A stretch of 44,640 nt of DNA from Planctomycetales bacterium (lineage in GTDB: Bacteria > Planctomycetota > Planctomycetia > Pirellulales > S012-138). The notes under the pieces are model-generated. The model ran no database searches. It had not been told where the DNA came from and saw only the letters and a program-made list of their open reading frames with translations. The stretch lies in assembly GCA_015488215.1 (NCBI GenBank), contig WFOE01000224.1, positions 1-44,640 on the forward strand, written 5' to 3'. This document shows positions 1 through 44,640 of this stretch, piece after piece; position 1 is the stretch's first letter; each line of letters starts with the position of its first letter. A program made the position numbers and the translations under genes.

Positions 1-11
1 AATTCCAGCTC

Positions 12-112
12 GGAGCGGAAGCTCTTCCCCCATCCCCCCAAGCCTCCAAGCCCCCACGCCCACCAAAGTCGGCGGCTCGCCGGGGAACTATGCCGCCCGC
101 GCTTGCTCAAAG
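12..112 (+). repeat. Intergenic modular repeat, copy 1
   Basis: The left edge of the window carries a truncated copy of the dispersed repeat family. A hairpin GAGC-GGAA-GCTC lies at 13-24. It is followed by 8-mer units AAGCCTCC (40-47), AAGCCCCC (48-55) and ACGCCC (56-61), then by 'AAGTCGGCGGCTCGCCG' and 'GCTTGCTCAAAG'. The same order of hairpin, octads, GTCGGCG-CTCGCCG and GCTTGCTC recurs at 7610-7716. Nothing in this stretch looks coding. Confidence 0.7.
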
Positions 113-128
113 ACGGAGGGTCACGCGC

Positions 129-314
129 TTAGTATTCCTGAATGCCCCAGTTGCGCAGCACGTCCTGCCACCCGGGAGTAAGCCGCCGCACTTTGTCGGC
201 GATGACGGATTTTTCGGCCTCACTGGCCGACTGGAGCTTGCGGTACAGCCGACGGAGCTTTTCCCGACGGTGGCGACGACGGCGAATTTCGCGTTTTCGT
301 TCGCTGATACCCAC
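129..314 (-). CDS. DUF6800-like basic miniprotein
   Basis: This frame encodes 61 residues with an Arg/Lys-rich helix (SERKREIRRRRHRREK) and an acidic-polar middle, and it ends TPGWQDVLRNWGIQEY. The pattern matches my recollection of the small planctomycete family DUF6800 (ERxREIxRRRxRxxK ... ADKxRxLTPG). I chose GTG at 314 because family members begin just before the SERKREI segment and a GGGAG lies about 11 nt upstream; an ATG at 377 would add 21 atypical residues. It lies 224 bp downstream of the PII-like gene on the same strand. Function is unknown; the charge suggests nucleic-acid or ribosome binding, which is inference only. Confidence 0.7.
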   Translation of the reverse strand: MGISERKREIRRRRHRREKLRRLYRKLQSASEAEKSVIADKVRRLTPGWQDVLRNWGIQEY

Positions 315-538
315 GGTTGGCCCACTCCCAATCAACTTGCAAGTCGCTTGCGAAAGCGGCCCAAATCGGCGCCGCATTCTCCCACGGAAGCGGCGATGCG
401 TTTACCTGCACCGGGAAACCGCATCACCCCTGGCTTGAAAATCTCATATCTACCACCGCAGGCCCGGCATCGTCAATCGGGGCCGGACGGAAAAATCGCG
501 TAATCCGTCCCGAGGAGTGGGTGCCGGGGAGGCCTCTT

Positions 539-844
539 TCAGCCCGAGTCGGCCTGTCCGGTGCGTATCTTGACCGATTGTTCCACAGGGATGACGAAGA
601 TGCGTCCGTCGCCGGGATTGCCGGTTCGGGCATGGCGGCCGATGGCCTGCACCACCTGGCCAGCCACCTGGTCCGGGACGACCACTTCCAGCTTGAGCCG
701 CCGGCAGGGAGGCGTTTCCGCGTCGGCGATGCTGATCCCTTGCACTTCCGAGACGGTGATCGCCGGCAGATGGTCGATCTGCCGTAGGGCCTCAACCACC
801 GCGTCGAGCATGAACGGCTGGATGACGGCTTTGATTTCCTTCAC
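539..844 (-). CDS. PII-like signalling protein linked to metal efflux
   Basis: The product is 101 residues starting at GTG 844 (VKEIKAVIQPF), with GAGGAG about 9 nt upstream. The N-terminal strand KEIKAVIQPF and the C-terminal TGNPGDGRIFVIPVEQSVKIRTG are hallmark PII segments (B-loop and nucleotide-contact region). The T-loop region (about residues 35-52, QGISIADAETPPCRR) is shortened by roughly ten residues relative to the 112-residue GlnB/GlnK family. It lacks the uridylylated Tyr51, so classical nitrogen signalling through GlnD is unlikely. It is co-directional with and 112 bp downstream of the CzcA pump. I recall a described PII group (PII-NG) that sits next to heavy-metal RND pumps, which fits. 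Ligand and partner are unknown. Confidence 0.85.
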   Translation of the reverse strand: MKEIKAVIQPFMLDAVVEALRQIDHLPAITVSEVQGISIADAETPPCRRLKLEVVVPDQVAGQVVQAIGRHARTGNPGDGRIFVIPVEQSVKIRTGQADSG

Positions 845-956
845 GGCTCGGCTCTCCTCTGCCTGGGACAAAAGGGCGCACCGGCCCGGCAAACGCTCCT
901 AACCGGCGGCGACTTGCCCGGTCAGCGTACCGGCCAGCCGGGACGCAGACGCCGAA

Positions 957-3900
957 TTACACTTCCACTTCCCTCACTTCCGGTTCGAACCAGCGATACA
1001 CCGCCGGAAGCACCACCAGCGTAAGCAGGCTGGAGGTGATTACGCCGCCGATGACCACGGTGGCCAGCGGCCGCTGCACTTCGGCCCCGGAACTGGTGGA
1101 GATGGCCATGGGCAAAAAGCCCAGGGCGTCGGTCGTGGCGGTCATCAACACCGGCCGCAAGCGGTCCATGGCCCCTTGATAGACCGCCTCGGTGGTCGAG
1201 GCCATGGTGCGTCGCAGCTCGCAGATGTGTTCCACTAGCACCACGCCGTTCATCACGGCGATGCCGAACAGGGCGATGAAGCCCACCCCGGCGGAGATTG
1301 AGATCGGCATCCCCCGCAGCCACAGGGCCAGAATGCCCCCGGTGGCCGCCACCGGCACGTTGAGAAAAATGAGCACGGTGAGCCGAGCCGAGCCGAAAGT
1401 GAGATAAAGCAGCGCGAAAATCAGCAACAAGGCCACCGGCACGGCAATCATCAGCCGGCGCGAGGCTTCCTGGAAGTTCTTGAACTGGCCGCCCCAGGTC
1501 AGATAATACCCCGGCGGAAGTTTCACCTGCCGCTCGACCGCTTGTTGGGCTTCGCGGACGAAACCGGCCAGATCGCGCCCCCGGACATTGGCTTCCACCA
1601 GCAGTCGCCGGGAAATCGATTCGCGGTTTATCATCGCCGGACCGCTTTCCACGCTCAGTTGGGCCAGTTGGTCCAGGGGGATCTGGCGTCCCTGCGGGTC
1701 GGCAATCTTCAGCAGCCGCAGCTTGTCCAGGCTGTCGCGGTACGGGAAAGCGAACCGCACCTGCAGCGGAAACCGCTTCTGGCCTTCGAACACCTGGCCC
1801 ACCACGTTGCCGCCCAGGCAGCGGACCGCGTCGAGCACGTCGCTGGCGTTGATGCCGTAGCGGGCGATGGCTGAACGGTCGATGCGGATTCTGACTGTGG
1901 GCAATCCGGCCACCTGCTGGGCTCGCACGTCGGCCGCTCCCGGCACCCGGGAAACCACCCGCTGGATCTGCTGGCCCAGTTCCACCAGTGTGTCCAGGTC
2001 TGGCCCGTAGATGCTAATGCCGATGTCGCTCCGCACGCCGGCGATGAGTTCCTGGAACCGGAGCTCAATAGGCTGGGAAAAGCTGAACGAGTTGCCCGGC
2101 ACGTACTGGTTGAGCAGGTAATCCATAAGAAAGACCAGGCGGTCCTTCTCGCTTTCCAGGAACCGGCTCTCCATGGCCTGGAAGATGGCTTCGGCCCGTT
2201 TTTGCAACCGGCGATGCTCTTCCGCAGAAAGCCGCTCCTTGCCCGTGACGGCCCGTTCCACTTTGACCATCACCTCCAGCAGGTTTTGCGGGCTGTTGTC
2301 CGTGGGCCAGCGGTCCTCCGGCGGCGAAAGCACGCCCACCCAAGTAAGCGGCACCAGGAACGGGTTCATTGTCTCCCGGCGGCGGAGGATTACCCACAGG
2401 TCCGAAAGCTCCACGCCCATCGGATCCGTGGCCAGCTCGGGCCGCCCGGTCTTGGAAACCACGGTGGTTACTTCGGGGAACTGGGTGAGCACCCGTTCGA
2501 TAAGCGTGGTGCTGCGGATCGACTCTTCCAACGAGACGCTGGGCAGCCGCGCAGCCTGGATAGCCAGGTCGCCTTCGTCCAGTTCGGGGATGAACGTGCC
2601 GCCCAGCCCCAACGCCACCACCACGCTGGCGGCAAACGCGCCCAGGGCCGCGGCGAACGTGATTCGCGGATGGCGCATCACCCGGCGAAGCAGCGGCCCA
2701 TAGCCCCGCTTGACCCACCGCACCAGAAATGTTTCCCGGGTCGAAAGCCGCCGGGCCAGAAACAGCGAGGCGGCTACGGGCATCACCGTCACCGAAAGCA
2801 CCAGTGCCCCAATCAACGCCGAGGAAAACGTAAAGGCCATCGGGCGGAACATTTTCCCCTCGATGCCCTGGAGGGTGAAAATGGGCAGAAAGACGATGAT
2901 GACAATCAAGCTGGCAAAGACGATGGGCCGGCCCACCTCGTGCCCCGCTCGGCGGAACTCCGCCAGCGGCACGCTCTTCCGGTCCGGGTGTTGCTGCAAG
3001 TACAGCGAGCCGCGGCGGATGCAGTTTTCCACCATCACCACGGCCCCGTCGACGATGATGCCGAAGTCGATTGCCCCCAGGCTCATCAGGTTGCCCGAGA
3101 TGCCGAATGCCCGCATGGCCGAAACCATCACCAGGGCCGAAAGCGGAATGGCTGAAGCGACAATCAGCCCCGCTCGCAGATCGCCCACCAGCACCAGCAG
3201 CATCAGAATCACCAGCACGGCCCCGGTGCTGATGTTCTCGCTGACCGTCTCCACGGTACGATCGACCAGGTCGGTGCGGTCGTAGAAGGGTTCGATGACT
3301 ACGTCCTCGGGCAGGGAGCGGCGGATTTCCTCGATCCGCTGTTTGACCGCGTGGACCACCGCCCGGCCGTTTTCGCCCCAGAGCATCATCACGATGCCGA
3401 TGGGCACTTCGCCCCGGCCGTCGCGGGTGACGGCCCCCTGGCGAATCATCGGGGCGAACCGCACCTGGGCCACGTCCTTCACGTAGATGGGCGTGCCGTC
3501 CTCGCGGCTGTCCAGGACGATGTGGGCCACGTCGTCCAGCGATTCGATGAGCCCTTCGCCGCGGATGATTTGCTGCTCGCCGGAGTGGATCAGGTAGCCG
3601 CCCCCGGCGTTGGCGTTGTTGCGGCGCAGGGCTTCGAAGACGCGAGCGATGGGAATGCGGTAGTTGACCAAGGCGTTGGGATCCAGAGCCACTTCGTAGG
3701 TTTTGAGCTGCCCGCCCCAGGTGTTCACTTCCACCACGCCAGGCACCTTGCGCAGTTGAAAGGCAATGTCCCAGTCCAAAATGGCCCGCAGTTTCATCAG
3801 CTTCTGCGGATCGCGGTCCAGGGGCGAGCCGGGCCGGGCGCGCACTTCGAACTGGTAGATTTCGCCCAGGCCGGTGGAGATGGGCCCGATTTCCGGCGAA

Positions 3901-4277
3901 CCGAACCCCGGCGGGATGGCGGCCCGGGCCGCAGGAAGCCGTTCCAGAATCATCTGCCTCGCCCAGTAGATGTCGGTCCCTTCCTCGAACACGACCGTAA
4001 TGGCCGAAAGACCGAACCGGGTCACCGAGCGGATTTCGGCCACGCGGGGAATGCCGCTCATGGCCGCTTCGATGGGGAAGGTGACGTACTGCTCCACCTC
4101 CACGGGAGCAAGACCCGGAGCCTGGGTCAGCACCTGCACCTGCACGTTGGTAATGTCCGGCAACGCATCGACCGGCAACTGGACGGCCGACCACACGCCC
4201 AGCACCACCAGCACCACCAGGGCCACCAGGACCAGAAAGCGGTTGTCCAGCGAAGCGTCGATTATCCGGTCGATCAT
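957..4277 (-). CDS. czcA: CzcA-type heavy-metal RND efflux pump
   Basis: The product is 1106 residues, normal for inner-membrane RND proton antiporters that export divalent or monovalent metals through a tripartite complex. TM1 is at about 13-32, followed by the family sequence PDITNVQVQVLTQAPGLAP. The proton-relay helix TM4 reads DFGIIVDGAVVMVEN (404-418), the DFG/VDG pattern of the Zn/Co/Cd (CzcA, HME1) branch rather than the Cu/Ag CusA branch; this substrate call is inference. The start is ATG 4277 (MIDRIIDASL); upstream in-frame codons would add a Pro/Arg-rich segment not typical of the family. It follows its adaptor by 91 bp on the same strand, presumably in one operon. Confidence 0.95.
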   Translation of the reverse strand: MIDRIIDASLDNRFLVLVALVVLVVLGVWSAVQLPVDALPDITNVQVQVLTQAPGLAPVEVEQYVTFPIEAAMSGIPRVAEIRSVTRFGLSAITVVFEEGTDIYWARQMILERLPAARAAIPPGFGSPEIGPISTGLGEIYQFEVRARPGSPLDRDPQKLMKLRAILDWDIAFQLRKVPGVVEVNTWGGQLKTYEVALDPNALVNYRIPIARVFEALRRNNANAGGGYLIHSGEQQIIRGEGLIESLDDVAHIVLDSREDGTPIYVKDVAQVRFAPMIRQGAVTRDGRGEVPIGIVMMLWGENGRAVVHAVKQRIEEIRRSLPEDVVIEPFYDRTDLVDRTVETVSENISTGAVLVILMLLVLVGDLRAGLIVASAIPLSALVMVSAMRAFGISGNLMSLGAIDFGIIVDGAVVMVENCIRRGSLYLQQHPDRKSVPLAEFRRAGHEVGRPIVFASLIVIIVFLPIFTLQGIEGKMFRPMAFTFSSALIGALVLSVTVMPVAASLFLARRLSTRETFLVRWVKRGYGPLLRRVMRHPRITFAAALGAFAASVVVALGLGGTFIPELDEGDLAIQAARLPSVSLEESIRSTTLIERVLTQFPEVTTVVSKTGRPELATDPMGVELSDLWVILRRRETMNPFLVPLTWVGVLSPPEDRWPTDNSPQNLLEVMVKVERAVTGKERLSAEEHRRLQKRAEAIFQAMESRFLESEKDRLVFLMDYLLNQYVPGNSFSFSQPIELRFQELIAGVRSDIGISIYGPDLDTLVELGQQIQRVVSRVPGAADVRAQQVAGLPTVRIRIDRSAIARYGINASDVLDAVRCLGGNVVGQVFEGQKRFPLQVRFAFPYRDSLDKLRLLKIADPQGRQIPLDQLAQLSVESGPAMINRESISRRLLVEANVRGRDLAGFVREAQQAVERQVKLPPGYYLTWGGQFKNFQEASRRLMIAVPVALLLIFALLYLTFGSARLTVLIFLNVPVAATGGILALWLRGMPISISAGVGFIALFGIAVMNGVVLVEHICELRRTMASTTEAVYQGAMDRLRPVLMTATTDALGFLPMAISTSSGAEVQRPLATVVIGGVITSSLLTLVVLPAVYRWFEPEVREVEV

Positions 4278-4368
4278 CGCGGGAAATGGCTTCAAACGGG
4301 GGGAAAGTCGTCGGCCGGGGGAACGTCGTGCCGCCCCGGAACGGCGGCAAGGCGGGCGTTTGGGCGGG

Positions 4369-5889
4369 CTAATCTTCGGCTTCGATGCCGCCCAGCTCGC
4401 GCACCAGTTCGCTCTTGAGGGCAAAGGCCCCTTTCACCACCACGGCTTCGCCGGGACGCAGGCCCTGGCGCACTTCGACCAGTCCGTTCCGGGCCGGCCC
4501 CACTTCGACCAGCCGCCGCTCGAACCGGTCCGGGCCTACCCGCACGAACACGAAGCGGTGTCCCTGGTATTCCTGCACCGCTTCGGCCGGAAGCAGCAGC
4601 ACTTCGCGCCCTGTGCCGGAGGGGATGCCCACCTGGACGAACATCCCGGCTTTGAGCACGCGTTGAGAGTTATCGACCTGGGCCAGCAGGCGCAGCGTGC
4701 GGGTATTTTCGTCCAGCAGCTCGCCGGTAAAGAAGACGGTGGCCCGGTACTCTTCATCATCCGGCGGAGCCCGGAAGCGAATTTGCTTTCCCCGCAGCGA
4801 GCGCACCAACGGCAGGTGTTTCTGGTAAATGTCCGCCTGCACCCACAAGGTGGACAGGTCGGCCAGACGGAACATCTGGGTGTTGGGGCCCACCCGTTCG
4901 TCGATGACCACGTCCTTGCTGATGACCGTGGCGTCGAAGGGGGCTCGCACGGCGTAGTGAGCCACGGCACGTCCTTCGGCGGCCGGGTCGAGCGAGGCCA
5001 GCTCCTCGTCCGAGTAACCGAGAATGTGCAGCCTCGCCCGGCTTTCGGCCAGCGCGGCCTGCGCCCGGTCCAGTTCCTGCTTGGCTTTCAGGGCGTTTTG
5101 CAACACGGTGAACGAGGTCTGTTCCAGCAGGGCCTTGAGGATGGCCTGAGCTCGTTCCAGTTCGGTTTTGGCCGCCAGAATATCTTTACCTCGCACGACG
5201 GTGGTCAGGGTCTTGACCCGGTCGTAGTCGATTCGCGCCTTTTGCAAATTGGCGTAGGCTGTAATCAGCTCGGCCCGGTACTGCCCCATCGGCCGCCCGT
5301 GGAACCGCTTGTCCAGTTCGGCCACAGGCACTTCCTGCCGGATGGCCTGGATCAGCTCCTGGGTGTTCCGGCGGATTGTCTCGGCCCATTCGTGGTTGAC
5401 CCGGGCAATCTGCGTGGCGATGCGATTGCGGACGAAGGCCAGCTTGGCTTCGCCCACCTGGGGGCTGTCGATTACCGCAAGCACCTGGCCGGCTTTCACC
5501 TCCTGGCCGAAGCGGACTTCGACGCGAAAGACGCGCCCTTCCACCAGCGGGTGCACATGGGCCAGGCGATCTTCGTTGAGCACCAGCTTGCCGGTAACCC
5601 AAAGCTCCTCCTGCACCGTGCGGCGGCGGAGCTTTTCGGTCTGCACACCGGCGGCGGCCAGCTTCGATGGCGGCACGACCAGGTGGGTCAGGGTTTCAAA
5701 CGTCGGCTCCGGCTCGCCGGCGGCCTGGTTTTCTCCCGGCGGGGCACCGCCCCCCGGCGGCACCGCGGGCGCAAACCACCATCGCCCCAACAACACACCG
5801 GCGGCCAGCAACCCGGCCGCACACGCAGCGAAGAGTCCCCCCTGGCTCAATCGCCGCCAAAGCGGCGGGGGACCGGCTGGGCGGTCCAT
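4369..5889 (-). CDS. czcB: RND efflux periplasmic adaptor subunit (CzcB/CusB family)
   Basis: The product is 506 residues. It has an N-terminal membrane anchor (about 17-38), a Pro/Gly-rich linker, a lipoyl/biotinyl-type half (HPLVEGRVFRVEVRFGQEVKAGQVL), a long helical hairpin rich in Glu/Lys/Arg, the second lipoyl half (YAVRAPFDATVISKDVV), then beta-barrel and membrane-proximal domains (LWVQADIY..., LKAGMFVQVGIP). It links the CzcA pump to an outer-membrane channel in the periplasm. ATG 5889 is preceded by AGAGGGAAGAG; upstream codons give no family sequence. No TolC-like gene is in the window, so the third component must be encoded elsewhere. There are no obvious His/Met-rich metal-binding tails. 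Confidence 0.93.
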   Translation of the reverse strand: MDRPAGPPPLWRRLSQGGLFAACAAGLLAAGVLLGRWWFAPAVPPGGGAPPGENQAAGEPEPTFETLTHLVVPPSKLAAAGVQTEKLRRRTVQEELWVTGKLVLNEDRLAHVHPLVEGRVFRVEVRFGQEVKAGQVLAVIDSPQVGEAKLAFVRNRIATQIARVNHEWAETIRRNTQELIQAIRQEVPVAELDKRFHGRPMGQYRAELITAYANLQKARIDYDRVKTLTTVVRGKDILAAKTELERAQAILKALLEQTSFTVLQNALKAKQELDRAQAALAESRARLHILGYSDEELASLDPAAEGRAVAHYAVRAPFDATVISKDVVIDERVGPNTQMFRLADLSTLWVQADIYQKHLPLVRSLRGKQIRFRAPPDDEEYRATVFFTGELLDENTRTLRLLAQVDNSQRVLKAGMFVQVGIPSGTGREVLLLPAEAVQEYQGHRFVFVRVGPDRFERRLVEVGPARNGLVEVRQGLRPGEAVVVKGAFALKSELVRELGGIEAED

Positions 5890-6166
5890 CGACTCTTCCC
5901 TCTCTGGAAAAGGCGGGCAAAAAAACCGACTTGCGCTAGAACGCAGCGGCATGGAAGCACGATGCTTCCGCGGCAGGCAGGGCCTTTCCGGCCCGGAAAA
6001 CACCATTACCAAGTTTAACCCGCATGCCGTCCCCGGACCAGTAAATGCAACGGAGTTTGCTGTTCCGCCCGGTTGCCTCAGACGATGGGTTTCTTCGCAG
6101 CGGGCGCTGTTTCACCGATGCAGGAAGCACGCAAACTCCCAGGCTTTTGCGCGCGACGGCAGACGC

Positions 6167-6286
6167 CCCGGCTCGCTGATTGCAAGAATCGGCGGTTGTT
6201 CTCGCACTGGTGCGGAAGCACCACGCAAGTCGCACAGCGCAAGCCGCAAGCCGACTTTAGCTCGGCGAGCCTCGGACTTCAGTCCG
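6167..6286 (+). repeat. Intergenic modular repeat, copy 2
   Basis: In order it holds CGGCTCGCTG, the GCAAGAATC...TTCTCGC stem region, the hairpin GGTGC-GGAA-GCACC (6209-6222), four 7-mers GCAAGTC, GCACAGC, GCAAGCC, GCAAGCC (6225-6252), CTCGGCGAGCC, and the hairpin CGGACTTCAGTCCG (6273-6286). Compared with other copies the GGAA hairpin has T:A in place of A:T at the middle stem position, a paired change that keeps the helix. Confidence 0.75.
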
Positions 6287-6323
6287 GGTAGGTAAGAAGA
6301 CGCTTTTCGGTGATTTCTTTTCC

Positions 6324-6415
6324 GGGAACTGAAGTTCCCGGCTCCGCCGTTTGCGAGAATCGGCGTTTATTGTCGCCCCGGTGCGGAAGCTCCCGCTTCG
6401 TCCCCCAAGCCCTGC
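6324..6415 (+). repeat. Intergenic modular repeat, copy 3
   Basis: It starts with the hairpin GGGAACTGAAGTTCCC (6324-6339), then GGCTCCGCCGTTTGCGAG, the GCGA..AAT / ATT..TCGC stem region, and GGTGC-GGAA-GCTCC (6380-6393), which has one T-T mismatch. It ends in CCCAAGCCCTGCC, a degraded octad-like tail. It is directly downstream of copy 2 in the same orientation. Confidence 0.7.
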
Positions 6416-6503
6416 CTGCCGGTGGATGGCTGGCGGGCTTGCCAGGGGGTGGGCTACACTGAGAGCGTATCTTCTCCTGTGCCGCGAGAAACCGCCTGCT
6501 GGG

Positions 6504-7328
6504 ATGAGCACAATCACCAGTTTCCAGAACCCGCGATTCAAACGCGTACGCAAACTGCACGAAAGCCGCCATCGGCGCAAGCTGAGGCTGTTTCTGATCG
6601 AGGGCGTACGCCCCTTGCGGCTGGCGATGGAGAATCGCTTTCGCCTGGAGGAAGTGTTCGTCTGCCAGGGGCACCCGCTTTCGCCTGCGGCTCGAGAGCT
6701 GCTCCTGGAGCTGGATCGCCGGGGAGTGCCGCTGGTGGAAGTGCGCCGCGGCATTTTCCGCAAGATGCTCATCGGCCAGCGCAACGAAGGGTTGCTGGCC
6801 GTAGTGCACACCCCGAAGCGCTCGCTGGAATCGATGCCTCTGCCGCCCCGGCCTCTGGTGGCGGTGCTTCAGGGAGTGGAAAAGCCGGGAAACGTCGGCG
6901 CCGTGTTCCGCACGGCCGACGCGGCCGGAGTCGGCGCCGTGGTGCTGGCCGATCCGCGGACCGATCTGTTCAATCCCCATACCATTCATGCCAGCCTGGG
7001 CGCGGTGCTGGCCATGCCCTGCGCGGTGGCTACCAGCCAGGAGGTAAAAGACTACCTGCAACAACACCACCTGGCCTGCTACGCCGCCCGTGTGGACGCT
7101 TCGCAAGAATACACCCAGGTGGATTGGACCGCTCCGGCGGCGGTGGTGCTGGGGAGCGAAGCCCACGGGCTGGCCCCACTCTGGCTGCAGGAAGATGTGC
7201 CCGGCGTGCGGCTACCGATGCTGGGCCGGGTGGATTCGCTCAATGTTTCGGTCACCGCGGCGGTGATTTTTTACGAAGCCCTGCGGCAGCGACAGCACGG
7301 GGGTGAGCAGGTGGCTGGAAGCTCTTAA
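6504..7328 (+). CDS. TrmH/SpoU-family RNA 2'-O-methyltransferase
   Basis: The product is 274 residues. It has an N-terminal substrate-binding domain (SFQNPRFKRVRKLHESRHRRK, resembling L30e-like SpoU_sub_bind) followed by the SPOUT trefoil-knot catalytic domain. Motif 1 is NVGAVFRTADAAG (130-142, with the catalytic Arg), motif 2 is LGSEAHGL (216-223), and motif 3 is LPMLGRVDSLNVSVTAA (237-253). It would use S-adenosylmethionine to methylate a ribose 2'-hydroxyl in 23S rRNA or tRNA; the exact target cannot be read from sequence. The start ATG 6504 (MSTITSFQNP) fits the family N-terminus; longer in-frame starts run into the upstream repeat. Confidence 0.92.
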   Translation: MSTITSFQNPRFKRVRKLHESRHRRKLRLFLIEGVRPLRLAMENRFRLEEVFVCQGHPLSPAARELLLELDRRGVPLVEVRRGIFRKMLIGQRNEGLLAVVHTPKRSLESMPLPPRPLVAVLQGVEKPGNVGAVFRTADAAGVGAVVLADPRTDLFNPHTIHASLGAVLAMPCAVATSQEVKDYLQQHHLACYAARVDASQEYTQVDWTAPAAVVLGSEAHGLAPLWLQEDVPGVRLPMLGRVDSLNVSVTAAVIFYEALRQRQHGGEQVAGSS

Positions 7329-7479
7329 CCCACGGCCCCAAGCCGGTCCGGGAGCGCTTGCCGTAGCCGAAACTGCTCCCCTACCGCGCCCCCCTGAGCA
7401 AAGGACCACATGGGAACATTCCTCAATCTAATTACCCAGCCAATGACTCTTTGAGCATGCCCAGAAATGATCTCTATTC

Positions 7480-7716
7480 AGCTCAGCGCTTCGGCGAGCT
7501 CCGGACTTCAGTCCGGGAAAGTCCGGTGAAGAACGCTGGCTGTTGTCTTTTCTCCCTGAGCTAAAGCTCGGGGCTCGCCGTTTCCTAGAATCTGCGTTTT
7601 TTCTTGTCAGTGCGGAAGCACCTCCGCACACCTCCCATCTCCCCACGCTTCCAAGCCTCCACGCCCTCCTCAAGTCGGCGACTCGCCGGCGTGCTGACAC
7701 TGGGCTTGCTCCAAAA
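7480..7716 (+). repeat. Intergenic modular repeat, copy 4
   Basis: The most complete copy. It holds TTCGGCGAGCT followed by the hairpin CCGGACTTCAGTCCGG (7501-7516), a 40-bp spacer, the hairpin CCC-t-GAGCTAAAGCTC-GGG with core 7558-7569, GGCTCGCCGTTTCCTAGAATC, GTGC-GGAA-GCAC (7610-7621), octads ACGCTTCC, AAGCCTCC and ACGCCCTCC (7645-7669), AAGTCGGCGACTCGCCGGCG and GGCTTGCTCCAAAA. The module order matches copy 1 and, in reverse complement, the copies at 25.1 and 41.8 kb. Confidence 0.75.
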
Positions 7717-7798
7717 TAACAGGCTGTCACAAAACCTCCGGCCACTTGTGCCACGCCTGAGGATTGGAGCAAGACCGGAAGGTTTTGTCACACTGTTA
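7717..7798. mobile_element. 78-bp TA-flanked MITE-like element
   Basis: The ends form an imperfect inverted repeat of about 22 bp. The left end reads ACAGGCTGTCACAAAACC then TCCGG, and the right end reads CCGGAAGG then TTTTGTCACACTGT. The element spans 7719-7796 and is bounded on both sides by TA (7717-7718 and 7797-7798), the dinucleotide duplicated by IS630/Tc1-mariner transposases. It has no coding capacity, so it would be a non-autonomous element. The alternative is a large hairpin terminator for the methyltransferase gene, but there is no T-tract. Confidence 0.55.
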
Positions 7799-7870
7799 GC
7801 AACCTAGCGGGACAACTTGCACAGTCTTTCATTTGCCACCGGTGAGTTACTGCTTGCCCCCCCGTTCGGG

Positions 7871-7876
7871 TATAAT
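7871..7876 (+). promoter_or_regulatory. Candidate -10 box for the kinase gene
   Basis: A perfect TATAAT lies in an otherwise GC-rich stretch 59 bp before the chosen start codon. No good -35 is seen at 16-18 bp (TTACTG at 7847-7852 is a poor match). Transcription from here would begin near 7883, which excludes the upstream in-frame ATG at 7833 as the true start. Confidence 0.5.
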
Positions 7877-7934
7877 CCAAGGTAAGCCGCTGTGGCGAGA
7901 CGGTTTGTTTTCCTCCAGTATGTGGGTCGCTCCG

Positions 7935-10900
7935 ATGACCGATCCTGCCTCCTCACGTCCCGGCAAGCCCAACCGGCCCGATACTTCCCGACCCCATGAA
8001 ATCGAACCCACAGTCGAGCTTACCGATCCACACCGCGCGGAAACCGAGCTACCCCTGGATTGCACGATTGAATCGCAAAATGCGGGAACACCGGGGGCTG
8101 TTTCGAAAAGCACAGGTGTTCCCATGCCGGGAGAAACGGCCGACCAAGCTGGCCCACTTGCCGTCGTCGGCCACTTCGAGCTCTACCAGCAAATCGGCCA
8201 AGGGGGGATGGGCACCGTGTATCGGGCCTTCGATACGCGACTGCGTCGTGATGTTGCCGTGAAAATTCTCACGGCCATCGAAGACAAGTCCGTCTCCTCC
8301 CAGGGCAAGCAGCGTTTTATCAAAGAGGCCCAAATCACTGGCCAGCTTCAACACCCGGGCATTCCTCCGGTCCACGAACTGGGCACGCTCGAAGACGGAC
8401 GCCCCTTCCTGGCCATGAAACTGGTCAAGGGCCGCACGCTGCACGAGCTGCTCCGGCGGCGCAGCAGCCCGGCCGAAGAACTTTCCCGCTACATTGCCAT
8501 CTTCGAACAAATCTGCCACGCCATCGGTTACGCGCACAGTCACCGTGTCCTGCACCGGGACCTCAAGCCGTCCAACGTCATGGTGGGGGCCCACGGCGAA
8601 GTGCAAGTGATGGACTGGGGACTAGCCAAGGTCCTCACGGAACAGCCGCAGGAAGAGCCCCACCCCCAGGACGATGCCGACGAGGTGCTCCCCACCCTCT
8701 CACTGGCTACAAAGATTGACACGGCCGACCAGGCCGATTCGGCCACGCGGACCGGCCAGGTGCTCGGCACGCCCGCCTATATGGCTCCCGAGCAAGCGGC
8801 AGGCGAGATCGACAAGTTGGACCAGCGGTCAGACGTTTTTGGCCTGGGAGCTATCCTATGCGAAATCCTCACGGGCAAACCGCCCTACTCCGGCAAGAAC
8901 GTTCATGAAGTGCTGCTGAAAGCCGTTCGAGGTGAACTGGACGAGGCCTACAAACGGCTCGACGCGTGCGCCGAGGAGCCGGAACTGGTGGCCCTTTGCC
9001 GACGCTGCCTGGCGTTCGATCAGGCCGACCGGCCCCCGGACGGCAACGCCGTAGCGGCGGAAGTGACGCGAATTCGCGAGGCGGCGGAAGCACGGGCACG
9101 CCGGGCCGAACTGGAAAAGGCCGAAGCCTTGGTCCGGGAAGCCGAGCAGCGCAAACGCCGCCGCCAGGTGCTCCTGGCCGCGGCCGTGGTCGTGGTGGTG
9201 CTGGCCATCGGGGCAGTGGGCACCACCCTCGGCATGTGGCAGGCCCAGCGCAGTCGCCGCGAAGCTGAACAAGCCCGCCAAATCGCTCTGCGGAAACAAC
9301 AGGAGGCCCTGGCCGAACGGGACGCCAAGGCCCAGGCGCTAGCCCAGTTGGAGGTGGCATTGAAGGCCGAGCAGGAAGCCAAGGCGTTGGAGCAAGAGGC
9401 GCGCACCCAGGCGATGGCCGCGCTTCGGTTCATGACCGATGATGCGATCAAGCACTTGTTGGCTGAAGGCAAGTCGCACTTGTCGCGGAAGAAACGGGAG
9501 TATCTCAAGCGGGTTGTCGAGTTCTACGAAGGGTTTGCCCGAATCCGCGGTCAAGGCGCCCAAGCTTTGGCGATCCGGGCCGAAGGACTCTACCGGGTGG
9601 GCAAGTTGCAGTTTTATTTGGGCGAGCTGGATGCCGCTCGGCAGAACTTGCAAAGGGCCGCGGATATTTATCGTCGGCTGGTCCAAGTACATCCCGATGA
9701 GCCAGAACCCCGACGCGAGTTGGCCCAGGTACTGAACTGGTTGTCGTGGGTGCTCATGCGAGCTGCTAGCGACTACGAGACAGCGGCCCGCGTGACCAGG
9801 GAAGCAATTGCGATCGGACGAGCGCTTGTTGAACGGTTTCCTGAAACACCCGAGTACCAGAATGTCTTGGCCACCAGCCATACCTACTTGGCGTACGTGT
9901 ACCAGCAGATCAGCCAGTATTCCGAAGCGGAGAAAGAGTTCGCCAAAGCTATCGTCATACAAAAGAAGCTGGTGGAACAGTTCCCCGAAATGCGAGAGTA
10001 CCAAAATCTCCTAGCTCGCAGCTACAGTAGCATAGCCACTGTGTATAAAGCGACCAACCGCTACGCCGAAGCGGAGGAAGCGTACAAAAAAGCGATCGCG
10101 ATCCAGACGAAGCTTGCCCACCGGTTTCCTGACATCCCTGAGTATCAAAGTGCCCTGGCAGCGTGGTACAACAATTTGGCTCTGTTATACAAGGCTACTG
10201 GCAACGACGCCAAGGCAGAGGAGGAGTTCACAAAGGCACTCTCTATACAAAAAGGACTTGCTCAACACTTTTCTGAGGTGCCGGAGTACCAAAGAGCCTT
10301 GGCCACAACTTGGAACAACCTGGCGATCCTCTACAGAAAGACCAGCCGCTACACCGAGGCGGAAGCAGCATACAAGAAAGCGATCGCTCTTCAAGAAAAA
10401 CTCGTCCAACAGTTCCCCGAAGTGGCGGAGTACCAAGGCGTGCTGGCCACGAACCACAACAACTTGGCGTTCCTCTATAAAAAGACCGGCCGCTATGCCG
10501 AGGCGGAAGAGGAACACGTAAAGGCAATCGCCATACGGAAGAAACTCGCCGAACAGTTTCCCGAGGTACCCGAGTATCGAAACGCCCTGGCCGCAAGTTA
10601 CAACAATCTGGCGGTTCTTTACAAAGTTACCGGTCGTTATACCGAAGCGGAGGAAGCATACAAGAAAGCGATTGCTATCCAACAGCAACTCGTGCAACAG
10701 TTTCCTGAAGTAGTGAAATACCAAGGCGTGCTGGCCACGACCTGGAACAACCTAGCATTCCTTTACAAAAGGACCGGCCGCTACGTCGAGGCAGAAGAAG
10801 CATACAATAAGGCGATTGCCATACGAAAGAAACTCGCCGAACAGTTTCCGAAGTTGGAGGCCTACCAAACGGCCTTGGCTCGCAATTACCGCAACCTGGC

Positions 10901-11978
10901 AACCTTCTACCGGACTACTAACCGCCACTCTGAGGCCGTGGAACAATACAAGAAAGAAATCGCCGTACACAAAAATCTCACTGTGCAATTTCCTGGTGTA
11001 GCTAGGCACCGCAGCAGCTTGGCGAAGCGCTTTTACTTTTTAGGCGCTTTTTATGATTACATAGGCCGCTACGAAGAAGCAGCAGAGCAGTACCGCCAGG
11101 CTGCGGAACTCCGAGAACAGCTCGTCAAGCAATTCCCCGAGAGTACGCAACATCGAAGCGATTTGTCGTTGTGTTACCATAGCCTAGGTCGTGTGAAACA
11201 AAAGACCCGGCAGTACGATGAGGCCGAGAAGTTTTTAAAAAAGGCGATCGAGCTGCGAGAACAGCTTGTGCAAGAATCCCCCGGGGCAGCAGAGTTTATT
11301 GCCGAGTTGGCCCGCAGCCGGCGAAGGCTTGGCGACGTTTACAAGCACACCAAGCGATACGATAAAGCACAAGTCGAGTATAAGAAGGCACTCCATCTGG
11401 CGGAAAAGCTGCTCCGGGAATTTCCCGCCACGGATTCGGATAGGAAATGGCTCGCCATCCAATGGCCCAGGGAACGCCTCGTCCGCGTTCTTGTCTGGAA
11501 CAGGCGGTACAACGAGGCCAAGGCTCTTTCGGACGCCGCCCTGGCCGACTGCCAGAGGAAGTTGAAGGTTATGCCCGAATCCAAAACCTATCAGCGAGGG
11601 CTGGCGATGCACCTGGTACCGCGTACGCTGCTGCTGGCGGCCCTGGGCCGCCAGTCAGAGGCCTTGGCCACAGCCGAACGCCTGGCCGCGCTCAAATACG
11701 ACCCGAAAGAAGCTGCTGCCTGGGCCGCCAAAGGACTGTCGCTGGCGGTCCGAGGAGTTGCGGAAAACGAAAGTCTGGACGAAGCGGTCCGCCGACAGTC
11801 GGCCGAAACTTTTGCCCAGCGGGCAATCGCTATGCTCAGGCTGGCTATCCAGCGCGGATACCGCAACGTCGAGGAACTGCGGACCGATCCCGACTTCGAC
11901 CCTATCCGCAAGCGGAAAGACTTCCAGGAGATCGTCAAGCAGCTTTCCGGCACTGCGTCCAACCGCACCGGCCCGTGA
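7935..11978 (+). CDS. Ser/Thr protein kinase with TM segment and 13-unit TPR array
   Basis: The product is 1347 residues from ATG 7935 (MTDPASSRPGK); ATG 7920 is also possible, and neither has a clear Shine-Dalgarno. The N-terminal linker is followed by a Hanks-type kinase: IGQGGMGTVY (87-96), Lys110, HRDLKPSN (207-214), DWG in place of DFG (227-229), GTPAYMAPEQA (278-288) and DQRSDVFGLG. One hydrophobic segment (about 412-434) is followed by a Glu/Ala/Arg coiled coil, then about thirteen 48-residue units from about 554 to 1178. Each unit has a TPR pattern (NNLAxLYKxTGRYxEAEEAYKKAIAI) plus a FPEVPEYQxxLA extension. It probably senses something through the TPR region and phosphorylates cytoplasmic targets. 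The repeat units are close at DNA level, so length variation among strains is likely. Confidence 0.93.
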   Translation: MTDPASSRPGKPNRPDTSRPHEIEPTVELTDPHRAETELPLDCTIESQNAGTPGAVSKSTGVPMPGETADQAGPLAVVGHFELYQQIGQGGMGTVYRAFDTRLRRDVAVKILTAIEDKSVSSQGKQRFIKEAQITGQLQHPGIPPVHELGTLEDGRPFLAMKLVKGRTLHELLRRRSSPAEELSRYIAIFEQICHAIGYAHSHRVLHRDLKPSNVMVGAHGEVQVMDWGLAKVLTEQPQEEPHPQDDADEVLPTLSLATKIDTADQADSATRTGQVLGTPAYMAPEQAAGEIDKLDQRSDVFGLGAILCEILTGKPPYSGKNVHEVLLKAVRGELDEAYKRLDACAEEPELVALCRRCLAFDQADRPPDGNAVAAEVTRIREAAEARARRAELEKAEALVREAEQRKRRRQVLLAAAVVVVVLAIGAVGTTLGMWQAQRSRREAEQARQIALRKQQEALAERDAKAQALAQLEVALKAEQEAKALEQEARTQAMAALRFMTDDAIKHLLAEGKSHLSRKKREYLKRVVEFYEGFARIRGQGAQALAIRAEGLYRVGKLQFYLGELDAARQNLQRAADIYRRLVQVHPDEPEPRRELAQVLNWLSWVLMRAASDYETAARVTREAIAIGRALVERFPETPEYQNVLATSHTYLAYVYQQISQYSEAEKEFAKAIVIQKKLVEQFPEMREYQNLLARSYSSIATVYKATNRYAEAEEAYKKAIAIQTKLAHRFPDIPEYQSALAAWYNNLALLYKATGNDAKAEEEFTKALSIQKGLAQHFSEVPEYQRALATTWNNLAILYRKTSRYTEAEAAYKKAIALQEKLVQQFPEVAEYQGVLATNHNNLAFLYKKTGRYAEAEEEHVKAIAIRKKLAEQFPEVPEYRNALAASYNNLAVLYKVTGRYTEAEEAYKKAIAIQQQLVQQFPEVVKYQGVLATTWNNLAFLYKRTGRYVEAEEAYNKAIAIRKKLAEQFPKLEAYQTALARNYRNLATFYRTTNRHSEAVEQYKKEIAVHKNLTVQFPGVARHRSSLAKRFYFLGAFYDYIGRYEEAAEQYRQAAELREQLVKQFPESTQHRSDLSLCYHSLGRVKQKTRQYDEAEKFLKKAIELREQLVQESPGAAEFIAELARSRRRLGDVYKHTKRYDKAQVEYKKALHLAEKLLREFPATDSDRKWLAIQWPRERLVRVLVWNRRYNEAKALSDAALADCQRKLKVMPESKTYQRGLAMHLVPRTLLLAALGRQSEALATAERLAALKYDPKEAAAWAAKGLSLAVRGVAENESLDEAVRRQSAETFAQRAIAMLRLAIQRGYRNVEELRTDPDFDPIRKRKDFQEIVKQLSGTASNRTGP

Positions 11979-12303
11979 CTGCGGGGGACACATCGCGCGT
12001 TCCGGCGGATTTTCTTCTCCAGGAAATAACGTTCCCGGCTCACCGGATGCGAAGAGAAAAGCTTATTCTTGCATTGGAGCGGAAGCTCCTAGTGGCTGCG
12101 GCCCTGCCGCCTCCGGGAGCTTACGCCCCCAGCACACCGGTTGCCGATTGCAGATAACAACGAGTTGCCGATTACGAGTACGAGTACGAGCACGAACGCT
12201 TGTTTTTTTCCGTCGGAGCGGCAGCTTCTGCTCAAGACCCAAGACACAAGACGCAAGACCTCCCGGAGCGGAAGCTCCACTCGCAAGCCGCAAGCCGATT
12301 CCG
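11979..12303 (+). repeat. Intergenic modular repeat, copy 5, between convergent genes
   Basis: The whole 325-bp gap is repeat-derived. It holds a decayed GGAAATAACGTTCC hairpin (12021-12034), CCCGGCTCACCGG, TTATTCTTGCATT followed by GGAGC-GGAA-GCTCC (12076-12089), a GTTGCCGATT direct repeat (12140-12149 and 12164-12173), and four hexamers ACGAGT, ACGAGT, ACGAGC, ACGAAC (12174-12197). Then come four 7-mers TCAAGAC, CCAAGAC, ACAAGAC, GCAAGAC (12232-12259), a second GGAGC-GGAA-GCTCC (12265-12278), and GCAAGCC twice (12283-12296). Either transcript from the flanking genes would fold strongly here, so it may also serve as a bidirectional terminator. Confidence 0.75.
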
Positions 12304-14235
12304 TTACTTGCGGACCGGATGCGCGGTGCGGCCTGCCTGGCGTACCGGCACGTGGCGTGTGTTGGCCAGGAAGTTTTCGACCCGGGACTGGTCGAGCATG
12401 GCGGCGAACTCGGCGGCCATCGCCCGGCGGAGCTTCTTTTCGTAGATATCCTCTTGCAGGATGTCCCGCACTTCGTCCAACGACACCTGCTGTGGCTTGG
12501 TGTAGCCTTCGCAGAACAGGATGACGTACTTGTCTTTGAGCTGGATGATGCCGGAGATTTCGCCCGGCTTGAGCGAAAAGGCTTCTTTTTCCAGCGTGGG
12601 CCGGCCACCGTGACGGCCGATGGGCGGAATCTCGCCGTTGAGCGTGCGCAGGTTCGCGTCGATGGAATACTTGCTGGAAAGCTGGCCGAAGTAGATGGGG
12701 TCGGGGTTTTTGCGGGCCTGTTCCCAGACGATTTGGGCCGTGCGGGGGTTGTTCACCACGATGGCCCGGCATTTGACCCGCGGGCCGTAGTTGGCTTCGA
12801 AGGCTTTGCGCAGGTCGTCTTCGGTCACTTGGACTTCGCGCGGGCGGCGTTTGAGCACCAGTTTTTTCAGCGCGACGGTGGGCCAGACGATTTCCCGCAG
12901 ATAGCGCTCCCGGGAAAGTCCTTGCTGTTCCTGGACCATCTTGAACCAACGGTCCAGGTCGGCCTGGCCGTTGCTGTCGGTAACGCCCATCGCCTTGGCC
13001 GCGCGGACGACTTCCTGGTGGATGTCCTCGTGGGTGACCACGATGCCTTCGCGGCGGATTTGCTGGAACAGCACCAGGCGGTTAATCATGCCGTCGAGCA
13101 CTTCCACGCCGTGGCGTTCCAGGCAGGCTTGGGCCAGTTGCTGGGTGGTGATTTGCTGCCGGTTGACGATGGCGGCCACGCCCGGATATTGCTTTTCGCG
13201 TTCGGGGTGGCCGAACACTTCCAGCACCCGGGCTTGTTTGCGTAGTTGCTGGAATACGCGGGAAGCCACCAGCGGCTCTTTCTTATCGCGGACCATTTCT
13301 TCCAGTTGCTTGCGCACCTTTTCCAGCGGGAACTGGTCCATGCGGCTGGGGATGTGCCGCACGCACTTGAGGATGACGAACCCGCCGTCGATGGGCACCA
13401 CGGGGGAAATCTGTCCCGGCTTCAGGGCGAACGCCGCCTGTTCCAGCTTGGGATCCCCCAGGTGTTTGCGCACCGGGGGGATTCGCCCGCCGTAGCCGGC
13501 ACTGACCGGGTCGGCCGAGTAAGTGCGAGCCAGTTTTTCGAACTCTTCGGGCCGGGCCTGGGCCATGCGGTGCACTTTTTCGGCTTGTTCGCGCGTTTTG
13601 CACAGGATCATGCGCACTTCCACGGCCGGGCCGTACTGCGTTTCGTAGGCCGCCTGAAGCTCCTTGGGGGTAACTTCCAGCAGTTTGGCGGCCACGCGGC
13701 GCAGGGCCAGTTGGGGCCAGACGATGTCGCTGGCGTATTGCTCGGGCCGGATGCCCCGTTCCTTTTCCAGCAGCTTGAGCCACTGATCCACCGTCATGTG
13801 AAACCGCCGGGCCATTCGGGCGATTTCGGCCTGGACTTCTTGGCGAGTGACCTGGATTCCGTGCCGCCGACAGTATTCCAGGATGAGCTGCTTGTTAATC
13901 AGGCTTTCCAGCACGTCCTTGCCGTAGCGGAGCATGCACTCCCGGGCCAGTTGCTCGCGGGTGATCTGCTCCCCGTTGACGATGGCCATGACTTTGAGCG
14001 AGCCGGGGGCAGGCCGTTTTGGTTCAACTTTCCGGGGTTGCGTGCTGCGGCTCGGCGTGCGGCGAGCAGGACCAGTAGCCGACGGGCGAGTCTGAGCCTC
14101 GGCTTTGGGAGCAGGTTGCTGTTGCCGCAACAGCACCGCGGCGGATATCACGCCCGCGGCCAGAACCGCCAGGACCAGCACGCGCTTTGCCACTCGACCA
14201 CGAGCCGGCGCCGCTTCGTTTTGCAACCGAGCCAT
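12304..14235 (-). CDS. Membrane-anchored tandem SurA-like parvulin (PpiC) chaperone
   Basis: The product is 643 residues. An N-terminal membrane anchor (17-36) and a Pro/Thr/Arg linker are followed by two homologous halves. Half 1 (about 82-295) starts MAIVNGEQITREQLARECMLRYG and half 2 (about 352-580) starts AAIVNRQQITTQQLAQACLERHG. Each has a SurA-type helical domain and a parvulin-like domain ending in AFALKPGQISPVVPIDGGFVILKC or AFSLKPGEISGIIQLKDKYVILFC. The role is peptidyl-prolyl isomerisation and/or outer-membrane protein chaperoning in the periplasm. ATG 14235 is chosen because GGAG is about 8-11 nt upstream and a promoter predicts a transcript from about 14312. The second parvulin lacks several typical active-site positions and may only bind. 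Confidence 0.88.
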   Translation of the reverse strand: MARLQNEAAPARGRVAKRVLVLAVLAAGVISAAVLLRQQQPAPKAEAQTRPSATGPARRTPSRSTQPRKVEPKRPAPGSLKVMAIVNGEQITREQLARECMLRYGKDVLESLINKQLILEYCRRHGIQVTRQEVQAEIARMARRFHMTVDQWLKLLEKERGIRPEQYASDIVWPQLALRRVAAKLLEVTPKELQAAYETQYGPAVEVRMILCKTREQAEKVHRMAQARPEEFEKLARTYSADPVSAGYGGRIPPVRKHLGDPKLEQAAFALKPGQISPVVPIDGGFVILKCVRHIPSRMDQFPLEKVRKQLEEMVRDKKEPLVASRVFQQLRKQARVLEVFGHPEREKQYPGVAAIVNRQQITTQQLAQACLERHGVEVLDGMINRLVLFQQIRREGIVVTHEDIHQEVVRAAKAMGVTDSNGQADLDRWFKMVQEQQGLSRERYLREIVWPTVALKKLVLKRRPREVQVTEDDLRKAFEANYGPRVKCRAIVVNNPRTAQIVWEQARKNPDPIYFGQLSSKYSIDANLRTLNGEIPPIGRHGGRPTLEKEAFSLKPGEISGIIQLKDKYVILFCEGYTKPQQVSLDEVRDILQEDIYEKKLRRAMAAEFAAMLDQSRVENFLANTRHVPVRQAGRTAHPVRK

Positions 14236-14563
14236 CGCCCTCTCCATCATCGTGTTGGGGAATGGGGGCCTGCCTTCGGCAGGACGTTCCTCCTGACTTG
14301 CGCCCGACAAGGGCAGGCACTATAGGAGGGGGCTTTTTTCCGGGTCAAGGTCGCCCGAGGAGGCACGCGATGGCACCGCTGGCACGGACTGCCTCGGAGA
14401 GGGTAATCCCTCTTGCCGCTCACGGAGCCGGGGCTTATGGTTCTCCGCGTTTTGGCCGACTCCGTGGCCTCCTGGTCCCGGCAAACGAAGTTCCTGCCGA
14501 GACGGGAAGCGACAATCTCCCGCGGCCCGGACGAACAAGCGAACCCATCGACCTATCCCGGCA
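14236..14563. other. Divergent promoter region
   Basis: This 328-bp stretch between the minus-strand chaperone and the plus-strand putative lipoprotein contains no gene I can support. It includes a recognisable minus-strand promoter (14319-14348) and, in the resulting leader, a perfect hairpin CCTGCC-TTC-GGCAGG (14269-14283). No plus-strand promoter was recognised. Confidence 0.6.
14319..14348 (-). promoter_or_regulatory. Sigma70-like promoter of the SurA-like gene
   Basis: On the minus strand -35 TTGACC (14348-14343), an 18-bp spacer and -10 TATAGT (14324-14319) predict a transcription start near 14312. That leaves a leader of about 77 nt holding the CCTGCCTTCGGCAGG hairpin and a GGAG ribosome-binding site. 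Five of six bases match consensus in each box. Confidence 0.6.
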
Positions 14564-16177
14564 ATGCCCGACGTGTTGACCAGCGTCCTGCTGACCCGAC
14601 TGCAGCACCGGCCAGCTCCGCCTCGGCCAAGGCGGAAGCCGGCAGAGGCGTCTGCTTGCCGGATGTGCTTCGGTGGCTCGGGAACGGCCGGAACGGGCAT
14701 TTCGTCCCGATGTGCCCCCCGGTGGAACGGGCCAGCGGGCGCGTTGCTGCTAGCGCTTTTGGTGGTCGCTTGGGCGCCCGGCTGTGCCGCCGTGTTGCCC
14801 TGGCGGCTGGAACAGGATTCGGAAACCACCGCCACCGAGCAAGCAGACGTCGAGGGAGCGAAAGCCACCGCTTCGGCCACCAGTCCTGGGCCGGAACAAA
14901 GCTCCGCCGGAAAACCGGATTCGGGCACTCCCGCCCCCGGGCAGACGTCCGAGGCGGAACAAGCTTCGTCGGAGCAGGATGAACTGGAACAAGTGCTCCA
15001 GCGGCTGGAACGCCAGGGGCGGCTCTCGCCCCAGCAACGGGAAAAGCTGGCCCAGGACCTGGCTCTGGTGGACCGTTCGGCCTGGCCAATCCTGATTCAG
15101 TATTTTCTGGCAAGCGCCCAATGGACCCAGCCGGGAGCCGAATCGTCGCAGCCGGACAAACGAACCGGCTCCCCGGCTACCTCGACCCGGACGAGCTGGC
15201 CTGGCCCCGCTGGTGCGAAGGGCAAGGCGTCTTCGGCCACCTCGCCCGCTACCAAAGGGCACTCTGCTCCGCCGGGTGGTCCGCGAGGAACAAAGGGGGC
15301 CGAGTCGGTCTCTCCGGGGGCCATTTCGGGCGGGAAACAAACCGCGGCGGCGACAAGCCAGGATGGCCAGGCGGCTAACTCCGGGCAAACGACCGTTCCG
15401 TCTGGTTCCGGCGCTGCGGCAAGCGTTTCCTCGACGGCGGCCTCCGACACTGGGAAAACCCAACCACAAAAACCCCCTTCGCCGCAGGAGCAACTTGAGC
15501 GGGTAATCGCCGCCCTGGAACAGCAGACCCAGGGACCGGCCCGTTCGCTGGAAGAGCTTCAGCGGCACGTTTATTTGCGGATGCTCTATCTGGCTGCCGG
15601 GCGGCGCGAGCAAGCCCTGGAGCCGATTCCCGGCATTCCCGCCCACCAGCAGCAGTATTGGACTAACCAGTTCTACGCCCTGGCGGTGTACTTGGACGGG
15701 AAAGCGATTCCCCATTCAGCTCGCCGGGCCACCGAGGCCAAGGTGCATCTGGACCAGGCGGTGTACCACCTGGGTGCAGCGGCCAACCTGGTGGTGAAGA
15801 ACCTGGCGCTGTGTACGGCGGTGCGGAGCTACGGCGTGATTGGCCGGTTTGAAAAAGACGAGTTCCGGCCCGGCCAGGTGGTTCTGCTTTACGCCGAGCT
15901 GGAGAATTTTTCGGTGGAGGAAACCCCGCAGGGGTACGTAACCACGCTGCGAGGCAGCTACCAGATCTACGACGCCCGCGGCAACCAGGTGGCAAGCGAG
16001 GAGTTGCCCGTGGTGGAAGACAAGTGCGACAATCGCCGCCGGGACTTCTTTGTCAGCTACCGGATTCAGTTACCTGAGCGGATTTACCCGGGACGCCACA
16101 AACTGCAACTGACCATCGAAGACGTCAAGAGCCAGCGGATGGCCACCGGCACACTGGAGTTCACCGTGGTCAAGTAG
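14564..16177 (+). CDS. Putative secreted lipoprotein with low-complexity linker, unknown function
   Basis: The frame holds 537 residues if ATG 14564 is used; an internal ATG at 14663 is equally plausible and neither has a good ribosome-binding site. A hydrophobic segment GALLLALLVVAWAPGCAA suggests an export signal, perhaps with a lipoprotein cysteine (the lipobox is imperfect). About 200 residues of Ser/Thr/Pro/Gln/Gly-rich sequence with a Gln/Glu helix (ELEQVLQRLERQGRLSPQQREKLAQDL) lead to a folded C-terminal domain. It has helical YLRMLYLAAGRREQALEPI and beta-rich VGRFEKDEF-like, VVLLYAELENFSVEETPQGY and TGTLEFTVVK parts. I know no named family; it resembles conserved planctomycete hypotheticals. 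A shell or envelope role is only inference. Confidence 0.75.
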   Translation: MPDVLTSVLLTRLQHRPAPPRPRRKPAEASACRMCFGGSGTAGTGISSRCAPRWNGPAGALLLALLVVAWAPGCAAVLPWRLEQDSETTATEQADVEGAKATASATSPGPEQSSAGKPDSGTPAPGQTSEAEQASSEQDELEQVLQRLERQGRLSPQQREKLAQDLALVDRSAWPILIQYFLASAQWTQPGAESSQPDKRTGSPATSTRTSWPGPAGAKGKASSATSPATKGHSAPPGGPRGTKGAESVSPGAISGGKQTAAATSQDGQAANSGQTTVPSGSGAAASVSSTAASDTGKTQPQKPPSPQEQLERVIAALEQQTQGPARSLEELQRHVYLRMLYLAAGRREQALEPIPGIPAHQQQYWTNQFYALAVYLDGKAIPHSARRATEAKVHLDQAVYHLGAAANLVVKNLALCTAVRSYGVIGRFEKDEFRPGQVVLLYAELENFSVEETPQGYVTTLRGSYQIYDARGNQVASEELPVVEDKCDNRRRDFFVSYRIQLPERIYPGRHKLQLTIEDVKSQRMATGTLEFTVVK

Positions 16178-16299
16178 GCGACCTCGGGTCTGCCGGCAAA
16201 GAGAGCCCTTGTCAGGCTGCGTAGCACCTGTACCGATAAACGGGAACGTATCGAAAGAACGGGCGGCGAAGCGGGCGGGAACCCTCGGGCGTTCTCCGG

Positions 16300-16329
16300 T
16301 TGTTGCACTTTGCAATCTATTCTTATAAT
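16300..16329 (+). promoter_or_regulatory. Candidate metK promoter
   Basis: A TATAAT box (16324-16329) lies 138 bp before metK. Possible -35 elements are TTGTTG (16300-16305, 18-bp spacer) or TTGCAC (16303-16308, 15 bp). The leader would be about 130 nt. I looked for SAM-riboswitch consensus elements there and saw none. Confidence 0.5.
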
Positions 16330-16452
16330 GGCCCGCACCTTGGATGGTTCTCCCTTGAATTGGACCACCCTTCCCCCATTGGAAGACGACGTGCCCGCCG
16401 GTCCCTGGTTTCGTCGCGGGCCGGGTGAGCCAACTTGCCAATCCTTTTCCCT

Positions 16453-16460
16453 GGAGGAGA
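16453..16460 (+). promoter_or_regulatory. Ribosome-binding site fixing the metK GTG start
   Basis: GGAGGAGA lies 7 nt before GTG 16468. The upstream in-frame ATG at 16435 has no such site and would add eleven residues foreign to MetK. Confidence 0.75.
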
Positions 16461-16467
16461 CATCGCC

Positions 16468-17658
16468 GTGGCCAAGGGTCGCTACTTGTTTACCAGCGAA
16501 TCGGTCAGCATGGGCCATCCGGACAAGCTGGCCGACCAGATATCCGACGCGGTGCTGGACGCCCATCTGGCCCAGGACCCCCAGGCCCGTGTCGCCTGCG
16601 AAACGCTGCTTTGTCGCGGCATGGCTCTGGTGGCCGGAGAGATTACCAGCCAGGCCACGGTCGATTACCAAAAGGTCGTCCGCGATACGATCCGCCAGGT
16701 GGGATACGTGGACGACCAGATGGGCATCGCAGCCGACACCTGTGCGGTGCTGGTCTGCGTGGGCCAGCAAAGCCCCGAGATTGCCCAAGCCGTGCTGGAA
16801 GACCAGCAGCGGGGCAAGGAGCTGGGAGCGGGCGACCAGGGGCTGATGTTCGGCTACGCCTGCGATCATACGCCGGAGTTGATGCCGCTGCCGATTGCCT
16901 TGGCTCACCGCATCCTGCATCGGCTCACCCAGGCCCGGCAGCAGGGGGAAGTGCCCTGGCTGCGTCCCGACAGCAAAAGCCAGGTGACGGTGGAGTTCGA
17001 AGACGACCGTCCGGTGCGGCTGGACACCGTGGTCGTTTCCACCCAGCACGAGCCCACCGTGAGCCAGTCGGAAATCAAACAGTTCATCATCGACCAGGTG
17101 CTGCCCGACTGTCTGCCCCCGGAACTGGATACCACGGGGATCAAGCACCACATCAACCCCTCGGGCAGTTTTATCGTGGGCGGTCCGCACGGCGACTGCG
17201 GCCTGACCGGGCGGAAGATCATCGTGGATACCTACGGCGGCTGGAGTCGCCACGGCGGGGGAGCGTTCAGCGGCAAGGACCCGACCAAGGTGGATCGCAG
17301 CGCCGCGTACATGGCCCGGCACGTGGCCAAGACGATTGTGGCGGCCGGGCTGGCCAAAAGTTGCGAAGTGCAACTCTCCTATGCCATCGGCGTGGCCGAG
17401 CCGGTCAGCATCCACATCGACACGGCCGGCACCGGCAAGGTGGCCGAGGAGGAACTCTGCCGCGTGGTGCGCGAGCTGTTCCCCCTGAGCCCCGGCGGCA
17501 TTATCGACTATCTGCAACTGCGGCGGCCCATCTACCAGAAGACCGCCTCGGGCGGGCACTTCGGCCGCAGCGAGGAAGAGTTCACCTGGGAGCGGACCGA
17601 CCGGGCCGGCGAGCTGCTCGAAGCGCTGGGGCTGGCCGCCACGGCCGAATCGCCCTAA
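16468..17658 (+). CDS. metK: S-adenosylmethionine synthetase
   Basis: The product is 396 residues, normal for MetK, which makes S-adenosylmethionine from methionine and ATP in the cytoplasm. Signature sequences are [16 protein letters not shown] (16-31), the adenosine/triphosphate motif [12 protein letters not shown] (120-131), and the Gly-rich [19 protein letters not shown] (263-281). The start is GTG 16468 ([14 protein letters not shown]). It is monocistronic or co-transcribed with recO 131 bp downstream; a hairpin CCCGGAA...TTCCGGG (17682-17703) lies between them. Confidence 0.97.
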
Positions 17659-17681
17659 GCACCACCCGGAGAACAGCTCCT

Positions 17682-17703
17682 CCCGGAAAGAACGCCTTCC
17701 GGG
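17682..17703 (+). terminator. Hairpin after metK, possible terminator
   Basis: CCCGGAA (17682-17688), an 8-nt loop and TTCCGGG (17697-17703) form a 7-bp stem 24 bp past the metK stop. No T-run follows, so intrinsic termination is uncertain. Confidence 0.35.
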
Positions 17704-17789
17704 CGGCAAACGGTTCCCGGCCGCAGCGGAAACGCGGCAGAAGCCCTGCTTCCCCGGAAAGGCCTGCTGGTTCGAGGGACTTTTAAGGC

Positions 17790-18533
17790 GTGGAACGCAC
17801 AGCGGCCCTGGTCATTCGCCTGGTCCCCTGGAGCGAGGCCAGCTACGTGGTGGAGCTGTTCACTCGCCGCTTCGGCAAGGTAGAAGCGGTGGCCAAGGGG
17901 GCCCGGCGAGCCAAAAACGCGTTCGATACGGCTATGGAGCTGTTGGCCGTAAGCGACGTGGTGCTGCTGCGCAAGCGGAGCGACGCGCTGGACGTGGTGG
18001 CCGAAGCCAAGCTGGAGTTCCGCTTTCGCCCCCCGGGGGCTGCGCTGCCGAATCTCTACGCCGCTTACTATGTGGCCGAGATGCTGCACGTGCTCACCGA
18101 GCCGGAAGACGCCCAGCCGAGCCTGTTCGACGCGGCCGTGGCCGTACTCCGCCAGTGGCGCCGCCGGGAAATCAACCCCTGGATGGTGTTTCGCTGGGAA
18201 ACCGCGGCGCTGAAGCTGCTGGGCGTGCATCCTTCGCTGACCCACTGCGTGGAATGCGGGACGGCGGTGGTACCCCGGGGACGGGTGGCTTTCGGTCCGG
18301 TTCACGGCGGGGTGCTGTGTCCCGGCTGCCGCCGGGGCAAGCGGCCGCTGGTGACGCTTTCGGCCCCCACCTGGAAAGCCTGGCTGGCCCTGGCCCGCGA
18401 ACCGCTGCAAAAGCTCACTAGCCCTCGGCCGCTGGAGTTTGGTTCTTCCGGCGAGTTGCGGGCGGTGATGAACCAGTACCTGGCTCATCTGCGCGGCTCG
18501 CCCTGGCGGATGCACCCGCTGCTGCCCCGCTGA
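17790..18533 (+). CDS. recO: DNA repair protein RecO
   Basis: The product is 247 residues, the usual RecO length. It has an N-terminal OB fold (TAALVIRLVPWSEASYVVELFTRRFGKVEAVAKGAR, with the typical SE and KG positions), a helical middle (YAAYYVAEMLHVLTEPED), and a zinc finger at Cys153/Cys156 and Cys177/Cys180 (CVEC, CPGC). RecO loads RecA onto SSB-coated single-stranded DNA with RecR in the RecF pathway. The GTG start at 17790 has GAGGGA about 10 nt upstream. Confidence 0.95.
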   Translation: MERTAALVIRLVPWSEASYVVELFTRRFGKVEAVAKGARRAKNAFDTAMELLAVSDVVLLRKRSDALDVVAEAKLEFRFRPPGAALPNLYAAYYVAEMLHVLTEPEDAQPSLFDAAVAVLRQWRRREINPWMVFRWETAALKLLGVHPSLTHCVECGTAVVPRGRVAFGPVHGGVLCPGCRRGKRPLVTLSAPTWKAWLALAREPLQKLTSPRPLEFGSSGELRAVMNQYLAHLRGSPWRMHPLLPR

Positions 18534-18759
18534 TGGTGGCGCAGGCAGTGCTGGCGGCAAGTATGGCGACAGCGGGATTGTTCTTTTCTCCGAACGGGGG
18601 TTTGTGTATCTACCACCTGACCGTGGTGTGCAGACGCTCCTCCCCTTGTGCATCCCAGGATTCGCCGTGGATTGTTCGGCCATGCCTCTTCCGGCAGATC
18701 GCAACTCCAGGCCCCGCTGCACGGGGTGTCCGCTACAGGCCGCGGCAAAGGAATCGGCC

Positions 18760-20001
18760 GTGGGCGTTTTGCGGCCCTCGCTTCGCCTTGCGGTGGTGCT
18801 TTGGCTGCTGGTGGCGCTTGCGGGGCCCCAAGCGGCCCGGGCCCAGAGCTTCGGCCGGGGCGGGATCGGTCCGCCCAGCACCCCGCCGCCCCCGCGTCCC
18901 GACGCCGAGCAGTTTGACGAACCGGACCCGCTGACCACCGCCGTGGTCAACTGGTGGCAGCGTCTTTCCCGCGGCGGCAAAGACCCCAGCCGCAAGCGGG
19001 CCATGGAGCTTTTCGCCCAGGGGGACCGGTTGTTCCTCCAGGGGCGATATGCCGAGGCACGCAAAAAGTACAAAGCGGCCGCGCTCTGGTGGCCTGACTC
19101 CCCCTTGGAAGAAGACGCCCTGCTGATGCAGGCCGAGTGCTATTTCTTCGAGGACAACTACCGCAAGGCGTTCGATGTGTACAACGAGCTGCTCAAGGAA
19201 CACGAGCATACGCGGCACATGGATCGGGTCACGCGGCGGTTGTATGCCATCGCCCAGTACTGGCTGCAACTGAACAAGGTGAGTCCGCATCGCACGCTGG
19301 TGCCCAGCTTCGACACCCGGCGGCCGATGTTCGACACCGAGGGCCACGCCCTGAAAGCCCTGGAGCTGATCTGGCTCAAGGACCCCACCGGTCCCCTGGC
19401 CGATGCGGCCATCTTCCTGGTGGCGAACACCCACTTTGCCCGTGGCCGCTGGCGCAACGCCGACCAGTTCTACACCCAACTGCGGCAGGACTATCCCAAC
19501 AGCCGCTTTCTGGTGTACGCCTACGTGCTGGGGCTGCAAGCCAAGCTGCAAACCTACCAGGGGCCCGGCTACGACAAAACGCCGCTTGAGGAAGCCGAAA
19601 AACTGGCCGAAGTCCTGCTGACCCAGTTCCGCGACGAACTGGGCGACCAGTGGCAGCGCGTGGTGCGCACGCGGCGGCGGATAGAAGTGCTGAAGGCCCA
19701 GCGGGACTTCGAAATGGCCGAGTTCTACGCCCGCGGAGGCCACTACGGGGCCGCCCGCTACTACTACCAGCAAGTGGTGCGCAAGTTTCCCAACACCCCC
19801 TACGTCCAACTGGCCCAAAAACGGATGCAACAATACGCCAACGAACCGGAAAATCCGCCGCAGCGGTTCCAGTGGCTGGCCCGACTGTTCCCGGAACGCA
19901 AAACCGGGCCGCGTCCCATTAACCAGCCCTCCGGCGTTCCCGGCGGCCAGACTCCGGAAGTGTTGGCCAACCAGCCCGGTAGAGCAGGAGCCAAACGGTG
20001 A
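18760..20001 (+). CDS. bamD: BamD-like TPR protein, outer-membrane assembly
   Basis: The product is 413 residues from GTG 18760, chosen because AAAGGA ends 6 nt upstream and the product then begins directly with a signal peptide (LRLAVVLWLLVALAG...ARA, cleavage after Ala28). An ATG at 18682 would bury the signal. The mature part has TPR-like pairs: AMELFAQGDRLFLQGRYAEARKKYKAAALWWPDSPLEEDALLMQ and AEFYARGGHYGAARYYYQQVVRKFPNTPYVQLAQKRM, the latter a strong BamD-type segment. It would act in the periplasm at the inner face of the outer membrane with the BAM complex. It lacks a lipobox cysteine, unlike proteobacterial BamD. Its stop overlaps the next start. Confidence 0.82.
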   Translation: MGVLRPSLRLAVVLWLLVALAGPQAARAQSFGRGGIGPPSTPPPPRPDAEQFDEPDPLTTAVVNWWQRLSRGGKDPSRKRAMELFAQGDRLFLQGRYAEARKKYKAAALWWPDSPLEEDALLMQAECYFFEDNYRKAFDVYNELLKEHEHTRHMDRVTRRLYAIAQYWLQLNKVSPHRTLVPSFDTRRPMFDTEGHALKALELIWLKDPTGPLADAAIFLVANTHFARGRWRNADQFYTQLRQDYPNSRFLVYAYVLGLQAKLQTYQGPGYDKTPLEEAEKLAEVLLTQFRDELGDQWQRVVRTRRRIEVLKAQRDFEMAEFYARGGHYGAARYYYQQVVRKFPNTPYVQLAQKRMQQYANEPENPPQRFQWLARLFPERKTGPRPINQPSGVPGGQTPEVLANQPGRAGAKR

Positions 20002-20624
20002 ACCGCCCGTGGGAACCCCCGGTCTTGATCGACCACGGCCGCCCAGCGCTAGCGCGCGTGCTCGCCGCGGAACTGTTGGTTCTGGCTCTGGCGGGCGGGT
20101 GTGCCGGGTATCGTTTCGGCACCGCCGGACTTTACCGGCAGGACGTGCGCACGGTCTATGTGCCGGTGTTCGAGTCGCGCACCTATCGCCGCGACCTGGG
20201 CGAACGGCTCACCGAGGCGGTCGTCAAAGAGCTGCACCGCCGCACGCCGTTTCGCGTTTCCGATTCCCCCAACGCCGATTCGGTGCTCCGCGGCCGCATC
20301 CTCAGCCAGACCAAACGGGTGCTGGTTGAAAACCCCTTCGACGAACCGCGCGAACTAGGCGTGGACATGGTGGTACAGGTCCAGTGGGTGCATCGGGACG
20401 GCACCGTGCTGGGCCAGCGCACGCTCAACGTGCCGCAGGTGCTGGTGGATTTGCACCAGCAGTCGCGTCTGGTGCCTGAGGCCGGACAGTCGCTGGCCAC
20501 CGCCCAGCAACAGGCCATTGGGCAACTAGCGGCCCAAATCGTCGATCTGATGGAACTGCCCTGGGAAGAAGCAGCCGGGATGCCGGTGGCTCCGGCCGAA
20601 GTAATCCCCCGGCCCGTTCCTTGA
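19998..20624 (+). CDS. lptE: LptE-like LPS-assembly lipoprotein
   Basis: The product is 208 residues from GTG 19998, overlapping the preceding stop by 4 nt (GTGA), so the two genes are translationally coupled. The hydrophobic N-terminus ends LALAGGC (Cys35, lipobox-like) and is followed by AGYRFGTAGLYRQDVRTVYVPVFESRTYRRDLGERLTEAVVKEL. That is the characteristic opening of the LptE/RlpB family, whose members plug and assemble the LptD translocon. Later segments (DSVLRGRILSQTKRV, DMVVQVQW) fit the family beta-sheet. The pair with BamD-like argues that this lineage has a true outer membrane. Confidence 0.88.
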   Translation: MNRPWEPPVLIDHGRPALARVLAAELLVLALAGGCAGYRFGTAGLYRQDVRTVYVPVFESRTYRRDLGERLTEAVVKELHRRTPFRVSDSPNADSVLRGRILSQTKRVLVENPFDEPRELGVDMVVQVQWVHRDGTVLGQRTLNVPQVLVDLHQQSRLVPEAGQSLATAQQQAIGQLAAQIVDLMELPWEEAAGMPVAPAEVIPRPVP

Positions 20625-20767
20625 CGGCCCGTTGCTGAACCAGGCCCGGAGCCGCTGAGCCCCTGCGTACCGGGATCGGGAGGGTTTGGCCTGGGCCGTT
20701 TCGTATCTGCGTGGCGCTGGCCCCGGCGAACGGTCAGTCTGGAGGCCGGTTCGCTCCCCGTGGGGGA

Positions 20768-22255
20768 TCAGGCCAGGATTTCCTTCACCACGCGGCACGG
20801 TTTGCCGTCGGTCAGGGTTTCTTTCCGCGCGTTGCGCTCGAAGCTCAGGTGCTGGTGATCCAGCCCGAACAAGTGCAGCAGCGTGGCGTGGTAATCGTGG
20901 TGGGTCACTTTGTTTTCCACCGCCTTGTGGCCGAACTCGTCGGTGGCTCCGTAAACGCAGCCGCCCCGGAATCCTCCGCCGGCCAGCCACATGCTGAACC
21001 CATACGTGTTGTGGTCCCGGCCCACCCGGTCCGGTCCTTCGTCGTACTGGATTACCGGCAGCCGGCCCATCTCTCCGCCCCAATGGACTACGGTGGTGTC
21101 CAGCAGGCCGCGGGCCTTCAGGTCCAGCACCAAGGCGGCCGAGGGCCGATCCACCTTGCGGCAGGCCGCAGGCAGCGATTTGCGAATCCCGCGGTGGTGG
21201 TCCCAGAACTGGTTCTGCGTGTAAACCTGCACGAACCGCACGCCGCGTTCGATCAGCCGCCGGGCGATAAGGCATCGGGTGCCGAAGTCGCGCGTGGCCG
21301 GATCGTCGATTCCGTACAGCTTCAGCGTGGCTTTGCTCTCTTTGCTGATGTCCAACGCCTCGTGGGCGGCCAACTGCATCCGCGCAGCCAGCTCGTAGCT
21401 GGCCACCCGGGCCGGCAGGTCCAGATGGCCCGGATGCTGCTCCATGTGGCGCTGGTTCAGCCGGCCCAGGAGTTCCAGGGCCTGTTGTTGTGGTTTTCCT
21501 TTGAGATGGGCCGGCGGGTGGAGGTTCGGGATACGCGGCTCGCGCGGCTGGATGACCGTCCCCTGGTAAAGCGAGGGGAGCCAGCCGTTGGACCAGTTTT
21601 CCACGCCCAGCACGGGCAACTGGCCCGGGTCGATCAGCGCCACAAAGGCCGGCAGGCTCTGCGACATGCTGCCCAACCCGTAGGTGAGCCAACTGCCCAG
21701 GGTGGGCCGGCCGGGCACCACCGCTCCGGTCTGCAAGGCCCGGATCGACTGGCCGTGGTTGTTCACGCCGGTGACCATCGAGCGAATGAGCGTAATCTCG
21801 TCGGCCACCTGGCCCAGGTGCGGAAGCAGCTCGGAAAGCTCCATGCCCGACTCGCCGCAGCGGCGGAACTTCCAAGGGCTGGGCAGCAGGCGGCGGCTAG
21901 CATGGGCCGGGTCGTCGTACTTCACTTCGCCCGGGTATTCCTTGTATTTGGCCAGCGCCGGCTTGGGATCAAACAGGTCCAGATGGCTCGGTCCCCCCTG
22001 CATCCACAGCGAAATCATCGCCCGGGCCCGGGGGCGGAACTCCGGCGGCTTGGGCCGCAGGTCGTAGCTCTTGGTCTTCAGCTCCGGCCGGGAAGGAGCT
22101 GCCGGCAGCAGCCCTTCTTCCTGCAACAGCCACACCAGCCCCAGCGAAGCCAGGTTCCACACGCCGGAAGCCAGAAAGTGCCGCCGGGTACAGCAGCCCG
22201 GGTGCCCGGCTCGCCGCCCGGGAACGCCTGCCGCTCGGGTCGTATTCGAGTGCAT
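20768..22255 (-). CDS. DUF1501 protein, twin-arginine exported
   Basis: The product is 495 residues. The N-terminus TRRHFLASGVWNLASLGLVWLL is a Tat signal. The core has the DUF1501 pattern: MISLWMQGGPSHLDLFDPKP, EITLIRSMVTGVNNHGQSIRALQTG, GVRFVQVYTQNQFWDHH, TTVVHWGGEMGRLP and DHNTYGFSMWLAGGGFRGG. This is an alkaline-phosphatase/sulfatase-like fold found in large numbers in planctomycetes. It is the second gene of an operon with the PSD1-type protein 20 bp upstream, the usual arrangement. Substrate is unknown; the pair is often assumed to act on polysaccharides or in redox processes, without proof. Confidence 0.92.
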   Translation of the reverse strand: MHSNTTRAAGVPGRRAGHPGCCTRRHFLASGVWNLASLGLVWLLQEEGLLPAAPSRPELKTKSYDLRPKPPEFRPRARAMISLWMQGGPSHLDLFDPKPALAKYKEYPGEVKYDDPAHASRRLLPSPWKFRRCGESGMELSELLPHLGQVADEITLIRSMVTGVNNHGQSIRALQTGAVVPGRPTLGSWLTYGLGSMSQSLPAFVALIDPGQLPVLGVENWSNGWLPSLYQGTVIQPREPRIPNLHPPAHLKGKPQQQALELLGRLNQRHMEQHPGHLDLPARVASYELAARMQLAAHEALDISKESKATLKLYGIDDPATRDFGTRCLIARRLIERGVRFVQVYTQNQFWDHHRGIRKSLPAACRKVDRPSAALVLDLKARGLLDTTVVHWGGEMGRLPVIQYDEGPDRVGRDHNTYGFSMWLAGGGFRGGCVYGATDEFGHKAVENKVTHHDYHATLLHLFGLDHQHLSFERNARKETLTDGKPCRVVKEILA

Positions 22256-22275
22256 GGGTTCGCTTGCTCCCTGGA

Positions 22276-24924
22276 TTAATCCACGTACAAAAACTCGTTG
22301 GAACCAAGCAACACCTGGCACAAGCTGGCCAGGGCCATTTGTTTCGGGTCGGTAATCGTATGGACCTTGGAATCGGAAGTGCGCACCTGGGCTTTGCGGC
22401 CGCGAAGTACTTCGGCCTGGCGGCGGAGGAACTCCACGGCCCAGGCTGTTTCTTGCGCATCGGGTTCCCGGCCGTAGGCCAGCAGCCACGCCCGTTTCAC
22501 CTGGTCCTGCGGCTCCGCGCCCGCTTCCCGCTCCACGCGCTGGGCGAAGAAATGGGCATGGTTGATTAGGAACTCGTTGTTCATCAGCATCAGCGCCTGG
22601 GTGGAAACCGTGGAGCTTGCACGCCGGGGGCAGTTGGGTTCCATGGCTGGGTAGTCGAACGCCTTGAGTACGGCCAGCGGCCGGCTGCGCCGGGCCTGCA
22701 CGTACACGCTGCGGCGGTACTCGCGGCCGTGCAGGGGGATGCGCGGCCCAGGCCGCCCGGCGTTTAGGTTTTCAATCCCCAGCACGAACTGGCCCACCCG
22801 GTCGGCCATCACCGGCACCGGTTCGCCGAACATCTCCAGGTTCAGCTTGCCCGAGACGGCTAGCACGCCGTCCCGCAATGCCTCGGCGTCCAGCCGCCGC
22901 AAGGGCATGTGGGAAAGCAAGCGGTTGTCCGGATCGATTCGTTGGGCCTGGGGGCTGATGCGGCTTTGTTGCCGGTAAACGGTGGAAGTGACAATCAGCC
23001 GGTGCAGCCGCTTCAAGCTCCAGCCGCTGCGTACCAGCTCGTCGGCCAGGAAGTCGAGCAATTCCGGGTGCGAGGGCCGAGCGCCCAGGTGGCCGAAATC
23101 TTCCGGCGTGGCGACAATCCCCCGGCCGAAGTAATGCATCCACACGCGATTGACCAGCACGCGGGCCACCAGCGGATGCCGCCCGCTGGTCAGCCAACGC
23201 GCATAGGCCAGGCGACGGCCGGTGGTGGGCAGTTTGGGATCGTCCACCGGCACCGGATTGGGAGCATCGCCGGGCAACAGCACCCGCAGTGGGCCAGGAC
23301 GGACCGCCTGGCGAGGCTGGCGGTAATCACCCCGGTAGAACACCACCGTTTGCGGCACCTGGCCGGGCACTTCGGTCAGTGCGCGGACGAACTCTTCCTT
23401 GGGCTTGGTGTCCCGAATCTTCTTGGCCTGCTCGGCCAGTTTCTTCAACTCGTCGGCGGCTTTGCGGTCGTAAAGATACAAGCTGCCCGGGGTCAATCGC
23501 CCGACTTTCGGGTACTTCTTCAGCAGCTCCTTCTGCTCCTTGGTCCGCTTGGCCGCCGGGGTATTATAGGCTGTACGTAGCGGCTCGCGCAGCTCTTCGG
23601 GCAGTTTGGCCAACTCGCGCTCGAGCGTCTGCTGGATTAGCTCCTTTTGCCGCTGGAGCCGCTTGCGGTCGAGCTGTTTGGCCTGCTGTTCGATTTGTTG
23701 GGCCTTTTCGCGGTCGGCCTGAGTGTAAAGCGAAATGAGCCGCTGCGGCGGGGTGCGCCAGTGCTTGGGATCGTAAGCCGGCTCGAAAATGGCCCGCAGC
23801 CGGTAGTAATCTTCCTGCGGGATGGGATCGTACTTGTGATCGTGACATTCGGCGCAGCCGACGGTAAGCCCCAGCAGAGCCGAAGAGACGATTTTAATCG
23901 TTTCGGAAATCACGGCGTTGCGGGCAAGCGGCGGATCCGGCGCCCGGGCCGTGCCGTCGGGTGCCATCCGCAGGAACCCCGTGGCCGCCAGCAGTTCGGC
24001 TTCCCGGGACGAAAGGTCCTTGTAAGGCGGCTGCACCAACTCGTCCCCGGCCAGTTGTTCCACGATGAACTGGTCCAGCGGCTTGTCCTGGTTCAGCGAA
24101 CGGATCACATAGTCCCGGTACTTCCAGGCCCAGGGGCGTACCGGGTCCTCGTTGGTGTAGCCTTCGCTGTCGGCATAGCCGGCCACGTCGAGCCAGTGCC
24201 GCGCCCACCGTTCGCCGTACTGAGGCGAGGCCAGCAACCGATCCACCAGGCGCCGGTAAGCCTGTGGCGAAGGGTCTTCGACAAACCGTTTGACCTCCTC
24301 CGGCCGAGGCGGCAGCCCCAGCAGATCGAAATACAACCGGCGGATCAGCGTGCGGCGATCGGCATCCGGGGCGAACGTGAGCCCGGCTTGTTCCAACCGG
24401 GCCAGCACGAACGCATCGATTGGCGTGCGCACCCGATGGGCGGCTTTCACCCGCGGGGGCTTGGGACGCCGCGGAGGCCGAAAGGCCCAAAACTGCCGCT
24501 CGGCTTCGGTGATGATGGGCCCGGGGCCCACCTCTTTCGGCTCCGGGCCTGCCGTGGGCGCCCCTTGGGCAATCCACCGCCGCAGCAACGCCACCTGTTC
24601 CTTGGGCATTCGAGGGGCATCGCCCGGGGGCATCTCGCCCGCTTCGATTCGCTCGATCAGGTAGCTGGCCTCCGGGTCGCCGGGTTCGATGGCCGGGCCG
24701 GAATCGCCCCCTTGGACCATCAACCACCGCAGCCGCAGATCCAGTCCGCCTTCTTTCTCGCCGGCTTCGCCGTGGCAGTGGGTGCAGTGAACCTTGAGAA
24801 TGGGCCGGATGTCGTGCTCGAACGTGAGCCGCTTTTTGTTGGGGGCTTCCTCGCCCCGGACCGCCGGAGTCAACAGCACCAGCAACGCCAGCACGGACCA
24901 GAGCAACCGGCACGAACAGTTCAC
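22276..24924 (-). CDS. PSD1 / DUF1549-DUF1553 cytochrome-like protein
   Basis: The product is 882 residues from GTG 24924, which puts a clean signal peptide (LLWSVLALLVLLTPAVRG) at the N-terminus; ATG 25002 would add 26 residues. A planctomycete cytochrome c-type domain follows, with one haem site CTHCH (47-51) and the downstream MPP of GEMPPGDAPRMP as candidate axial Met. The DUF1549 region is FVLARLEQAGL...RRLYFDLLGLPPRPEEV and DVAGYADSEGYTNED. The DUF1553 region is RLAYARWLTSGRHPLVARVLVNRVWMHYFG and LMLMNNEFL. It is a periplasmic protein paired with DUF1501; function is not established experimentally. Confidence 0.92.
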   Translation of the reverse strand: MNCSCRLLWSVLALLVLLTPAVRGEEAPNKKRLTFEHDIRPILKVHCTHCHGEAGEKEGGLDLRLRWLMVQGGDSGPAIEPGDPEASYLIERIEAGEMPPGDAPRMPKEQVALLRRWIAQGAPTAGPEPKEVGPGPIITEAERQFWAFRPPRRPKPPRVKAAHRVRTPIDAFVLARLEQAGLTFAPDADRRTLIRRLYFDLLGLPPRPEEVKRFVEDPSPQAYRRLVDRLLASPQYGERWARHWLDVAGYADSEGYTNEDPVRPWAWKYRDYVIRSLNQDKPLDQFIVEQLAGDELVQPPYKDLSSREAELLAATGFLRMAPDGTARAPDPPLARNAVISETIKIVSSALLGLTVGCAECHDHKYDPIPQEDYYRLRAIFEPAYDPKHWRTPPQRLISLYTQADREKAQQIEQQAKQLDRKRLQRQKELIQQTLERELAKLPEELREPLRTAYNTPAAKRTKEQKELLKKYPKVGRLTPGSLYLYDRKAADELKKLAEQAKKIRDTKPKEEFVRALTEVPGQVPQTVVFYRGDYRQPRQAVRPGPLRVLLPGDAPNPVPVDDPKLPTTGRRLAYARWLTSGRHPLVARVLVNRVWMHYFGRGIVATPEDFGHLGARPSHPELLDFLADELVRSGWSLKRLHRLIVTSTVYRQQSRISPQAQRIDPDNRLLSHMPLRRLDAEALRDGVLAVSGKLNLEMFGEPVPVMADRVGQFVLGIENLNAGRPGPRIPLHGREYRRSVYVQARRSRPLAVLKAFDYPAMEPNCPRRASSTVSTQALMLMNNEFLINHAHFFAQRVEREAGAEPQDQVKRAWLLAYGREPDAQETAWAVEFLRRQAEVLRGRKAQVRTSDSKVHTITDPKQMALASLCQVLLGSNEFLYVD

Positions 24925-25384
24925 GGCTTGGACTCGCTTTGCAGGCGGGAACGATACACGGCAGGATGCGGCCACCGAAGGTAGGAAACGACATCGGGCC
25001 AAAACCCGAGCCGCTTATCCATTTATATCGGCTGATGCATTCTCACGCAACAAAAAGCACTGAGAAGGGAGTGAGGGTTTGGGGGTTGGAAGGAGCGGGG
25101 GTATGCGGGAGATGCTGAAATGTCCGCACCGCAGTTTTGAGCAAGCGAGAGAGCTTCCGTCCCAGTGCGAGAGGAAACGCCGGGGCCTTTCCCGGCGAGC
25201 AGTCGGCATTGCTCCCAACGAAAAAACAACGGCAAACGCTTCTTGTTGCCTTCGCGCAGTGCAATCCAACGCTTCACGAAAGACCGGGAGCACGTTTCCC
25301 AAGCGGAAACGCAGCTTCTCGCCCCCGATTGCGGGATACGTTGCCGGGGGGTGAGCAAGCCGCCCCGTAGTGAAAAGCCGCCGA
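24925..25384. other. Intergenic region between S41 protease and PSD1 gene
   Basis: This 460-bp stretch has no supported gene. It contains a minus-oriented repeat copy (25065-25205). A TATAAA-like sequence on the minus strand near 25023-25030 could be a -10 for the PSD1 operon, with no clear -35. Confidence 0.5.
25065..25205 (-). repeat. Intergenic modular repeat, copy 6 (decayed)
   Basis: Read on the minus strand it has GCTCGCCGGGAAAGG, CGGCGTTTCCTCTCGCACTGG, a decayed GGGAC-GGAA-GCTCT hairpin, GCTTGCTCAAAA, and C/T-rich octad-like CCTTCCAACCCCCAAACCC. The module order agrees with copies 1 and 4, but all stems carry mismatches. Confidence 0.6.
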
Positions 25385-27433
25385 TTAGTTTGGCTGTGCC
25401 TGGAGCAGTTTCAGGTAATCCACCGTGATGGCCAGCACTTCGTCGAGGTAGTAGTCCCGCTTGACCACGTGGCCGTCCTCGGGCTGCTGGTCTTCTTCGT
25501 TGAAGATGTCTTCCAGCTTGGTGTCCTGCTTGCGCAGGGCCATGAACTCCTGTTCGTTCAGCGGGACCGCTTTGCGTTCCTTTTGCTTTTTGTAGTGGGC
25601 GATGCGTTGGAGTTCTTTCTGGAACTCGGGACTGGCCGCCACGCGCTGGGCCGATTTCTGCCGCAGTAGGGCCACTATCTGCGGGGTGACCAGGTTCAAG
25701 GGCCGGAACGCCGCGGGCCGCACCTGGTCGAACTTCAGCGCGTAGTCCAGGTCCCGTTCGCCAATCTCCAGATGGGTGGTAATCGAGGGAAGCTCGATGT
25801 CCGAAAGCACCCCTCGCAACTGGGTGCTGTTTCCCCCGGGCAGATAGAACTGCTGGATGGTGAGTTTCAGCGCGCCCAGCTTCGGTCCGCCGCCGAAGCG
25901 GAACAACCGCCGCGAAAGGTCCATCAACACCTGTACGGTCCCCTTGCCGTGCGTGGCGTGGTCGCCCACGACCAGCCCGCGACGGTAATCCTGAATCGCT
26001 CCGGCAAAAATCTCCGAAGCGCTTGCACTGAACTTACTCACCAGCACCACCAAGGGCCCGCTCCAGGCCACGCCCGGTTCGGTGTCCTCGAACAGCTCCA
26101 CCTGGCCGTCGGCGTCTTTGATTTGGACCACCGGCCCGCGGTCGATAAACAGTCCGGTCAGCGCCACTGCTTCGGAGAGCGAGCCGCCGCCGTTTCGGCG
26201 CAGGTCCATCACCACGGCGTCCACACCCTGACGGCGGAACTGCTGAAGAATCTTCCGCACGTCGCGGCTGGAGCTTTTGTAGTCGGGCAGATTGAGCCGC
26301 GCAGCCTGCATGTCCAGGTAGAAGCTGGGCAGGTCGATTACCCCGATGCGATACGGCGTCCCGCTGGGTTTGCGACCCACGGTGATGACTTCCCCGCGGG
26401 CTTCGCTGTCCTTCAGTTCAATTTTGGCCCGGGTGATTTTATAGACCCGCGGCTCGCCTCCGGCGGCGGGAATTACCTTCAGCCGCACGACGGTGCCCCG
26501 CTTGCCGCGGATGAGCTTCACCGCGTCGGAAAGTTTCATGTTGACCACATCGACCCACGGGCCGTCTTCGCCCTGGCCCACGGCGATAATCTGGTCCTTG
26601 GGCTTGAGCCGCCCGTCCTTGTCCGCCGCTCCACCGGGGACGATTTTCACCACGCGGATTACTCCGTCTTCGTCCTGGCGCAACGAGGCCCCGATCCCTT
26701 CCAGCTCCAGCCGCATGGAGATTTCGAAGTTGGTCAACGTGCTGGGCGAAAGGTAGCTGGTGTGCGGGTCCAGCGAGTTGGTGACGGAGTTGAGGAACAT
26801 CTCCAGCAGCTCGTCGCCGTCGGTCTGGTGCATCCGCCGGGCGAAGGCGCGGTAGCGTTTGCGCAGGGTTTCGCGGGCTTCGGCCAGCGACTTGCCTTCC
26901 AGCTTCTGGTTGAGCAGGTCGTACTTGATCCGCTTGCGCCACCGTTCGTCCAGTTCGGCCACAGTGCGGGCAAAGGGGAGGTCTTCGCGGTCGACGACGA
27001 ACTCCTCTCGCACCGTAAAGTCGTGCTTGGCGTCCAGCCACCGCTGGGCCACCTGCACCCGCTGGTCGATCCGCTCCAGGAAACGGTTGAAGATACGGTA
27101 AACGGGGGCCATGTCGCCCTTGGTTACCAGATCGTCGATCTGGCGCCGCAACGGTTCGAACTCGTCGATGTCCGCTTGGAGGAAATAGAGGCGGTTCGGG
27201 TCCAACGCGTCGATGAACATCTTGAACGCCCGCTGGGAAATCTCGTCATCCAGTTTGTGGCGGGCGATGTGTTCCCGTTGCAGCAGCACGGCCACCGACT
27301 GCAAAATCCAGCGGTCGGTAGGACGGGGCTGCTTCAGTTCGGCCACCGCAGGGGCCGGGACCACCAGCGAACCGGCCAGCAGGAGAACCGTTGCCATCCA
27401 GAGCCGAGGCTTGGCGCAAGAAGAAGATTTCAT
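25385..27433 (-). CDS. prc: S41 tail-specific protease (Prc/Tsp-like)
   Basis: The product is 682 residues, the length of the Prc class rather than short CtpA. A signal peptide (about 1-31) is followed by an N-terminal helical domain with DALDPNRLYFLQADIDEF, a PDZ (about 236-320, GIGASLRQDEDGVIRVVKIVPGGAADKDGRLKPKDQIIAVG), the S41 core with FSASASEIFAGAIQDYRRG (catalytic Ser among 469-473) and HGKGTVQ (Lys497), and a C-terminal DUF3340-like part. It degrades periplasmic proteins from their C-termini. ATG 27433 has AAGGAA upstream. The 177-bp gap upstream contains GGCTCGCC...GGCGAGCC (27452-27493), matching pieces of the dispersed repeat. Confidence 0.93.
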   Translation of the reverse strand: MKSSSCAKPRLWMATVLLLAGSLVVPAPAVAELKQPRPTDRWILQSVAVLLQREHIARHKLDDEISQRAFKMFIDALDPNRLYFLQADIDEFEPLRRQIDDLVTKGDMAPVYRIFNRFLERIDQRVQVAQRWLDAKHDFTVREEFVVDREDLPFARTVAELDERWRKRIKYDLLNQKLEGKSLAEARETLRKRYRAFARRMHQTDGDELLEMFLNSVTNSLDPHTSYLSPSTLTNFEISMRLELEGIGASLRQDEDGVIRVVKIVPGGAADKDGRLKPKDQIIAVGQGEDGPWVDVVNMKLSDAVKLIRGKRGTVVRLKVIPAAGGEPRVYKITRAKIELKDSEARGEVITVGRKPSGTPYRIGVIDLPSFYLDMQAARLNLPDYKSSSRDVRKILQQFRRQGVDAVVMDLRRNGGGSLSEAVALTGLFIDRGPVVQIKDADGQVELFEDTEPGVAWSGPLVVLVSKFSASASEIFAGAIQDYRRGLVVGDHATHGKGTVQVLMDLSRRLFRFGGGPKLGALKLTIQQFYLPGGNSTQLRGVLSDIELPSITTHLEIGERDLDYALKFDQVRPAAFRPLNLVTPQIVALLRQKSAQRVAASPEFQKELQRIAHYKKQKERKAVPLNEQEFMALRKQDTKLEDIFNEEDQQPEDGHVVKRDYYLDEVLAITVDYLKLLQAQPN

Positions 27434-27610
27434 CTGCGGGTTCCTTCTTGTGGCTCGCCGGGAAAAGACGCGCTTCGGACAAGCTGGCGAGCCGGATCGG
27501 GGGCTGCACGGACGGCCAAAAAACGCTGTGCCGCAAAGCAAAGCGGGCAGCAGACCGCCCTCACTCCACGAACAATCCTATCCCTCGCCCAAACGGCGGA
27601 CAAGATCAAC

Positions 27611-28888
27611 CTACCGGTCCGGTTCGCCGCCGGCCGCTTCGAGCCGTTCCAGGCGCTCCAACTCCTGGAGCAGCACGCGCAGGAAAGGCTCCACGTCGGT
27701 AACCACCCCGGTGGTCTGGAACGAGCCGCGATCCATCAGCTTGATTACCGTCGAGGGGTTGATGTCCACGCAGGCCACCGGCACCCACGCCGGCAGCAGA
27801 TTGCCTACGGCAATGGAGTGCAATGTGGTGGCCAGCATCAGGCAAAAGCCCACGCCGCGCAGCTCCTGGCGCATCAGGCGTTGGGCTTCCACGGCGTCGG
27901 TCACCACTTCGGGCAACGGGCCGTCGTCGCGGATGCTGCCGGCCAGCAGCAGCTTCACGCCGTGGCGGTGGCAGTGGTAGCAGATGCCCTGGCGGAGCAC
28001 CCCTTGTTCCACGGCCTGGGCGATCCCACCCAGACGGCGAATCGTGTTGATGGCCCTCAAGTGGTGCTCGTGCCCGTGCTCGACCACCTCACCGCGGTCC
28101 AGACGCACGCCCAGGCTGGTGCCGAACAGGGCCTGTTCGATGTCGTGGGCGGCCAGGGCGTTGCCGGCGAAGAGTTTTTGCACATAGCCCTGGCGGATGA
28201 GTTGGCAGAGGTGTTCGCCGCTACCGGTGTGAACCACCGCCGGACCAGCCACCAGCACGACCGGCTCGCCGCGGCGGCGGCATCGGTACATGGCCTGGGC
28301 AATCTGGCGAACGGCCACTCCCTTGGGTTTTTCGGTGGAGACGGAAGAACTCATAAACTCGAACAGGGAGCTCCCCTGCTGCTCCCGAGGCTGGGGGAAC
28401 ACCCGCACACCCGCATGGCCCACTACGAACTGCTGGCCCGGTTCCACTTCGATCATGGGCACGCAGCGGGCCCGGGGCACCTCCGGCTCCACACAGATGC
28501 CGCAGTCCATCTCCTGGTCTTCCACGGGAATCCAGTGCCCGCCGACGCGGACCTCGGTCCGCTGGTTGGTGGTGCTGTAGAACCCTTCGGGAAACGCCCC
28601 GGCGCAATCGGCCGCCACCAGGCGGCAATCGGTGGCGGTGACGGGTACCGCCCCGTGGTCGGAAATCTGGTCCAGAATCTGCTGGAGTTGCTCTTCGCTT
28701 GGGGCCTGGACCTGGATCAGCGCGTAACTGGGATCGGTGCGATGGTGGCCGATGGTGACTTGCTTCAGCTCGAACGAGCCGCCCAGGGCGGTGATTAGAT
28801 CCAGCACCTTGGGCAGCAACAGGCTGTCGATGATGTGGCCGGAAAGCTCTACGTCCTCGACGAACGCGTCGGAGGAAGCCGCACCCAT
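27611..28888 (-). CDS. TIGR00300 / LOR-SDH family protein, putative ornithine cyclodeaminase
   Basis: The product is 425 residues. It has an N-terminal ferredoxin-like LOR domain (VELSGHIIDSLLLPKVLDLITALGGSFELKQVTIGHHRTDPSYALIQVQA) and a C-terminal nucleotide-binding part (VLVAGPAVVHTGSGEHLCQLIRQGYVQKLFAGNALAAHDIEQALFGTSLG). It ends with VACVDINPSTVIKLMDRGS. This architecture is the TIGR00300 family. Relatives include the archaeal-type ornithine cyclodeaminase and the C-terminal domain of cyanobacterial AgrE/ArgZ, which convert ornithine to proline plus ammonia. Activity here is inferred from family. No arginine-catabolism neighbours are present. ATG 28888 has GGGAGG about 10 nt upstream. Confidence 0.85.
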   Translation of the reverse strand: MGAASSDAFVEDVELSGHIIDSLLLPKVLDLITALGGSFELKQVTIGHHRTDPSYALIQVQAPSEEQLQQILDQISDHGAVPVTATDCRLVAADCAGAFPEGFYSTTNQRTEVRVGGHWIPVEDQEMDCGICVEPEVPRARCVPMIEVEPGQQFVVGHAGVRVFPQPREQQGSSLFEFMSSSVSTEKPKGVAVRQIAQAMYRCRRRGEPVVLVAGPAVVHTGSGEHLCQLIRQGYVQKLFAGNALAAHDIEQALFGTSLGVRLDRGEVVEHGHEHHLRAINTIRRLGGIAQAVEQGVLRQGICYHCHRHGVKLLLAGSIRDDGPLPEVVTDAVEAQRLMRQELRGVGFCLMLATTLHSIAVGNLLPAWVPVACVDINPSTVIKLMDRGSFQTTGVVTDVEPFLRVLLQELERLERLEAAGGEPDR

Positions 28889-29097
28889 CAGATAACCCTC
28901 CCTGGAAAAGCCGCACCGGCGGTAACCGAACCCGTGCCCAGTTCAAACCCGTAATGCACCAGGAACGCCGTTTTGTCATACTATACAGGACGCGGATGGC
29001 AAAACCAGAACACACGGCCGTGGCGCAAGCGGCAAGCGGTTGCTCCTGCTCCCGGCGCCCCGGCCTGTGCGACGTGTGTCCCTTGCGGAGACCTGCG

Positions 29098-31347
29098 ATG
29101 AATTGCCGCTGCCGTGACCCCGTCTGGCAACTGCTCGTGTTGGCCTGCGCGCTGGCTTTAGGATGTGGGGGAAAAGTACAAGCCCCCTCGGCCGCCGCCG
29201 AGCCCACCGGGGCCGGAAAACGTGCTGCCCAGGATGTTCTCACCGCCCAGAAAGCTGGGGAAAAATCAGAAACTTCCGAACCGGAGGGTGTGCGCGTGGC
29301 CCAACAACCTCTGCCCCCTCGGGGAGCCGGGGAGGCAAAGCACCCGTTTCCTCGGCGAGTGAAAGCCCCGCCTCTGACCGGCGGTGTGGAGTGGCTCAAC
29401 ACGGCCGGACCGCTTGAGCTTCGGGACCTGCGGGGCAAGTTCGTGTTGCTGGACTTCTGGACCTACTGCTGCATCAACTGCATGCACATTCTGCCGGAAC
29501 TGAAGAAGCTGGAGCGAGCCTACCCGAACGAAATTGTCGTCATCGGCGTCCACTCGGCCAAGTTCGACACGGAGAAGGATTCGCAGAACATCCGCGAGGC
29601 GATTCTCCGCTACGAGATCGAGCATCCGGTGGTCAACGACGCCAACCATGTCATCTGGCAGCGGTACCAGGTGACCAGTTGGCCTTCGCTGCGGGTCATC
29701 GACCCGGAGGGGTATCTCATCGCCGGGGACAGCGGCGAAGTGACCTTCGAGGTGCTGGACCAGTTTTTCAAAAAGGCCATCCCCTACTACAAACGCAAAG
29801 GGGTTCTGGACCTGCGGCCGTTGCACTTCCGCCTGGAGCGGGAAAAGCTCAAGCCCACCCCGCTTCGCTTTCCCGGCAAAGTGCTGGCTGACGAAAAGAG
29901 CCGCCGCCTGTTCATCGCCGACAGCAATCACAACCGCATCGTGGTCGCCACGCTGGAAGGCAAGCTGCTGGAAGTGATTGGCACGGGAGAACAGGGGGCC
30001 CGCAACGGCTCCTACGACCAGGCCACGTTCAACCACCCGCAAGGGATGGTGTTGCACGGCGACGTGCTCTACGTGGCCGATACGGAAAACCACCTGATCC
30101 GCAAAGTGGACCTGAAAAGCCGCCATGTGAGCACCGTGGCCGGCACCGGCCGCCAGGCGATGAATCCCTGGCCGGGGCTGCGTTTCGACCGCACGGGCCG
30201 ACCGGTGCTGCCGCGCCGCTACGTGGGCAAACCGCGTAGCACGCCACTGAACAGCCCGTGGGCGCTTTGGGTACACAAAGGCTATCTCTACATCGCCATG
30301 GCCGGACCGCATCAGATTTGGCGGATGGACCTGGAACACCGGCAGATTGGCCCCTGGGCCGGCAACGGCCGGGAAGACATCGTCGATGGTCCCCTGCTGC
30401 CGCGGCAGCCGTATGCCCTGGGTTTCTGCTCGTTTGCCCAGCCAAGCGGCCTCACCTCCGACGGCCAATGGCTCTACGTGGCCGACAGCGAAGGCAGCTC
30501 CATCCGCGCCGTGCCGTTTACGGCCGACAAGGAAGTGTGGACCGTGCTGGGTACCTCCAAGCTGCCCTATGCCCGGCTGTTTACCTTCGGCGACGTGGAC
30601 GGTCCGGTGGACAAAGCCCGGCTGCAACACCCGCTGGGGGTGGCCTATCGCCAGGGCAAGCTCTACATCGCCGACACGTACAACTGCAAAATCAAAGAGC
30701 TGGACCTGCAAAAGAAGGTCATTCGCACCATCGCCGGCACGGGAGAACACGGCCGCAGCGACTCGCCGGCCCAGTTCGACGAACCCGGCGGGGTGAGCAT
30801 CGCCTTGGGCAAGCTCTACGTGGCCGATACGAACAACCACCTGATTCGCGTAATCGACCTGGAAAACGGCTACCGCACCAGCACGCTGACGATCCAAGGG
30901 CTGGAACCGCCCAAGCCGCCCCGGCCCAAGCCTCAGCCGCTGCGTCCACTGCCGGGAGCCAAGATCTACCGGCCCTCGGCTGCAACCGTGTCCCCGAAAG
31001 ACGGCGTAATTCAGCTTGAGGTCGTGCTGAAGCTGCCTGCGGGCTGGAAGCTCAACGCCGACGCTCCGCTGCGTTACCGCCTGGTGTGGAACCCCGCTTC
31101 CGGCAGCAAGAAAACGCCGGAAACCGCATCGTGGCAGCACGTGAACCCGCCGCAGGCCCGGTTTACCGTCCCGCTCAAGCTCCCCCCGGAGGACTCGTCG
31201 CGGTTGGAGCTTTGGGTCACCTATTACTACTGCCAGGCGAAAGAAACCGGACTTTGCAAGGTGGGCCAGGCCATCTGGCATCTGCGGTTCAACAAAGCCG
31301 ACCAAGGCCGGAGCACGCTTCGCCTGGAGCACGTGGTGGAACCGTAA
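29098..31347 (+). CDS. Secreted thioredoxin-like NHL-repeat protein (NHLRC2-like)
   Basis: The product is 749 residues from ATG 29098 (GGAG 7 nt upstream), beginning with an export signal (WQLLVLACALALGCGG; possible lipid-modified Cys23). A Glu/Pro-rich linker leads to a thioredoxin/TlpA-like domain with the motif WTYCCINCMHILPEL (121-135; CxxC within CCINC), the same motif as in animal NHLRC2. An NHL beta-propeller follows with repeated FNHPQGMVLHGDVLYVADTENHLIRKVDL-type blades. The C-terminal beta domain (LEVVLKLPAGWKLNADAPLRYRL, YYYCQAKETGLCKVG) resembles the DsbD N-terminal type and carries a Cys pair. It is probably a periplasmic redox or scaffold protein. Confidence 0.9.
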   Translation: MNCRCRDPVWQLLVLACALALGCGGKVQAPSAAAEPTGAGKRAAQDVLTAQKAGEKSETSEPEGVRVAQQPLPPRGAGEAKHPFPRRVKAPPLTGGVEWLNTAGPLELRDLRGKFVLLDFWTYCCINCMHILPELKKLERAYPNEIVVIGVHSAKFDTEKDSQNIREAILRYEIEHPVVNDANHVIWQRYQVTSWPSLRVIDPEGYLIAGDSGEVTFEVLDQFFKKAIPYYKRKGVLDLRPLHFRLEREKLKPTPLRFPGKVLADEKSRRLFIADSNHNRIVVATLEGKLLEVIGTGEQGARNGSYDQATFNHPQGMVLHGDVLYVADTENHLIRKVDLKSRHVSTVAGTGRQAMNPWPGLRFDRTGRPVLPRRYVGKPRSTPLNSPWALWVHKGYLYIAMAGPHQIWRMDLEHRQIGPWAGNGREDIVDGPLLPRQPYALGFCSFAQPSGLTSDGQWLYVADSEGSSIRAVPFTADKEVWTVLGTSKLPYARLFTFGDVDGPVDKARLQHPLGVAYRQGKLYIADTYNCKIKELDLQKKVIRTIAGTGEHGRSDSPAQFDEPGGVSIALGKLYVADTNNHLIRVIDLENGYRTSTLTIQGLEPPKPPRPKPQPLRPLPGAKIYRPSAATVSPKDGVIQLEVVLKLPAGWKLNADAPLRYRLVWNPASGSKKTPETASWQHVNPPQARFTVPLKLPPEDSSRLELWVTYYYCQAKETGLCKVGQAIWHLRFNKADQGRSTLRLEHVVEP

Positions 31348-31361
31348 TCTGTAGGTATCCA

Positions 31362-31520
31362 GTCCGGAAGCGGCAAGGCCGCGCAGCCACTGGGGGCTTC
31401 CGCTCGGAAAGTCTTGCGTCATGGGTCTTGGGTCTTGAGCAGGAGCTTCCGCTCCGGGCGGGAATCGGCTTGCGGCTTGCGACCTGCGCCTTGCGTAAGG
31501 AGCTTCCGCTCCGAGGGAAA
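31362..31520 (-). repeat. Intergenic modular repeat, copy 7
   Basis: On the plus strand it reads GGCAAGGCCGCGCAGCCACTG (close to the complement of 12089-12112), a decayed GGGGC-TTCC-GCTCG hairpin, heptads GTCTTGC, GTCATGG, GTCTTGG, GTCTTGA (31411-31438), hairpin GGAGC-TTCC-GCTCC (31442-31455), GGAATC, heptads GGCTTGC, GGCTTGC, GACCTGC, GCCTTGC (31467-31494), and a second perfect hairpin (31499-31512). It is the reverse complement of the layout at 12.2 kb. Confidence 0.75.
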
Positions 31521-31618
31521 AACGAGCACCCGTTCTTTCAAAATTCACGACGAACTACTGAATACTGCCGGTAATTTGCCGCGGCGCCAAACAACGAACT
31601 TGGCGTGTGTTCACGGCC

Positions 31619-31650
31619 ACCCAAGACCCAAGACACAAGACGCAGGACCT
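31619..31650 (+). repeat. Isolated heptad array
   Basis: CCAAGAC, CCAAGAC, ACAAGAC, GCAGGAC (31621-31648) match 26 of 28 positions with the array at 12232-12259, in the same strand orientation and opposite to the neighbouring copy 7. It stands without its hairpins. Confidence 0.65.
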
Positions 31651-31814
31651 TTTCGTCCGAGGTTTGACCGAAGCGCCGAGCAGGACTTTCTGCTGGTCCA
31701 TGCAAAGACTGTGGACTGGGGCTCTTAGCTTTTCGTCCCGATGTGGTATCTTGAGAGCACTTGGCTTTCGGCCGCAACTGTGTCGCGTTTGCCAGTGGTT
31801 CCCGAGGGACTTCC

Positions 31815-33113
31815 ATGCCAGCCAGAGAAAAAAGCGAGCAAGCGTTCCAGCGAGCCTTGAAGCTCATTCCCGGCGGGGTGAACAGCCCGGCCCGAGCCTT
31901 CGGCGCCGTGGGCGGTACGCCGGTGTTCTTCCAGCGGGGCGAAGGCCCCTACCTGTGGGACATCGACGGCAACCGCTACATCGACTACGTGGCTTCCTGG
32001 GGGCCGATGATTCTGGGCCACGCCCATCCGCGGGTAGTGGAAGCCGTCTGCCAGGCTGCATCGCGGGGGACGAGCTTCGGCGCCCCGACACTGGCCGAAA
32101 CGGAACTGGCCGAGCTGATCTGCGAAGCGGTCCCTTCGGTGGAAAAAGTGCGGCTGGTCAACTCCGGCACCGAAGCCACCATGAGCGCCATCCGCCTGGC
32201 CCGCGGCTACACCGGCCGGAACAAAATTATCAAGTTCGCCGGCAATTACCACGGGCACGTAGATAGCCTGCTGGTGGCCGCCGGCAGTTCGGCCGCCACG
32301 CTTGCCGTGCCCAACTCCCCCGGGGTTACTCCCGGCACGGTGCAGGATACGCTGGTGCTGCCTTATAACAATCCGCAGGCTCTGGAAGACGCCTTTGCCC
32401 GGCACGGGGACCAGATTGCCGCGGTCATCTTCGAGCCGGTGGCCGGGAACATGGGCTGCGTGCTGCCCCGCGAGGAGTTCCTCGAAGCGCTTCAGCGGCT
32501 TGCCCGGCATCACGGGGCGTTGCTCATCTGCGACGAGGTGATGACCGGCTTTCGTGTCGCCTGGGGCGGAGCGCAGAGCCTGTTCAAGCTGGAGCCGGAC
32601 CTGACCACCCTGGGCAAGATTGTCGGCGGGGGGCTGCCCGTGGGCGCCTACGGCGGCCGGGCCGAAGTGATGGACCACGTGCTGCCCGCCGGCAAGGTGT
32701 TCCAGGCCGGCACGCTGAGCGGCAACCCGCTGGCCACGGCGGCCGGAATCGCCACCTTGCAGGAACTGAAAGAAAACCCACCCTACCAGCGGCTAGAAGA
32801 GCTTTCCGCCCGGCTGGCCCAGGGGCTTTCCGAAGCGGCGGCCGCCTCGGGCATCCCGCACACCGTGGCCCGCTGCGGCAGTATGCTCACGTTGTTCTTC
32901 AGCCCGGAGCCGGTGGTGGATTGGGACACCGCTTCGCGCTGCGACACGAAGCGTTTTGCCGCGTATTTCTGGGGGCTAATCCAACGCGGGGTCTATATGC
33001 CCTGCAGCCAGTTCGAGGCGCTGTTCGTCTCCGCCGCCCATACGCCCGAGCTAATCGACCAGACGATTGAGGCAGCCCGGGACACTCTGGCCCAACTGGC
33101 CTCCGAAGGCTGA
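31815..33113 (+). CDS. hemL: Glutamate-1-semialdehyde 2,1-aminomutase
   Basis: The product is 432 residues, standard for HemL, which converts glutamate-1-semialdehyde to 5-aminolevulinate in C5 tetrapyrrole synthesis. Features seen are [13 protein letters not shown] near the N-terminus, [16 protein letters not shown] (116-131), the PLP pocket DEVMTGFRV (240-248), and the Schiff-base lysine in [14 protein letters not shown] (Lys268). ATG 31815 is preceded by GAGGGA with 5-nt spacing; the earlier in-frame ATG (31761) has no such site. No other haem genes adjoin it. Confidence 0.97.
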
Positions 33114-33282
33114 ACCGCTCCGGCGATGGAAGGGCGGGCGCGGCGAGGCGGAATTTTCTCGCGGCCCCTTCGCTTTTCGCTCGCTCTAGCTAGCAGACTT
33201 TGGGCGAGGAGCAACCCGCAATCTGTCCGAGAATGCGGTCCGTTGACCCAAGGCGCGTAGGTAGCTGAAACTCGCAAAAGCA

Positions 33283-33303
33283 GGGCAAACCCGGCTCTTG
33301 CCC
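33283..33303. terminator. Possible bidirectional terminator hairpin
   Basis: GGGCAA (33283-33288) and TTGCCC (33298-33303) form a 6-bp stem with a 9-nt loop between the convergent hemL and the minus-strand membrane-protein gene. The flanks are A-rich on the right (CAGCAAAACG), which would give a short U-run only for minus-strand transcripts read in reverse; weak evidence. Confidence 0.3.
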
Positions 33304-33317
33304 GCAGCAAAACGCAG

Positions 33318-34031
33318 TTAGTCCGGTTCATAGGTGCCGGTGCCGACTTTGTATGCGGCGGCCACCGCCAAGAGAAAAGCCAGGCCGTCGAAGGGGCTGA
33401 GAAAGTGGACGAAATCCACCCCTTCGTACACTTGGAACCCGCCTTCTTTGGCGAGCTCGTCCAGTATCTCCTGGAGCATCTGCCGGGCACATTGCTTCTG
33501 CCAGGCGCGGCGCTGCTCGGGAGAGAACTGCCGCCAGCGCTGCCAGGCTTGTTGCATGACCTCCGGGGGGATGTGATTTTTCTGAGGGAGCTCCTGCCGG
33601 GCGGGGTTGCGTTGGCCTTCTTGCTGCCGCTGGCGGAGGATTTGCCGGGCCAGCTCGCGGACGGCCAGCTCTTCATCGACAAAGGAGTGGTCGTTTTCCT
33701 CCTCGACTAGCGCAGGTCCAAGCTCGATGGTTTTGGTGTTGGCCTGGCGATAGCCGATCCAGCCCAAGTAAAAGGCCAACGCCATGAAGATGGCTGCCAG
33801 CCCCCCGGCCAGGATCCCTTCGCGTTGGCATTCGTCCTTGTGGGCCAGATAACCACCGAATCGTACTCCCACGGCCGTGGCAAAGCCCACGAACCATAAC
33901 ATGATCGCCCGCGAAAGGTATCCGCGTGCAAAGCCGACCGTAGGAGCAATTTCCATGAGGCTTACCACTGCCCCAAACACCAACGCGGCCAGGGTGCCGG
34001 CGACAAGGCCACCCAGAAGATGGAATCGCAC
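33318..34031 (-). CDS. Membrane protein of unknown function
   Basis: The product is 237 residues from GTG 34031 (GAGGGCGG upstream). The first part holds three hydrophobic segments (about 5-27 LLGGLVAGTLAALVFGAVVSLM, 40-60, 74-95 ILAGGLAAIFMALAFYLGWIGY). A charged, helical region follows (EELAVRELARQILRQRQQEGQ, VMQQAWQRWRQFSPEQRRAWQKQ), and a terminal hydrophobic segment DGLAFLLAVAAAYKVG precedes TGTYEPD. I do not recognise a family. It lies 111 bp downstream of the trypsin-like protease on the same strand, so the two may work together; that is inference. Confidence 0.75.
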   Translation of the reverse strand: MRFHLLGGLVAGTLAALVFGAVVSLMEIAPTVGFARGYLSRAIMLWFVGFATAVGVRFGGYLAHKDECQREGILAGGLAAIFMALAFYLGWIGYRQANTKTIELGPALVEEENDHSFVDEELAVRELARQILRQRQQEGQRNPARQELPQKNHIPPEVMQQAWQRWRQFSPEQRRAWQKQCARQMLQEILDELAKEGGFQVYEGVDFVHFLSPFDGLAFLLAVAAAYKVGTGTYEPD

Positions 34032-34142
34032 CGTTCCGCCCTCGTAGCAACGTGGTCTCGTCGGTGGCCGGCTTTTTCCGGCCCGGAGCCCGGCGGAAGT
34101 TCGTCAGAGTGGCTTTTGTGCGGTCGGATTTGCGCTCCACGC

Positions 34143-36110
34143 CTAGCGATTGACTCCCCGCAGCAGGGTTCCGCCGAGGACTACCGGTTGCAGCTCGCGA
34201 CGGCCATTGGGGGCCTGAAGCACGCGGAGCCCCATCACCACTCCGAGTACCAGCAGGTGATCGTTAGGCTGGGGGACTTTGTCCGTGAGCACGAGGAGCA
34301 CAGCTCGGGTCCCCTGCACCCGGCACGTCAGTTCGTGAATCGAGCCGACGGGTCGTACGCGGAGCACCTGCACGAAGCAGAAAAACCCTTCGCGTTTGCC
34401 ACCGAAGCGGACGGTCTGGTTAAGGGCCTGTCGGCAAATCCGATCGCGCTGGTTCAGGGGCCACCGGCGTTGGGAGAGTTTCTGCTGGATTTGCTGAACT
34501 CCCTCCTGGAACTTCCTTCGGGTTTGCTCGTCCAGGTCCTTGTCCCGCGACAGAGCATGCAAGGCGGTGGCCAGCATGGCAATGTTCTGCAACACTTCGT
34601 ACTGGTCCGGCGAGGACGGACTCCAGCCGAAGGAATCGGCCGCTTGGATTAGTTCCTGCATGGCCCCCAGGAAGAGTTGGGCAAAGCGGAACAGTTCTTC
34701 CCGCGTCTTGTCCCGGCGGTATTTTTTCAAGGGTTCCACCTGAGCCAGGCGTTTCTGCTGGATCATCGCCCGCAGAAACTTCACGTGGATGGCAAAGCCG
34801 CCCTTGATTCGCCGGTCGATCCAACTGTTGACCCCGATCACTTGCCCCTGGCTGTTGAACAGCGGACCGCCGCTGTTTCCCGGCTCGATGTCCGCATCGT
34901 GCAGGATCCAGCGGTGGTTGGGCAGACTACTTCCCGAAGGATATTCTGCTTGGAGCGATTTGCGTATTTCCTCCGGCAGCCGGTCCGTGTTGGTCACGCT
35001 GTTGACGATGCCGCGGGTGACGCGGAACTCGTACCCGTGAGGGTGGCCGATGGCGAACACAGGACTTCCCACTTTGGGGTCCTGATCGCTGAACAGCGTG
35101 ACCACTTTCATCTGGTTGGGGAGGCGTTCCAGTTGGAGCACAGCCAGATCCGCCTCGGGCCACAGGGCCACGTAGCCTTTGATCGGATAGCGATTTCCGT
35201 CAGGGAAGATCGCCTCGGCCCGTATCGCCTCGGCCACCACGTGGTAGTTGGTGGCAATCCACCCCTGCCGGTCGATGATAAAACCGGACCCGAAGCCGAG
35301 CATGTTCCCCTGTTCATCGAACACTTCGATCTTGACCACGCTGGGTTTGACGTGTTCGATCACGTCGGCCAGCGTGGCGTTGGGCGGCAGCGTCGTTTGC
35401 TCCCCGCCGCCGAGACCGGAAGTATTGGTCGAAGTGCCAGGGGATGCCGGATTGGGGGCGTTTGTCGGCGTTACCGAGGAATTCGGCCCCGCACTGGTCG
35501 ACGGAGTATTCCGGCCCTTGGAGGAGCTCGGGCGGGAAGGGACGCCCTTGGGCGTTTGGTTTCCAGTCGTGGTGACGACGGGCCGGTCGTCTCGGCCAGA
35601 AGAGTTCACCAGCGATATGGCGATAATGCCCACCAGCACCATCAATCCGGCCAACACGCCTCCGCCCACGGCCAGCCATACCCACACGGGCGTACCTTCC
35701 GAAGCTCGTTGCGGGGCTGGTCCGCCGTAGGCCGGTGCGGCCGGATAGCCCATCGCGCCTCCGGCCGGTGCCGGGGCAGGTCCCATGCCGGTTGCCGCCG
35801 GCCCCACGTTGGGCATCCCTGGCGAGGCCACCGGTCCCATGGCCGGTCCTAGGGCTGGTCCGACTGCCGGGCCGAGCCCCTGGTTGGGGTCAGGCATTGT
35901 GGGCCCAAGCTGCTGTTCTAGATTGTCCAACGCCCCATAGAGCCCAGAAGATGCTGGAGCCGAACTCGACCTGACCGGTGCGGTGTCCGAGGTTTGGGTG
36001 GGTACTTGGATCACTTCCCCACACTTAGGACACTTTCCTTTGCGGCCGGCCAGATGGTCTTTAGCGTGAAAGACGCTCCGACAGTGACGACACGCAACGC
36101 GAATCGGCAT
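34143..36110 (-). CDS. Membrane-anchored trypsin-like (S1C) serine protease with zinc ribbon
   Basis: The product is 655 residues. The N-terminus has a zinc ribbon CRHC...CPKC (Cys7, Cys10, Cys27, Cys30). A Gly/Pro/Met-rich spacer with GPAxGPALGPAMGP repeats, one TM segment (about 144-167) and a Ser/Thr/Pro linker follow. The chymotrypsin-fold domain has His290 (NYHVV), Asp321 (EADLAVL) and Ser413 (EPGNSGGPL), an intact HtrA-type triad. No PDZ follows; instead a helical region (about 455-570) and a C-terminal beta-like part (LTCRVQGTRAVLLVLTDKVPQ, LLVLGVVMG) end the protein. The topology implies a cytoplasmic ribbon and an external protease, likely for envelope quality control. ATG 36110 is chosen; the ribbon fits the true N-terminus. 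Confidence 0.9.
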   Translation of the reverse strand: MPIRVACRHCRSVFHAKDHLAGRKGKCPKCGEVIQVPTQTSDTAPVRSSSAPASSGLYGALDNLEQQLGPTMPDPNQGLGPAVGPALGPAMGPVASPGMPNVGPAATGMGPAPAPAGGAMGYPAAPAYGGPAPQRASEGTPVWVWLAVGGGVLAGLMVLVGIIAISLVNSSGRDDRPVVTTTGNQTPKGVPSRPSSSKGRNTPSTSAGPNSSVTPTNAPNPASPGTSTNTSGLGGGEQTTLPPNATLADVIEHVKPSVVKIEVFDEQGNMLGFGSGFIIDRQGWIATNYHVVAEAIRAEAIFPDGNRYPIKGYVALWPEADLAVLQLERLPNQMKVVTLFSDQDPKVGSPVFAIGHPHGYEFRVTRGIVNSVTNTDRLPEEIRKSLQAEYPSGSSLPNHRWILHDADIEPGNSGGPLFNSQGQVIGVNSWIDRRIKGGFAIHVKFLRAMIQQKRLAQVEPLKKYRRDKTREELFRFAQLFLGAMQELIQAADSFGWSPSSPDQYEVLQNIAMLATALHALSRDKDLDEQTRRKFQEGVQQIQQKLSQRRWPLNQRDRICRQALNQTVRFGGKREGFFCFVQVLRVRPVGSIHELTCRVQGTRAVLLVLTDKVPQPNDHLLVLGVVMGLRVLQAPNGRRELQPVVLGGTLLRGVNR

Positions 36111-36664
36111 GGCAACGCCCCTGCTTGCAGAACGTGACTGCCGCGTGCGGGCAGCGTAACCCCTCTCCTCCAGTGACGAGAGCCGACAACTTCAAGCGAT
36201 ATGATATCTTCGGGCAGCAACTGGCGTTTTTCGGAAGTTTGACTCGGCCGATTTATTGGGCCATCGTAATCAAGCAGACCGGGCTAGCGCTGGAGTTTCG
36301 AACATTACTCGCATTGTAGAAACTGCCGCCGCCTGCTGCAACCAAAACTGCCGTAAGTCCCGGAGCAGATTACTTTACTCGCTCCGTGGATCGGGGTGTT
36401 CAACTCATGGCGGTTCCACAGGGAACAAAGGGCCCTCTTCGGGATTGTCTTTCGTATGAGGGCCAAGTCTGTGCAGACGGGAACACAATTGACCCTGGGA
36501 GAAAATGCCGAAGAATTGTAGTAGTTGCCGCCCGTGCAACCTAGGATGGTAAAGAGGAATCCACTTCTGGGGTTTTCGAGGATCGTGCCGATACCTCTTG
36601 GCGCCCCTTTCGAAGCCGGGCCGCACCCCAATGAAGCTTTCGCACACCGAAGGATAGCGCGTCG
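36111..36664. other. Divergent intergenic region, protease / ftsH
   Basis: This 554-bp stretch is less GC-rich than its surroundings and separates divergent genes. I see no coding frame with family resemblance and no copy of the dispersed repeat. TTTGAC (36238-36243) and TTGACC (36489-36494) are possible -35 boxes on the plus strand, but neither has a convincing -10 at 16-18 bp. A leader-encoded RNA cannot be excluded. Confidence 0.45.
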
Positions 36665-38734
36665 ATGGAGCCTCGCCCGGACAATTCCAAACGGTCTCCC
36701 TCGGATCCTTCCAAACGAGCCCCGCGTTCCCAGGGGGGAAACGCCCTGCTGTACATCATTCTGCTGGCCGTGGGCACGCTGTTGTTGATCAGCTACCTGA
36801 TCAATCAAAGCGGGGTGGAAATCCCTTATCTGAAGCTGGTCGAGCTGATCGAAAAAGGTAAAGGGAGCAACGAGGCGGTCAAAGTCACTCTGCCCGACGG
36901 ACGTGTGGCCCATTACTCCAATCTGCGTTCGTTGCGGGTAAGCAACACGGAAGTAACCGGCAAGGTGACGCTGAGCATCAGCCACCCGAACAACCCCGAC
37001 GCCTCCAGCCCCCCCCGGGAAGTCTCGTTCCGCTCCCCGCGCAGCGGCTTCGAGTACGACAACAACTTCCTGTTGAACCTGCTGCGCGAAAAAGGCTTCG
37101 ACGACGTAGCGGCCAGCAGCCCGCCCAGCGGATGGCGCTATTACATGCCCATGCTGGTGATGAGCGGCCTGTTGGTGTTTTTGTTCTTTCTGATGCTGCG
37201 GCGGATTGGCGGAGCCGGTTCCCCGATGGCCTTCGGTCGCAGTCGCGGCAAGTTGTACTTCCAGGAAGACATCGGCGTTACCTTCGACGACGTGGCCGGC
37301 ATCGACGAAGCCGTGGAGGAGCTGCGCGAAGTGGTCGAGTTCCTCCGCCAGCCGGAAAAGTACCAGGCCCTGGGTGGCCGCATTCCCAAGGGCGTGCTGC
37401 TGGTGGGGCCGCCGGGCACGGGCAAGACGCTGCTGGCCAAGGCCATCGCCGGCGAAGCGGGGGTGCCGTTCTTCAGCCTTTCCGGTTCGGACTTCGTGGA
37501 GATGTTCGTCGGCGTGGGAGCGGCCCGCGTGCGCGACATGTTCCAACAGGCCGAAGGAAAAGCCCCCTGCATCATCTTCATCGACGAGCTGGACGCCCTG
37601 GGCAAAACCCGCGGCACCAGCATCGTGGGCGGGCACGACGAACGGGAACAGACGCTCAACGCCCTGCTGGTGGAGATGGACGGCTTCGACTCCAACGCCG
37701 GAATCATCGTGCTGGGAGCCACCAACCGGCCCGAGACGCTCGACCCGGCCTTGCTGCGGCCCGGCCGCTTCGACCGGCACGTGCTGGTCGACCGGCCCGA
37801 CATCCAGGGCCGCGAGGCAATCCTCCGCGTCCACGTGCGGAAAGTCAAACTGGCCGACGACGTGGACATCAAGCAGATTGCGGCCATGACGCCCGGGTTC
37901 GTCGGCGCGGACCTGGCCAACCTGGTCAACGAAGCGGCTCTGCTGGCCGCCCGGGCGGGCAAAGAAGCCGTTGGCATGGAGGAGTTCAACGAAGGGGTCG
38001 AACGGGTGGTGGCCGGGCTGGAGAAAAAGAAACGCGTGCTCAGCCAGGAACTGAAATACCGCGTGGCCGTTCACGAAAGCGGCCACGCCCTGGTGGCCTA
38101 CGTGTTGCCCAACACCGACCCGGTGCACAAGGTGTCCATCATCCCCCGCGGATTGGCCGCCTTGGGCTACACGATGCAGCGGCCTGAGGAAGACCAGTAC
38201 CTGCTCACGCAATCGGAACTGGAAGCCCGCATCCAGGTGCTGCTGGCCGGCACGTTGGCCGAAGAGCTGATTCTGGAGGACATCTCTACCGGGGACCAGG
38301 ACGACCTGAAACGGGCGACCGCTCTGGCCCGCAGCATGGTGGTCGAATACGGCATGAGCCGCCTGGGCCGCATCCATCTGGACAACGGCCAGCGGAGCAC
38401 CTTCCTGGGCAAGGAGGACCTGCTGGTCGGACGCAGCGTAAGCGAACAGACGATGCGGGAAATCGACCAGGAGGTGCAGCGGATTCTGAACGAATCGCTG
38501 GAGAAGGTGCGGCATATTCTCAGTACGCGCCGCCAGGCGCTGGAAGCCGTGGCCGCCCGGCTGATGGAAAAAGAAACCATCACCGGCGAGGAGCTGCGCG
38601 AGGTGATCGAAGCCAACCTCTCCAGCCCGCTCATCGTCCCGGGTACCGAGGAGCCCCTTGCTCGCAAGTCCGCCAACAAACCGGGGGCGGAACAGGATTC
38701 GTCCGGAGCCGAGCCCGCCGCGGGCACTTCGTAG
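36665..38734 (+). CDS. ftsH: ATP-dependent zinc metalloprotease FtsH
   Basis: The product is 689 residues. TM1 is at about 26-46 and TM2 at about 160-178, enclosing a periplasmic domain. The AAA+ module has Walker A GPPGTGKT (248-255), Walker B IIFIDE (303-308), the pore motif [10 protein letters not shown], and SRH arginines in RPGRFDR. The peptidase has HESGH (470-474; the middle residue is usually Ala) and a third zinc ligand, probably Asp547 in [10 protein letters not shown]. FtsH extracts and degrades membrane and short-lived cytoplasmic proteins as a hexamer. ATG 36665 has AAGGA 10 nt upstream. Confidence 0.97.
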
Positions 38735-38867
38735 GGGCCCGTTCGCACGTGGGGTAGCGGTCCGGCCCGCGGGGTTCTTGTCCGCTCGGTGGGGCTATGG
38801 CACCATCGAAGCATCTTCGGCTGCAACGGTGCGCCGAAAGTGTGCTTTCACGAAGGATGTACCGCCC

Positions 38868-40238
38868 ATGTTACGAATAGCGACCTTCTGCTCTGTGTTG
38901 CTGGCAAGTCTGCTGCCAGCCCTTGCGGCCCCCCGGGGCGAGAACCGCCCGCCCAACATCCTGCTGCTGGTGACCGACGACCAGCGTTGGGACGCCCTGG
39001 GAGCAGCGGGCAATCCGATTATCCGCACCCCGCACCTGGATGGTCTGGCCGCCCGCGGGGTATTGTTTACCCATTGCTTTTGCACCACGTCCATCTGTGC
39101 CACCAGCCGGGCCAGTTTGCTTTCGGGCCAATGGGCCCGGCGGCATGGAATCCACGATTTTGCCACTTCGTTTACTCCCCAGCAGTGGCGGCAGACTTTT
39201 CCGGCCGTGCTTCGTCGCCACGGCTATCGGGTCGGTTTCGTGGGCAAATGGGGCGTGGGGCGCACGCTCCCCCGGGAACAATACGACTACTTTGCCGGAT
39301 TTGCCGGACAGGGGCGCTATTTCGACCCCCGCCGCAAACAGCACATGACCGACCATCTGGCCGACCAGGCGGTGAAGTTCCTGGAAAGCTGCACCGCCGA
39401 GCAGCCGTTCTGCTTGCAGGTGAGCTTCAAGGCGGCCCATTGCCAGGACGGCCAGCCGTGGCGGTTGCAGTTCCAGCCGGCCCGGCGTTACGCCTCGCTG
39501 TACCGCGATGTGACCATTCCCCCGGTGCCCGCGGCCCGGGAGGAGTTCTTCCGCCGCCTGCCCCCGTTTCTGCAAATCAGCGAAGCCCGCCGCCGCTGGA
39601 AAGTGCGGTTCGCCAACCCGGAAATGTACCAGTATTCGGTCAAGAACTACTACCGGCTGCTTACCGGGGTGGACGACGCCGTGGGCCGGATGCTGGCCGT
39701 GCTGCAACGCCGCGGGCTGGCCGACAACACGGTGGTCATCTTCACTTCGGACAACGGATTCTACCTGGGCGACTACGGTCTGGCGGGCAAGTGGTTCATG
39801 CATGAGCCTTCAATCCGCCTGCCGCTGGTGATTTACGACCCGCGGCTCCCTTCGGCTCTGGCCGGGCGGCGGCTGGACCCGATGGTGCTGACCGTGGACC
39901 TGGCTCCGACAATCCTCCACCTGGCCGGCGTGCCGATTCCTTCGGCCATGCAGGGCAAGAGCCTGGTGCCGCTGTTGCAAGGCCGCTGTACCGCCTGGCG
40001 GCAGGACTTCTTCTACGAACACTTGTTCCGCCACCGGCGCATCCCGCAAAGCGAAGGCGTGCGGACGCGGCGCTGGAAGTACGTGAGGTATCTGCTGCCC
40101 GAGGGCCGCTACGAACAACTGTTCGACCTGGCCGGCGACCCGCTGGAAGTGAACGATCTGGCCCGCAATCCGCAGCATCAAAACCTGCTGCGGCTGCTGC
40201 GTCGCCGCTGCGACGAGCTGGCCCGGCAATTGCGCTGA
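38868..40238 (+). CDS. Secreted sulfatase with CATSR active-site motif
   Basis: The product is 456 residues. A signal peptide (about 1-21, ending LLPALAAP) is followed by the family-S1 sulfatase start PPNILLLVTDDQRWDALGAAG (metal ligands Asp37, Asp38). The formylglycine site is SICATSRASLLSG: Cys77 is the residue oxidised to formylglycine and Arg81 is conserved, with Thr in place of the usual Pro/Ala. FTSDNGFYLGDYGLAGKW gives further metal and active-site residues. It would hydrolyse sulfate esters, probably of polysaccharides, in the periplasm or outside. Maturation needs a formylglycine-generating enzyme or anSME, not in the window. ATG 38868 has AAGGA 10 nt upstream. It is not operonic with wecB. 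Confidence 0.93.
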   Translation: MLRIATFCSVLLASLLPALAAPRGENRPPNILLLVTDDQRWDALGAAGNPIIRTPHLDGLAARGVLFTHCFCTTSICATSRASLLSGQWARRHGIHDFATSFTPQQWRQTFPAVLRRHGYRVGFVGKWGVGRTLPREQYDYFAGFAGQGRYFDPRRKQHMTDHLADQAVKFLESCTAEQPFCLQVSFKAAHCQDGQPWRLQFQPARRYASLYRDVTIPPVPAAREEFFRRLPPFLQISEARRRWKVRFANPEMYQYSVKNYYRLLTGVDDAVGRMLAVLQRRGLADNTVVIFTSDNGFYLGDYGLAGKWFMHEPSIRLPLVIYDPRLPSALAGRRLDPMVLTVDLAPTILHLAGVPIPSAMQGKSLVPLLQGRCTAWRQDFFYEHLFRHRRIPQSEGVRTRRWKYVRYLLPEGRYEQLFDLAGDPLEVNDLARNPQHQNLLRLLRRRCDELARQLR

Positions 40239-40317
40239 GACGCCGAGCCGCTTCCTCGGCATTCGGCTGCCAGGACGTCTTTTGGCTGAGAGGGCCGCCA
40301 AACCGGAGCGACTTGCG

Positions 40318-40347
40318 TTGACCGCGACAGCTTCCCGCCCGTACACT
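40318..40347 (+). promoter_or_regulatory. Sigma70-like promoter of wecB
   Basis: -35 TTGACC (40318-40323), an 18-bp spacer and -10 TACACT (40342-40347) predict a start near 40354 and a 59-nt leader. The same -35 hexamer and 18-bp spacing occur at the SurA-like gene promoter. Confidence 0.55.
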
Positions 40348-40412
40348 GGGCACACTCGCTCGGCTTTACAGAAGCGGCTCTCACCAACCGGGCCAGGCGG
40401 AAAGGACCACGG

Positions 40413-41549
40413 ATGGCGCGTCTGGTATGTGTGCTGGGCACTCGGCCCGAGGCCGTCAAAATGGCCCCGGTGGTCCACGCGCTGCGCCGCCGCTCCTGGG
40501 CCGAAGTGCTGGTACTTTCCACCGGCCAGCATCGCCGCCTGTTAGATGAAGTACTCCCCTGGCTCCACCTGGTCCCGGACGCCGACCTGGCCCTGATGCA
40601 GCCCGGGGCCGGATTGGCCGAACAGTTGGGCCGCATGGTTCAAGAACTAGACCACCTGTTCCGGCTCTGGCAGCCCGATGCGGTTCTGGTCCAGGGCGAT
40701 ACCACCACCGCCTGGGCCGCGGCTCAAGCGAGCTTCTACCAGCAAATCGCCCTGGGACACATCGAAGCGGGTCTGCGCACCGGAACACTGGCCCAACCGT
40801 TTCCGGAGGAGTTCCACCGTCGGGCCGTGGCCCTGGTGGCCCGATGGCACTTCGCTCCCACGCCGCAGTCCCGCGCCAATCTGCTGGCCGAAGGCGTTCC
40901 GCCGCAGCGGATCTTCCTGACCGGAAACACGGTCATCGACGCACTGCAACGCTTCGTTCCGGACCAACTGCCCGATCTGCTCGGTCTGTCGCGGACAACC
41001 CCTCTGGTGCTGATTACGTTGCACCGCCGCGAACAATTGCAGCAGCGCGTGGTTCAGGTGGCCCAGGCCGCCCGGAAACTGCTGGCCCGATGCCCTCAGG
41101 CCGTGGTCGCCTGGGTTGAGCATCCGCACCCAGGGATTGCTGAGCGATTGAACGAGGCACTGCCGGCTCACCCGCGGCTGTTCCGTCTGCCGTCGCTTGA
41201 GTACCCGGTGTTCTTAGGTCTGCTGGCCCGCTGCCGGGTCGTCTGGACCGATTCCGGAGGCGTGCAGGAGGAAGCCGCGGCACTGCGGCGGCCCTGCCTG
41301 GTGCTACGCGACCGGACCGAACGCACCGAAGGGCTGCAAAGCGGTGCGGCGCAACTGGCCGGTTGCGATCCGGAAACGCTGCTGGCTCTAACAGACCCGC
41401 TGCTTGAAGCCCCTTTGCCCGGGCAAGCCGGCCGTGGGGTCCCCTGCCCCTACGGCGACGGCCGGGCCGCGGAGCGGATTGCCGACGTGCTGGAAGCGGA
41501 ACTGGTTACCGGAAGGCCCAAGCCGCTTCGGGAGGGCGTGGAGGCATGA
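40413..41549 (+). CDS. wecB: UDP-N-acetylglucosamine 2-epimerase (non-hydrolysing)
   Basis: The product is 378 residues, the usual length. Motifs seen are GTRPEA (9-14), VLVQGDTTTAWAAA, LGHIEAGLRTGTLAQPFPEEFHRR, LTGNTVIDAL, TLHRREQLQ (family HRREN), WTDSGGVQEEA and RTERTEG. It interconverts UDP-GlcNAc and UDP-ManNAc for surface-polysaccharide precursors in the cytoplasm. ATG 40413 has AAAGGA upstream. The last residues (KPLREGVEA) are written by the start of an octad repeat array, so the C-terminus may have been extended by the repeat. The family HEN/NR positions show small substitutions (EFHRR for ExNR), noted but probably tolerated. Confidence 0.93.
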   Translation: MARLVCVLGTRPEAVKMAPVVHALRRRSWAEVLVLSTGQHRRLLDEVLPWLHLVPDADLALMQPGAGLAEQLGRMVQELDHLFRLWQPDAVLVQGDTTTAWAAAQASFYQQIALGHIEAGLRTGTLAQPFPEEFHRRAVALVARWHFAPTPQSRANLLAEGVPPQRIFLTGNTVIDALQRFVPDQLPDLLGLSRTTPLVLITLHRREQLQQRVVQVAQAARKLLARCPQAVVAWVEHPHPGIAERLNEALPAHPRLFRLPSLEYPVFLGLLARCRVVWTDSGGVQEEAAALRRPCLVLRDRTERTEGLQSGAAQLAGCDPETLLALTDPLLEAPLPGQAGRGVPCPYGDGRAAERIADVLEAELVTGRPKPLREGVEA

Positions 41550-41905
41550 AGGCGTGAGGTCGTGAAGGAGACCACAAGCCCCATACGACAGTACGGGGAG
41601 CATGGTGGGTGCAGGTCTTGTGTCTGGCGCCTTGACCAAGGCGCTTCGGCACCGGAGTGGAATCGGCTTGCGCCCTGCGCTGTTGCGCAGGAAGCTTCCG
41701 CTCCGGGAAGTCTTGCGCCTTGGGTCTTGAGCGGGAGGCTGCTGCACGACCGCGGGAATCGGCTTGCGACTGGGGCTTCCGCTTCCGGAGGGCGTGGGGC
41801 TTGGAAGGGTGGGGGATGTGAGGAGCTTCTGCTCCAGTGCAGGAATCAGCGCTGATTCTTGCAGCCGGCGAGTGCCCGACTTTACTCCGGGGAGGAAGAG
41901 AATAA
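41528..41905 (-). repeat. Intergenic modular repeat, copy 8 (longest)
   Basis: On the plus strand it has octads GGAGGGCGT, GGAGGCAT, GAAGGCGT, GAGGTCGT (41531-41563), heptads GTCTTGT, GTCTGGC, GCCTTGA (41615-41635), GGAATC then GGCTTGC and GCCCTGC (41665-41678), GAAGC-TTCC-GCTCC (near 41691-41704), heptads GTCTTGC, GCCTTGG, GTCTTGA (41710-41730), GGAATCGGCTTGC, GGGGC-TTCC-GCTTCC, a second octad tract (41787-41815), GGAGC-TTCT-GCTCC (41822-41835) and a long stem GCAGGAATCAGC/GCTGATTCTTGC (41839-41862). It starts inside the wecB coding end. Confidence 0.75.
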
Positions 41906-42070
41906 CTGCGAGCATTTTACGGCTCCTGGCTTACACGGGCAAAAAGGCTACATTGAGTGGGGCTTCGGGCAGCAAGGTGCGGAACCGGCCGGAAAGGTGG
42001 CATGCTTCCGGACAAGGCTTGCCCGGGGCCGTTGCCGCCGGAAGCGGTTCTTTTCGGGAGGAACTTGCCG
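41550..42070. other. Intergenic region wecB to nicotinate PRT gene
   Basis: Most of this 521-bp stretch is repeat copy 8 (41528-41905). After the repeat TACATT (41949-41954) may be a -10 for the downstream gene, without a clear -35. Confidence 0.5.
42056..42063 (+). promoter_or_regulatory. Ribosome-binding site fixing a GTG start
   Basis: GGGAGGAA lies 7 nt before GTG 42071. The in-frame ATGs at 41957 and 42002 have nothing comparable and would add a segment without family similarity. Confidence 0.7.
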
Positions 42071-43537
42071 GTGCTTGATCCCCTGGGACGCCTGTACGCC
42101 GACCGCCTGAGCTTGCTTACGGACCTCTACCAGTTGACCATGGCCTACGGCTACTGGCGAACCGGACTGGCCCAGCGTCAGGCGGTGTTCCACTTGTTCT
42201 TTCGGCGTTTGCCTTTCGGGGGCGGCTTTGCCGTCGCCTGCGGCGTGCAGACGGCTGTGGAGTACCTGAGCCGCTGCCGCTTCCGCAGCGACGATTTGGA
42301 CTACCTGGCCACGCTGACCGGAAACGACCGGCAGCCGTTGTTTCCCGAGGAGTTCCTTCGCTACCTGGAACAGTTGCGCTGGGAGTGCGACATCTGGGCC
42401 GTGGCCGAAGGGGAACTGGTGTTTCCCCGCCAACCGCTTTTGCGGGTCCAAGGGCCGCTGCTTCAATGCCAGTTGCTGGAAACCCCGCTGTTGAACCTGA
42501 TCAACTTTCCCACGCTGGTGGCTACCAAAGCGGCTCGCTGTTACCTGGCTGCCCGCGGCGGTCCCGTGCTGGAGTTCGGCCTGCGGCGAGCCCAGGGGCC
42601 CGATGGCGGCGTGACGGCTGCCCGAGCCGCCTACGTGGGCGGCTGCGCCGGCACAAGCAACGTGCTGGCCGGCAAGCTGTACGGTATTCCGGTCCGCGGC
42701 ACCCACGCCCACAGTTGGGTCATGGCCTTCGACACCGAGCTGGAAGCGTTCCGCTCCTACGCCCAGGCTTTGCCCAACAACTCTATCTTGCTGGTGGATA
42801 CCTATCACACGCTGCAAGGCGTGCAGCATGCGATCCAGGTGGGACAAGAGCTGGAAGCGATCGGGCATCGGTTCCTGGGCGTGCGGCTGGATTCCGGCGA
42901 CCTGGCCCAATTGGCCAAAACCACGCGGCAAATGCTCGACCAGGCCGGACTGACCCAAGCGCGGATCGTCGCCAGCGGCGACCTGGACGAACACCGCATC
43001 ACCCGGCTGCTTGAGCAACAGGCCCCCATCGACGTTTGGGGAGTGGGCACGCGGCTTGCCACGGGTTATCCGGACGCGTCGCTAACTGGCGTTTACAAAC
43101 TGGGCGCGGTCCAGAACCAGGAAGGCGAGTTGCAGTACCGAATCAAAGTTTCGGACGACCCGGCCAAGGCGCTGGTCCCGGGCGTGCAACAAGTGCGGCG
43201 TTTCGAAACGGCCGAAGGCTGGCTGTGCGACGTGGTGTACGACGCCCGACTGGCCCCTCAGCCCGATCCTCGCCGGGCCATGCCGTTGCAGGGCAAGTTG
43301 CCTCCGTGGCCCGAGGGCGTGCGGGTGCGAGACTTGCTGGTGCCGGTGGTCCGCTGGGGCGAAGTGGTGCTTGCCCCCGAGTCAGTTCACCATCTGCGCC
43401 AGCGAACGCTGGACCGCTTGCAGCGACTGCCTGAACCCGTGCGGCGTTTGGAAGAACCGGAAGAGTACCCGGTGCTGCTGGAAGAAAAACTGGCCCAGCT
43501 TCGCCAACGGCTCATCCAACAGGCCGAAGCGACCTGA
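42071..43537 (+). CDS. pncB: Nicotinate phosphoribosyltransferase
   Basis: The product is 488 residues, the length of the PncB class. It forms nicotinate mononucleotide from nicotinate and PRPP in NAD salvage. Family sequence includes [15 protein letters not shown] (15-29), the substrate region [63 protein letters not shown] and the phosphate-site segment near [11 protein letters not shown]. The GTG start is set by the strong ribosome-binding site. It is preceded by the largest repeat region and is not obviously in an operon with wecB. Confidence 0.94.
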
Positions 43538-43577
43538 GCGGACACGGCTTGCTGGAGCTTTCGGTCTTGGGTGCGCT

Positions 43578-44354
43578 CTACTGCTGGTCGTCCTTGAGCA
43601 GTCCCAGCCGTTTGAGCCAACTGCGGGTTTTTGTGAGCGTGTTCTGGGCGGCGGCGGCTCGGGCTTCTTCGCTCATCTTTTCCAACTGGGCCAGCTTCTG
43701 GTGCAGTTCGTGCAGTTTGTCGTCGATTTCGGCCTTTTGCCGGGCCAGTTTGGCCCGTTCCAACGAAAGTTCCACTTCGGCCTGGCGCAGTTTTTCTTTC
43801 CACTGTTCTTGCAGAGCCTTGAGATTTTCCCGTTCCTGGCGGACGATTTCGTCCTTGTCCAGCAGATCGGCCACGGCGGCGGCCCCGAGGGCCATGCCTT
43901 CCCAGGTGGAGCTTTGCTCGTCGAGCAGTTTTTTCAGCTCGGCGATCTCCCGGTCCTTTTCGGCCAGCAGCCGGTCGGTGCGGGCGATGACCTGTTCGAG
44001 CTGAATGCGCTGTTCTTCTTCCTCGGGGTCGTCCTCGTCGAAGTCGGATTCCAGCGCGGCCAGCAGTTGTTGTTTCTGGCGTTCCCAGTCCAGATTGGCT
44101 TCGTCGCCCCAGGCCGAGTTGGCCTCTTCTTTTTGTTCCAGCCGGGCTTCCAGCTCTTCGGCCCGAGCGCGTTCAGCCTTCAGATCCTCCACGGCCATTT
44201 CGTACCGGCGACGCAGGTCTTCCAGTTGTTGGGCCAGATCGTCGCCACCAGTGGCCGAAGAAGCGGTTGCGGCCTGCTGAAGCTGCTGTTCCAGTTCCCG
44301 ACAACGTTGTTCCCAGCGGGCGTTTTCCTCTTGCAATTGCTGGAGCTGCTGGTG
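43578..44354 (-). CDS. Coiled-coil protein, C-terminal 258 residues; 5' part displaced
   Basis: The minus-strand frame from 44354 to 43578 encodes a highly charged coiled coil: HQQLQQLQEENARWEQRCRE, acidic DFDEDDPEEEEQRIQLEQ, a short Gly/Ala stretch (WEGMALGAAAVADLLDKDEIV), and a basic end TKTRSWLKRLGLLKDDQQ. It resembles conserved planctomycete coiled-coil hypotheticals; function unknown. Upstream of 44354 the same frame stays open to 44600 but reads as antisense-type Leu/Gly/Pro sequence, not coiled coil. The natural N-terminal continuation is on the plus strand at 44355-44552, so the gene is broken by an inversion or fold-back. No true start codon is present. Confidence 0.75.
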   Translation of the reverse strand, partial: HQQLQQLQEENARWEQRCRELEQQLQQAATASSATGGDDLAQQLEDLRRRYEMAVEDLKAERARAEELEARLEQKEEANSAWGDEANLDWERQKQQLLAALESDFDEDDPEEEEQRIQLEQVIARTDRLLAEKDREIAELKKLLDEQSSTWEGMALGAAAVADLLDKDEIVRQERENLKALQEQWKEKLRQAEVELSLERAKLARQKAEIDDKLHELHQKLAQLEKMSEEARAAAAQNTLTKTRSWLKRLGLLKDDQQ

Positions 44355-44640
44355 CTTGAACAAGAGCAACAACGCCTGGCCCAGCAGCGGTCCCGGCTCG
44401 CCCGGCGGTTGTGGAACCTCCGCCGTCGACTGCGCAAATCGGCAGGCCAGACGCAGCCGCAACACACACCCCCAGCCGACGCCGCCCTGGCGGAACAGCT
44501 CCGGCAGGCCGAAGCCGCTCTGGCCCAGGCCGAGCAGCAGCTCTTGCTCAACCACCAGCAGCTCCAGCAATTGCAAGAGGAAAACGCCCGCTGGGAACAA
44601 CGTTGTCGGGAACTGGAACAGCAGCTTCAGCAGGCCGCAA
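44267..44640. repeat. 88-bp exact inverted repeat (fold-back) at the right edge
   Basis: Positions 44267-44354 equal the reverse complement of 44553-44640 at all 88 bases, separated by a 198-bp loop. Just inside the arms TTGAACAAGAGC (44356-44367) and GCTCTTGCTCAA (44540-44551) pair at 11 of 12 positions. The right arm is cut by the window end, so its true length is unknown. Confidence 0.9.
44355..44640 (+). pseudogene. Inverted 5' segment of the coiled-coil gene
   Basis: On the plus strand this segment reads LEQEQQRLAQQRSRLARRLW, then a Gln/Pro-rich stretch, AALAEQLRQAEAALAQAEQQ, LLLN, and in the same frame into HQQLQQLQEENARWEQRCRE of the right repeat arm. It is a smooth coiled coil and the logical N-terminal side of the gene on the opposite strand. 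It is either a displaced gene fragment or a chimeric end of the sequence. Confidence 0.65.

Follow-up and report, generated by a model that had tools for sequence, protein, structure and literature searches.

In invertible, phase-variable DNA segments, a piece of coding sequence is flanked by inverted repeats. Inverted repeats with an inverted sequence between them are also described for artefacts of sequenced DNA. In chimeric reads from sonicated libraries, near-perfect inverted repeats enclose a sequence whose orientation is opposite to that of the reference, and the accessible part of that report explains them by a PDSM model, in which partial single strands pair and then undergo end repair (PMC10908179). 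For inverted chimeras formed during MDA, the accessible part of another study states that complementary stretches of 2-21 nt had primed more than 70% of them, and speaks against self-priming by hairpins as a main route there (PMC1855051). In amplified libraries, according to the accessible part of a third report, fragments that carried one sequence at both ends, in inverted orientation, accounted for most wrongly oriented reads (PMC4060946). Our literature search for fold-backs at the ends of metagenome contigs surfaced only work on Borrelia genomes, and the present case is not described in the accessible part of Chen et al. 2020 (PMC7111523).

The window, that is, the whole stretch of DNA analysed here, is an entire contig (C224, 44640 bp) of a draft genome (303 contigs, 4.29 Mb, 96.5% complete), and its position 44640 is the contig end. 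At this end the sequence-only reading had noticed an 88-bp perfect inverted repeat with a 198-bp loop. Pairing of single positions (i + j = 88907) confirmed it, with 88 consecutive perfect pairs between 44267-44354 and 44553-44640. Beyond these pairs there is one mismatch (44355/44552), followed by an inverted microhomology of 11/12 (44356-44367 with 44540-44551), which the same reading had placed at the switch point and which is seen in the pairing table; further in, the pairing collapses. A repeat finder run on the window returned arms of 101 nt, 98% complementary, with a spacing of 172 nt. Chance is excluded as the origin of the inverted repeat, since the longest exact inverted repeat in 1242 kb of sampled interior sequence of this genome (140 contigs and the window, masked stretches skipped) is 16 nt. 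Translated on the plus strand, the loop reads LEQEQQRLAQQ...LLLN and leads into HQQLQQLQEENARW. The earlier claim that the loop is the N-terminal side of the same minus-strand coiled-coil protein also held, as LEQEQQRLAQ...LLLN stands in the same way on a second contig, C202. Arm 1 is continuous with the C-terminal half of the gene. The minus-strand frame stays open to 44639 and is spurious above 44354, where a 95-residue leader runs through the fold and is no continuation of the protein.

Table 1. Coordinates of the terminal inverted repeat, the neighbouring genes and the other flush fold-backs of the assembly.
Feature	Coordinates	Strand	Description
Arm 1	44267-44354	-	88/88 complementary to 44553-44640; genuine part of the coiled-coil gene (HQQLQQLQEENARWEQRCRELEQQLQQAA)
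Arm 2	44553-44640	+	very probably a snap-back copy of arm 1; 88/88; stops at the final base of the contig
Loop	44355-44552 (198 bp)	+	N-terminal-side coding sequence, in an orientation opposite to that of the remaining contig
Switch point	44355-44367	.	mismatch 44355/44552, then 44356-44367 with 44540-44551, 11/12
Coiled-coil gene, C-terminal part	43578-44354	-	258 codons and stop; matched in 46/56 relatives besides its own genome
Nicotinate phosphoribosyltransferase (NAPRT) gene (neighbour)	41957-43537	+	Pfam NAPRTase_N, NAPRTase, NAPRTase_C
C41 fold-back	L079:1-236		112-nt perfect arms, 12-nt loop, flush; unfolded continuation at the end of C178 (L201)
C7 fold-back	L036:1-124		29 nt, flush
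C220 fold-back	L108:1-90		26 nt, flush
C3 fold-back	L032:1-44		14 nt, flush

C202 (5195 bp) was found by searching the genome with the tail of the window. Its first 274 bases (C202:1-274) are the reverse complement of window 44354-44627, with 265/274 identical and nine differences. The overlap in the arm (C202:1-75 with window 44280-44354) is identical at 74/75 bases and that in the loop (C202:76-274 with window 44354-44552) at 191/199. On its minus strand C202 carries a start codon, MSDSPVSRLSSQ... (MSDSPVSR...), the full loop region LEQEQQRLAQ...LLLN and then HQQLQQLQEENARWEQRCRELEQQL at the contig end. The loop stands there in normal order, opposite to its orientation relative to the gene body on C224. 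The same HQQLQ stretch is found on C224, which also has the rest of the C-terminal part, down to the stop at 43578. The two contigs are best read as two halves of one gene that overlap in the arm by 75 bases, 74 of them identical. The differences between them (8/199 in the loop, 1/75 in the arm, two of the nine changing an amino acid) look like strain variation, and by their sequences the end of C224 and C202 appear to be different haplotypes of the same gene. The same assembly thus contains the unfolded version of the fold, on the other haplotype. The difference in haplotype is probably why the two contigs stayed unjoined, and it allows, with a low probability, for a genuine rearrangement in one strain as the origin of the fold.

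A congener, the Planctomycetota MAG Dive100_bin3.45, has the complete gene, which spans 400 codons on contig L050 (L050:2960-4162). In alignments with the L050 protein, the C202 piece matches its start at 48% over 64 aa and the C224 piece its end at 70% over 245 aa, so that the two fall in order along it. Upstream of the gene, L050 encodes a 2-hydroxyacid dehydrogenase that is 71% identical to the dehydrogenase on C202. The far-side neighbours differ, with NAPRT on C224 and a different frame on L050. A further stretch of the same genus, L011 (G001:C177, 15818 bp), is probably the contig of L050 and was not counted as independent. Of the two congeners searched, G002 gave no match to the gene. 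Among relatives of the same order, own genome excluded, it was matched in 46/56.

As its alternative, the sequence-only reading had proposed a genuine inversion that would create a phase-variable gene. Here the coiled-coil gene would be turned on and off by an inversion that uses short inverted repeats. Such an inversion would place the N-terminal flank of C202, reverse-complemented, next to the loop, whereas a snap-back would place a copy of arm 1 there. Over the 89 bases 44552-44640 the copy of the arm accounts for 88/89 and the inverted flank for 19/89, and the loop is therefore not bordered by the same flanks in either orientation, as an invertible segment would be. Nor does C202 show repeats in both orientations: its loop is bordered by 75 arm bases at one end and by sequence unlike the arm at the other, so there is no 88-bp repeat there to recombine. 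The 12-bp imperfect inverted repeat at the borders of the loop speaks for an inversion, as do the recombinases of the genome, where we found one match to resolvase (PF00239) and ten to tyrosine recombinase (PF00589). However, all 11 matches are on other contigs and neither family was found on C224 or C202, although a recombinase could act in trans. Exact inverted repeats reach a maximum of 23 nt in 28 stretches of relatives that carry the gene (2.1-12.7 kb each; two probably represent one contig). We rejected the inversion on the comparison of the two predictions and on the lack of an arm beyond the loop on C202. It is extremely improbable, and the fold almost certainly does not represent a phase-variable gene switch.

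Very probably, given its structure and context, the fold is a snap-back chimera that was present in the sequenced DNA and was carried into the contig end. It shows an exact inverted copy of the adjacent sequence (88/88), a loop that is inverted relative to the order on C202 and a short inverted microhomology (11/12) at the switch point. We propose that an antisense-strand fragment, whose 5' end corresponds to window base 44640, had its 3' end at GCTCTTGTTCAAGC (complement of 44354-44367), and that this 3' end folded back and paired with GTTGAGCAAGAGC close by (complement of 44540-44552). Extension of the 3' end by a polymerase, either of library end repair or of whole-genome amplification, would then have reached the 5' end of the fragment, yielding arm, loop and complementary arm with the natural mismatches kept. 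The end of the window would be the reverse complement of this product, linked to the contig body by the arm common to both. The 5' end of the fragment would set the length of the arm, and the flush position of the repeat at the contig end would follow from this. Because of strain variation at the locus, the assembler probably did not follow the true path into C202. A fold prediction for the corresponding strand of C202, taken as single-strand DNA, contains the 12-bp stem in its centroid; overall, this stretch is not unusually structured (z -0.48; 58/200 shuffles fold at least as well).

A graph error of the assembler alone, with no chimeric molecule in the library, would be in keeping with the position of the fold, which lies at the end of a contig in an assembly broken into 303 contigs, and with the two haplotypes at the gene. 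Against it, just outside (upstream of) the microhomology the arm and C202 have one base in common (44354). A jump in a de Bruijn graph would thus lack a long exact overlap and would need a read crossing the junction, although an assembler that tolerates mismatches could still make it. We consider such an error very unlikely; the single shared base suggests that the junction was probably present in a molecule or read and was not an invention of the assembler. That the fold is an artefact of one kind or the other, snap-back chimera or assembler error, is extremely likely.

We then compared the ends of other contigs in the same assembly. The sample comprised 142 of the 303 contigs (C1-C120, twenty others, C202 and C224) and 274 ends, of which 32 were N-masked and dropped, leaving 242; ten more ends, of long contigs among the 142, are not included. 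At 5/242 ends including the focal one (4/241 without it), an exact inverted repeat begins on the terminal base itself (a flush repeat), with arms of 112 nt in C41, 88 in C224, 29 in C7, 26 in C220 and 14 in C3. The remaining sampled ends have inverted repeats of at most 14 nt that are not flush. At 4706 interior cut points in 140 contigs, a flush 12-nt repeat was found at four and a longer one at none. The fold at C41 also has its unfolded counterpart: the end of C178 bears C41:12-135 at 124/124 and then diverges into different sequence. A search within the assembly gave no unfolded partner contigs for the folds of C7 and C220.

These data bear on one further explanation, that the fold is a real fold-back duplication, a long quasi-palindrome with a 198-bp spacer, fixed or segregating in one strain of the planctomycete, which arose by replication template switching at the 12-bp hairpin and splits a conserved coiled-coil gene. 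The loop haplotype does differ from C202 (191/199), and the end of C224 may represent another strain. Yet the terminal base of the contig is also exactly where the repeat stops, four other sampled ends show the same, and nothing similar occurs in the sampled interior. The presence of the gene in 46/56 relatives, together with the two amino acid changes among nine haplotype differences, makes both haplotypes look like maintained coding sequence. A real palindrome, by this route, is therefore highly improbable. As far as the available tests reach, they support the cause preferred in the sequence-only reading, an artefact through a template switch at a small hairpin near the assembly end; the evidence for an artefact is the unfolded N-terminal half on C202, the whole gene in the congener and the flush fold-backs at four other sampled ends. 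The pattern is real in the sequence, yet it is almost certainly no feature of the organism.

In structure and setting, the fold matches snap-back chimeras that have been published for library preparation or for whole-genome amplification. It shares with the PDSM chimeras, as far as the accessible part describes them, a natural near-perfect inverted repeat, an inverted intervening sequence and a strand that runs into its own complement, and mismatches of the natural repeat that appear in the product; those chimeras were soft-clipped reads from human DNA libraries, whereas the present fold is at the end of an assembled contig (PMC10908179). With the inverted chimeras of MDA, in the part of the study accessible, it shares inverted joining over a short distance and 3' ends that prime at short complementary stretches. 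It differs in that nothing here indicates MDA-amplified DNA, and in that self-priming or its sister-strand equivalent fits the present case, whereas the study speaks against hairpin self-priming as a main route in MDA; this argument counts against the proposed route (PMC1855051). The likeness to invertible segments is in the inverted repeats that flank a piece of coding sequence; unlike in those segments, the arm here is duplicated and not merely flanking, C202 has no long repeat around the loop, and neither C224 nor C202 carries a recombinase of the two families tested.

Flush fold-backs such as these, found at 5/242 sampled ends, invite misreading as inverted repeats, truncated genes or invertible switches. 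From the fold at C224, where the minus-strand frame is open through the fold and 95 foreign residues would be added, a gene-calling program could also derive a false protein. As a cheap filter, inverted repeats can be screened for those that reach the terminal base of a contig.

For the gene itself, a Pfam search with the C-terminal piece found no family at E 0.001, and with the N-terminal piece only a match below the cut-off, to IFT57 (20.7 bits against a cut-off of 40). Matches in NCBIfam were all far under the cut-off, SMC models first, and a PDB sequence search with the C-terminal piece gave no match at E 0.001. The C-terminal part of this coiled-coil-like protein (window 43578-44354; L050:2960-4162) is well conserved. 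Separately, nine differences in 274 bases between window 44354-44627 and C202:1-274, within the same bin and the same gene, are a sign of mixed strains.
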